NCBI GenBank assembly: GCA_963965975.1
Contig: OZ014424.1
Coordinates: 3,472,001-3,536,000, forward strand
From: Xestospongia bergquistia
Lineage: Eukaryota > Porifera > Demospongiae > Haplosclerida > Petrosiidae
DNA: 64,000 nucleotides
Direction of reading: 5' to 3'
Part shown: positions 1 through 64,000 of the stretch, piece by piece
Layout: every line of letters begins with the position of its first letter
Position numbering within the stretch: position 1 is the first letter of the stretch
Translations under genes and position numbers: made by a program
The notes under the pieces: generated by a model
What the model was told of the DNA's origin: nothing
Seen by the model: only the letters and a program-made list of their open reading frames with translations
Databases searched by the model: none

Positions 1-794
1 CATGGGATTCACTCCTGACTATATTGTATATCATGAACTTGTCATGACAACTAAGGTCAGAACTTAATGTAAACAAAATAACAGCTCACTATAGATTTTT
101 ATTTGTCAAACACCATTTTAATTGACTTAATTGATGTTATATTTTTTTCATTCTCTGAGAACTAACTGATTTGCCTTTTGTATTATAGGAGTATATGCAA
201 TGTGTGACAGCAGTAGATGGATTATGGTTAGCAGAACTTGGACCTGTGTTTTTCACTGTAAAAGACAACACACTGTCACGAATTGTAAGTCTACCTACAA
301 ATGACTGTTGCTTTTAATTAGCATTACTTCAAATATCTGGATCATGCAATAAAACCTTTTTGACACAAGTGATATCTTGTGCTATATGAATACAATTATT
401 TTGAGAATGTAGAATGATTGTATTCATGCTTGCTTTGTCACTTTCCAATTAAATTTGTGATATATCTATTACTTTAGGAAAAGAAACAAGCAACTAAGAA
501 AAAGCTTAGTCAAATGGAAGCAGAGTTGACAGCTGCATCCGAAAAATTAAAAGCTATGAAAGAGGAAGAGATAGCAAGGAAATCAAGCTCTGTCAGGTGA
601 GTTTTCTCTATAGTGATAAGAAACATTTGTAGTTTTGTTAGCAATTGTTATAAATATTGTGTATAATTATAATAGGAGTACCACTATAAGTAAAATTGGT
701 AATTCTGTGTTTTTACAGGAAACAATCCATTTTAACTCCTGGATTAAGAGACCCTGGTACACCAAGATATACTCCAAAAAGAATTGGACTATAA
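1..794 (+). CDS. DHX38: PRP16/DHX38 pre-mRNA-splicing helicase, 3' end (partial)
   Basis: This is the C-terminal end of the DEAH-box ATPase PRP16/DHX38, which remodels the spliceosome before the second step of splicing. Coding exons are <1-55, 189-284, 478-596 and 719-794, all with GT-AG borders and matching phases. The first exon reads [19 protein letters not shown] after the window edge, the second carries [13 protein letters not shown], the third is a lysine/glutamate-rich helix, and the protein ends in TPKRIGL. This order ([19 protein letters not shown], charged helix, short basic tail with TPxRTP-like residues) is the known tail of the family. The helicase core lies upstream of the window. 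The next gene runs toward it, with about 320 bases between the two stop codons. Confidence 0.93.
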
Positions 795-1116
795 ATAGAC
801 CAAAAAAATATCGCCACAAGTTTTCAGTTTTTATGTTATTATATCATCATTGTACACTTATTCTTCATATTCTTAATTATTATGCAAAGAGTTATTGTTA
901 CTGTACAGCTATTATCAGGTTTTATCCAAAGATTTAATATTTTATTGTGGCCAGTACATTCAATTGTTTCAATGGACTAATTGACTTACTAGTAATGAAT
1001 GTACTTATAATATATGACAAAGTCCATGTTATAATATTATACAATACATTGCAATTACGTAAAATAATGATAACATATTGACATTATATAGCGAATATAT
1101 ATACATACAAACATTG

Positions 1117-3636
1117 TCACATTGTAAATGTTTTGCCAGTACTTATGATGTGTTGTGCTGCCAGCTTTACAAGGACTTCTTTCTTGTCTTTAGATTGATA
1201 TCGAACACCATTTTCTTTCAACCAACATTTCAACACAGCTATCTTGGCTTTTTCAAGCTATTGAGAGATAATAAACTCATTTGTTATCACACAATGACAG
1301 TCTTGTACCTTTGTCTTACAAACAGATGATAACATTAGTAGTGGATTATCACTTCTAGTATTAGGCACTTCTAGCTCATCTCTTTCTGGTGGTACTGGTC
1401 GTTTTGGTAGGGGTAGTTGTTGTAAAGGCTCCACATTAGGTCTTTTACGTGGTAATGACAGTTTTTTAGTAGGTCCTGAAGTTGACATTTGCTTTGTTAT
1501 TGAAGGTATTTCAAATTTACTGGCCGTGTTAGATTTAGGTATATGGGCATCTGGTTGTTTCTGTAAACTGTTCAGAACAGACACATTTTTGGTCGCAGTA
1601 TTTGGACATTCTATAACAGAGCAACTTGGTACAATGTGAGGTTCAGTAGAAGTAGATGATGGATGGTTTGAACATATTTTATTTAAAGGTTGTGATAATG
1701 GTTTGTTCAGATGTGGTGTGGTGTTGCATCTTACATCAGATGAGAAAGAATGGCTTGGTTGAAGTACAGTCAATGGAGTAAGAATGTTTTGGGAGAAACA
1801 AAGTTGAGTTCCACATACAGAAGGCATACGAGCATGAATATCATTAACTAGAGCTGTAGCCACATTGTTGGTACATGCATTCTGTGAAGGGATAACCAGT
1901 GGCTTCCCTCGACAGACACAACATCCAGGATAACTGTATAATATATAATATAGTGCATGACTATCCTTTGTTTACCTGAAAAAGGTAGTAGGATTGAATT
2001 TGAAGAAGATTTGATAAAATAGATGTTGACTCTCTGGTAAAATAAATCCATACTAGAAAAAAATATAATTAAAGTTAGATACAGAATAGACTACCTGTTT
2101 CTTCCAATGGAGTCTAATCATATCATAAGTTTCAAAGACTGTTGATTCTGGTACCGTATGTGAAACAGAATAAATGTAAGCTTGAGTGAAACTAGAATAT
2201 TGAAGTTAACAAACTAATGACAATATAATTACTGGACAAAAATAAATAGTTGTAAGCTCAATGAAGTAATATCAATTAAACACTTAACAAGTATTTTAAC
2301 TAGTCACTTACTTTGGTAATACATAACATTGATTAGCACAGATGGAATTTTCAGTAATAGTAAAACTTGGATCACTCTTGAATCTATTAAGTGTTCCTGT
2401 TGATATTTCTAGGTCATCAGGCTGCAGAAATAAATGATAGAATATTTTTTATAACTACACACATCAGTACCTTTAATAAATTGAAAGTTAGTTTATTAAC
2501 ATTTAAAGTCAGTGTTATCTCCTGGCTGCTCATTACAATATTTAACTCTAGAGAGGAATATACTAGTTGAAATAATAAATTTTTGAAACTCACTGAGAGC
2601 TTGAGTTTTGCCTGTCATGAAGACATCATTACCTATGAAGCAAAGGTTAGTAATCATTTTTCTACATATCCTCTTCACCTTGCACTATCCAATCACCAAT
2701 CCGGTTCCATTTTGGAGCCAGTCTTGCAATTAAAGTGAATTCATAACAGACTTGAAGTATGAACAGTGTGAGAGGTTGCTGTCCTGTAATCTGCAATATC
2801 ATCAGACATGAGTCACATGAATAAAGAAGAGGAATGAACAGAGCACTCTAAAGAAGGTTCATGTACACAGAGGCTAATAGAATGACTGGTTTAGAGCAAT
2901 ATCAAAAGCACAGGAATGCAGTTCCTGACAAATAAGCATATCAAAAGACTCTACATTATATATAATTAGTGAAAAGTGAATTGTACTATACAAAGGATTG
3001 TAATTCTAAAGACAATCATTACATATTACTATTCAAATCTTGCTTCTTATTACAAGAATATGATATCCTAATACTATCTGAATCCATCATATATAAAATC
3101 TACAGCATTCTTCATATGAATATCCTTATACTTGGACAGCAAACTCACCTTAACTCTCATTGAAGCCAGCTTCTGTTTTAGTACTGTATCTCCTGAGACA
3201 TAGCCCTTCTATAATTAATATAAATAATAATAATAAAATGATCATCACATAGACTCAGTAAGGAGGTATGAGGTGTATGTTATTAGAGGACCTTTGATAG
3301 AATCCATATAGCATTGGGACTATGACTTCTAAATCCAAAGGCTGTCCTTTGCTCTTCACAATATGGAGCAGTGAGCAGAAGAGAATGGGCTCGTGCCAAT
3401 TCTCTGTGTGAAAGGTAAGATATTAAAATACTAGTATGATACATTTACTGTATATTACAGTACCTGCATTTAGCTTGTACAGCTGACTGAATATGACAGT
3501 GGATAGCCTCTGCTAAAAATACTTCCAAATCACTTGGGTTAGTAAAGTTAGCAAAAAAAATCCTAGCCATGTGTCGAGTTTGTCGATCTTGCAATTTCCG
3601 CCAAGCGAAATTATTTTTAACTCTTTCAATTCCCAT
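1117..3636 (-). CDS. C18orf63: C18orf63-like protein (DUF4708 family) with SAP-like C-terminus
   Basis: Eleven coding exons on the minus strand: 3464-3636, 3292-3403, 3149-3208, 2679-2790, 2594-2632, 2471-2547, 2312-2421, 2095-2191, 1976-2052, 1309-1933 and 1117-1257. Spliced, they align along the human C18orf63 protein: LIARLAPKWN matches its LTARLAPAWN, ANQCYVLP matches SNWCYVLP, and YGFILPES matches YGYKLPED. The start is the ATG at 3634-3636; an upstream in-frame TTG was not used. The large exon 1309-1933 is serine/proline-rich and probably disordered. The last exon encodes a 47-residue basic helical segment (AVLKCWLKENGV, then SKDKKEVLVKLA) resembling a SAP or DUF-type helix-hairpin; that reading is inference. 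The molecular function of the family is unknown. The gene starts 90 bp from SPAG17 on the opposite strand and shares its X-box promoter, which suggests a role in ciliated or sperm cells. Confidence 0.85.
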
Positions 3637-3639
3637 TCT

Positions 3640-3652
3640 GTTGCCTAGCAAC
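3640..3652. promoter_or_regulatory. RFX X-box motif 1
   Basis: GTTGCCTAGCAAC is a palindromic match to the RFX-factor X-box (GTNRCC, short spacer, RGYAAC). It sits directly upstream of the C18orf63-like start codon and 75 bp upstream of the SPAG17 start codon. RFX factors drive axonemal and ciliary genes in metazoans; use here is inferred from position. Confidence 0.7.
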
Positions 3653-3688
3653 TGTATTACCTTATATTCTCTTACGATTAAATTTTAA

Positions 3689-3701
3689 GTTGCTAAGCAA
3701 C
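3689..3701. promoter_or_regulatory. RFX X-box motif 2
   Basis: GTTGCTAAGCAAC is a second palindromic X-box-like site, 49 bp from the first and 26 bp upstream of the SPAG17 ATG. The left half has one change from the strict consensus (GCT for GCC). The pair lies inside the 90 bp gap between two divergent genes, so either or both could be controlled by it. Confidence 0.65.
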
Positions 3702-3726
3702 TCTAGTTACCATTGACCGGAGGACA

Positions 3727-4026
3727 ATGTCTAAAGGAAAGAAACCTAAGAACAACGTTGTTGATTCAGGAAAATGGGACGAAGGTTTGATAAAAGAGCC
3801 TCTTCAAGATGTAAGTAATTACATTATTAATGCTAACAAGCTTTATCCGCCCACAAATGTGTAGGACCTTTGGCAGTCCTTTGTAATATTTGTAGCTCCA
3901 GGTAATCCTTCATCAGAGTCTACAGTGCAGTGTCTAGCCTCTACTGTGGAAACAGGGGTTCGGAGAAAATTTTTTATAATTGAAAAGCAGGCCATGCTTC
4001 ATTCTGTAAGTAGATCTACATGTGTG

Positions 4027-4067
<41 letters not shown>

Positions 4068-7000
4068 CATACACATAAACATATATATATATATTTTTTT
4101 GTCGAGGACTGCCTCAAAACAGTAGTCAATTTAAAGCCAGCCACCCACTTTAAAACCAAGTGATTTTCTATGTATTTTATATATTGTGTATATATTTCAC
4201 TTGCTTCTTCATTCAACTCAAGAGAATTATGTGTAAATGACTTGTGTACTGGTGTACATGCGTATAATAAAGTTTTGAAACAAATTAGAAGTAATTTACT
4301 TTGAGATGACTGCTTAAAGTAATAATCTGGGATTGCCTGGTGTCTGTCTTATATTTTGCTCATCTAGTCCAAACCTATCAATGTGCATACATTTTGCTAT
4401 AAGGTGTCCACTAGATTACTTAATACTTTATTTCTGTAGGCAAGAGAAGATGCTTCAAGCAGCACTGGGGGAGGAGGAGGGAAAAAGAGTAAACAAGGCA
4501 CTGCCCCTACTAATAAATCACTTCATCCAGAGGTCAGTATATAAGTCATGTATATGATGAAGTTGATGCCAATTATTAACTTATTAACCCTTTGCCATTA
4601 CCTGAAAAGCCATCAAGACTATATATTCTCTTTTTAGGTTTGTGAGCATGTGTTATCTGCTCTCAATAGTGGAGATGAGGTTCCACAGTCGCTAGTAGCT
4701 CGTATGCTCAAATACAAGATATTAAAACTGAGGACCAAATATTTAGCTGCCAGAGAAGCTCAGTTAAAAGTAAAGATTATTTGTTTTATAATACTCAGAT
4801 ACAGTAGTACATGTATATTATTATATCTATTGAAGTAGTGTCGTTTTATAATGTCTTGTCTTGAAGGAGGCTGATGAAGCTGCAAAACGTGCTAAAGGAG
4901 TCAGTGCTAAAGGCAAAGGTGGAGGAGATAGAGGATCTAAAAAAGGCAAAGACACTCCAGGAGGAAAAGGTGATGTTGGAGAAGAGTTTCCAATGCCTCA
5001 AAAAGGTCCCACTACTATGAAAAAGAGAGGAGAGGAGGATCTTGAATCAAAATATATTGGTAGGCTATACTGTTTAATAAGTTCTTTGTTAGCTCTCATT
5101 TAAAGTTATTCATAGAGTACTCATATTTCTAGCATTTGGACATAAACATTGTTTATTCCTTAGATGACGAGCCTCAGCCTGGCCCAAATGCTTACATTTT
5201 ACTTCAAGGATTTCATGAAGCAGAACTCTTCACTCATTTAGCCACTCTGGGCATTTCTGCTAATGCTTTATTCAAAATCATCAACTCTACTAACCAAACA
5301 GAACCAAGTAAGGACAAATAGTTATATTTTTATATTATATAATTCATATACCTCAAAATACATATAGACCAAAATCAGATGTGAACAAGTATAGTGCATG
5401 TATTTGTATTTGGAATAAATGTACTTATTAAATGAAAGTATATAGTTTTAATTATGATATTAGATGTTCCTGATGATGATGATGAGAAAAAAACTGACCT
5501 AATGAAACAGGAGGCAATATTACTTCAATTTTGGTATGACATAGGAAGCATAGTCTCTACATCTGGTACTGGATCAATGTTGAAAGATATGGCTCAATTG
5601 GAATTTACAGTAGATATACTTCTTCCTGAACTGGACTCTGAAGAAAGCAAGGTATTTTACTTTTAGTTTAATTCTAGTTTTATTTATGTGATACTTAGTG
5701 CACTCAGTAATATAAATATGTATAAACCTTTTCCTTGGAAGCTACTTTTATTCACCAATGCTTTAAATAATATAAAGTTTGATTTAGTTTGTAACTTCAC
5801 ACCTATTTGTAATAATATTAATCTGGTATATATTTTGGTATAGTCACATCCAGATATTGTATAAAACATGTTTACCATTTTATTTGATTACTTATGTTCA
5901 ATAGGAAATTGGTCTGACATTATTTAATGAACTTGCTACTCGGACGTACAGTGTCTTAGAAAGTTGGAAACAATATAGACACTATATTGACTACATTGAT
6001 ATGCAGGACATACCATTGGGTGTGACTACCCTACCAATTGAGAGTGCTGATGATGTCTTTGTCACTTCAGAAATTACATTAGCTCCTTTTTGCACTCAAG
6101 AAAAAAAGTATGGAAATATGAATGAATATATTAGGATGGATGGATGGTGGTTGAATTGGTGGGTAGGTAAAATGGATGAATTATAAGGATTAGATAACGG
6201 ATTGAGCTATCGACCTTTTTTAGGCCCACAGTTGACATGAGATATTACAATGAACTGCTAGAAACAGTTCCTGAAGAGTCTATAACTCCTTCTATTATAT
6301 TGAGCTGCATGCTAGAACAAGTGAGTGTAATGTATGATATCTTTAACAGTCAAGTTCTGAACTTTAAATTGAATGCTATGTAGATCATATAATGTTTACA
6401 CTATACCCAACACCACTCCCGAGCCTTTGAGACACACTACATGGCATATCACTTAGATTAACTTTGTCATAGTGTAATCAAAATATTTGAAATGAATAAG
6501 TCTTTTATGCATCCTGGTATATGAGTTTAATATTTAGATAACGTGTACAAATAATTTTTTGAGCAACAAAGTATAACACTTCCTGTACATTGAAATACAA
6601 CAGTCTTTTATACATAATACATGTAAACATTATCGCTTTATTTTTTTGTAGGTAGAGTTATCTTTTTCTGGTAATCTACCACTTCCATTAGAGGATTCTA
6701 TACACAATGACGTACAAAACCATATTAATGATATTCTCTCATGTCTTCCTCAAGACCCCAATACAGAAAAAAAGGTATTACTTGATATGCATATAATATT
6801 GTTCTCAAATGTTATTTATTAAAATGTATTTACTTTATGCTTGATTCTGTTTAGGTAGTTAAGTCATCCCCTGAACCATTGCAAGTCATTCATTGGCAAG
6901 ACCAGACGAAGCTCTCTACATTTACTGTTCCTGACCAATCCTGCCTAAGCTCAGCACAGGAACTAACTAAACATCATTCTCTACTCTCTTTATCTCTCAC

Positions 7001-10000
7001 TTTTCCTAACCTTACACCATCACTTAGTTCTGCTTGTCAGACTGAACTTCATGCTTTAAAACAATTTACCTTAAATGTTCCAGTGCTACATATAGATTCT
7101 ATTTTCAATAGTTTACTAACTATCCTATCTATGGAGTATATACCACCACCAAGCACATCAGATCAACCATTGAGTAATTTAACTATTAATCCTTGTAATC
7201 TTCTTTTTGATTACCCCCTCGATTTCCCATTAGAGCATACTCAGTCAACTAGTACTGCAATAATTCCAATTGCAGACGAAGCAGTTGGTCCTCCTAGTTC
7301 TACACCCCTAGCACTTAATCTACCAACTCCTATCCTCAAACTGTCAAATTACAGTGTACTAGAACCACTCAGCAAAGAAGTGATTCTACAGGTCATACAA
7401 AATCTCAGATCTACTCATCCCTATATCCAGCTTTATTACCACCAATTTGCAAACTCACTCATAGTATCAATGTACTCTGGCTATACTGATACCACTGGGA
7501 CTGTTGGTGAATATACATGGCAAAGACATATTCATTCAAAGATTGGGTTCAACAACTACTTAAAGTTTGTTGCAGAGTGGGTAGGTTCAACAGTAGACGC
7601 AGCAGTTGAAGAAGATGAGGAGAGGAGAGAAGCAATAGAAGTAGAGTGTAAAGACCTTTTAGAAGCCAAAATGGGAGCTCTTAAAGAGAAACAAGAAACA
7701 GAGAAACAGGAGGCTGGGTCAAAAGCTTCATCTGCTACTGGAGGAAAAAAGAGTCACCTCGCTTCTGCTAAGAAGACACCTTCAGGTAAAGGATCAAAGC
7801 TTGCTACTCCTACTGTATCAACTGAAAATTTAGAAAGTGACTTGCCTCATTTTACAGAAAGAAAACTCTATACAGGTTATGATGTTGGAGATAAAGTACT
7901 ACTTTCAAATGGTAGACTAGCAACTACTTTTACTAGTGATGGAGCTAAGATTGTATCAGAACGGATCAATTTTGTAAATGGACCAGTTTCACAGTCAGTG
8001 TCATTAATTCATAATGGCATACATCTCTCTGCTGTGTCTATGCTGAATACCGATGAAAAGCTACTACCTCCTGTAGCCACACAAATGCCAAATGAAGAAA
8101 CCAGTGATGATAGCCAACAGAAGGAATTCTCGGATATACCAAATCCCATTCCACAACCCCCAGAACCTGTCCTTTGTAGAATGTTTGAAGCGAATCTCAA
8201 GAACAATGTTAATTTATCATTCAGTCATTTTGGACCTCAGGGTAATGGACAATTACCAATTGAACCAAAATCAGAGGAGGAGTTAGCTAAATTAGAGCAA
8301 AATCGACCTGACTCATCAAAGGAGTCTCGTCCACCATCCCAAGATAAAAAACTCTCCAAAAAGCAACAAGAAGAGCAACAACGTATCTTGGAGCAACAGC
8401 AAGCCTTAGAAGCTAAGTTTGTAATGGAAAAACAGGAAGTATTAAAAAAGATCAGCCATGAGAAGAAGAAGATAGTTTGTCGTAACATGTACCAACAATT
8501 AAGTCTAACGACAACACAAGGTCTTCATGTTACTAGCTCTACCATGGTTCTAGACAACACAATAAACTCTGTGATCATTACACAAAATTACCTGACCTCA
8601 TCTGAATCTTTGTCAAATGAGCTAACAAGATGTTACCTACCAGATGGTACTGTAATCAAAGAAATGAAAAATGGTAATATTTGCATACTCTGTAGTGATG
8701 GCAAGGTTTATGAAACAGTGACTGCCTCAATGAAACCACATTATGAAACTCTGTTAGATGAGAAAAAACGTGAAGATGAAGGTTTAGGTAAAAATGTGTC
8801 AACAACTAAAGTGTCTTTCAATGAAATGAATCAAGAAATGTCAGCAACAAAGCCTGGATCTTCTTCACCTCGTGATCATTTGTGGACAGTTACTTATCCC
8901 GATGGAGCAAAACACCTTTTTCAATATAAAAGTGAGGTCCCAAACACATTAGATGAATCTGTAGCTGAAGAGACCAATGAAACTATGGAAGCAAAGTGGC
9001 AAGTCCAGACTGTTGTTGCCCTTGATGCTATTCATACATACACAGCTACTGATCCTCAGTCCAAAGAAGTGAGTATTAATAACATAACATGTTAGATTGT
9101 TAGGAGAATTTTATGAATTTATACAATTTATAATTGTACTGCTCATTTTATGAATTCACAAATTACACATACAAGTCTGGGCACACAATATGCTTAGCTA
9201 TTAATACATGTATTGTTGCGTAGAGGAAGCATTGGAATGCTCTCATACACAGAAAAATGAAATTATCATTAAGAATTAAATGATGTGTACATGTAGTTAT
9301 AGTCTCATGTACTTTAGTTAATAACACTATACATCCATAAAATGTTACATTATTTATGATAATTTATTTTCTTAAGGTTCTACTCACTAGAGGGGACAAA
9401 GTAATGATAGTGAATCGACCAGATGGCTCTCAAGTTGTTGAACATGCTGATGGTACAAGAATTACTTCTTCTTCTACAAATATCATCCTGGAACATCCAT
9501 TATTCTCCCGAGCAATCTACTCTACCTCAACAAGTCACTGTATTCTAGAGTTTTCTTCGGGACTAGCACTCAAGTGCAGTCCATTAGGTCAATATGTCAT
9601 TACTAATGAAGAATATGAACTCTCTATTGCTGGAACTGGAGAAGTAAAATATTCCTTTAACAAATCAAGTGACTATACAATATATCTTAATAGCAATACT
9701 ACTATTCTAAAGGCCACTGATAGCTTAGCCACAAGCTATGCTGTTAATACTATGGGTGAAATTCAAGTTACTAACAAGCCCTCACATGTTACTACACCCC
9801 TTGATTTCCATCCTCATTTCTTTATTATTCAACAAGATGGCAGTGGTCATGAAATACATCATAAAGATAGAGTTGATACATTGATCAAACAAGCTAAGCA
9901 AAGTCCTCAAAGTTTTGTCATTGCAGGCAAACTACCTCAGTATTCTCAATGTGATACAACAACCATCATTTCACCTTGTACTGATGGTAATATGATAATG

Positions 10001-12237
10001 CCTTATAAGGAAGCAAACATTATCCCAAAAAGTCTTCAAGGTGGTAGGAGTAGCACTACTAAAATTGTCATAAATGGTGAAAGAAAAAAGTTTGGAGTAG
10101 GAGTTGGTAAAGCTCTTGATATTGGAGGATACTGTGCCCCAGAACCACCTAAGGTTTTCACACAACCCAAAAATCTTAAATATTGCCATTTCATTAATAT
10201 GGAATCAGAAGATTTGTCATTAAGAGAATCCTTCATGTCTTGTTTGAGTGACTACATAAAATGGAAGGAAGAAAACAAGAAAATTGGAAAAGAACTTCTC
10301 CCACAAGAATCTGAAGAAGACACACAACAGTCAGCTAAGCTGCTTGAATGTGCTCAACATTTTAAAGGCTGTCCTTCTTCACAAGAGCTCCTGAAATTCT
10401 ATGAAAATGCTTGGAAGGTGGCACATTGTCCTCCACTATCTTCTCCTCCCTGCAAAAAATCCAAACTAGTTCAGACCATCAAGGATTTGAAAGAAGAAAT
10501 TAAAGACACTGAAGATACAAAGGAAACAATACGAAATGGAGTGTTCCCTTCATATTTTAAATCATATGAAGGAGTACAGTTCCTTCATTCTATTTCTCCT
10601 GACATGGATGCTCTTGAAGAGAACTTAGCTAGCACTAGACCAAAACGTAAAAGTCTTGTCTCCTTTGATCTAGGTACTATCAATGTATCATACTCTGATA
10701 ACAAAGTCACTCACTCCAATCAATCTACACCAACTACCTTCTTAGCTCATGAAGAGGACTCGCCATCTGGTAGTGAACCTGGCACTGCACTTCCTAGCAC
10801 CAACTCCCTCAGTAAGCTTCGTCCATCTAATCCTACACCCATTCAGGCGTATGGTGACAGATCACCAACATCATTACGTCCTATGAACCCAACACCTCAT
10901 CAGGCTATTGGAGGTACCATATCTGATCAATCAGTTCTACTTAATGATCAAATGTCAACTGATAATATACCATCAGCTCCTTGTCCTCCCATTACCTCCA
11001 GTTTAATATACCAGGTATCAGGTGAGCTAAGGAAATCACCAGTTCAATTACCTTGCTCAATTAGTGGAACTCGCCCAGGAGAAGAACCTAATGTCAAAGT
11101 AAGTATTATTGACTTTTGATGTGGTTTGTTCATTACTACAGCTGTAATCAGATAATTTTACTATGTACATAGCTCAGATAATTTACAAATATTACTATGT
11201 ATAGAGTGTTGTATGATAATATGACTAACTCATAAGGTAGTATGGTCAGTTAGTGATTTATTTCCTGATCTATGATACTATACCTTCATGTGCCTTAGCT
11301 GAATAATAATAAACTATTATATAAATTCTGAAATTCTGAAATAATGATATTTTTGTGTTACTAGTTTAGTTCAATTGAAGAACCAGTTCGGCGAAAAGTA
11401 CATACTTCTTCCACTGCTAATCGAGGTGTTATTCGTGGATTTGTAGTCACGCCCAATGAATTAGACTTTGGCATCTTAAAGGAAGGTTGTACCTACTCTG
11501 TACACTGTGACATAAAAAATGTTGGAATTGATACATGTCGATTTAAAATCAAAGCTCCTCCTCCTTCTACTGGTATCAAAGTACTTTATACTCCTGGTTA
11601 TGTAAGTAGTAGATATACTTTACTTTACATTAAATATATTAATATATTTATGTGGGTAACACTTAATCTATAAAAAGATAATAAATGATCCTGTATTTGT
11701 AGTTGCGATTTACAAGACTTCAATGATTATCTTAATAACCTACTGTTACATATATTATATCATTTCGCTAATGGTTTTGTTTAATTTGAAGATCACTAAT
11801 ATTTAATATGAACACTCTTTAAACATTGGACAGAAGTAATTGTATTGAATGTCTTTTTCTCTTTTTTTCTAGGTGGTTGCTGGTATGTCTAGACAATTTG
11901 ATGTGGAGATATTTGCTCTAGCAGTAGGATCAACTTCTAAAGAAGAAATGGGCACTGTTTATCATGAACTAGAAATTACCACTGAGACCAGTGTTTTCCA
12001 TCTTCCAATTAGAGCATGTATCCAATGAATTGATTCTATAACTTGTATGCCTACACACTTAGTTGTCCTTAATTCAAATATTTAGGTGTCTATCCCTCAG
12101 ATCTCTTTGTTAAGCAGTATTCAGATGCATTAGCAGGTACCACACCTAATGTTAGGCTTGTAAGTGACCGACCTTTGTCACGAGATGATCTCCATCGACC
12201 TCGACATAACATGAATGTACATATAAACTCTTATTAA
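3727..12237 (+). CDS. SPAG17: SPAG17/PF6, central-pair protein of motile cilia
   Basis: SPAG17 (PF6 in Chlamydomonas) is a large scaffold of the C1a projection of the axonemal central pair, needed for ciliary motility. Fifteen coding exons can be joined in phase: 3727-3810, 3865-4005, 4440-4532, 4638-4769, 4867-5059, 5164-5307, 5464-5651, 5905-6107, 6224-6320, 6652-6774, 6855-9068, 9377-11098, 11365-11601, 11873-12017 and 12086-12237. They give about 1955 residues (human about 2220). Family landmarks are a GKGKG-type lysine-rich linker, KRGEEDLESKYIDDEP followed by the GFHEAELFTHLATLGI segment, and MRYYNELL with SCMLEQ. Later come long coiled segments with KKQQEEQQRILEQQQALEAK, repeated PDGT/DGxxH strand motifs, and a C-terminal ASH-like beta domain around 11420-12010. 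The exons of 2214 and 1722 bases are unusually long for this locus. The promoter holds two X-boxes, fitting RFX control. Confidence 0.93.
4031..4062. repeat. (TA)n microsatellite in SPAG17 intron 2
   Basis: About 16 uninterrupted TA units, followed by further AT-rich sequence to 4095. It explains the short lysine/tyrosine/isoleucine-rich reading frames on both strands here. Confidence 0.95.
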
Positions 12238-12702
12238 GGATATCACAACTAACATGCACACACACACACATTGTTATGAGTCTTTATAAATATAGTATTT
12301 ATTTTATTAACACAACAATAATTATTAGCATCATAATATTAACTTGTTTAACATAATCAGTTCTAAATGTTATAATGTTATATCTCAGTTAATATATGTG
12401 TGGAAATAATCAGTTACATTCTTTTGAGTTAGCTTTCTTGATGAAACTTTTATGTTACACTACTAGCAGTAGACATTGTTGCTTGATAAGCCACATGTGG
12501 TGCTTTGGTACTTGTTTGATATGGAACAAGTGTAGTTGCTATGACTATTCAGACAGTACTAGTATTAGTTATAACACAAGCATATTATAATAACTACATT
12601 TAGCATTATCTACTAGAAAAGACATTAAATACAAGAAAGGAATCAAACAATATTGTGTAACAGTGAGGTAGAAGCTAGATGTTCACTTGGATAGGATGAT
12701 GA
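12238..12702. other. Intergenic between SPAG17 and the small minus-strand ORF
   Basis: AT-rich DNA with a short (CA)n run near 12255 and no recognisable coding exon. It holds the 3' ends of SPAG17 and of the converging small ORF. Confidence 0.6.
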
Positions 12703-13008
12703 TCATAGACTTTGTGGATTGTGGATGAATAAAGACGTCATTTCATCATAGATACTTAACCTGCATAGGTTTAAGCATGGATGATCTAGTCTACTCCGTT
12801 GTAAACAGTCGTTTGATAACCACTGAATCACTGTTCTGATATGCCCACTGTCCTGGCTTGGGTGGAACAGTATATATACACGAAAGTATACGTTGCTAGG
12901 GGGAAGGGCTTGGGAAATTATGTTTCTTGGTAGACTGCCTCCATTGGCTACCATATTGTATACTTCAGTAATCTCAACAGGGCTGTTGTCTGCATCTAGA
13001 AACGTCAT
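12703..13008 (-). CDS. Hypothetical 101-residue protein
   Basis: A single uninterrupted frame from a true ATG, MTFLDADNSPVEITEVYNMV onward, ending in HNPQSL. It is predicted soluble, with no signal peptide or membrane span. I do not recognise the family. It stands head to head with CUTA, 109 bp between start codons, a spacing seen at other bona fide divergent gene pairs in this window. It could equally be the terminal exon of a spliced gene, since a possible acceptor region lies just upstream. Amino-acid composition looks protein-like rather than like low-complexity AT noise. Confidence 0.4.
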   Translation of the reverse strand: MTFLDADNSPVEITEVYNMVANGGSLPRNIISQALPPSNVYFRVYILFHPSQDSGHIRTVIQWLSNDCLQRSRLDHPCLNLCRLSIYDEMTSLFIHNPQSL

Positions 13009-13117
13009 TGGAGGTAGGCGATATTATAGACATTATACGTGCATAGATATGAGTCTGTGATGTTATATATATTGTTTTTATTGTTTTCTGATCTCAGTGT
13101 CTGTATCAGCTAATAAC

Positions 13118-14378
13118 ATGTCGTCAGTTGCTTCCTGTTTGGTAACACTCGTTACTTGCCCTAGTATGGAAGTGGCTAAGCAATTGAGTAGGTATGAGTA
13201 TGTATACTAGTCAAAGGTTATTCATTTTCTTTTAGAGGTATTGTGGAAAACAGATTAGCTGCTTGTGTTAACATTGTACCTCAAGTTATCTCAGTGTATG
13301 TGATTATAATAGCTTTTGTCATTGCATAACAACATGGAACACTGAATGGTCATATATTATAGTAGTGTTTTGTTTTATGCATGGACTAGTGGTTTGGCAT
13401 GAACTCCATACTCTGTTGTGTTAATGTTTAAGGCATTTCCTTTATTTTATTCTGCTGAATATTTTGGTTAATGATATAAGAATATAACTATTATTGTTTC
13501 CAAGTGTTGTTTCTTTTGTTGTTATAGATATCATTGGGAAGGCAAACTAGAAGAAGATAGTGAGTCCCTAATGGTAATGATTGCAAAGAGATAAAGGAAG
13601 GGAGAGAAATTGGAAATGAGTCACAAATACAATAGTGTGGGAAACTCCATTTATGCTGAGCTTATCCTACTTTGCCTGTGTTTAAACCAAACGGTACTAT
13701 ATCACTTAATTGCGAGGCTTTCTGATAGATTCTTATTGTTTCTGGCATGGAGTAAGCATGCTAAATTCAATAGACAAAACTAGCTTTCATTGACATTTGA
13801 TAATTTGCTACTTTTTTGACCTCAGATCATAATTTCAAGCATCTCTTTATTTTGTACCACAGATAATCACTTTTTGTTGATCTATCTACATTTCCATTCC
13901 TCTCCATCCTTCATCATTGATTTAATAATTATAGTTGTAAATTCAAGTGATTGATAAGTTATTATATAATTGTTGTCTAGATTATTAAAACATCAGACTT
14001 ACAATCTGATGGTCTCACTAAATATATTGAGAAGCACCATCCATATGATGTACCTGAGGTTATTACTATGCAAGTGAGTCAGTAGTACTGAGAAAAGAGC
14101 CAATCTATTTTGGGTCCTTCTCCATGTAACCATGTGTCAACTGACTAACAATAGTAACACATGATAATGTGTTACTATGTTTAGGGTTTAGGAAGGTTTT
14201 GGGTCTAAGGAATAGAGATCTGTTTGATGATCCGATACTGGTTACATTTAGAAACTGTCTCTATTTTCCTATATATGCTATCAGTAGTTGTGGTTATAAT
14301 TTTCTTTTCTAGATAACAGATGGGTCCAAAAATTATTTGAATTGGATAACAAAATCAACTAATCCAAGCCAAGACTAA
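13118..14378 (+). CDS. CUTA: CutA-like protein
   Basis: CutA is a small trimeric protein of the ferredoxin-like fold, linked to divalent-cation tolerance in bacteria and to acetylcholinesterase anchoring in mammals. Five exons splice in phase: 13118-13191, 13236-13295, 13528-13573, 13981-14073 and 14313-14378, giving 112 residues with no signal sequence. Family motifs are in order: LVTCPSMEVAKQLSR, then GIVENRLAACVNIVPQV, YHWEGKLEEDSESLM, KTSDLQSDGLTKYIEKHHPY, DVPEVI and NYLNWI. The conserved C in the AACVN motif and the HPYxxPE motif are present. Human CUTA carries a longer N-terminus with a signal or mitochondrial leader. The sponge start used here is the first ATG before the fold, so the predicted protein is cytosolic. 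Confidence 0.93.
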
Positions 14379-14506
14379 TTAGCAATGTTGACACAGGAAC
14401 AAGTCAAACGTCATCTCTGTATTCATAATAATATCATGTTTATAATTGTATTCCAAATGTTGCGGTCAAAGGGTTAAATTATCACACGCTTGCCAAAGCT
14501 GCATAT

Positions 14507-14563
14507 CTAAATTTAGATTGTTCTATTTTTAGTAACATTTATTTGAATGATGCCGCATATAAA
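14507..14563 (+). promoter_or_regulatory. Rac promoter: two MEF2-type sites and TATA box
   Basis: CTAAATTTAG (14507-14516) and CTATTTTTAG (14523-14532) both fit the MEF2 consensus YTA(A/T)4TAR. A TATAAA sits at 14558-14563, about 60 bp before the ATG. The same module precedes the two other Rho-family genes in the window. Confidence 0.6.
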
Positions 14564-14608
14564 CTACAATGCATGCACTGGGGTCAGTTCACTAGAATTA
14601 GCAACTGA

Positions 14609-15334
<726 letters not shown>

Positions 15335-16281
15335 ATTCTTTAATAATTAGAATGTTTGTTGATGTGACTTTGAGTGTTTATGTTTTTGAAAGCAAATATT
15401 TATTTTGTGTTATAGAATGTTAATGTTGAGTGTGTTTATTATTTAAACAATGTTGTTGTATTAAGATTATATAAATCATATTCTCACAGAATTCAATTTG
15501 GTAACTACTATAATATTATATCTAATATTATCTTATGGTGTGAATGTATTGCATATCAGTTATGTAAAGTTTTGATAGGATTATAATATTCATAATGTGT
15601 TACTAATTTTGTGATATACATAGATATGATAAGATCCAGGAGTACACTATCAAAACAATTTATTATCTGCAGTATTGATTTGTTTGTCTAAGTTAATGAG
15701 TTGTATTAAAGACGATTTTCACTATGCCATTATTATCATTACAAAACTTCATTGCATGTATGTGCATATGACTAGTTAAGATTTTGAACTAAAATCTTGT
15801 TGGCATAGTTCTTTTGAATTGGGAGGTTGATATAATGACAACAATGTCATCTGGTGGTTCAATGATTTTCAATACATGAAATTGTGTTATGATCAACAAG
15901 ACCGAATCTAGATAGAGAGCAATTAAGTTTACATTGCTTTAGTACACAGTCTCATTCCCTTGTATTTCTATCGAACAAGTACCTTTCGTATGTGTCTCAT
16001 TTTAGCTTGCTCAGCATGTAGGTGCTAGAGAATGCCTGTAAGTTATATGCTGTCAGCTAGTTCCTATTTGTCAGCCAGTATTGAATGACAGGATAATTGT
16101 GTCATCCAACATTTATTTTAGCTGCAATAGATGCATCATGCCAACAAATAGATGATAATAATTGCATAATTTTTTATTATTTTCAATGCATTTTATTTTC
16201 CCAATACATTACACATATATATATATACATTACTCAATAATATAATAATATAAATTTAAAGTAAATAAATAATCATACATT
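15335..16281. other. Intergenic between converging Rho genes
   Basis: AT-rich, with no supported exon. It contains the 3' ends of the Rac gene and of the divergent Rho gene, and a short (TA)n run near 16217. Confidence 0.6.
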
Positions 16282-16881
16282 TTATAAATGTAATAGAGAA
16301 CAAATTCTGGACATTGTAGACTTTTTCTTGTTGTCATTTGGTTTACTGAATGTTGCATGAACAGTCTCATTAAATACATTTTCCAATCCTTTCTGTGAGA
16401 GTGCTGAGCACTCAACATATGTGAAAGCATTGATCTGTTTTGCTAACTTCTTAGCTTCATCTTCTGATATAAAGCTCTGTTTTGATCGAGATAGCCTAGA
16501 AATAGTTTGAGGATCACTACGTAGATCACTCTGAGTTCCTACTAGCACAACAATAGGTGTTACGGGGCAGTAATGGTGAATTTCAGGAATCCATTTCTTC
16601 TTAACGTTCTCGAAAGAGCTTCGAGAAGCAACAGAGAAGCAGATCAGAAGTATGTCTGTGGCAGGATAGGTTTGTGTTCTGAGATAATCATATTCTTCTT
16701 GTCCTGCTGTGTCAAACAAACTTAATTGACATAATTCTTTGTTACCAATGAAGTTAACAGCATAATTATCACTAACAATTGGTAGAAAATCCATTGGAAA
16801 TCTTTTAGTGGCATAAGTGATTATCATACTTGTCTTTCCGACACCTCCATCTCCTACTGCGGTGCATTTGACAGTTTGCAT
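16282..16881 (-). CDS. Divergent Rho-family GTPase with altered switch I (intronless)
   Basis: A 199-residue Cdc42-like frame in a single exon. The P-loop (GDGGVGKT), [18 protein letters not shown] and ECSAL motifs are kept, so nucleotide binding is plausible. Switch I reads LPIVSDNYA where Rac and Cdc42 have VPTVFDNYA. The invariant threonine 35, which contacts Mg2+ and the gamma phosphate, is isoleucine, and the effector phenylalanine 37 is serine. There is one extra valine in the VVLVGTQ strand. The C-terminus is SRICSLLHL with no proper CAAX box at the end, so prenylation is doubtful. Introns found in the neighbouring Rac are absent, suggesting a retrocopy or an old intronless duplicate of the gene at 17.7-18.2 kb. 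The frame is intact and has the shared MEF2/TATA promoter, so it is probably expressed. Confidence 0.82.
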   Translation of the reverse strand: MQTVKCTAVGDGGVGKTSMIITYATKRFPMDFLPIVSDNYAVNFIGNKELCQLSLFDTAGQEEYDYLRTQTYPATDILLICFSVASRSSFENVKKKWIPEIHHYCPVTPIVVLVGTQSDLRSDPQTISRLSRSKQSFISEDEAKKLAKQINAFTYVECSALSQKGLENVFNETVHATFSKPNDNKKKSTMSRICSLLHL

Positions 16882-16910
16882 TTTGTTTGCAGTTTCAAGC
16901 CATGAAATTG

Positions 16911-16968
16911 CTTTTATAGTCCGGTACTTCTAAAAATAGTAACGCGTGGGCGACTATGCTATTTTTAG
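16911..16968 (-). promoter_or_regulatory. Promoter of divergent Rho gene: TATA and two MEF2-type sites
   Basis: On the minus strand the order toward the gene is CTAAAAATAG (16959-16968), CTATTTTTAG (16930-16939), then TATAAAAG (16911-16918), 30 bp before the ATG. The two MEF2-type sites face each other as an inverted pair. Confidence 0.6.
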
Positions 16969-17670
16969 TAACTCAAAACGATACGTCATGGTTCATAGAG
17001 ATAATCTTTGAACGGATAAAGATGTCATCAGCACTGAGGGATTAACCAAGATCAATCATACATTAACATCAATAATTTTTATGGTAAAAAGTTATACATA
17101 CAATTGAAACTTGCCTAAACATCATGAACAAAATAAATTACAACAACTACTACTTGGACTGTTAGCTGTTTTGAAGTTAGTGAGGGTTCTTTCTATGATA
17201 TTTGATTGTTTGAGTATTGTATAAATGACTTGGTCTATTTGATTATCTAGACAAAAAAGGTTGTATATTACCTTTGTTATCTACTGCCTCTATAACCTAT
17301 ACTGAAGAACTTCTAACATTGCACTCTTTAATTAATCAACATTAATAAAAAGTTAGTACCATTAGTTTTCAAAAGTGTAATACTACTAGATTAATATGTA
17401 GGTTACTGACAACTGGTTTATCATTGATAACTAATAAGAGAGAGATTGTTGTTATATTAACTGTTTATCATCAGGTGTTCGTTATGGATGTACAGAAATT
17501 AAAAGAGAGTATTATTATAATTATATGGGTACTGTACTAAATAATTTAATTTACTATTGATTCATCACTGCAATTTAATGTTTGAAAAAGTTTCATGGTT
17601 AAAATAGATTAAATTAAAAAGAGTGAAAAACATTTAATACAGTATGACAAACACAAAACAAATGAATTAA
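16969..17670. other. Intergenic between the two intronless Rho genes
   Basis: AT-rich DNA without a supported gene. It is the 5' flank of the divergent Rho gene and the 3' flank of the Cdc42-like gene. Confidence 0.6.
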
Positions 17671-18246
17671 TTATAAAATTGTACAACGTTTTTTCTGGTC
17701 CTCTTCTGGTTCTCTGAAAGTTGCAAGAATAGCCTCATCAAATACATTTTTTAGTCCTTTTTGTGTTAGAGCTGAACACTCAGCATAAGTGTAAGCTTTG
17801 ATCCGTCTTGCTAGTTTCTTTGCTTCCTCCTCTGAAATAAAATCCTGTTTTGATCGAGTTAATCGAGAGATAGTGTGAGGATCACTACATAGATCACTCT
17901 GAGTTCCTACTAAAACAATAGGTGTTTTAGGACAATAGTGTTTGACTTCTGGGATCCATTTCTCCTTTAGGTTCTCAAAGGAACTTGGAGAAGCAACTGA
18001 GAAACATAACAGAAACACATCTGTTGAAGGGTAAGCTAGTGTTCTGAGTCGGTCATACTCTTCCTGTCCCGCTGTGTCAAATAATCCTAGTCGATATGGC
18101 TCTCCACTAATACAGAGATTGACTGCATAATTGTCAAAGACAGTTGGTACGTATTCAACAGGAAACTTATTACTAGCGTAGCTAATGAGCATACATGTCT
18201 TTCCAACAGCTCCATCTCCTACCACAACACACTTGATTGTATCCAT
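17671..18246 (-). CDS. CDC42: Cdc42-like Rho GTPase (intronless)
   Basis: A complete 191-residue Rho GTPase in one exon. The P-loop GDGAVGKT, switch [12 protein letters not shown] with threonine 35 present, [18 protein letters not shown] and [18 protein letters not shown] are canonical. The tail ends KKRCTIL, a CAAX box for geranylgeranylation with an upstream basic pair. [20 protein letters not shown] and [10 protein letters not shown] are diagnostic of Cdc42 rather than Rac. Differences from typical Cdc42 are TLAYPSTD for PLSYPQTD and [19 protein letters not shown] in the insert helix. The lack of introns and the neighbouring divergent paralogue suggest a local, possibly retrotransposed, expansion. 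One-to-one orthology to human CDC42 is likely but not proven. Confidence 0.87.
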
Positions 18247-18296
18247 TTCTCTGTTAATTTTATTATGATGCTTTGCCTTCTGCTTTAACGGTAGTC

Positions 18297-18364
18297 CTTT
18301 TATACTCCAACTAGCTTTGTTCTAAAAATAGTATATCAACTGGGCGGGGTGTTGCTATTTTTAG
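18297..18364 (-). promoter_or_regulatory. Cdc42-like gene promoter: TATA and two MEF2-type sites
   Basis: Minus-strand order toward the gene: CTAAAAATAG (18355-18364), CTATTTTTAG (18322-18331), TATAAAAG (18297-18304), 51 bp before the ATG. It is an inverted MEF2 pair as in the paralogue. The distal site lies only 32 bp from the CIP2A stop codon. Confidence 0.6.
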
Positions 18365-18395
18365 CACTGCTTAATCAGCAAATTGTACAAAATAA

Positions 18396-18940
18396 TTAAG
18401 ATTGATTGCTTTTGCTAATTAGGTTTTTAACAGCTGAAAACAAGTCCACTTCTCTTTTTAAATCAAAGTTTTCTTCCTCAATTTTTTTAATTTTCTTCTC
18501 CGACTGATCTATCTGACTTTGCAGTTTAAACTTAAGTTCCTCCAATGTACTGATCTAAGGCAAATAAAATAGAATATTGACAAAATGGTGTCAAACCTGT
18601 TGTACTAGAATAGAGTTCCTCCCTTCTAACTGATGTACAGATTCTTGTAAATGATTCTTCTGATCCTCCAGAGTATTGATCTAGTAGAAATAAAAGTTAT
18701 CTCAAAAATAGATAATTTTTCCAAACCTGCTGAGATAGACTCGTGTTCTTTGTCTCTAACTGATTTATATTTCTTTGTAACTGATCTTCTTGTTTCTCAA
18801 GAGAATTGATCTGGTAAGGAAAAACAATAAGGAAGCATCACAACAGTTACATACCTGTTGTGACATCATAGCATTTTTCTCTTCTAGTTTCTCAACACAA
18901 GTTTGTAATTGATTATTATGAGATTCAAGAATAGTATTCT

Positions 18941-18975
<35 letters not shown>

Positions 18976-21900
18976 GGAGAGAGTGTGTGTGTGCAGATGG
19001 ATAGCATTCAAATTGTTTACTAACCTGTTGCAACAAGACACTGTTTTTGTCCTCAACAGAAGTCAGGCACTTTGTTAGTCTTTCTACTTCAGTTTCTAGA
19101 CTCAGTTTATTTTGAGATAGTGCCAATATATGTGACTCTAAATTACTAACATGAGCTGTGAGCTCTGAAATTAGCACAGTGAATTAAATAGTTTATAATC
19201 TTAGAGTCTAATACCTTCACATTTCCTATGCATATTTTGAAGAGAGGTTTGACAATGATTAAGCTGTTGGCTAGTCTGTTCAATCTCTTCACATTTACTA
19301 TGTACAAGTTATCAAAGATATATGTATGATAGGATAGAAGAGAACCTTTTTAGTTGTGCTTCCAAGTCCTGTTGAGATTTTGTTACTAATACAACTTGAT
19401 TTTGTAAGTTGTCCTTTTGTTTCTCAATTTCAACCAAATGATGTTGTAGACTTTCCAATCTATGTATTAACAAAGCAGTAGCCACCATAAATAGTGTCAG
19501 GAAACCTTTTAGTCTGTTCCTGATAGGAACAAGTAAGTTCTTTGTGCTTCTCAGTAATGTATACCAAATGTGACTTTTCTGATTCAAGTTGTTTGATCTA
19601 TCACAAAATTCATATTGAATATTGTAATAACTACTGACCTGAACATCATCTTCTTGTTTTGCTTGCTGTAGTGTATGCACCTAGAAATATATATATATAT
19701 ATATATATATATAGCCTTGGTCTTCAATATACTAATTTAATTACTTTGTCTTTAAGTATTTCACAATCTTTCTCTGTATCTTGTAACAAAACTCTCAACT
19801 TCTGGCACTAAGTAGAAATCATGTATTAAATGTACAGTCTTCAAATGAACAATAAAGAATTATTATATCAAACAAGGCAGTATACAACGTTTAAAGAACT
19901 AGATTACAAAGACAGTAAATTAAAACTCACTTCAGAGTCAGCTTGAGTCATCTTAGTTCGATACTGCCCAAGTAATCTATCTGCTTGTGACAAAGCCAGA
20001 GCTTTTGCATCCAATAAATCTTGAAGATGGTTCTCTTTAGTCTATACAAACTAATTATCATATTTAGTATCAGATAACTAACTGTCATTGCTTGCAATTT
20101 GTGTTCATAGACATTCATTATCTCTGAAGCACGGACATCTTGAATCTGTCAGAATAACAATTACTACATATCTCAGAACATTGATATTAAAAATATTAAT
20201 GATATTATTAAAACACATAACATGTTTTAATGACAAAAACCATTTTATAATTGTCTTAATAAAGTAGTATACTATCCTCTGACTCATAATTAAGTACCAG
20301 AATGAACTTTATAATAATAATACATGACTTTGTTATTAAAAGTATCACTTTATATCTCCTCACTTCCATTCCAGATTTAAATCTGTCTATTAACTGTTCT
20401 AATTGCTTAGCATCCAATTTTGAACTCTCTCCATTGTTATAAGATAATGTAGGACTAGACTCTGAACATGGGATTGCCGCAAAGTCAATAGAAGGTAAGG
20501 AAAGGGTGTGGTGATCTTTGCTCTCCTCATTGCAAGAGGACAAGGTTTCACTTACACTAGAATAGAAAATACAATAGAAAATCAGTTTTAGTGTAATTTA
20601 AGTTTGTGCAAGAAAATGTGAGAAACTAAGGACTCAACCTGTCAATAGCAGTAGATCCTGTGCTACACAAATATACTAACAGTGACAGAGCTATTTTAAG
20701 ATCAGCTTTTTCTCTACTTTGTAGAGCATAGGAAATTAAAGACAATATCCTAGTATCCTACAAAAACACAATCATTACATTTGTGTGGATAATAAATTTG
20801 TACCTGATAAAGATGTGTTAGTTTAATCTAAAAATACAGAGACATGTTAGGACATTTATTATAAAACAATCTAACCTTAGTACTGTCTTCATGACATAAC
20901 TGACGGAGAATATTTAGAGCAACAATTGTTACACATACTCCAACATCACTAAAATGTCTCATAGTAATAGATTCAAAATGACATTCCATCCATCTGCCTT
21001 TCCTTAATTGTTTATCTACTTATAGGAAAACACACCTCCATCTATTATGGCCATGTCCAAGAGACAAAGGGTTATGAGCTAACTGATCTTGAACTACATC
21101 TTTCAAAACTGATAAGTCTAGTGCACTGGTTATTGGCTTCAACAGAACATCAGATTCTACTAAGGGTGTGAAGGTTAAAGAAATAGTTTTGTAAAACTTA
21201 GAAAAGTAATATAGCATGGTAGATATCTGAAAGGGTCATCAGTGCTTGCTTTTGTCTTCTTAAAATAATCAGGAGAATCTCTTCTCCCTGACTATAGTCT
21301 ACTGGTGTCTGTATACATCCTATTAATGCTGATAAAAGACTTTTAATAAGAGAGGTATGGTGACATAGGAACTCAGAAGACTGAGAGAGCTTTAAGAGAG
21401 GGAAGAAGAGAATATTGTACGAGTATTTCTTTGACAATACATCTTACTTTGAGTAGTTGCTGGGTCAATTTTAGTCCAGCATTTACAGCTTCAGCATACA
21501 CTGCATCATTTTCTGATAGCAACTCCATTAAACTAACAAATGAGGAGTTCTCTCCTCCTCTTCGTCTACTACTTGGACTAAGCAGGACTGATATGAGATA
21601 AGTAGACAGTTCAGGTATAAAACACAGTGTAATGGAAAGATCAAGGATCTATAATAAGTTATATAACAAAATATAAAAGGAAATATTATAAATAGATCAC
21701 CAACTTTGGTTGTAATTCTTGTGCCTACTTCAGAAAGTCTTCCAAATCCTTTTTGAAGGCAACATTTGAGTTGAGAATATCTATAACAAGTGAGCTGTAA
21801 ACCTTGCCACTTAGACTCATACACATGTAACTACAAATATGTTACCAGTATTGACCTTTTATAAACCCATTTATAATACTGACAGTGGTCATAACTAAAA

Positions 21901-23425
21901 CATAAGGTGCTACACTTACTCAGCCATTGAGTGCTGGAAATTTGGTGATGAAGAGACCAAATGCTGTACAAGTTCTACAGCATGTCTCACAGTACTGGGG
22001 TCATGGCTAGTACATATAATACTAAGAGATAATTGTAGTGTCTGTTCCATATTACTGGGTTTAAAGATCTATTACATTACAAGAGGGACAATAAAATTAA
22101 TGCAATATCATAATAGCAATTTTCGTAATATTGTACATAACATGACTTATGGATTATTTAATGTAATGGCAATTGTAGCAATTAATTAATTTAGTTGACT
22201 AGAACTAAAAAATACCTGAAAGTTCACATTAAACCAACATGGCAGGCTTGCTTACCTTGTCACCAAGTGGATCCTTTAGAGAAAGAGTAGCCAGCAAATG
22301 TAAAGAAATAATAATAACAGAGACATTTTTGTCTGAGAGAAGAGATACAAGTTTGTGTTGGAAGGACTCATAATGAGGCTACAGTATGAAAAACATCACA
22401 AAATAGATGACAAAGAAGAGCTCGAATAAGTAAATGTATACTGATACAAAACTTACAAGTCCTTTGAGCCATGTTTGTGCTGACAAATTTCCTACACAAA
22501 TATTAACTAAAATCTCCAAACTCAGCATTAAATGAGTGTTAGGTGCATTTGCTGATAACCTAAGTCAAAAAGAAATGCTAAAACAAATGATATTAACATA
22601 AATGTATGTGTGTGCTTTGTGCTTGTGTAAACTCAGTTAACTCACATGAGAGTGCTACAATATTTCAATAGCTTTTCACATTCTCTGACTTGTACTGATA
22701 TTGACTCTTCTCTTGTAAGATGTTCTATCAACTTTAGACACTATGAAGTAATAACAAGGACACTAGAAGGTACTGATAGTGCAGCTAATTTTATTTTTCA
22801 TCATTTTACAGTCATTTACAATATAATACATTACATATATACATACAGTAAATTAGTTGACTTTCTTCATGTAACCACTTTACAACAATAACCTGCAGTC
22901 CATTACTTGTCAATAACAGAATTGTGGACACCTTACCTCTAAAGCACATTGATCCTTTAAATTAGGAATTAATGATGACAACACGGTTAGTGTTCTGTAA
23001 TGTACCAACAACTCTCTAATTGATTGACTTAGACCTACAATTAAAAAATAGTATATTTGTTTTTTAGTTTTCACACAACCATCAGTCTGTTCATGGTCCA
23101 TCAATCAGAGTCTAATTATTCATACCAAAATTGTTTAGCAATGAAAACAATTGTGTCAATACGTTAATAGATATATTAGACGAAGATAAAAGCTCCACTA
23201 GAGTTTGTATAACTTGGTTGGCTGATGTTGATGAGAGAACGATGAATTCTGACTGACTGAAGTACTGAAAATGCTACAATAGACACTGAGTGGATTGCTC
23301 GGGTCTTTTAGACGACTTACTTCTATTTGTCGAAGTAAATCCACACAATACTGAGGATTTTTGCCTTTAGAAATTCTGAGTATCTTCTGACTTGCCACAA
23401 GAAGACTTTTGAGTTGCTTTTCCAT
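18396..23425 (-). CDS. CIP2A: CIP2A (cancerous inhibitor of PP2A) orthologue
   Basis: CIP2A is an armadillo-repeat plus coiled-coil protein that binds PP2A B56 subunits and TOPBP1. Twenty-seven coding exons join in phase to about 964 residues (human 905). The N-terminal exons (23321-23425, 23126-23264, 22937-23034, 22646-22740, 22457-22559, 22256-22378, 21920-22068, 21705-21780, 21448-21648, 21303-21389, 21036-21226) form helical repeats. The clearest match is 20083-20556 and 19931-20041: [25 protein letters not shown] and [21 protein letters not shown], near-identical to human LIEKLQSGM, DVRISDIMDVYEMKL and [21 protein letters not shown]. The tail is a continuous coiled coil in small exons, including three successive 84-base exons (18855-18938, 18727-18810, 18597-18680). 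There is a 24-base microexon at 20804-20827. The intron 21227-21302 is the least certain junction. The ATG at 23425 was chosen because [13 protein letters not shown] matches the family start. Confidence 0.9.
18940..18988. repeat. (GA)n/(GT)n microsatellite in a CIP2A intron
   Basis: A GA-dinucleotide run with scattered GGGA, followed by GTGTGTGTG. It abuts the AG acceptor of the coiled-coil exon 18855-18938 and creates spurious LSLSLSL frames on the minus strand. Confidence 0.9.
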
Positions 23426-24504
23426 GTCTATTTCAAACTGTAATTTCCCGCTGACCACGCCCAGAGAGGTAAGCTACACCTTATATAACAACTTATAGGT
23501 TTACGCCCACGCATAATTTGTGACTTAGGAGCAGGGGTGTAGAGATAATTATTATTTTATAAATAGCCAAGAAAAGAGAAAACAATATCAATTTAAATAG
23601 ATAATGTGCATTTTGAGTGTACTATGTGATTTATGGCGTAAGGGGTGTGGTTGAGGGGCTGGTACAACACAAGACGAAATCAAGTCCTGTATCAGCCTAT
23701 TGACCACAGCCCAAGTAGTTTACACTATAAGAACATTATATATATGTATTACATAAAGCCTAGGACCACACTACTAGTCTAACTATGTAGACTGCTAATG
23801 TAACAACATGGTGTTAATATTACACACTTGCAAGTAACGATAAGAGCACAATTATGCAGTCTTGTTTAATTTCTAGCTCTTAAAACACTGATTATCACTT
23901 TAAACTAAGTTTAGAATGTAATAAATTTTCCTATGTAGCTTATTATCAGAAGCTTATCTATATCAAAATTATTCTACTTAAATTTAATTATTTATAATTT
24001 TGCTAAGTATATAAAATCTTGATATATGTGTAATTAACAGTTAAAATACTATAATACATAATTATATTTAGGATCAATTAAACAAATAAACAAAATTGCT
24101 GGAAGCAAGAAACCTGACAGCTTCCACTCTGGACATTTTCAAGTAATCTCTTTGCTTTAAAATATGCCAATTAAAACAAAGAAGCAGCTTCTTGGTTCTA
24201 CCTTGAGACTGAAATGTCATGTTGTTACTATAAAAACATGATAATTATTTTTAATCAAATTCAGAAAGTGTACATATATATTGCTCAGCAACATATTATA
24301 TAGTGATTAAGAAAAACAGATTCTTTTCTGTCCATAATTTTTATTTACAATAAAATCATCTTATTTAGCTTAACTACTAGAATTTATGGACAAACTTTCT
24401 AAAAACTTTGATAATTACAATGAGAATAATATACAATTAAATAGTTCAAAAAACAGAATTAATAAAGAAGGAATGATTTAAAAACCAAATGTAGTGTATG
24501 TTTT
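23426..24504. other. Intergenic between CIP2A and the SRCR receptor
   Basis: About 1.1 kb of AT-rich sequence: the CIP2A promoter side and the SRCR gene 3' flank. I see no coding exon or RNA gene. Confidence 0.6.
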
Positions 24505-27500
24505 TCAATGTTCAAAGAGCTCAGCATAACTTGGAGGAGCAGGAACTCTCAGTGTCTTCATTTCCTGATATGGTTCCTCCACATTATCATCACCAGATAC
24601 TCCTTGTACAGTATCTGAAGATTTATAAGCTGGAATATCAACATTAACTGGTACATCAGAAGGAGCTTCACAATATTGATAAGGAACTTGTGGTTGGTGT
24701 GAATAAGAAACTGGATATGGATAAGGAACTGTTGTTAGTGCTTCATGTGGTCCAGTTGTATTATAGAGTGGTGGAGAACATCTACTTGTCCGTAATTCAA
24801 CTTGGCGGGTATTGCAATTTTGTCTTATGCAATTTTTTCCAACACAAACAACAATTATACACCATTTTAATGCCACGGCAATTACCAAAAAGATAGAAAT
24901 AATTATACCTGCAATTGCTCCAGTTATGTTTGATGCTAGAAAATCAATAACAAATCATATGTTAAAAATTAGTAAATATGTCAAACATGTAGTTTATTTA
25001 CTAGAATAGTAGAAAAATTTTGCATTGGTTTTAATTTGGCTATTTGGGAAAGTTTTGGCAAATTCACCAAATTAACATACATAATAAACAATTAGCAACC
25101 ACAAAGTTAACCTGCTTTATGGTTTTGACTTACAAGAACTATCAGTAGGATAGTCAGTGGTAGAAGGACCAGGACTAGTGGTAGGAGAGACAGTGATAGG
25201 GGGAGCAGGAGTAACAAAGCGACATGTAGTCCTTAACGTTGATACTGATGACAAACTCCTTGGATTACCTACAAATATAATGTGGCTTTAATATGTTGTA
25301 AATTTGTACTATATCTGTTGTGTTGTACATGAACACATAATTATAACAATAAGTTGTCTGAATCTATAAACTGTTTCTATATGCCTTTTAATAAATATGG
25401 TAGGACACAGTATAAACATAACCTCATCATAAACTTACTACATTGGAGAGTGACATCTTCAGAATGGCTACATTTATCATTAGGATTAGTAGGACAACTC
25501 TGACATGACCTCAAACATGAGAAACTATTACTACAAGTTAAGTTACTCATCCAAATATGTTGAGAAGAGTTACCAGACCTATATACAACAAACATTAACT
25601 AATAATAGTTATAGACTGTTTAAACATACAAGGCAAGATGATTATAACTTGTATAATTTGAATATCCCAGCTGTTTACAGAGAACAAGTGCATCATTAGA
25701 ATCAAATCCATCATCACATATTGTTCCCCACTGTCCATTACAATAGACCTCCACTCGTCCTTCATTAGAATATCTACCTCCCTGAAGACGTATCATACTA
25801 GGAAAAGGATTACTGTCCCAGATTCTTGTAGCATCTAAATTATAATGCATGTAAATGCTAGTCACTACAATATTAAGTATACTAACAGCAAGACACAGTA
25901 GCATCGTAAGAGTTACTGTTCACACATCCACTATCAATAATGGTAGAGTAGGAACACTGTAGGATAGTGAGATAGTTGTTGTAAGGACAGTTGACATCAT
26001 CCAGTAACATAGGACTACTGTCAGTACCATAACTATAACCAAGGGTGTGTCATCAAGTTAACATTAATTACACATTATAATACTAACTATGAAGTTCCAG
26101 CTCTATAGTAATTTGAGGCTCCAGTATATCCTAACTGATGACAGATGACATCAGCTTCATATTGACTGTAATAGGAGTCATAACAGATATTTCCCCATCT
26201 ATTGTTAATATAGATCTGTACTATACCGTAGTAATAAGAGGATGAGGTGACTCCATTACGATAGAAACATACAGTACCCTCTGAAACTAATCAAACATTT
26301 ATGTCATAAATGATCAAACAGATAAATATACCTGTTCTATCAATACAAGAGTCATTAGTGACAGTAGTAGTGTATGTTGTATTAAAAGCTAAAAATAGTA
26401 AATTTTCAATAGAGGACAAATTACTGTTAGAGCTAACTTACTACATTCAATAGTCACATCTTTAGTATGACTACAACCAGTATTAGCAGTACTTGGACAA
26501 GTATTACTGTCAACAAAACAATAGTCTAAGTATGAACTGTTCATATAAGAGATCCAGATTGGTTTAGATGAACTTCCAGGTCTATAAAATAAATAATCTA
26601 AATACTATACAAGTTTAATGATTATAACTAACAGTGTCAGTTGGTTATAGTTTGAATATCCAGTATATCCCAGTTGTTTACAGATAGTATTAGCATCAGT
26701 AGAACTAAATCCATCATCACATATTGTTCCCCACTGTCCATTACAATAGACCTCCACACGTCCTTGATTAGAATACCTACCTCCCTGGAGACGTATCATA
26801 CCAGGGTAAGGATTACTGTTCCAGATTCTAGTACGATCTGTAGTATCAGTAAAGTCAGCATTTTTGTCTACAATAGAAACTCACAGCAAAACACAGTAGC
26901 ATCATAAGAGTTAGTGTTAGTACATCCACTATCAATGTATGTAGAGTAGGAGCATTGTAAAATAGTGAGATAGTTGTTCTTATCACAGTTGACATCGTCT
27001 AGTATCATTGAGCTATTGTCAGTGCCTAAAACACTAGAATAATAATCAATAATAATTATTAAATTTTTTATATTATATACTTTACTAATCCAGCTCTAGA
27101 ATACTCTGAGGCTCCAGTATGTCCCAACTGATGACAAATGACATCAGCTTCATATTGACCATAATAGGAGTCATAACAGATACTGCCCATTGTCCATTGA
27201 TATAGATTTGTACAATACCATAATAATGGGAGGATGAGTCAATCCCATTATAATAGAGACGTATGAGACCATTACTATTGGGAGGGTCTAATAGGTAGAA
27301 ATTAATAGAAAAAGTTTAAGTAGTTTCCTAATTTATCTTACCACAGGTTCTTAGACGATTACTTAGATTGATGGAGAAAGTTTGAAAAGCTAAAGAGCAA
27401 ACAATTTTATGTTTTAAGATTGTGTGAACTCACTGCATTCCACAGTAATGTCTTCAGAGTGAACACAACTATTAACAGTAGTAGATGGACAAGTGTTTCT

Positions 27501-30500
27501 AGTATTAATACAAATGTCTGATGAATAACTGTTCATGTGTGTCAGCCATATCGGTTGAGAAAAGTTACTTGACCTAAGAAAAAGCAAGTAAATTTACTTT
27601 AACACATTTTATGTCACTCATTGTTGTCATAGTCTGTACCTAAGTGAATTATTGTAACTGATGTATCCAGTATATCCCAGTTGTTTACAGACTACAAGTG
27701 CATCATTAGAATCAAATCCATCATCACATATTGTTCCCCATTGTTCATTACAATAGACTTCCACACGTCCTTCATTAGAATACCTACCTCCCTGAAGACG
27801 TATCATACCAGGGAAAGGATTACTGTCCCAGATCCTAGTGGTATCTGTAAAAAAATTTATATTTACTTGAAGAATAATACGTATATAGCAATTTACAGCA
27901 GGACACAGTAGCATCATAATAGTTAGATGTACATCCACTATAGATGGTTGTAGAGTAGAAACATTGTAAGATAGTGAGGAATTTGGAGTTATAACAGTTG
28001 ACACGATTTAGCCTCATTGAATTATAGTCAGTACCATAACTACAACATAGGTAGTGGTGGTTAAAGGAAAGAGTTTAAATTCATTAACTCACCGCATATA
28101 TTTAGCTCTAGAGTAACTTGAGGCTCCAATATATCCCAACTGACGACAGATGACATCAGCTTCAGTAGAACCATAGTAGGAGTCAAAACAGATATTGCCC
28201 CATGCACTATTGATATAGATTTGTATTATACCATAGTAATAGGAGGATGAGGTGACTCCATTACGATAGAGACGTACAATACCATTACTGGATGGTAAAG
28301 TGCTAGTAACTGATGGACAGGTTGCCATAGTATTTGTATTGGGTGACCCAGAAGAGGTTGTAGCTACAAAAAAAAGAAAAAAACCTAACCTTACAGATTT
28401 GTAAAGCATTTCACGATTGGTGACAAATCTAATATTATATTATTCAAAATGACAGACAATGGTGAATTTATAATCTTTCTTTAGCAAAAACATTTTGACA
28501 CTAGCATAAAGAAAGTATTTAATATCTACATAAAACAAATCTGAAATTTATAACAGATCAGTCAACTTACTACAACCAACAGTTACATCTTGATAATGAC
28601 TACAGCTGGTCACATTTGATGAAGGGCAGGAATTACTAGTTCCAAAACATGTATCATTTGAATTGCTACTCATGTGTGTTGACCATATAGGTTGACTGAA
28701 TGATCCAGGTCTAAATACATTGTGTAACATACATATAACTACATCAGTCTCTCTACAACTTACAGATTCAAATGATCATAGTTTGAGTGTCCAGTATATC
28801 CCAGTTGTTTACAGATAGTATTTGCATCAGTAGAACTAAATCCAACATCACAAATTGTTCCCCACTGTCCATTACAGTAGACCTCCACACGTCCTTCATT
28901 AGAATACCTACCTCCCTGGAGACGTATCATACCAGGGTAAGGATTACTGTCCCAGATCTTAGTGGTATCTATATACATAGTATTAACATGCAAGATGTAC
29001 TATACTGTCAAACTTACAGCAATACACAGTAGCATCATAAGAGTTAGAAGTGCATTCATTATCTATAGATGTAGAGTAGGAACATTGTAAGATAGTGAGG
29101 TAGTTCTTGTTAGTATAATTGACATGATTTAATGTCATTGAACTGTAGTCAGTACCATAGCTAGAACAATGATAATAGTTAAATAAAGGAAAGGGCTCAA
29201 ATTCAATAACTAACCTCCTTATTCCAGCTCTAGAATAACTTGAGGCTCCAATATATCCCAACTGATGACAGATGACATCAGCTTCATAAAGATTGTAGTC
29301 AGAATCATCACAGATATTACCCCATTGTCTGTTATACCATATCTGTACTATACCATAGTAATAGGAGGATGAGGTGACTCCATTACGATAGAGACGTATA
29401 GTGCCATCACTGAAACCTGCAGTTATGTTTACATATAACATGTTATTATACTTATTTGTAAGACAAAAACTGACATTTACTAAATATCCTAAACTTACTT
29501 GATTCTTCTTCAAGGCAAACAACTCCAGCATCTTTATGATGACCACAAGTATGTGACCCAATACTGTTATGAGAGCAAGAGAAGATAGATGCTTCATTAC
29601 CAGTACAGCGAACATTATCTAGTAATATTGAGTCACTTCCCTGACCAAAGAAAGCACTACCTTTAGCAATAGCACCTGAAGCATAAGCACAAGTACATAA
29701 TATATGAAGTGTATAGTCTTACCAGAACTAGCTAGAATAGCTTAACATACGACATACAACTTTAGCATCATTATTATCCCAAGTATCATCACATACTGTA
29801 CCCCACTGGTTATTAGCACATACTTCTACACGACCAGATGTGCTATTGGAACCACCAACTAGACGGACATCACCATTAGTACAATTTCCTGTGTAAAGAC
29901 ATCAAAATAAATGGGAAAATATCTTCAATTTAAGCAACAAACCTGTATTAACTCCAGAACATCTCACACTCACATCTTCATGATGTCGACAATTATGAAT
30001 ACCAAACCCTTTATGATAACATTGTAGTAATGTCAACTCAGACCCAATGCAACTAACATCATCCAGCCATATTGGACCAGTCCCGTAGGCATTGCTGAAA
30101 TAAATGTAACCTAATGAACAAAGAAATCATAAATAAATGAAGTCATTAATTTTTATTTGTAGATATTACCTGATGAATATCCTAGTTGACGACATACAAC
30201 TTGAGCATTACTACTTCCAAAGGTGTCATCACACACAGTACTCTTCCTTGATATGTATAATTACTATCTACCAGTCTAACAACACCAGTAGTACAACCTA
30301 ATGAAGATACATATATCAGAATGTTGGTACAATTAAACACAATGTGCTTTTTGTAGAGACAAAATTATCAGTATACTAATGTAGCCAGACATGTACTAAC
30401 TATAGTAAGTTTAAAGTTCAAAGATAATGGATGTGTTCATACACTTTAGAAATTATAATGGTAGTCTCTAAAAAGTTTATAATATAATATTAGTGACTCA

Positions 30501-31114
30501 TTAGGGAAATATTGCTGAAAGAAACTTATGACATGTAAGCTTTGATGTATTAAGATTACTATAACCAATACTATGTCTTTGTTGGGGATACTGGCTGTTG
30601 GGAATAAACTTAATTAGGAAGTTCAGTTATTAATTAAACTTATATAATCCATTTGGACTTTAACCTTATAATTATATTATTATTCTATCTCACATATAAT
30701 AATAGTAATTATATTATTATTCTATCTCACATATAATAATAGTATGTAATTTAATACGTCATTTGGACTTTAAAAGTATTGTGGATATTGGGAGAAAAAA
30801 TTGGTCATTGGGAAAAACAAGTAGGTTGGTAATGTTATTATGATATACTTAATTAACATTGTTTAATTTACATTTATAGTAAACATTAATGATGTCAATA
30901 CAATATAATGATTATAGATTTGTCATGATAATATCAAATACACTGCTCTCTATAGATATAATAATATATAATATTATGCTGGATAGACAATATACTGTTA
31001 ACATTATATACTAATAAAGTAAAAATAGAAATATATATAGTACAATTATATATGGCATTACTACATCTCTTAAATGTTTTAGAAATAATTTTCATATAAC
31101 TAAGAAAACACAGC

Positions 31115-31145
<31 letters not shown>

Positions 31146-31497
31146 TTTATGACTAGATCTAGTAATGAAATATTCACAATCAATACCTTTTGCAATACTA
31201 TGTACAGAACTAATTACACTAGATGAAAATGCCTAGATAATGCTAGCTATGATAGAATAGTGAAATGGTATCACTAAGTAATAATGAAGACACTTAATTA
31301 TGAGTTATGAATAATATTCATAACAATATTAAAAACAACACCAATACTGATAATTGCCAAGGTATAATTAACTAGTTGTATACATTATGGTAATCATGTA
31401 GAATGATTTATATACTTACCATTTGTAGAGTTAATTGAATAACTCAATAGAATCACAAGACAGAACAAAGTAGAGAGCAGCTGAGCTTCAACCACTT
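24505..31497 (-). CDS. Multi-SRCR single-pass membrane receptor (frame lesions near 5' end)
   Basis: A scavenger-receptor cysteine-rich (SRCR) surface protein. Each domain is split over two exons, as in animal group A/B SRCR genes. A hydrophobic leader exon (about 31421-31497) joins in phase to two typical domains (30.3-29.5 kb, with [17 protein letters not shown]). Four pairs of a tyrosine-rich unit ([16 protein letters not shown]) and a classic unit ([29 protein letters not shown]) then follow down to 25.4 kb. A Ser/Thr/Pro stalk (25134-25268), one membrane span and a cytoplasmic tail (24505-24935) finish the protein. The tail has PPSY, a WW-ligand motif, and YQEM/YAEL sorting-type tyrosines. 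Oddities: no in-frame ATG in the leader exon, a 28-base deletion near 30239, an in-frame TAG at 29728-29730 from a 4-base duplication, and a 1-base loss near 27186. It may be a decaying 5' end, alternative exons, or assembly errors. Most exon limits are approximate. Confidence 0.78.
25439..29417 (-). repeat. Four tandem two-domain SRCR units (about 1.0-1.06 kb period)
   Basis: Tyrosine-rich SRCR exons begin near 29417, 28364, 27290 and 26287, and classic SRCR exons near 28968, 27845, 26838 and 25832. The spacing and near-identical wording (for example [10 protein letters not shown] and [11 protein letters not shown]) show internal duplication of a two-domain, four-exon cassette. The last unit is preceded by an extra short linker exon (about 26330-26391). 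Confidence 0.85.
30671..30744. repeat. Perfect 37-base tandem duplication
   Basis: Two identical 37-base units (30671-30707, 30708-30744) in the first intron of the SRCR gene. The rest of this 1.1 kb intron (30.3-31.4 kb) holds only AT-rich sequence and a (TA)n run near 31115-31142. Confidence 0.97.
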
Positions 31498-31659
31498 TAG
31501 ATCACAGAGTAATTTGTAGATATTAGATATTAATTAATACTAGAAGCATATGACGTAGTGTCTAATTCTAAGACGGATGATTATAATTAATCATTGTGTA
31601 TAAACGCCCACTCATAGTTGCCTCTACAACGCACAAGGCGTGGCTGTTTTGGCTGAGCA

Positions 31660-32346
31660 ATGGGTGCTGGTGCTGTACGTTCCCAATCTCCATTACCTAC
31701 TGTGTCCAGTTCAAATTATGAAGCAGAATCTTATCTTGAGTCTGAGAATGATAAAAGGGATAATGATACAGGAACTGAGAGAATTGGTAGCGCAGATAGT
31801 TCAACACATCATTCAGTAACTGTATATGAGAGCAGAATTCTAAAGGAAAGATTTCAAATTTTAAACGGTGGCCAAGAAAGTAGTGTAGTAGGAAGTGAGG
31901 CTTTTGGAAAAGAAATATTTACTTCAAATACTTTCTGTAGACATCTTGTGAAAAAACAATTGCTGTTGTCAAAGTCACCTCCATTTGCAGCAGCTGCCAC
32001 AGATCAGCAGGATACAACTATATCATATGATACATTTAGTCAAAAGCTAACTAGTTGGCAAAATAGTACAACAGATGAGAAACTAGACATTTTATTTCAA
32101 ATTGTACGAGCTAGTAGTTGTATAAGTACAGAGGTCTTATGGAGGGTATTGTCTCATGTTATTCCTAACCATACTGAAGAAGAATATCGACTCCTAGCTA
32201 CAGCTATGATTAATATTATGACTAAAGAATCTGATTCAAATGGTAAACTATCCAGTGAGCAGTTTAAGAGCTGGATTGTTACACACATTCCAGAACAAAA
32301 ACTAAAAGAAAGTTTAAATTTCAAGATTACTAATTTTGAGTATTGA
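31660..32346 (+). CDS. Predicted N-myristoylated EF-hand-like protein, MEAK7/TLDC1 N-terminus-like
   Basis: A single-exon frame of 228 residues. MGAGAVRS fits an N-myristoylation signal (Gly2, small residue at 6). The N-terminal 60 residues are serine/acid-rich and probably disordered. The rest is helical: YDTFSQKLTSW, TEVLWRVLSHVI, and an EF-hand-like loop DSNGKLSSEQFKSWI. This arrangement resembles the N-terminal part of MEAK7/TLDC1 (myristoyl site, then paired EF-like helices before the TLD domain), but no TLD domain follows the stop codon. It may be a TLD-less paralogue, or the family assignment may be wrong. It is transcribed divergently from the SRCR gene. Confidence 0.55.
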   Translation: MGAGAVRSQSPLPTVSSSNYEAESYLESENDKRDNDTGTERIGSADSSTHHSVTVYESRILKERFQILNGGQESSVVGSEAFGKEIFTSNTFCRHLVKKQLLLSKSPPFAAAATDQQDTTISYDTFSQKLTSWQNSTTDEKLDILFQIVRASSCISTEVLWRVLSHVIPNHTEEEYRLLATAMINIMTKESDSNGKLSSEQFKSWIVTHIPEQKLKESLNFKITNFEY

Positions 32347-32738
32347 AGACAATGCAGCTGTTGCATAACTACATATATAATAATAATAATATTGTAGTTA
32401 CAGCTTTTAAAATTAATACTTAAATGAGTTCAATGCAACTTTTGACCCTTCTAAGATTAGTCAGGGTTGTGTTTGCATACAACTGTTCATTGTATTACGT
32501 CATTATTATAATTACTACAGGTTGCTTACACAAAAAGTAAACATATTTTGATTACTAATGTACTGTGAAATTGATATTTACGTATCTACATAAGCAGTTG
32601 AACATTAGCAATGAAAACACTATAACGCTTACTTTTTCAACAAAAATAAATTTACAAGTGCAAATTGCTATGCTAGCTATGAGAGTTAAAAATTGGTATC
32701 ACGGGGGATCGTGTGGTTCAATTCTCTAGACATCTACT
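32347..32738. other. Intergenic before the P450
   Basis: About 390 bases of AT-rich DNA, presumably the terminator of the myristoylated-protein gene and the P450 promoter. No further feature is recognised. Confidence 0.6.
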
Positions 32739-34274
32739 ATGGACCTCTTGTATGTATTTCTATGTCTATTGATATTCATTATCCTGTGGCTCAATTTGCC
32801 TAAACTATTATATTCTTACTATCGGATGTGCAAACTTATAAAGCCCATTCCAGGATGGCCAACTCATTGGCTTTATGGCAATCTTCATCAACTTGATAAA
32901 AGTGGAAAGACTCTCCGTACGGCCACCAAATGGATGCAAGATACTAAGTACCCAATAATAAGACATTGGTTTGGTCCATTTCTACCTCTACTTAATGTCA
33001 ATCATCCAGACATTGTGAAAGAACTGCTGAAACTTCCCAAAGCAAAAGCTGCATATAGTATCATTGAGCCTTGGTTAGGACAGGGCTTGTTGGTTGCTCG
33101 TGGCAATCGCTGGGCTAGAAACCGCCGATTGTTAACTAAAGCTTTTCATTTTGATATTCTAAAGCCTTATGTTCAAGTAATCAATGAATGTACTGATATT
33201 TTTCTTAAGAAATTGTCTCATCATGCTTCCACTAATATTAATGAACCTGTCCTGGTTTATTCAGCTATTTCTCAACTAACACTAGATATTTTGCTGAGGT
33301 GCTCATTTAGTTTCAAAAGCCAGTGTCAAGAGATAGAATCACCTTACTTTAAAGCTATAAGTGATCTCTGTGAAGTATGTGGTATTCGAACGTTTTCTCC
33401 ATTTCTACTAGTTGTCAATGATTTTATTTTTTTCAACTTTACTCCTGAAGGATGGAGATATAGAAAAGCTATGAACCTTGTTCATCGACATGCAGAGGAA
33501 GTTATCAAAGAACGCAAGAAAGTGTTGGGTCTTAGTGGAAATATAGATAATATGGATATGAACAAAGTTCTGGAAAATGCTAAAAGAGGTCGTAAATATC
33601 TTGATTTTCTGGACATTCTTCTCACAGCTTGTGATGATGATGGTTGTGGTCTGACTGATTTAGAGATCAGATATGAAGTAGATACTTTTATGTTTGAAGG
33701 TCATGATACAACAGCCACTGCCATGTCATGGACATTGTATTGTCTTGCCAAGTATCCAGAGCATCAGGAAAAGTGCCGAGAAGAGATCAAAAATGTAATG
33801 GAAGGCAAAGATCATTTTGAATATGAGGATCTCCCAAAACTATCTTATACTTTCTGGTGCATTAAGGAAGCTTTAAGGCTATATCCTCCTGTTATATCAT
33901 CAATCAGAAAATTTGATGAAGACACTAAACTAGGTGATTACCTTATTCCCAAACAGGCTTGGTTATCAATACAAATTTACCAAATTCATCACAATCCTGA
34001 GTTTTGGGAGAATCCAGATACCTTTGATCCTCTTCGCTTTCATCCTGATAAAGTTTCATGCCGACATCCATATGCTTATCTTCCTTTTTCAGCCGGTCCT
34101 AGGAACTGTATTGGACAGAACTTTGCTTTGAATGAGGAAAGGGTAGTCATTGCTTCTGTTTTAAGGAAATTTAAAGTAAAGCTTGTTGAGGGACATCATG
34201 TTGATATGTGCATGGATTTATTACTAAAACCTAAAGGAGAAATAAAATTGTTATTAGAAAACGTTATTGACTAA
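32739..34274 (+). CDS. CYP4-type cytochrome P450 (intronless)
   Basis: A 511-residue microsomal monooxygenase. Residues 3-25 form a signal-anchor helix, followed by the proline hinge KPIPGWP. The I-helix reads EVDTFMFEGHDTTATAMSW; the Glu in FEGHDTT is the residue that links heme covalently in CYP4 enzymes. The K-helix ExxR is in KEALRLYPP, the PERF-like motif is FDPLRFHP, and the heme-binding loop is PFSAGPRNCIGQNFA with its axial cysteine. Sequence features place it in the CYP4 clan (fatty-acid or eicosanoid omega-hydroxylases). Substrate and subfamily cannot be told. The absence of introns contrasts with most neighbours. The start ATG directly precedes the hydrophobic anchor. Confidence 0.93.
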   Translation: MDLLYVFLCLLIFIILWLNLPKLLYSYYRMCKLIKPIPGWPTHWLYGNLHQLDKSGKTLRTATKWMQDTKYPIIRHWFGPFLPLLNVNHPDIVKELLKLPKAKAAYSIIEPWLGQGLLVARGNRWARNRRLLTKAFHFDILKPYVQVINECTDIFLKKLSHHASTNINEPVLVYSAISQLTLDILLRCSFSFKSQCQEIESPYFKAISDLCEVCGIRTFSPFLLVVNDFIFFNFTPEGWRYRKAMNLVHRHAEEVIKERKKVLGLSGNIDNMDMNKVLENAKRGRKYLDFLDILLTACDDDGCGLTDLEIRYEVDTFMFEGHDTTATAMSWTLYCLAKYPEHQEKCREEIKNVMEGKDHFEYEDLPKLSYTFWCIKEALRLYPPVISSIRKFDEDTKLGDYLIPKQAWLSIQIYQIHHNPEFWENPDTFDPLRFHPDKVSCRHPYAYLPFSAGPRNCIGQNFALNEERVVIASVLRKFKVKLVEGHHVDMCMDLLLKPKGEIKLLLENVID

Positions 34275-34453
34275 GAAGTTTGTGTGTTCTCCCTAATGTC
34301 TCATATTGCTATATAATCCTGCTTGAACTGAACCTAACTCTGAATCTCACCTAAAAAGTAAATTTTCACTGCTGTGTATAGAATTAGAAAATTGAACAGC
34401 TGTTTTACTTTTTGTTATTCAAAATAGCTATTAGCTAAGATCTGATTAATTGA

Positions 34454-34462
34454 GCCGGAAGG
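34454..34462 (+). promoter_or_regulatory. ETS/GABP-type site upstream of RPS20
   Basis: GCCGGAAGG contains the CCGGAAG core bound by GABP/ETS factors, common in ribosomal-protein promoters. It lies about 130 bp upstream of the ATG. Two ATCCGG-containing repeats follow at 34485-34500. Confidence 0.35.
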
Positions 34463-34589
34463 AGCAGGCTTGCATATTATCAAATCCGGAGTAATCCGGT
34501 AAGAACACGTGTCATATAAGAAAGGATACAACTGATTGGCTCAGCGCTGATCTTTAAGGATTATCTCGGCCAATCCACAGTCAAACAAA

Positions 34590-35298
34590 ATGGTAAGTAT
34601 AATAGTTTGTGTAGTAATAATTATGATACTAGTATTTTTGTTGTTTGTTTTAATCTGTTAGAATTATGGTAAGAAAGAGGGTCAACTTCACAGTGAAGAG
34701 TCTCCAATCCACAAGATTAGAATAACTTTGACAAGTCGAAATGTTAAGAGTTTGGAGAAAGGTGTGTTAAGAATTTGTTGCCCTACATTAATTTACTCTT
34801 CTGTAATACTTCATATTTTATCCATTAATTGAATTTTGGGAATAGACTGGCCCACATTATCAGTGTAGCTACTTATGCATTCATCTTGTTCCTTCTTTGA
34901 TTTAGTGTGTAATGACTTGATTCGTCGAGCTAAAGAAACCCAACTGCCTAAAGTCAAAGGTCCAATACGTATGCCAACTAAAACACTTCGTATTACATGT
35001 CGTAAAACACCTTGTGGTGAAGGTAGTAAAACATGGGATCGTTTTGAGATGAGAATCCACAAGAGGGTCATTGATCTTCATAGTGCTGCTGAGACTGTGA
35101 AACAAATTGTATCCTCCCAGTAGATATGTAGTTCAATGCATTTATATACAATGCACATAACCAGCCATACTTCCATAAAAGTACAATAACATCAATGATA
35201 TAGAATTTCTTTATATTGGTCTTTAACTTGGTTATTTTCAGACATCAATCTCCATTGAGCCTGGTGTTGAAGTAGAAGTGACCATTGCTAACTCTTAA
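34590..35298 (+). CDS. RPS20: Ribosomal protein S20 (uS10)
   Basis: Small-subunit ribosomal protein uS10, 120 residues. Exons are 34590-34592, 34662-34761, 34906-35108 and 35242-35298. The first coding exon holds only the ATG, a common ribosomal-protein layout. The family sequence is unmistakable: [61 protein letters not shown] and [13 protein letters not shown]. The acidic N-terminus of the human protein is replaced by a short [14 protein letters not shown] segment. Confidence 0.97.
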
Positions 35299-35773
35299 AA
35301 GATGAACAGTGTCAATTTGTCAGTATGAAATTGAGTATTTTGAAAATGGTTAACTCATTGACAAGTTTAAATATGATAGCTATAGTAGCATTGTCTCATT
35401 GTAAGCAGAGTCTAGACGGTCTGTAGTCTTGAGAGCTAATGTGTGGATTGATTTTCTAGTTGATGTATATCAACTATTCTGATTGATTTTTTATCCTGAA
35501 TTTGCACCACAGTTTTGCCTCACATCATCTTCAAATTCATCGAAGTTAGTTTATTACCTTATGTGATGTTACTAGTATCAAAGTTTCGTTACATGAAAAT
35601 AAACACACCAATAAATGATAAACAATTCAGACTTAAAAGTGTATAACAATTATCTTTTGTACTTGATTAATGAAAATTGTTAGAGGAGTACTTGGACATT
35701 TGGTTTAGTGCTAGATTATTGTCAACACATTATTGGAGTACTGGACATACATATAATGTTAGAACTCTGTTCA

Positions 35774-36996
35774 TTATCCCACATTCCACTAAATATAAAC
35801 AATATAACTGATAAATAGAAATAATAAGTTGAATACCTTCAATGAAGTGCCACCTTGTCCAGAGTGCTCAGCTTTTTTTTCTATTTCCTCTTGTTTAGCT
35901 TGTTTAGCCTTTAGTCTTTCAGGATGTTTTATTCCACGAGACTCTTGCTGTGACAAAAGAAAGACAACTCTTAAAATTATCTTGTAGTTATTGAGACAGT
36001 ACCTCTTTTAGTCTTTTATCAGCAGCCTCTGCCATTCTTTCCCTTCGAGCTTCCTATAAATAAATAACAAATGGATTTCTACGATCCTTTAATATGCCTG
36101 CTTCAAATGTAATTTAAGATATATACAGAAGTCCAGACTGTCCAGTACAACAGTTGTGACCTTTGAGGATGGCCCAGTGGAACAATTCAAACTTCTGGCT
36201 ACATACTTCACTACTTAATGTTTAAGGTTACAGGGTAAGGATTACAAATAGTATTAAGACATGTTGATATCAGACTATCCTACTGGGCTATGCATACGAT
36301 GTTAGTACCCACTTTGCCAAGAAAAAATGATTTAGTAGCCAACATAAGCATATGATATTTATATGGCGTGCTGTTTCACTTTGTGTCAAAAATTAAAATG
36401 GGAATGGTTCACTATTGGCTGTGATTTGTAGATTCAAGCTTTATGAGTTTAGGTTTTGGGATGAGGTGTAGTAACAAGTAAGTATAATTATAATGCTGAT
36501 GATACCACTCCCACCATTTTGATACAAATAGCATGCCATATACTTAATACAGCATTGGTTTACAGCACAGCTTTGCTGTGTAGTAAATAACCAGTGTGAT
36601 ATATATATCAGAAAAGGAAAAAAATCATCTGCAATAGTTGAGAATAAGTAATAGACTTGCATAATTAACTAGTTACAAGTATTGATGGAAAGATCAAAGC
36701 TAACTGTACGAGATCCCACACCTTCCTTGTAAGCAAAATGTCCAGCAACATTAAGCTAAAATCTAGATGGGGTAATTTACAAATTAGGTACTATCTAATT
36801 AATCATTTTATTACTATCACAGTATGTTAGTCACAGTATTTCTGTTTGTAAAATGTGCCTGATATTATTAAACTAATGATACAGTAATAAGCTTATTATA
36901 TATATATATAGATATTTTATTTATTGGCATAATGTTCTCACTGACAATGTTTTCTTCAGGAGGTTCATCTACCTCAAAGTTAAAGCAGTTTCCCAT
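35774..36996 (-). CDS. SVIP: Small VCP/p97-interacting protein (SVIP)
   Basis: SVIP is a lipid-anchored inhibitor of ER-associated degradation that binds p97/VCP through a VIM helix. Four exons (36946-36996, 36003-36053, 35837-35947, 35774-35788) give 75 residues (human 77). MGNCFNF supplies the myristoylation glycine and a palmitoylatable cysteine. EARRERMAEAADKRLKEQES followed by RG is the VIM-type arginine-rich helix (human EKRAKLAEAAERRQKEAAS-RG). The lysine/glutamate-rich part follows, and the protein ends GGTSLK-WNVG, equivalent to human GGLRWTVS. The final coding exon is only 15 bases. Intron 1 (36054-36945) is unusually long for the window and contains nothing recognisable. The gene is head to head with ARMC8. 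Confidence 0.85.
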
Positions 36997-37071
36997 TCTT
37001 CTGAATCCAATTAAACCACGCCTCTTTAGGTCTAAACTCCACCTACCACGTAGGATTGTTATGACTCCTAG
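36997..37071. promoter_or_regulatory. 75 bp bidirectional promoter, SVIP/ARMC8
   Basis: Only 75 bases separate the SVIP and ARMC8 start codons, so transcription start sites and core promoters must overlap. No TATA box or X-box is present. CCACGCC and CCACCTACCACG elements are the only GC-richer words. Confidence 0.6.
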
Positions 37072-40000
37072 ATGGATTTGCTGAATGAACTATTGACGTT
37101 GTCCAACTCAGAACAGAAATTAGGAATAGTAAAGTATGTTAACATGTATCCACATACAGTACCTATGTCTTTAATCTTGTAAGTGAAACATAATATCATT
37201 TATAGCAACTAGGGTGTGGTTTAGAGGGTTAGGCTATTGTATTTCTCAGTCCATATTTGAACATACTCCATATTAAGACCAGATCAATACTTGTATAAGT
37301 GAAATAGTCTAGTCCTGCATATCTGGCTTCAATGGTACTGTCATAAATGAAATGAATTAATACTGGTATGTTAAGGTCAATGTATGAAAATGTCACCAAG
37401 TGTGTGCTTGGAGTTTTTGTCTGTAAACTGAGATAAATTGTAGTCTTGGCTGGCCAATCTTATTTCTTCAGCTAACTAAGTACAAAATTTACGCTATTGT
37501 ACTTCAATGATCTAGGAAAGGACATTGCTACATACATAAATTGTAGTGTTAGCTAGTGAAACTTGGTTCCTTAGTCAACCAAATATTCACTTAGGACTAT
37601 TGACCTATCTTTCTAGTAGTTTCTATTATAAAGAACTCATTAACTTGTTACTAACTTAGACTACATGAACTCTTCCTTCTCTATCTCTTGTATAATGTAC
37701 ATTCATTAAACAAACAGTAGCCACATAGTCAACAATCATAAATTATTTGATCCCAGTAAAAATTGAATACCATTTTGATACACATTGAAATTTTGATATA
37801 TAGACATTTTAGGAGTTGAAATTTTGGACTGAATAGCAACAATCCATTACTCTTGTATGGCTAATGTTCTTTATTTCATTGTAATGTAATTTAGTGTTGA
37901 TGAAAGTTGATTAACTTTTATTTCGGAAACTACATAAAGTAAATTACAGATATCATTTTATGATTAAATTTAATAGGAAAATACGTAATGGTGTTATTGG
38001 AAATCGTAAACAGAAGAAACTTTTCATTAATAATGGTATTTTAGCAAGGTAAAGTTGTTCTTGGTTGTAATACTATAGACATATGTACTAATGTGTTTTC
38101 TCGATATAAATGATTAATTTGGAAGTTTCAACATGACATTAAACTTTATTTGTTGTTTCTACTTACTCAGCAGTTCTTATTGTTTTACTAGATCCATAAT
38201 GGAATAGAACTGTTGTTGTTCTATTCATAAAGTTTCATTGTTATAGAGTAATAATCATGTTAATAGATTTGTTTACCAAATTGTTCGTTAATTTAGAAGG
38301 AATCTTTAGATAGAGTAATTCTAAAATAATTTATTAAAGCCATTTCATCTTAAAGACCTTCAATTGCTTTTGAGTTATAGTCATTTAAAGAACATGTAGT
38401 TTATCAGAATAGCAGAAAAGACAGACAGAAAGATAAACTAAGTACATTAACAAAACAGACTTTATTACTACATAATTTGTAAAGTATTATACATTTGAAA
38501 TATGTCTATAACATGATATTTGTATTAATAATAGGATTGTTGATGTATGGATTGAAGGAGAGGGAGATGCTGACTTATTATGTGAATTAGCTACTGTCAT
38601 TGGGAGTTTAGTACAAGGTATGCTACCTAAAAATCTATTGAAGGAATATTCTTATATTATTATAGGAGTTCCAGAAGCTGTTGATCAATTGATACAATGT
38701 GGTGGACTTATTTTATTATTGAAAGGTAGAATTTGTTACTTTAAATTTAATGCTGTCATGCTATCCTAACATTATATGACATTGTATGTTTGTATCTATT
38801 ATGATTATGTGCATTGTTGTTTGTGACTTTTGAAAGTAATAAGATGAAATTAACCCACATATTGTGACTGCTTGTAACCCAATGAGTGTCTTACGATGGG
38901 TACTTTGACATTAGGTGTGAGTCTCATGCGACTGATTAAAGCTTCTAGGTTTCTGGAACTCCTTTGGTTAGCATGATAGTTTCAATGGTAATGATTTTGT
39001 CATTTGTGGTAACAATGGAATCATCAAATAATTATAGGACAATTATAATCTTGTTTGTTTTATTAGGTTTATGTCATAGTCAGTTAGATGTAGTGAGTGC
39101 TTGTTTAAAAGGACTTGGACATATCTATTCTACTGGATTAGCTCCTGGAGATGTTATTTTTCAGGTACTCTTCTGAACTAAATGATCTATATAATAATGT
39201 TCTTTCTTAGGATACTAATAATGTACGTCAAATAGTTGGTCTGTTAAATCAACCTTCTCCTAATAATGAGTATGCTGCAGTGATATTAGCCTCTTCTTGT
39301 CAGGTAAAGAGTATTTACTTTAATTAGATATATACATGCTAAATTTTTAATGGTACTTCTTTAATTTAGTTACATATATTTCAAAATAAAGTAATAAATT
39401 ATTAATCTTAAACTTTCATTGAACAAATTGTTATCATTCAGTGTCCAGATCATCAACATTTTTTGTTGGCAAATGGAATCACATTAGCTCTGTATCCTTT
39501 ATTAGTATCAACTTCACATAAGGTATGTAATGACATGTATATATTGCATATTAAGTAACAATTATAGTACATAAATCTGTAATATTCAACATAATGTAGG
39601 TTATAGACATAGTACAGTATAACAGGTGTCTTCAATTGTAGTAGTCATAGTCAGTAACTAATGTAGCAAACAGTAAGATGATCAAACGTGCTTATGAATA
39701 CTTATTAGCTGGTGGAATTTTTTGTTTCTTTTCATGAAATTAAAATTTCTCAACCAGAGTATAATTAATTAATGTGTAGTAATTATTTGTTGTCCTATTG
39801 TTAGGTTGTTTGTGCTGGTCTTCGTTGTTTGAGTTCTGTGATTACTGGTAATGAGTTTGCTGCCTCTGCATCAATTAATGTACCAGGTCAGTTATAATTT
39901 TGTGTGGACATTAAGTTTTTTATATGATCTAGACAATGTAATTAGTAGCTACTTGTTTACCAAATGACAAGTAAATAACTCTTAAAGATATTTAGATATT

Positions 40001-43000
40001 ACAATTACTGTACCTTATGACAATGAGTACAATTGTCAATTGCCAAATAGAATAATATAAACAAATCAGTGAAAATTCCATATGATCCAAACCAATCTTA
40101 AGACCACATGATATGGAGAGTATACCAAATAGGACAATTAGGTTATACTTCCTTTAGATGGAGATCAATTTTGACAGTAGTGATGAATGTTCATATACAC
40201 TTATTAAATATTCACATTACCTTAAGCTTACTATTAATTGCATCTACTAAATTTAGTGATTTTAAAACATTCAAATATAAATGTATAAATTTCAACAATT
40301 TTTCTGAATACACCCATTTAACTTAATTTTATTTATGAAAGAAAACTTTTAGTACATACTACTTAGTGATTATTACAGTATTCACTAAATTTGCTAAAAT
40401 TTGTACATGTAATCAATGGTAGACTTTAAGGTTTGCAAATTTAGGAGTTTGTTTTCTGCACAAAAATTGAAAAGTATAGTATGTATCATAAATCCATTTT
40501 TATATTATCACAGGTCATGAATCTATATTGTCACTATTAGCTAATTTACAAAGTTATTCTCCATCTATTTATGTTAAACTGGAGGCTGCTATATGGTAAG
40601 TACATATACTATATATGTTACTAGTATTCAGTATAGTTCTCTAGTCTTACCAAGATGTACCAGGCTAATGCCATATCTTCAACAGATCCTATCATCTCTC
40701 TCAAACTCATTCCTGGTTTAGTCTTTCTATGTAAATCTGATATTGAAGATAACTCTGTTAGAGCTATTGCTGCTACGACTCTGGGTAAGTATGCTGATAA
40801 TGAAGATAGTATACTGATAATGAAGGTAGTATACTGATAATGAGATAGTATACTGATATTGAAGATAATATACTGATAGTGTAAGATAGTATACTGATAA
40901 TAAAGATAGTATACTGATGTTAAAGATAGTATACTGATAATGAAGACAGTATACTAATAATGAAGATAGTATACTGATAATGAAAATAGTATACTGATAT
41001 TGACGGATGTGCATAATCAATTGTGTAGTGTCTTTTAATATCAATATTTTTTTTACTCATATGCCAGATAGTCTTAAGACTGTTTTGGGTGTGGTCTATG
41101 TCTGATGTGTATTGTACTTTGCATCTTGTTAACTACAACTTCAAAATGAATTTATATAACAATTTTTTGCCTGGAAAGCTTAAAACTAAGAAATGCTTAA
41201 CTTAAGATCATGTACATCTATATGAGGAGCAAATGACTTACCTCCTCTTGATGATAACGAAACATTCCTCATATAATTTTTTGAAGCATCTTAATAATGT
41301 TAGTTAATTGAATTGGACAACTTTATTTGTAGTTAATTAATGTGTGTTCAATTAACTAACAAGACAAAAACAATTAATTAACTGATTTCAACAAGTGAAT
41401 TTAGCATATTACTACCACAAATACTGCCATATCTCAGCTTCTGTTAATTTACAAGATATCACCACTACTTTTGTACTGTAACATATTTCTCTTAAAATAA
41501 TGTTATATTTGAAAGTCATATACAATAATGTACTATAACATTATAAGTAAATATAATCATGACACGTGACCTGGAAGAATCTAGGACTACCTGTCATTTC
41601 TTTGTCATGATGTGTACCTTTAGTCATATTGAATGAAATACATTAATTTTAAATAATAAATAAAAAGTGCTGTGCTTGTTTTTGCAGGAGAATTGGTCTC
41701 TGAAGACTTTGAACTTCAAGAAATAGCTGCTACTACTGATGGTCTATTGCCATCATTGACATCATTCTTTTTAAATAAACCTAATGAAGATGATGAATTT
41801 ATTGATGAACGAGATATTGTACTTTACAATAACCTCTGTAAAGTATGTTCTATTAACTCTTATAAATTGTAATAGAGAAATGTATGAATAGTTTGAGAAA
41901 TACATAAATGGACAGATAGAAGAGTGAATGGATTAATTGAAAGAGAAAGACACATGTATTGACAGACAAATGGACAGATGGATAGATCAATGGATACATA
42001 GATAGTGATGTTATGTCTTCGTTCTTTATATATAGAGTGTTCTTAACTTATTGGCTAAACTCAGTTCTTCAGTAGAAGATGTTAGATTTAAAGTACATTA
42101 TTTACTAGTTGTTACTGACTTAGATATTATGTCATCAGGTTGTGTCTCAGACGAAAATGATTTATCATTTAACTCAAAGTCTTCAAAGTGATGTACCGGA
42201 TATAAAAATGTCTGCCACTAAGTAAGCCAGTTGTTACCTAACGTATCATGCTTGGTGTTTGTTGTTAATACATTATTTTCAGATGTTTATTGAGCTTGTC
42301 ACGCTCAACAAAACTATTAAGAACTTATTTATCAGATGCTGAGATTCATGTATCCAAGCCTATACTTGAGGTAGTAGAATATCTAGTCTGACAACATTAT
42401 TTACTGATTATATAGATGCTATCATCTGATGATGAAGAATATGTGTTACATTCAACAAGTTTAGTGTGTAATCTTCTTTTGTCTTTTTGTCCTTGTAGAG
42501 AGGTACATACTTAGTTACATATTATAGAGATCTGATCAATGTTTTTCTATAGGTTTTGATTAAAGAAGGTATTATTGAAACACTGTGTTCACTAAGTACT
42601 CACAGTAACTCTGTCATTCAACTCAATGCTATATGGGCCTTGATGGTAATGATATTCTATATTATCTATTTAGTGTGTCACTTTATTGTAGAATTGTGCT
42701 CGTGAAGCTGGACAGAATATATTAGAACAAATTAGACAGGGACTCCCAATAGAACAAATTTTATCGTGAGTGAAAATTATTATTCAATAATTTACATTTA
42801 TTTTTATAGACTTATTCAACAGCAACAAGACAAAGAGCAATTGATAATGAAGTGTCTTGGACTCTTAGTTAACTTGACTCAAACTGGAGAGGTAATCTGA
42901 TGTTTTTTTCCTTGTGTAACTAAAATATATAGTGTCTTTATAGTATATATATTACCTCCCATTTAAAAGTCATATAGACTTGATATTAAGTGTTTGTTGT

Positions 43001-43791
43001 CAATTAGCCTTTTAAATTCAATAACCTTCTTAAATTCAATTTTCTTTAATATCTTTAGGAAGCAAATATTGTGATGGAGGATCAAGGAGTTTTTCTAACA
43101 CAGACACTAGGAACTCTTTTAGCTCTTGGTTCTTCCAATGATATTTGTGAACAGGTTAGTATTGACAACATATGACCGGATCACTGTTAATGTTCTGTAG
43201 GCATTATGTGTTTTAGTTAATGTATCCAATGGCAACAGCAGAAATCGTGACAGAATTGCTGAGAATGTATTGCTATTAGAATGTTTGGCTCAACTCTTGG
43301 TAGGCCATTTTCATCTCAATGTTACACTAACAACATATTTCTAGAGAACAAACACTAATACTGCTGTACTTATGGCAGGTTGTACATTAGTACAACATCT
43401 TGCTGACTCAGCTTATACTGGTATGTGCTAATATAATATATTTGCACTGACTTTACATTTTATGGATATCATACTGTTGAATGAGGTCCCAAGTCAGTGT
43501 AATCATACTACAATAATTTGTAATCATTGTTATAGAAAATTGCTTCCAAATTAATTAATATTATTATTCAGTTACTTTATTGTTTGTTTGTTTTTCGTTA
43601 GGACATATTCATCGACAAAACTGTCTTGATGAGGTTGGTATTCAACTTGCTCTGCAAAAGTTAGAGTTGACAGAAAATTCATTATTGCAGGATTTGTAAG
43701 TATTTGAAGTATGAAATTAACATGCAGTCTATTCTGTTTATCTTTCAGGACAAGAGAAGTTTTGGAACTTTTTCAAACAGCCAGTCTTTAA
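37072..43791 (+). CDS. ARMC8: ARMC8, armadillo-repeat subunit of the GID/CTLH E3 ligase
   Basis: ARMC8 (yeast Gid5) is a scaffold of the CTLH ubiquitin ligase. Twenty-three coding exons from 37072-37133 to 43749-43791 join in phase to about 659 residues (human 673). Recognisable parts are KKIRNGVIGNRKQKK (human MKNAVIGNNKQKA), CLTKMYQANAI (CLTYMCRAGAI), ATKCLLSLSRSTKLLRTYL (AVRCLHSLSRSVQQLRTSF) and SSDDEEYVLHSTSLVCNLLL. Further matches are NAIWALMNCAREAGQNI, MKCLGLLVNL and CVLVNVSNGNSRNRD. The whole chain is ARM repeats; the C-terminus ends TREVLELFQTASL. The longest introns are intron 1 (37134-37976) and the one holding a minisatellite (40785-41687). The ATG at 37072 starts MDLLNELLTLSNSEQKLG, which continues in frame into the conserved region. 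Confidence 0.93.
40788..41004. repeat. Minisatellite (about 20-22 bases, 10 copies) in ARMC8 intron
   Basis: Units of the form AGTATACTGATAATGAAGAT, with small length and base changes. The first unit begins at the 5' splice donor itself (GTAAGTATGCTGATAATG), so the array appears to have grown from the exon-intron boundary. Confidence 0.92.
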
Positions 43792-45656
43792 TTCTTCATT
43801 CTCTCTATTGATTTTATAATCATTATAATATATCTCCTTATTCAAAAAGTATGATATAAAAGTATTTTAAACAAAATAATGGAGGATTAGGGATGATAAG
43901 GTTGAACAGGAAGAGAAAAAACTTCAATATAATCGAAATTATTAATTATTCACAGTATATGCCTATTTAGTTATATAGCAGTAATTGTAATAGATTCTGA
44001 AGTTTTTGAATCTTTATAAAGTGTTGTATTATAGCTATTATTTTAAAGTTGTGAAAACTGATTGGCTGTTTTAATCTATGGCACTGCTCTACTAACTGTC
44101 TTAATAGATTTCTTGTATGATAGTGAAATAATGATAAAAAGACAATTAGACAGCTGCATGTGCAGTCCTGCACACATCAATGAATTTATAATAATGTATG
44201 TTAATAATATATATGATGTTGTGTACTGTATGTGTCTAAAATGTACAGCACTTTATTAGATGAAACATCATGCACTCTTATCTATGAAAGGAGTGAATAC
44301 TTATATCTTGATCTATGAGGGAGTGCATATACAAGTGGCTATGACAACAATTATTATAGTGTCCAGAAGATAGTATATTGTGTAGTATATAGTTAGCTAG
44401 CTTTTATACAGTTCAATTTATTACATGCTACTTATCTTAGTATAAGTCAAGAGGAGATTGCTAGTGCATTTTTTGCTCCCTAAAATGAGAATAATAAAGA
44501 AAATAATATAATAAAGCATTGTGTTGTATGTATAGCTTTCCCTTACCAATTGATATAACATTCATTATAAAATATTTGATCTGATAGGATTTGATGCTAT
44601 TGTGCATGTATGCTGAACCATTAAATTTTCCTTTAAATTAAAGGAACTATTGTACGCATGAATATTTGTCCATACTTTGGCATATAGCTTCGTCTTCTCT
44701 ACCATTTCTACATTTGTATGTATATGTCTAGCATCAGAAGAAAAAGAAATGAACACTTTATCATTTGAGTGGGTGTTACTTGAATCTATAATAAAGGAAG
44801 CCTATAATTGTCACTATTTCTTAAAAAGGAGCCAAAGGCGAACAATCCAATATAAAATAGAATTGGAAATTACAAAGTAGAATTGGATGGCTGCTTTCGG
44901 CTTCCATAATTTCTTGTTAGGGACCTGTAACCATAGCAACATCATGCATATACTGCATATGTACAACATGTCTTGTGTCCTTTCATTCTATGACATGCTG
45001 CATGACCTAGAGTGTTACTTATACACACATACATGTCCCATATGTAAATGAACAGGTAGATGCATGGATAAGGAAACATTGATCATATGTGTCTTTTTGT
45101 GTCTAGTCAGTGTCAAACATCAGTGAAATTAAGGTTATAGTTTTTCTGAAAGAATTTTAACTGCATGTTTGGCATATATTCTTTTTTAAATAAAATTAAT
45201 AATATCTATAAATAATTATTAAACATATAGATAAGAGAGATAATTATTATTAACATTTCTGAGTTATATTCATTTAGACTAGCAATAGATTTATAATTTA
45301 TTTTACGTACAAAAATAATGAATTTGTCTTATGGTTTTAGATTGTACTGAACATTACATGAAATACAGGTGTACCATTTGTATTTTGGTCAGAAATTAAC
45401 TCAAAGCCAGCTTTGTATACTACAGGTAGAGTACACATTGCTGACTCTCTCTCTCTCTCTCTTTTTAATACAATGGGTTTGAAAGTTCTTTTTTTAATAA
45501 AATTAAAGTAATCATCATTATTATTCAATTATAGCTGAAAACTACAAAAAGGAAATAATATTTAAAGTAAAGAAAATGCTATATATATAGTAGGACTACA
45601 ATTAACAAAACAAAGTCACCCAAAAGTTTGAGGTCATCGCTTAATTAGATCAGCTC
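43792..45656. other. Intergenic, about 1.9 kb
   Basis: AT-rich DNA between ARMC8 and the converging ORF at 45.8 kb. Short frames here look like noise. Items seen: an isolated X-box-like palindrome GTAACCATAGCAAC (44927-44940) and a (CT)n run near 45446-45463. Confidence 0.5.
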
Positions 45657-46466
45657 CTAGGCCTTAATTGTCCTTAAATTGTGTATTTTTTTGTAAAATT
45701 CATATGCCAAACTCAAAGCCAATGCAATTTTGGCAACAAGAGCAACACCATCAGTTGCAAATGCTGCAATTAGTTAAGCACTAATCAGTGCTGCTGCTTT
45801 TGTCCAATCCCACCAAGTCATTTTTGAGCACAGTAATTTGATAAGCTTCCATAATATGCCTAGAGAATATGTGTCCTTTAAGAGATAAAAGAGTACTTTT
45901 GCCTTATCAATGTTGCCAGAAGCACTATCCCATGATTTCACAAACTCTTCAACAGCCTTTCGAAAAGTACTGGATGTTCCAAGCTCCTCGACAAGTTCCT
46001 CTGTTGCTTTTTTGAGAAGTGCTTTGCTGACGGATACTTTCAAACCTATTATTCTTAGCACAAGAAGCACTCCTTCAATAACGATGCTGGCCACTTGTAC
46101 GTAGTACGAGTAGTCTTTGTTTGCTGGTGTATTGAGTGGAACAGTCATAAAGTGTGTGCCATCTGTGAACGTATGCATTGCCACTCTATCAACGATATCA
46201 ACCCTGTAAGTAGCCATTTTTAGTCCATCCTGAATAGCTACTAGCCTACCTGGAGGTAGGTAGAGTTTGGTAACATCTCCTCCATAGCGTTTAAGTTCCT
46301 CGCCGTGTGTAATTTCGTCTTCGGCAATTTGTTTGACTATTGCAATCAGTTCGTCTTTTTTGGAACCATCAGCGTTAAGTTTTCGAAAACTTTCGGGTTC
46401 ATGCTTTTGAATGTATCCCAGGACTTCATCCACGACATTTTTAACAACGTCGCCAGAAGTTGCCAT
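45657..46466 (-). CDS. Intronless protein with hydrophobic C-terminus, interrupted by in-frame TAA
   Basis: The frame from ATG 46466 runs 230 codons to TAA at 45774-45776. It then stays open in the same frame for 38 more codons to a TAG at 45657. The N-terminal half is soluble and charged, with KRYGGDVTKLYLPPG and FTDGTHFMTVPLN. The C-terminal half has membrane-type helices: VQVASIVIEGVLLVLRIIGL, then TYSLGILWKLIKLL and MTWWDWTKAAALISA. After the TAA comes LIAAFATDGVALVAKIALAL, another hydrophobic helix that looks like the natural continuation (expected Q codon changed to stop). The context TAA-CTA resembles stop-codon readthrough sites. I do not know the function. From memory, similar proteins occur outside animals, so horizontal origin is possible but unproven. 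Confidence 0.6.
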
Positions 46467-46654
46467 CGCTAAAAGTTAGGTTAGCTTAAGAAATAAAGTT
46501 GCAATTATAGTGCTGTAAATCCAGCAATAGTAACAGTTCTCATAATACGTTTGGTTTTTATATGCTATTGTCGAAAATTAGGGTGGACTAAATAATTATT
46601 AGAATTAAATTACTATACACGTGACCATTATTGAGTAAGTCGAATAATATGTCC

Positions 46655-48081
46655 TGTCATGACAATTATTATCCTACCTAAAATTTGTCCGGCCGGATAT
46701 AATACTGCAGAATTATTTTATCCTAGGATGAAATATTGCTGCACAATTTTGTCCTACCCGCACAAAATTTATCCTAGGACAAAAAATTTTGACTTGCAAT
46801 ATTTTATCCTAGAATAATAAATTGCTTGCAATATTTTATCCTAGGATAATAAGTTGCTTGCAATATTTTATCCTAGGATCTATAAAAATATAACTTGTTA
46901 TATTTCATTCTATACTAATAATATTAAAGGTTAACATTAATTTTCATTTTACTGTAATAAACTTTTGAATTGACTATATACAACATTATACAGAAATTTT
47001 ATCACAGTTGTCACATAACCAAATGGAAGATCTTTTTTTAATGACCTCTTCTGAGACTTGCACACAAGCATCAATATGGTACCATTCAGAACAAGCACTG
47101 CATTGAATCATCTTTAAATCTTTGATCTCTGGCATCTGACATTTGCAATATACTGGTATCTTTACAATATTGGTGATTTTATGGACTTTTTGACCAACAC
47201 GTCTTATAGGAAATGGGGAAAAAGTTCCTTTATTTAAGCAGCTGTGTAAGTGGTCTCTCACCCATTTTGTAAAATAATCTGACACAGTGAGAATAAAACG
47301 ATTCCCATTTGTAGATGTTGGAGATATTGGGCCAACAAAGTCAATTGCCACCTGGAGAATGTACTGATATTGGATGAAGCTCATTGTTAGTAACAATTGG
47401 GTTTTTGTTCATCCTCTGACATTCATCACAGGTAGAAACCTACATGTGTTGATATAAGACAACACCAAATTTTAAACTTACCACTTCTTTGACATCATTC
47501 CATATGCCTTTCCACATAAATCGTTCCCTGATTCGTCCTACTGTTTTCTTAAACTCCATATGTCCCGATGTTGGAACAATGTGACATGATTTCACAATCT
47601 TTAATTGCTCACTTCGAGACTGTATGTATTTAACTATCTACAATAGTTCCAACAACCATTAAATTGAAACTTTATTTTACAAACATTTGTCATTTTACCT
47701 GCTTCTCTCTTCCAGGTTTGTAGTACAGCTCTCCATCAACTATGACAAACTTTCTGCCTTTTTTCTAATTATTCTCTTCCTAGTTGCACTGGCTCCATCT
47801 GGATATTTCTTTTCTGACACATAAAGAAAAGCTTCATCAATTAGATTGTCTCCCTTGGCCATACTTTCTTTTCCAGCTAAATCTCGACAAGTGTGAATCT
47901 CTGAACAGTATTTCATTTGCCAAAAAGGAGTTATTTTGTGCGGCAAAGGGCTCTTTGTTCAGTTTGGAGAGATAGCGACGCATGCGGATACAAAATTGCA
48001 GGGTGGGATAAAAAACAACCTAGGAATTTTTGGTCCTAGGACAAAAAATTGCCTAGAATAAAATATTGCGTGACAATCCCT
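46655..48081 (-). mobile_element. Integrase-type DNA transposon, copy A (internally deleted)
   Basis: Bounded by inverted ends starting TGTCA (46655; complement ending TGACA at 48081), both rich in TCCTAGGAC words. On the minus strand it has the N-terminal region (47946-47740), an HHCC zinc-finger piece (about 47470-47640), the catalytic start VAIDFVGPISPTSTNG, and a PHD finger (CKCQMPEIKDLKMIQC, then CDNC). It lacks the middle of the integrase and the whole protease: sequence equivalent to about 54464-55936 of copy B is missing at 47260/47261. It also lacks about 11 bases around the catalytic Asp. A possible 4-base target duplication is GTCC on the left and ATCC on the right. It is non-autonomous. 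Confidence 0.7.
46793..46880. repeat. 32-base tandem repeat at transposon end
   Basis: Units 46793-46824 and 46825-46856 plus a partial unit to 46880, built around TTTTATCCTAGGATAATAA. The same TCCTAGGA words occur at the opposite end of the element (near 48040), so these are probably subterminal transposase-binding repeats. Confidence 0.8.
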
Positions 48082-48943
48082 TGATCTTAGGTTAGTAAAC
48101 TGATTTCTTGCTAATTACAAATATATATATACACACACAATTTTTATGCAACTATCTCTAATGATTTAGATACTACTGATTCATCATAATTAATCATTCA
48201 ATCATGAAATGTAACTCAAATGTCATTGAGACTATAGATCTTATACATTAACAAATTTCTTAAGAGTACAAAATTGTCTTGCTATAGTAGTTCATGCATT
48301 ACATAATATATGTATTATATAATGCATGACTTATATGTAGCTATAGCAAGACATAATCTCAATGATACTTGAGTTACATTTCATGATTGAATGAATAATA
48401 TTATAATAAATTATACTCTGTTTAATATCTCATTAATTTCATGGATGCTGGGCCTATATGTGTGAGTGCTGTTGCTATGAAATTTATAACAGGACAGTCT
48501 TACATATCACATACATGATCTTTCTGATCATGAGCTTGTTTGTTGAAGTAAATGAGCTATGCAAACCAATGCAAAGCATGGGGAGCACTACAAGAATTAA
48601 ACAAAGTAAGATAAATGTGTATTGTCCTCATAGTTAACAGTATTCATATATATAGATTTCACAAACTTTTTTCTCTCTATCATAATTTCATTATCATATC
48701 AGAAGTCTATTGGACAGTATAATTCTTATATAGTAATCAATCAATGTTAAAACAATCATTAAATTAAGAGTTTATGATGTTATTGTGCTTCTCATAATAG
48801 CTAATACAACACTTTATGAAGACACCTTGGGATGTACTATAATATTTTAATGTGCTATTCAACCTTTGTCTAAATACATGACATACAATATGTATGCCAG
48901 TCAGTCATCATTCTCTGCAGGCTTTATTATTTACAGTTATTTG
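48082..48943. repeat. Transposon-flanking DNA duplicated at 56.76-57.57 kb
   Basis: Almost base-for-base the same sequence follows copies A and B of the transposon, although it lies outside their inverted ends. The duplication is therefore segmental and not just two insertions. It contains a palindromic element (next entry) and ends just before the NSRP1-like exon on this side. Confidence 0.85.
48196..48392. repeat. Large imperfect palindrome (MITE-like hairpin)
   Basis: The outer arm 48196-48230 (ATTCAATCATGAAATGTAAC onward) is the inverse complement of 48358-48392. The inner arm 48275-48300 (TGTCTTGCTATAG, ATGCAT) pairs with 48321-48353. The equivalent at 56.87-57.02 kb keeps the outer arms but has lost about 55 bases of the inner stem. 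Confidence 0.85.
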
Positions 48944-48944
48944 T

Positions 48945-49069
48945 TTGCAAACTTTTGTTTGCTAACAAATGAAGATACTGCTATGTCTGCTAAAGAAAGA
49001 TATTTAGTTCGTAAAAGAGCAAAACTATCACAACCTACCATTTCAACAGATGATCCTCTTAACTTGTAA
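48945..49069 (+). pseudogene. Orphan NSRP1-like terminal exon
   Basis: The frame ends NEDTAMSAKERYLVRKRAKL and stops shortly afterwards. Human NSRP1, a nuclear-speckle splicing regulator, ends NNEETVMSARDRYLARQMAR plus a short tail, a close match. No other NSRP1 exon lies upstream within the window; that space is the duplicated transposon flank. It may be a captured terminal exon or the end of a gene disrupted by the rearrangement. Confidence 0.45.
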
Positions 49070-49193
49070 TTAAAATAATTATTATTACTTTTTTGGTAAG
49101 ACCAATAAAATTTTAGTGGGAGGGGGGGGGCTAGTATTTTTAACGGAAATAGTGGCTGTTATCATGTTTATCAGCTAGTCTGAGGTGTTCAAA

Positions 49194-51546
49194 ATGGCAC
49201 ATGTAACTTTAGGTAAAATACTATATTGCATGGTAAATAAAAAGTCATAAAGATTCTATAGGTTTAGATGTCAAGTCCCAAAAGAAGAGTAGAGTTAGAA
49301 AAAGAAGAAAGAGACGATATAGTAATTGTAGTAATAGTAGCAGTGATAGTGGAGATGAATGGACACCTGATCTAGAGACTTGTGTGATGAAGAAAAAAAA
49401 TGATGTCATAAGAGGTAATAAACTTGTAAATAAAATATGGACACCATTCTTTGTGTTTAGATCACAAACTTACGAGAGTCTTGAAGCAGCAAAAAGCACA
49501 GCAAAAGAAATATTACCAACCTGTAGAGGGGGAGGAGCCTTCATTTGAGAGCCTTGATTGCAGGTTGTCTAATAAATTTTCTGAGTTATTTGGAGATGAT
49601 AATTATGAAGAATATGAAGACTTTAAAGGATTTGATATTGAAGATGTGTAAGTTAGATTATATCAGTATTGCTGATGTTTTTTCTTAATACAGTGGTGAT
49701 GTACCTCAGTGTCCAGTTAGTGAACGATATCCTAAGAGATTAATTCACCAATATGAATACAGAGAAGATGAACTATCTGATGAAGATGAATATCTCTGTA
49801 AGTTTAGTATCAATATGGTTACTTCTACAACTTGTATTACTAGTTTGTGACAACTGTGAGGAATTTCATCATGGTGATTGTCCTGTACATGGACCTTTAT
49901 TAACTCTAGATCTTTCTAGTGGTCATGATGAAGCATCTCTACAATACACTAGTGTATTTGTTCCATCTGAATTAACTGTTAAACCTTCTAAGATAGCCAA
50001 TGCTGGTCTGGGTGTTTTTGCTACACAGTTTATACCTCGTGGAGTTAGGTTTGGTCCTTTTGAAGGAAGGAGAGTGTTAAAAGAAGAGCTCACTGAAGGA
50101 GAAGATACTAGCTACATGTGGGAGGTACTGTAATAAAAATAAAAAAGGATTAATTTTTAAAATTATTTAGGTGAAGCACGTTGGAAAGAGGTCATATTAT
50201 ATTGATGGTCAATCAGATAACCAATGTAACTGGTTACGATTTATTAACTGTGCTCGCAATGAAGATGAACAGAATTTAATAGCTTTTCAGTATCATGGTA
50301 ACATCTATTATCGCTCATTCAAGCATATCTATCCTGGTAATGAACTTTATGTATGGTATGGTGAACAATATGCAAGAGAACTTGGGATTACAGCTAGTTT
50401 TGAAGAAGGTAGGGTAATTCTTTTGGCAGAAATAAAATTTACTATCTATTTTTAGATAATTGTCAACTTTATAATTGCAAAAATTGTGGAAGTAGTTTTG
50501 TTTTGAAAGCCAATTTTGATTTGCATCTTCGACATAATCCTAATTGTCTTCCTGCTAATCCTCAATGTTTTACTTGTCAAAAATGTCAAGAAAACTTTTG
50601 TGAATTGTATCAGTTACAAGACCATATTCGTAAACATGAGCAACTTGATGTAAAAGAAATAAATAAAAAAAGGCTCATTTCCAATGATAAATTGCTATTT
50701 GAGAATGTAGATAATATGTGTGATTATTGTGGAAAGAAATTTTCTTGTCAGTCATCATTGAGGACTCATCTTCGTATACACACTGGTGATAATCCTTACC
50801 AATGTCAGTATTGTGGAAAAGGATTTAGTCATAATGGTAGTCTCCGAAAGCATCTTCCTATACACATGGGTAATAAATCTTACCATTGTCAGTACTGTGG
50901 AAAAAGATGTAGTAATAAGAGTAATCTCTGCAAACATCTTCGTATACACACTGGTGATAAACGTTACCAATGTCAGTACTGTGGAAAAGATTTTTATCAG
51001 AATAATGATCTCCAAAGACATCTTTATACACACACTGGTGATAAACCTTACCAATGTGAGTACTGTGGAAAACGATTTAGTCAGAATGGTAGTCTCCAAA
51101 GACATCATCATATACACACTGGTAATAGACCTTACCAATGTCAGTACTGCAGAAAAGGATTTAGTCAGAATTGTAGTCTCCAAACTCATCTTTGTATACA
51201 CACTGGTGATAAACCTTACCAATGTCAGTACTGTGGCAAAGGATTTATTCAGAATAGTAATCTTAAAAAACATCTTCGTATCCACACTGGTGATAAACCT
51301 TACCAATGTGAGTACTGTGGAAAAAGATTTAGTCAGAATGGTAATCTCCAAACTCATGTTCGTATACACACTGGTGATAGACCTTATCAATGTCAGCACT
51401 GTGAAAAAAGATTTAATCATAGTAGTGATCTCCAAAGACACCTTCGTATACACACTGGTGATAAACCTTACCAATGTCAGTACTGTAGAAAAGAATTTCG
51501 TCATAATGGTAGTCTCCAAAGACATCTTCATATTCACCTAAAATAA
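49194..51546 (+). CDS. PRDM9: PRDM9-like histone methyltransferase: zinc knuckle, PR/SET, 12 C2H2 fingers
   Basis: Seven exons (49194-49212, 49262-49414, 49461-49647, 49694-49797, 49844-50124, 50171-50408, 50456-51546) give 690 residues. A basic/serine-rich N-terminus is followed by an acidic stretch and SDEDEYLFCDNCEEF..CPVHGP, the PRDM7/9 zinc knuckle. The PR/SET domain reads KIANAGLGVFATQFIPRGVR, FGPFEGR, NWLRFINCARNEDEQNLIAF, QYHGNIYYRSFK and LYVWYGEQYARELGI. It matches PRDM9 throughout and keeps the catalytic tyrosines. Two atypical fingers and ten tandem 28-residue C2H2 fingers follow (HTGDKPYQCQYCGK linkers). In PRDM9 this architecture places H3K4/K36 methylation at meiotic hotspots. 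No KRAB domain is seen, and the SSXRD motif is not clear. Fingers differ mainly at DNA-contact positions. The frame is intact. Confidence 0.85.
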
Positions 51547-51585
51547 TAATATTTTTTTGTACTAATCATTTTCATTACACATTAA

Positions 51586-51599
51586 GTTACCATAGTAAC
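51586..51599. promoter_or_regulatory. Isolated X-box-like palindrome
   Basis: GTTACCATAGTAAC fits the RFX X-box consensus but lies just 3' of the zinc-finger gene with no gene start beside it. The degraded copy near 52165 has lost it. It may be chance or a repeat-borne site. Confidence 0.25.
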
Positions 51600-51639
51600 A
51601 GCACTACACAAACAATGGACAATGCAGTCTAGAGAAGTT

Positions 51640-51995
51640 AAAGTAGCTCCAATGTGACTAGTCCCAAAGTTCCAGAGCACAGTAACAGAATATATGGTCA
51701 CTGTAGCTAATGGAGTAAGTGAAGTCATATTAAAACCTCTAACCAGTGATAGTGATGAGCTTGGAGATTACTATTGTTATACAATTAAACTAGGTGTAAG
51801 TTGTTTCTAGCTAGGCTTTAATTATAATTAAGTCTTACTAATTCTAGGGAGATGCTACAAGTAAAACATTTTGAGTTTTCTGAAGGTACTACATCACTGA
51901 TAGAGATTGTTGTCACTGCTGAAGATGGTCTCACAACTATTACTTACACAATATCTATACAATGTTTATCACCCAGTGATGCTTGGCTCTCTTAA
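51640..51995 (+). pseudogene. Fragment encoding a cadherin-like beta-sandwich domain
   Basis: An exon-like piece to about 51794 reads VPKFQSTVTEYMVTVANGVS and on to YTIKLG. A second at 51845-51995 reads FEFSEGTTSLIEIVVTAEDG, then LTTITYTISIQ and a stop. Together they look like the cadherin-like beta-sandwich repeat family (YTVTVPNGV..TVTAEDGTT..YTITV). The splice phases do not join without a stop, and stops lie directly upstream, so this is probably a decayed remnant. A second, worse copy lies near 52.2 kb. Confidence 0.5.
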
Positions 51996-52064
51996 CACAC
52001 TGAAATAAAAAGAAAACAGTTTAATGAAGATACTAGATGATAGAGATTGTTGTCACAGCTGATT

Positions 52065-52425
52065 CAACTAAAATGGTAATCTCCAAAGATATCTTATTCA
52101 TCTAAAATAGTTAGTGACCATTTTTGATAATCATTTACATATACATTAGACTTTATTAAGTTTCCATAGTAATAACACTACACAAACAATAGACAATACA
52201 GATCTAGAGAAGTTAAAGTAGTTCCAGGACGACTAGTCCGAAAGGTCCAGAGCACAGTAACAGAATATAGTGACATTGTAGCTAGTGGAGTAGTGAAGTC
52301 TAACAAACAGTAGTGCTTCTGGTACAATTAATGTAGGTGTAAATTGTTTTCTTTTGCTTAGCAGTTTATACCTCATGGAGTTAGGTTTGGTCTTTATGAA
52401 GGAAGGAAAGTGTTAAAAATACTGT
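52065..52425 (+). pseudogene. Decayed duplicate of the PRDM9-like locus
   Basis: 52065-52112 repeats the end of the zinc-finger exon (GGTAATCTCCAAAGATATCT, then CATCTAAAATAG). 52115-52330 repeats the downstream cadherin-like fragment. 52360-52420 repeats part of the SET exon (CAGTTTATACCTCATGGAGT, then AGGAAGG), corresponding to FIPRGVRFGPFEGR. All are frame-broken and partial, and the order differs from the parent gene. Confidence 0.7.
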
Positions 52426-52439
52426 ACATAGTTAAATAC

Positions 52440-53215
52440 ATACGATCTCAAAGTGAGCAATTAAGGATTGTGAAACACATTACAATAGTCCAAACATAGG
52501 GACATATTGGGTTTAAAAAACAATAGAATGAAAAAACGAATCAGGGAATTATTTATGTGGAAAGGTATATAGAATGATGTCAAAGAAATGGCAAGTTTGT
52601 TTAAGAGTTAGCATTGTTTTATATCAACACATGTAGGTTGCTACCTGTAATGAATGTCATAGGATGAACAAAAAACCAATTGTCATTAACAGAGAGCTTC
52701 ATCCAATACCAGCACGTTCTCCATGGTACCATGTAGCAATTGACTTCGTCAGTCCAATATCTTCAACATCCAGAAATAGGAATCATTTTATCTCATTATG
52801 TTATATTATTTTACAATATGGGTAGAGGTAGTTCCCTTGCCTAGTAAATCTGCCCGTAGTGTCACTGAAAATTTATTCAAGGTAATGATTATTATTAAAA
52901 GTAAATATTCATATTATTATTATTCAATATTCATATACTTCATATGCATATTTGTCACAGGTTTTTATAAGAATGGGTCTTCTTAAACTGTTGACAAGTG
53001 ACCAAGGCAGAGTTTAGATGCCAACTTGACAAAGATCTTATAAAACTTCCTGGCATAAAGCGACACTATACCACACCCTATCAACCACAGTTATATGTAA
53101 TCAGTTGCTTATGGCATACTATTATGTGTGAAATTGAATAGACAAATGGATTAGATGACAGGTGGAATCTAATACTTAAATGTTGGTGAAGTTCACTCAT
53201 GACAAGAAACATGAA
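52440..53215 (+). mobile_element. Degraded inverted copy of the integrase transposon (copy C)
   Basis: Plus-strand translations match copy B piecewise: FMWKG, TCNECHRMNKKPIVINRELH, PWYHVAIDFVSPIS, LLTSDQGR, TTPYQPQ and NGLDDRWN. Frameshifts and stops break the frame, and the last catalytic residue region reads DDRW instead of DERW. It is oriented opposite to copies A and B. Confidence 0.75.
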
Positions 53216-53240
53216 TGTGATTTATTTTAAGAGACATGTA

Positions 53241-53525
53241 TGTTTGCATATATATAATATATCCAAGAATTAACCCTCTCTTCATATACTGTTTGAATTC
53301 ATCTGTAGTAGAATCTGCACATGGTGTCATATCAATTGATGTTGAAACAGAGAATTTTTCAGAGAAAGAGAGAGAGAGAGAGATTAGTTCTGCATCAAAT
53401 AAACTTACATAATCTTTAAATTCTGTTCCCTCAGGTATACTAGGAAAGTAAGCATATATACTTTGTGGTCCAACAGGAGCTGGTTTCTTTCCTGGGTTCT
53501 TGCCATGATCTTTGAAATGTTGCAT
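53241..53525 (-). CDS. Hypothetical exon or small protein
   Basis: From a true ATG the frame gives HFKDHGKNPGKKPAPVGP, then SIYAYFPSIPEGTEFKDY. A GTAAGT donor follows at the KDY codons, so this may be the first exon of a spliced gene. I do not recognise the family. A (GA)n run near 53366-53383 sits in the possible intron. Confidence 0.3.
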
Positions 53526-53829
53526 AAAATTTGGATGATATCATTCTTTAGTTTCTTTATCCCTATCATTACCTAACAAGTATAATAATTATTAGTTATT
53601 ATGTTATAGTTACATATTATAAACACACTTACTGCTTATGGGGTTTCCTTTTTTTGTGCATAGTATCTACTTATAAAATTAAACAAATCATAAAAATTGT
53701 TATAATGCTTGTTTAAGTTGGACTAGTTTTATTCTTGGCCCTCAGTTTTAGTTATTTTAACAGTCTTTTTACTTCACTGATGCTGTTAATCATATTCTAT
53801 AGTTATTGTTTAATCGTTGTCATGATTGC
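53526..53829. other. Intergenic, AT-rich
   Basis: About 300 bases with nothing recognisable, leading into the GC-rich island. Confidence 0.5.
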
Positions 53830-54180
53830 CAGTGTGTTGTAGGCCAGCGTTCTGCAATGCATTTAGACCTCTGACCAGCATACTTGTAAGAATATCCTTC
53901 GGGCGGATTAGGATACGCCTTGTAGTCCCTTTAAACGTGACGAGGCTGGTGTATTTGTGGGGCCCGGTTCCTGATTGCATTGACATCGCAGAGCTCGAAT
54001 ACCTGGTTTGAAGTTAGGGCGAAGCTCCAGCCAGGCTTACCTCGTCTTTGGACGAGGGTTACCAGGCTAACAGTGGCGGTCCCAGCAGCAATAGCAGGGA
54101 ATCTTGGAGCCCAAATGGAAGCCCCAGTGGGTAAGTTAGGAGGGATCGTTTGGCAACACATAAGGTTTTTTTGGTTTTTT
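53830..54180. repeat. GC-rich island with hairpin and T-rich tail (SINE-like?)
   Basis: Base composition shifts sharply from the AT-rich surroundings. A hairpin lies at about 54031-54077 (CCAGGCTTACCTCGTC, loop TTTG, GACGAGGGTTACCAGGCT). The block ends in a run of T and G (TTTTTTGGTTTTTTGG). GAGCTCGAATACC near 53991 loosely resembles a pol III B box. A short interspersed element is the best guess; it has no second copy in the window. Confidence 0.4.
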
Positions 54181-54209
54181 GGTTTTTAATTTTATATATA
54201 TCTATATAC

Positions 54210-55091
54210 GTTGTCACATAACCAAATGGAAGATCTTTTTTTAATGACCTCTTCTGAGACTTGCACACAAGCATCAATATGGTACCATTCAGAACAAGTG
54301 CTGCAATGAATCATCTTTAAATCTTTGATCTCTGGCATCCGACATTTGCAATATACTGGTATCTTTACAATATTGGTGATTTTATGGACTTTTTGACCAA
54401 CACGTCTTATAGGAAACGGGGAAAAAGTTCCTTTATTTAAGCAGCTGTGTAAGTGGTCTCTCATCTTTAAATGTATATCTATCTACCTGGATCATCTCCC
54501 ATAGCAATCACTGACGCAAAAGTCAGAGCAAAGAGACCACAATCTGATGAGCCAACTTGTGACTGGCAATACCTATACCTTTAAAGATAAAATGAAACTT
54601 AGTGAGTAAAAACAGATAAGACTGACATACCTGATGTTGATTTCTCTATGAGTGGGTGGCAAACAAACAATTGCTGCAATTTGACTTTGAAGTGATGAAC
54701 TCATTGTAGGTGGTAAGCTGTCATAAATATCAACAAATCCAAGGTCACATCCATATGCGGAGATAGTCACCCAATGACCATATCCTGTATGTAACACTCG
54801 AACAAATGGAGACCTTTGAATATCAAATGCTAGAGTTTGTCCAAGATTGGTATCTTGTAATCCATTGCAGAGAGGAAAAGATGTTGTGATGAGTCTTTGT
54901 GATGCATTTACAATGGTATCATTCAACCACTCCCCAGATAATAGAATATGTTCATTAGCCTTTGATAGCTTCTGCACCCACATACACTCTACTTTCGTTG
55001 TGTCTTGTAGATCATCAACATTAACCCTATCAATCTGTTCACTGTTATTTGCTACCTCTTTCAGATTTGCTAGCTTAGCTTTCAGTCGCAT
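54210..55091 (-). CDS. Transposon copy B: Ulp1-like cysteine protease and PHD finger
   Basis: The protease domain starts near 55091 with a lysine-rich region, then WLNDTIVNASQRLI. It contains the C48 catalytic His (TGYGHWVTIS), Asp (FVDIYDSL) and, in the next exon (about 54485-54581), the Gln/Cys loop QSQVGSSDCGLFALTFAS. A last exon (54210-54463) carries MRDHLHSCLNKGTF and a PHD finger (YCKCRMPEIKDLKMIHC, CSEWYHIDAC). The finger is cut before its final cysteine pair at the junction with 54209. Ulp1-like proteases accompany several eukaryotic DNA transposons. Confidence 0.75.
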
Positions 55092-55499
55092 TTTTATAGC
55101 AAGATGTTGGCATGAATGTTTTGTGAAGGCTGAAATGATGAAGTAATAGTTACAGAACTAAGAGATGGTTGCACCGTGACAGGTAGAAAAGTAACAGGTT
55201 GTAATAATGAAGAAGGTTGGAATGAAAAAGCTACAGGTATAGAAATAAGAGGTTGAGGTGTTACTGAAGGATGCAGTGACAAAGTGACGGGTGAAGAATT
55301 TCGAGGTGGAGACGGTAAAAGGGTGGTAATATAGGAGAAAAGACAGGTGGTGGTGATATAGTGATAGGAAAGTAAATAGGTGTGGATGATTGAAAGTTGC
55401 AATTTACTGTGAAAGTCTTGAACATCAAAATGATTACCTAGGCCTAATGATGACAGAGATTTAGAAGAATTGTCATGGTCAAATGACATTGGAACACTT

Positions 55500-56665
55500 G
55501 AACACTGTCATTGCATCCTTCAGTAACATGCATGTCTCTAAAAATAAATCCCCTTCATCTCTCCTGTCATGAGTAAACTTCACCAACATCTGTTTAAGGG
55601 TTTGATTCCACCTTTCATCTAATCCATTTGCCTATTCAATTTTTACACATAATAGTATATCATAAGAGACTGACTACAATACCTGTGGATGATAGGGTGT
55701 CGTAAAATGTTGCTTTATGTCTAGAAGTTTCATAAGGTCTTTGTCAAGTTGGCATCTAAACTCTCTGCCTTGGTCACTTGTCAACAATTTAGGAAGACCC
55801 ATTCTCATAAAAATCTGTGGCAAATGTGAATTGTATGGATATTGTTCTATAATTTTACTTAGTAATGATGATTACCCTGAATAAAGTTTCATTGACACCA
55901 TGGGCACATTTGCTAGGCAAGGGAATGGCCTCCACCTGTTTTGTAAAATAATCTGACACAGTGAGAATAAAACAATTCCCATTTGTAGATGTTGGAGATA
56001 TTGGGCCAACAAAGTCAATTGCCACATGGTACCATGGAGAATGTACTGGTATAGGATGAAGCTCATTGTTAGTAACAATTGGGTTTTTGTTCATCCTCTG
56101 ACATTCATCACAGGTAGAAACCTACATGTGTTGATATAAGACAACACCAAATTTTAAACTTACTACTTCTTTGACATCATTCCATATACCTTTCCACATA
56201 AATTGTTCCCTGATCCGTCCTACTGTTTTCTTAAATCCCATATGTCCCGATGTTGGATCAATGTGACATGATTTCACAATCTTTAATTGCTCACTTCGAG
56301 ACTGTATGTATTTAACTACCTACAATAGTTCCAACAACCATTGAATTGAAACTTTATTTTACAAACATTTGTCATTTTACCTGCTTCTCTCTTCCAGGTT
56401 TGTAGTACAGCTCTCCATCAACTATGACAAAATTTTCTGCCTTTTTTCTAATTATTCTCTTCCTAGTTGCACTGGCTCCATCTGGATATTTCTTTTCTGA
56501 CACATAAAGAAAAGCTTCATCAATTAGATCGTCTCCCTCGGCCATACTTTCTTTTCCAGCTAAATCTTGACAAGCGTGAATCTCTGAACAGTATTTCATT
56601 TGCCAAAAAAGAGTTATTTTGTGCGGCAAGGGCTCTTTGTTCAGTTTGGAGAGATAGTGACGCAT
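55500..56665 (-). CDS. Transposon copy B integrase (HHCC finger and DDE core)
   Basis: Exons run from about 56665 to 55500. The N-terminus includes DEAFLYVSEKKYPDGA and LYYKPGR. The HHCC finger is H..H in CHIDPTSGH and C..C in STCDECQRMNKNP. The DDE core has the first Asp in WYHVAIDFVGPIS, the second in LLTSDQGREF, and the Glu in ANGLDERWNQTL at the retroviral-type spacing. This is the gypsy-like integrase fold. Unlike copy C the catalytic residues all survive. Downstream the frame continues into a serine/threonine/proline-rich linker toward the protease. Confidence 0.8.
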
Positions 56666-56757
56666 GTGGATACAAAATTGCAGGGTGGGATAAAAAAGAA
56701 CCTAGCAATTTTTGGTCCTTGGACAAAAAATTGCCTAGGATAAAATATTGTATGACA

Positions 56758-57570
56758 GTCCCTTGATCTTAGGTTAGTAAACTGATTTCTTGAATTACAA
56801 ATATATATACACACACAATTTTTATGCAACTATCTCTAATGATTTAGATACTACTAATTCATCATAATTATTCATTCAATCATGAAATGTAACTCAAATA
56901 TCATTGAGACTATAGATCTTATACATTAACAAATTTCTTAAGAGTACAAAATTGTCTTGCTATAGTAGTTCATGCATACATATTCTCAATGATACTTGAG
57001 TTACATTTCATGATTGAATGAATAATATTATAATAAATTATATTCTGTTTAATATCTCATTAATTTCATGGATGCTGGGCCTATATGTGTGAGTGCTGTT
57101 GCTATGAAATTTATAACAGGACAGTCCTACATATCACATACATGACCTTTCTGATCATGAGCTTGTTTGTTGAAGTAAATGAGTTATGCAAACCAATGCA
57201 AAGCATGGGGAGCACTACAAGAATTAAACAAAGTAAGATAAATGTGTATTGTCCTCATAGTTAACAGTATTCATATATATAGATTTCACAAACTTTTTTC
57301 TCTCTATCATAATTTCATTATCATATCAGAAGTCTATTGGACAGTATAATACTTATATAGTAATCAATCAATGTTAAAACAATCATTAAATTAACAGTTT
57401 ATGATATTATTGTGCTTCTCATAATAGCTAATATAACACTTTATTAAGACACCTTGGGATGTACTATAATATTTTAATGTGCTATTCAACCTTTGTCTAA
57501 ATACATGACATACAATATGTATGCCAGTCAGTCATCATTCTCTGCAGGCTTTATTATTCACAGGTATTTG
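56758..57570. repeat. Duplicated transposon flank (second copy)
   Basis: Near-identical to 48082-48943, including the outer arms of the palindrome (56874-56908 with about 56984-57018). It lacks about 55 bases of the inner stem. Identity stops near 57570, where the two loci diverge. Confidence 0.85.
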
Positions 57571-57624
57571 GTTGTAATGGCAATTGTAATAGATCTTTTA
57601 CTATTGTTTAAAAGTGATTTGTGG

Positions 57625-57676
57625 CATACATACATACATACATGCAGACAGAGGGACAGACAGACAGACAGACAGG
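57625..57676. repeat. (CATA)n/(CAGA)n microsatellite
   Basis: Four to five CATA units followed by CAGACAGAGGGA and five CAGA units. It marks the junction just beyond the duplicated segment. Confidence 0.9.
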
Positions 57677-57689
57677 TGATACCTATATT

Positions 57690-58035
57690 TTTCTTTCCAT
57701 TCTTTTCATTGTCTTTACTCTCATGTATTTGTTGTTCACATATCATTTTTTGTTTAGCAAGTTGTTCATTAAGATCTTGTCTACATGATTGTTCCTGCTC
57801 TAAATCATTATGTAGTACATCAAGTTTGTTTAACCAGTCAGACTGGTTTGATGAGAACTCAGCTTTTAATTCTGATATTCCCTATCAATAGATGAATAAA
57901 TGGATGAATGGAAATGTGGATGGACAGACAAATGTATTGATGGATGTATTAATTGTACCCACCTCTTTTAATTGTTTGATAGTTGAGTTTCAATCACTTT
58001 CTCTCTCAGACATACTGTAGTCTTACTGGTCTAAA
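57690..58035 (-). pseudogene. Coiled-coil protein exons (fragment)
   Basis: A minus-strand exon-like stretch (about 57690-57885, acceptor TTGATAG) reads GISELKAEFSSNQSDWLNKL, then DVLHNDLEQEQSCRQDLNEQ and LAKQKMICEQQIHE, a plausible coiled coil. An upstream piece near 57965-58030 reads LREKVIETQ then TIKQLKE but needs a one-base shift to join. There is no start, end or recognisable family; probably a gene fragment. Confidence 0.4.
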
Positions 58036-58234
58036 TAAAACACACTACTATAACATCATAGTGAAGGTAATGTAGCTATTACTCTTGTATGTAATGATTT
58101 TACATCATCCCTGTAAATTAAATTACTTGTACATTATAAATACTAGGGGGTGTGTGGCGTTACCACTCCTAGTCCTAGTTATACAATTTGTAGAGCTAGT
58201 TGTCTTTTGATAGATGGATTCTTTCTAGGTCATT

Positions 58235-61200
58235 ATGATTGACATCAGTCAATGGAGAGCTAGTATTGGGTTGTGGTATTGTCATCAGATACCACATGCT
58301 ACTAAAAAGACTCCTTCTACTACTGATACCGCTGGATGGATGTTACTATTGACATCAGAAGATAAGGGTGGTGGTACCTTGATATTCTCTCTAGTTTTAT
58401 TTCTCTTACTTCTCATCATTTTATCAGGAGATGTTGAACTTAATCCTGGACCTAAAACAGGTCAGTAAACATTAACACACTCATATAACTGATATAACTG
58501 ATGTCTCATTTATATTTCAAAAAAGAATTGACATCAAGTAATGCTATAAGACTTCTTTCTAAGAGTGGTTTTGTTGTTAAAGATAATTGGACTGAACTCA
58601 TGAGTCTTCTAGGTGTATCATTGCAGGAAAGGAGAAGACTCAAGACAATGGCCAGCAGTGATCAAGATTACCACTCTGCTTTTGAGGAAGGTTTACAATG
58701 GTGGATTTCAAATGGTATTGCTCGCTCTTGGGAAGAACTTATTTCAGCTGTTGAGAGTTGTGGTGATAAGGATACGGCTATTATACTGAGAAAACGGCTA
58801 GATATCAAAGAAGAAGGTATGTACTATTTATAGTTCATTATATATAATAATTATCAATGTAGTATAATATATTAGTAAAGGACATAATAGACATTGAAGG
58901 TTTACTCTCAAAGTGGCAGAAATGGCTTGATAGTCCTTTCCTTTCTTTTAACAAGGGAAATCAGAAAGACAGACAGAAGAAACAAGTGACCAAGCTAGAA
59001 GGCCTTCCTGTGGTAGCTCTGCAGATCTTTCTAATAATACAGTAAATGCCAATGCTATAGAAAATGATGAAATTCATAAAGTATTGAATAGTGTATTGAC
59101 AAGTCATTTTTCAGACTTAAGTAACCAGTTAAGTAGATGTTTATCACGAGTTTCTGCAGCAATGTATTCCAAAAGATTGATAAGTGAATCAGTCAGAGAT
59201 TCTCCAACTGTTTATAATTTAATTGGTGAATTTGAAAGTGGAATGAATTTAGTGAACGATATTTCAAAGTTACAGGAACATTGTCAACTTTTCTTACAAT
59301 GTCTCTCCAGTGAAGGTGGTCCTACTAAATTAGCTGCTCAAAAGTTATGTCAAGATTGGGTTGAAGAAGCCAAAAAGAAATGTGATATCTCACTAGATCT
59401 TACATGTGATGATCTTATACAACAGGATATAAAACAACAAGGTCAGTACTATAAAATGATCAGCCACTTGCATTTTTGAATAAAGCATAAGTTATGTGTG
59501 CTGCTCTTTCTTTATACCACTATATTATATCATAATGTAAATTATGTTATATGTGATACAATGGATCCTCACATATTTAACTTCTTTATATACTTAATCC
59601 AAACTCAGATTATCTGAATTAATTATTATGTATTCATGAATACATAATAATTAATTGATTAATAAAGTCCACAAACTCCAGAACAATGGTTGAAGCTGAT
59701 CCATACTAGCCAAATTTATTAGTATCATCATATTGTTTTGATTACTACATGATGGAATTAACTGTTCGTGTAGCTAATTGTTAGAATTATGACGATTTTG
59801 TTTAAATAAGCTGCTAGGTCAGTACAGTTACTATGGAATTCATACTACATTTGTTGAACTATATAAACTGTACAATTTAATAGTAATAGTAATCAAAACA
59901 GTATAATGTTGTTAGTAGTTTTCATTGTAGGTATGAATGGAACCTAGTGACTATGAATTAGTCAATTAATAGTGGAATATATTATAGTGTCTCTATGGAA
60001 GACTATAGCTTACAGAATGCTAGAAATATAGGCAAGGAAGCAAGCTAGAAAGAAGCTTCAAGCATTGTCAGTCACACACTTCTTGTTAGGGTTAATACAT
60101 TCATTACTTTCTCTATAAGTCAGTTGGCAGTTAAAGGATAGACAGTTTAGTTTCATTTGTTGCTCTAAAATTTGCATATAACACTATATTAACAAATACA
60201 GGACCATGTGTGCCAGGCAGTAATAATTAAATCTTACTTGCACATAACTTAGGTGATAAAATAGACAGCATCATGTGTCAGTCCACTTTCAGAATTTCTT
60301 TAATAATTATTTCTAGTAATATTGTACTTTATCAGGTTAAGAATTGGATTATGAAAGGTGATGTCATCTATTGCAATGATTAAAATTTGTTTGTCATAAT
60401 AAATTTACTTATCTGTATAGAATAGAAACATAATGGCAGAAAGTTTAGTCAAACTACTGCTTGCTGTAACCATCGAAACCATAGCCTTAGAAAAGCTGCT
60501 ATAAACTTACATACACACCATCTCTAGGAGGTGTATGAAACTATTTATTGACCTGACATAGAGCAATCTGATTGGTCAATTTAAGCATTGCACATACAAG
60601 ACACAGTACTGATTAGTGATTACTGAATGCTTGATACTTTGTTTAGAAGAAAAACAATTAATGCTTGATACTTTGTTTAGAATGTTTAGAAGAAAAACAA
60701 TTTGGCTGAAATAATCAGTTTAGTTAGTGTTCACAGTTTTCAACTTTAAAAACTGTGAAAGAGCTTGATAAAAGAAGTAGGTGATTAAGTAGGCCTATAA
60801 GATAATTTTAACAGTTATTTGAAAGCATCATATTTTTGAGTCAGTAGAGTGAACGAGGCAACCATTTTTAGACCATCCCCTCATTTTAAACACTACAATA
60901 CTTAATTATTTATCATTTATGTAGGTTCTCAAAAAGTTGTAAAAATTCTAACATTGCAAAGTAAAGAGGAAGAAAAACAAGTTAATACTACTTTAAAAAA
61001 CTTAGACAAAACCTTCAGTGTATTAATGGTAGCTGTCCGATCAGCTCTTGATCATAAACTACAACATCAACAACTAGTACTAGTGGACTTTATTAGATGG
61101 ATTGAACATAGAATGAAATGGGTTGGGGAACTAAAAGACATTGATGATTTAGATGAGGTTTTCAAGAAACTACATCCATATTTTGACTTCATAGACTGTG

Positions 61201-63227
61201 AGTTAATTGTGGATATGAGTGAAAAGTTTCTCAATGATAAATGCTTTGGAGAAGACAAGAAAAACCTTGTCTGTGAACTTAAAGAACATATGCTTAAAGC
61301 TGAGACCCTTCGTTGTTCGTCTACAGTAAAAGAACTCAAAACTAAACTAAGACAGATCTATTCTCCACAACTAGTAAATTTATCAAACATGCCTACAATT
61401 CAAATCATGTTACACAATCCATGGAATGAAGCTACTATTGGAGGACTTTACCTACTAATAGGACATTTACTACCTCACAAATCAAAGCAGTCAATCCTTA
61501 AGTATATAGAGATTGATACAGGCTCAGTTATCATCAAATACATTGTCCATAAGTCAAAAGCTGATAGCCTCATAGCTCACGCTCAAGGCAAGTTACAGTT
61601 TATGCATCTCATTGGTATCTTTGGTCTAACAATTAATGGTGAACCCATCCTGGAAGAAGATGAGAATATGAACTTCACTTTTGAGTCAGCTCTTCTAGAA
61701 GCAGCGAAAACTGGTCATAATGAAGCTGCTCAATTTCTCCTCAAATTTATAGAAGATGTAAACCATTATAACAATGAAGGTAGAACAGCACTTATGTTAG
61801 CTAGTGTATGTGGACATGAACAAGTTGTACAAACACTAATATCAGCTGGAGCTAATCCTAACATTCAAGATAACACTGGGTACACTGCATTGATGCTAGC
61901 ATGTGATGCAAACTCCTACACTATAGTCAGCTACCTACTTCAAGCTGGAACTAATCCTGATATACAAACAAATAATGGAGATACATCTATCATAATAGCA
62001 TGTCGAAATAATCACTCTGATATTGTGAAGTTATTACTTCAATTTAATGCTGATCCACTTATTACTACAAGAAATGAAGACACAGCTCTCACTGTATCTG
62101 TACACATAAATTCCATTGAGATAGTGGAAATGTTACTTGATAAACAGCCAAAGAGCCAGAAATCAAGTTTAGTCGTAACAGCTCTCATTACAGCATGTCG
62201 ATACGGACACTCTCAACTTATTATCACATTACTAATGTACTTACTTGACTATTTTCCAGATGAAGAATTCCAACTTTTTGCATTAAGTGCTGAAGGAGAT
62301 CACATCTCTACAACAAGTCATATTTCTGATTGTACTGTTGATGTCAACTGTACACTAGTCAATGATATCACTCCTCTTATGATAGCCTCATCTTGTGGAC
62401 ATGTAGAGACAGCAGAAGTCCTCTTAAAGGGTGGAGCTAATGTTAACAGTACAGACAGTGATGGATACACTCCACTAATATATGCTATAACAGGACACAA
62501 GTCACTTCAAGTTATAGAACAGCTACTTAAAGCTGGTGCTCAACCTAATGTCTTTATTAATGACCAGAATATTGTTGAAAAAGTAAGAAAAGAAGGAAGA
62601 GAAGATATGAGTAGATTATTAGAACAATTTAATGTTTTCAATATAACGGAAGAGGAGGAACAGTTACAGCTCTTTAGTGAAAATTTGACCATCCCAATTA
62701 TTGAAGCTGCAAAAACAGGCAATACTGAGGTTGTTAAATTACTACTTAAAGAGAATGTAGATGTTAATGTTCAGGATGAAGAAGGAGTGACTGCCTTAAT
62801 GATAGCTAGTGAAAATGGCCATACACAGGTTGTTGATCTACTGCTCAAAGCGAATGTAGATGTTAATGTTCAAGATGAAGAAGGAGTGACTGCCTTAATG
62901 ATAGCTAGTGAAAATGGCCATACACAAGTTGTTGAAGTACTACTCAAAGAGAATGCTGATGTTAATATTCAGAACAAAGAAGGAGTGACTGCTCTAATGC
63001 TAGCTAGTGTGAATGGACATCTTGAAGTAGTTAAATGCTTACTAAAATCAAAAGCAGATCCCCATATAGTAGCATATATTGAAGGGATTGAAATGACAGC
63101 ACTTCTAATAGCAGCTTTTACTAGTAACAAAGACATTGTTAAAATGCTAATAGACAAAAGTGAACCCACTACTGATGAGATTGAAAAAGCAGTAGTAACA
63201 TCATGTTATGACGGTCGTCCTCTTTAA
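58235..63227 (+). CDS. 2A-leader / Death-domain / ankyrin-repeat protein
   Basis: Four exons (58235-58460, 58526-58816, 58956-59441, 60925-63227) give about 1101 residues. Residues 1-73 contain a strong hydrophobic stretch (LIFSLVLFLLLLIILS) immediately followed by the 2A motif GDVELNPGP. A Death-type domain follows (NWTELMSLLGVSLQERRRL, then WWISNGIARSWEELISAVES), then an acidic serine-rich linker. Next comes a helical region (residues about 180-600, not recognised, including WIEHRMKWVGEL and MLHNPWNEATIGGLYLLIGH), then about 12 ankyrin repeats. In related animal immune-type proteins, a 2A-terminated leader is either cut off co-translationally by ribosome skipping or kept as a signal sequence. 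The last intron (59442-60924) is long and holds a small direct duplication at 60626-60702. The role is probably signalling in innate-immune or cell-death pathways (inference). Confidence 0.85.
58427..58453 (+). other. 2A-like ribosome-skipping sequence
   Basis: Encodes GDVELNPGP, matching the D(V/I)ExNPG-P consensus. Skipping would occur between the last Gly and Pro, leaving a 72-residue leader and a Death-ankyrin product starting with Pro. It is in frame at residues 65-73, directly after the hydrophobic helix. Confidence 0.92.
60626..60702. repeat. Short imperfect direct duplication in intron
   Basis: ATGCTTGATACTTTGTTTAG followed by AAGAAAAACAAT occurs twice (from 60626 and 60661), the second with an 8-base insertion. 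Confidence 0.85.
62754..63050 (+). repeat. Three 99-base ankyrin-repeat duplications
   Basis: Units 62754-62852, 62853-62951 and 62952-63050 each encode one 33-residue ankyrin repeat (VNVQDEEGVTALMIASENGH). The first two are almost identical in DNA; the third has diverged. This shows recent tandem growth of the array. Confidence 0.93.
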
Positions 63228-64000
63228 TTGGTTTTCTCTCAAATAAACTTCCACACCTCAATAATGATCAGAAAGACTTATGTATTAAAGGAGTAGGTGA
63301 ACGCGGACAAACCCAAGTCTCCTTCTTGTATAAGTAATTTTTGTTTTATCCATTATTATTATTATTGATTGATCTATTTATAATAGTCTTGTAATCTAAA
63401 TATATTGTCTACAGCCAAAAACTATGGGTATTTTTATCAAGTAATGAGCAAACCATAAATGTCATACAATTAAACTTTATTATCTGAAAACAGGTTGTTG
63501 TTCAGAAAATCAGTTGAATAGGTGTGGCCATGATTATTCACTAACACATATAGGTAGGTAATGTACATTATAATAAAGTAATAAAGTAAAGCCTGTTAAA
63601 GGTTCAAAGACAACTAACAACATTATGCAAGGCAGGGTTTCATTTAGAAAAATGGACAAGGGGGGGGCAAAATAATACTTCGAGAAAATTTAGGGGGGCG
63701 AAGGGACTGTGCGAGACAGCACGTCCTCTAGGGTGGTCTGGAGGCATGTCCCCAGAAAATTTCTGAATTTTAGACCCTCTGAGATCGCTTCTGGCACATT
63801 TTCAGACCATTTGTGGTTTTCAAACGACATGATAAGATGACCATATTTCTGGTGGTGATAAGACACTTAACACCTATAAACCAAGTTACAATGGTGCTGA
63901 TAAGGCATTTAGGAGTAATTTAACACCCATAGACTATTGGTGTTTAGGTTAAAAAATATACATACTCCTTGTGTTTAGCCTAAGGTTATCTTATGCTGCA
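63228..64000. other. 3' flank with G-rich block
   Basis: An AATAAA lies at 63241-63246, a likely polyadenylation signal of the ankyrin gene. Near 63660-63705 there are three G-runs (GGGGGGGG, GGGGGG, GGG) in an otherwise AT-rich context, followed by CTGGAGGCATGTCCCCAG (63730-63747). No gene is recognised. A (TTA)n run sits near 63350. Confidence 0.5.

Follow-up and report, generated by a model that had tools for sequence, protein, structure and literature searches.

The window, by which we mean the whole stretch of 64,000 nucleotides analysed here, carries on its forward strand a four-exon gene (58235-63227, +) whose exons join into a single open frame of 1101 aa. Its three introns are all GT-AG and all of phase 1. 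The features are listed below.

58235..58460, + strand: exon 1, aa 1-75, the 2A leader, MIDISQWRASIGLWYCHQ...NPGPKT
58373..58423, + strand: hydrophobic helix in the leader, aa 47-63, mean Kyte-Doolittle 3.05
58430..58453, + strand: 2A octapeptide DVELNPG/P, aa 66-73, found by pattern match; predicted skip between Gly72 and Pro73
58461..58525, + strand: intron 1, GT-AG, phase 1
58526..58816, + strand: exon 2, Death domain, Pfam Death at 28.2 bits (cut-off 22.6)
58956..59441, + strand: exon 3, helical domain, CARD-like by predicted fold
60925..61688, + strand: exon 4, first part, a helical region and a low-confidence, possibly ferredoxin-like part; no Pfam family
61689..63227, + strand: exon 4, second part, ankyrin repeats up to the stop codon; the boundary is approximate

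From the N-terminus the order is hydrophobic helix, GDVELNPGP, Death domain, CARD-like exon 3, a region with no Pfam family, and ankyrin repeats. The first-pass annotation had claimed that a hydrophobic helix and GDVELNPGP share the frame of a Death/ankyrin protein, which the four exons, their common frame and the Pfam matches to Death and Ank_2 confirmed. An Rfam search of the window gave 0 matches.

The Death domain scores 22.9 bits (E 9.3e-5) when the whole protein is searched and 28.2 bits (E 2.1e-6) with exon 2 alone, where the Pfam cut-off for membership is 22.6. The match is weak, so the window exon is missing from the best 150 of 983 candidates in a genome-wide Death search. The ankyrin repeats are matched by Ank_2 in 8 stretches (E 1.1e-109) and by Ank in 10, and of 635 PDB sequences matched by A2, the 60 listed align to its ankyrin part. 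What lies between the Death domain and the ankyrins? It had been described as a long unrecognised region that might hide a NACHT-like fold. In the exon-4 part no Pfam family scores above its cut-off. The predicted fold of exon 3 matches CARDs best; the Foldseek search with exon 3 gave no match below E 1. The exon-4 region, which has at least 150 matches in the genome (the best 150 of 194 candidates), was modelled with low confidence (pLDDT 70.7) and has no Foldseek match with E ≤0.001. Neither a P-loop (Walker A, G-x4-GK) in the protein sequence nor a Pfam match to NACHT or another NTPase was found. The same two results agree with the earlier claim that the host has no recognised NACHT and, together with the CARD-like exon 3 and the Foldseek result for the part after it, they lend no support to the hidden fold; in exon 4 the model, itself of low confidence, gives a NACHT-like fold no support. 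By its sequence, the protein is not an NLR.

The leader counts 72 residues up to Gly72, and its helix ends about nine residues before that. Is the octapeptide behind it a chance match? At the DNA level, D[VIM]ExNPGP is matched at a single place in the window and at 0 in 100 dinucleotide shuffles, so chance is not a good explanation. The motif conforms to D(V/I)ExNPGP, is in frame and has coding sequence on both sides, and the six residues upstream, LIILSG, form an L-rich context ending in (A/S/C)G that suits a 2A and is similar to the LLLLSG-like class. By sequence and context the window leader is a 2A/StopGo element. Excerpts of PMC12846837 describe this upstream class, and the L-rich motif 6 is among four motifs active in vitro. 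With this viral L-rich class the window shares the octapeptide and the L-rich upstream residues ending in SG; whereas viral StopGo/2A splits the parts of a polyprotein, the window 2A belongs to a cellular gene and would take a membrane leader off one protein.

The kinship with 2A signal sequences of NLR proteins, also suggested by the first-pass annotation, is upheld by the sea-urchin case (SpNLR2A; excerpts of PMC4981915). Those sequences are likewise N-terminal, L-rich and signal-like, end in D(V/I)ExNPGP and precede Death-type immune proteins. In that system a 26-aa NLR leader gave about 80% skipping in vitro, as a qualitative estimate, the wild-type product was cytosolic, and the reporter went to the Golgi when skipping was blocked (PMC4981915, in part). 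The window leader also places a 2A with a hydrophobic, signal-like stretch (judged by hydropathy only) at the N-terminus; unlike the sea-urchin leaders of about 26 aa with NACHT hosts, it has 72 residues to the Gly, no NACHT host, an exon of its own and a conserved N-terminal MIDxxQWRxxIGLW. It would thus act like the SpNLR2A signal sequences, without being one by length and host. About 46 residues precede its helix, unlike a classical signal peptide. The net charge of the 15 residues preceding the helix has a median of -2 and a range from -4 to +2 in 35 leaders.

The genome searched comprises 146.5 Mb in 21 contigs and contains 161 sites of D[V/I/M]ExNPGP, and the reversed pattern, used as control, gives 0. 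The match lists placed 160 of these; the 161st (C10:6239554, DVEVNPGP) was read separately. A search with one leader protein, in which the best 150 of 191 candidates were scored, gave leader matches at 134 of the 160 placed sites and at the 161st. The conserved unit is a leader of 62-78 aa with MIDxxQWRxxIGLW at its N-terminus. Intact matches, defined by no stops, query start ≤3 and end ≥70, number 129 among these best 150 of 191. The exact octapeptide is kept in 126 of the 129 (125 at listed sites and one at C10:6239554), although the identity to the query falls to about 40-50%; the query itself contained the motif, a bias smaller here than that on the pN/pS values given below. This retention bears on a simpler reading, that the leader is an ordinary membrane anchor whose 2A no longer skips and that the protein is a membrane-bound Death/ankyrin receptor. 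The strength of the hydrophobic helix, with its mean of 3.05, is in accordance with such a reading, as are the putative membrane-bound sponge NLRs in parts of PMC12909245. However, a non-functional motif should decay, and we therefore regard an anchor of this kind as improbable. The remaining three intact leaders have GVELNPGP (two) and DVELKPGP (one). The one with DVELKPGP should not skip, to judge from its motif; in the other two the G variant comes after SG, at the position where viral L-rich motifs pair with D (excerpts of PMC12846837). Among the 21 partial or stop-containing matches of the same best 150 of 191, the motif is present in 9.

For an estimate of selection, 35 leaders were compared, after removal of identical peptides and of 13 rows in which no start was recognised, some of them truncated where the locus ends. 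Taken over all pairs, the 2A segment has a pN/pS of 0.12, a value biased because the motif was used to choose the leaders; residues 1-16, on which the picking of leaders exerts a weak bias, have 0.30, the helix 0.41 and the linker 0.85. Over the 136 closer pairs the corresponding values, with the same biases, are 0.09, 0.33, 0.27 and 0.96. The ratio is lower than 1 in every leader segment and comes closest to 1 in the linker. Skipping or membrane targeting alone would probably not explain the constraint on MIDxxQWRxxIGLW in residues 1-16.

Leader, intron 1 and Death exon recur together at no fewer than 39 other loci, some of them partial, with 77-88% DNA identity (the best 40 of 151 candidates, window included). 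When the window cassette was aligned with eight copies, the gap runs in exons 1 and 2 were all of 3, 6 or 9 columns; those in intron 1 included runs of 2 and 4, and conservation was 66-70% in intron 1 versus 80-87% in the exons. Exon 2 of L041, one of these eight copies, is interrupted by in-frame stops. The conservation of this block in paralogues supports the junction between exon 1 and exon 2, and we infer that exon 1 is used as the start of the gene. Its frame opens at an ATG with an in-frame stop immediately 5'. In three paralogues (L004, L005 and L017, the second cut by the locus end) leader, Death and exon 3 follow one another as in the window gene, with 53-76% protein identity. Ten of the at least 39 loci are on contig C10, and eight of these ten have a NACHT match just downstream, as compared by eye; two of these eight contain a stop. 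Given the cassettes next to NACHT and the paralogues with exon 3, one 5' cassette, as far as its sequence tells, serves at least two protein bodies, Death/CARD-like/ankyrin and NACHT. The window gene thus shares with sponge NLR (NACHT) genes a leader-Death cassette present at several loci, and its protein differs from sponge NLRs in having ankyrin repeats and a CARD-like domain and no P-loop. In a tree of 12 cassettes, the four genes with Death and the exon-4 region group together with support 0.99 on both exons, so that no recent exchange with the NACHT genes of C10 has to be assumed.

How general is the association with NACHT? Downstream partners were sought on the same strand up to 10 kb away or up to the next 2A site, whichever came first; as scoring was confined to the best candidates, the counts are minimum values. 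NACHT lies downstream at no fewer than 48 of the 160 sites and the exon-4 region at no fewer than 33, with both at 0 and neither at 79. Within 4 kb, a same-strand NACHT is found downstream of 47 of the 160 sites; without the limit set by the next 2A site, it is found upstream on the same strand at 9 of the 160, and at 1 it occupies the mirror position on the opposite strand. Taking the NACHT matches as the starting point, 47 of the 95 are preceded within 4 kb by a 2A site, and 29 of the 48 that lack one are on contig C2.

Similar proteins exist in Amphimedon queenslandica. From UniProt, 26 proteins labelled as of this species were collected by similarity to the window protein and its leader. 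The motif [DG][VIM]ExNPGP is present in 25 of them, lying among the first 220 aa in 23, and 18 begin with MI[DN]..QWR..IG; picked by similarity, these proteins give fractions that are uninformative on the whole proteome of the species. A search with the leader alone gave 29 proteins with E up to 1 among 218 candidates, and the named ones are all from A. queenslandica. In UniProt the window protein scores highest against P0002, to which 43% of the query part aligns with 52% identity. Death/ankyrin proteins such as P0102 and P0089 share with the window the MIDVSQWRASIGLW motif, the 2A, an exon-4-like region and ankyrins, and P0089 combines leader motif, 2A, regions like exon 3 and exon 4 and ankyrins in one protein. 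The A. queenslandica leaders differ in often being about 130 aa long with more than one hydrophobic stretch. When P0102 was searched against the genome, the best-scoring match had 49% identity and ankyrin pieces reached 61%, and its leader had no match, among the best 47 of 1068 candidates in each case. With these values and the 52% of P0002, A. queenslandica is rejected as the source, and the window very probably comes from another sponge; that it is a sponge follows from the named relatives in the UniProt searches, all of them A. queenslandica.

These relatives also bear on whether the leader exon is used at all. It might be unused, or present in some transcripts only, two forms then being made by splicing or a second promoter. 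The predicted protein for the window gene, P0001 (757 aa, 100% identical), is without the leader, and a splice-acceptor-like TTTCTAG stands directly 5' of the ATG, so that an additional 5' exon is possible. But leader, intron 1 and Death exon would hardly stay together at 39 or more other loci, nor would the 2A lie in the first 220 aa of 23 of 26 A. queenslandica proteins, if the exon had no use, and we consider this reading very unlikely.

Where, then, did the leader come from? The 26 of 160 sites without a leader match include retrotransposon-like copies and a repeated element. The leader may have been captured from a non-LTR retrotransposon, its spread reflecting the history of a mobile element and not a shared function. 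The retrotransposon-like copies at L014-L016 combine DVESNPGP or DIESNPGP with an L-rich stretch and a Cys-rich frame, and so does L020 with DVEINPGP. None of these four has a recognised MI[DNG] leader start, however; the leaders themselves show purifying constraint as a family and are linked to Death/NACHT genes. Capture would account for the origin and not for the current use, and as an explanation of the family it seems rather unlikely.

The reading we prefer, with a probability of about 0.72, is that of a sponge gene of innate-immunity type with a 2A leader in its first exon, where skipping would give a cytosolic body and a membrane peptide, besides a minor membrane-linked form. The ribosome would synthesise 72 residues ending in the L-rich helix and GDVELNPG. 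In most passes the bond between Gly72 and Pro73 would not be formed, the leader would be freed and translation would go on. One product would then be a soluble cytosolic protein from Pro73 with the Death, CARD-like and ankyrin parts; the other would be a 72-residue peptide with one membrane helix. Where the Gly-Pro bond is formed, the helix would leave the ribosome still attached and reach the ER membrane, which would give a membrane-linked or secreted form. Given the length of the ribosomal exit tunnel, a helix nine residues from Gly72 should still be inside it at that point, so the choice between skip and bond would precede recognition by the targeting machinery. The leader and Death exons would be the cassette common to the Death/CARD-like/ankyrin genes and the NACHT genes. 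A membrane-anchored form would be no less likely than a secreted one, and for a Death/ankyrin protein an anchor facing the cytosol would be more sensible than secretion.

The type of device is already known; new, as far as the papers searched show, are how large the family is, the greater length of the leader and the conserved motif in it, the shared cassette and the ankyrin hosts. StopGo in cellular genes is described as rare in excerpts of PMC12846837, which also mention a survey of cellular proteomes (Rao 2025) that may include sponge sequences. The parts of PMC5009743 consulted treat StopGo together with a secretion signal and contain nothing on sponges. A mention of '2A-like' in an excerpt of PMC5890393 is a gene name and not a 2A element. 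Transmembrane domains in sponge NLRs are interpreted as putative membrane-bound NLRs in parts of PMC12909245, which credits the first report in A. queenslandica to its reference 25 and whose main text does not contain the words ribosome, skipping or signal peptide. Among the papers listed by the literature searches, we found none on sponge 2A leaders, which the first-pass annotation took to be known, although UniProt entries of A. queenslandica carry them. The first report in A. queenslandica is probably Yuen 2014.

If skipping operates as we propose, could the freed leader be a conserved product in itself? It would be a small membrane peptide with MIDxxQWRxxIGLW in the cytosol, one copy arising from the shared exon cassette with every Death/NACHT/ankyrin immune protein made, and its insertion could be tail-anchored-like, because the helix ends about nine residues before the new C-terminus. 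We regard this as conceivable, though doubtful. If it is true, the putative membrane-bound sponge NLRs would be largely cytosolic receptors with a separate membrane peptide. For the transmembrane parts of sponge NLRs, a helix shed in translation would be a testable explanation. With 126 intact leaders keeping the exact octapeptide (among the best 150 of 191), many of them before immune-type genes, StopGo would be a regular cellular device, which would then occur in sponges and echinoderms, and the sponge may use skipping widely to set the free or membrane-attached state of immune-type proteins. At 55 of the 134 leader-bearing sites, neither NACHT nor the exon-4 region is found within the limits given above. 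Frames on contig C8 give sub-threshold matches to ZU5 (18.8 bits, cut-off 21) and Death (20.0 bits, cut-off 22.6).

Leaders of the window gene's type, with N-terminal MIDxxQWRxxIGLW, a hydrophobic helix and the 2A motif, are also found upstream of other domain sets. On contig C8 (L031-L037, 6.32-6.40 Mb), such leaders precede frames holding one exon that resembles Death (20.0 bits, under the cut-off of 22.6), another that resembles ZU5 (18.8 bits, under the cut-off of 21) and a domain similar to exon 3 of the window gene. A further leader carries a substitution within the 2A motif itself:

C14:894030-894310, locus L052, DVELKPGP replacing DVELNPGP, rest of the leader intact

Judged from its sequence, this natural copy should have lost ribosome skipping.

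Other 2A leaders depart from this family. The leader at L009/L010 is MNQAIVLFLFPYLLSNDIELNPGP, distinct from the MIDxxQWR family, and at these two loci and in C4 8.60-8.91 Mb the DIELNPGP sites recur in near-identical DNA, with 11 listed. Locus L011 has a divergent-type leader, MIDIGVWRARIGLF, followed by a downstream frame with the appearance of TPR repeats. At L014, L015, L016 and L020, an L-rich stretch, shortened by a stop at L016, is joined to a 2A motif, which reads DVESNPGP, DIESNPGP or DVEINPGP, and to a frame rich in Cys, an arrangement that resembles the beginning of a non-LTR retrotransposon protein.

The window itself contains a repeat array and short frames:

50767-51537, tandem array of an 84-base unit, 9.2 copies, the translated units resembling C2H2 zinc fingers
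55855-56701, - strand, short frames, apparently remnants of a Ty3/gypsy-type integrase
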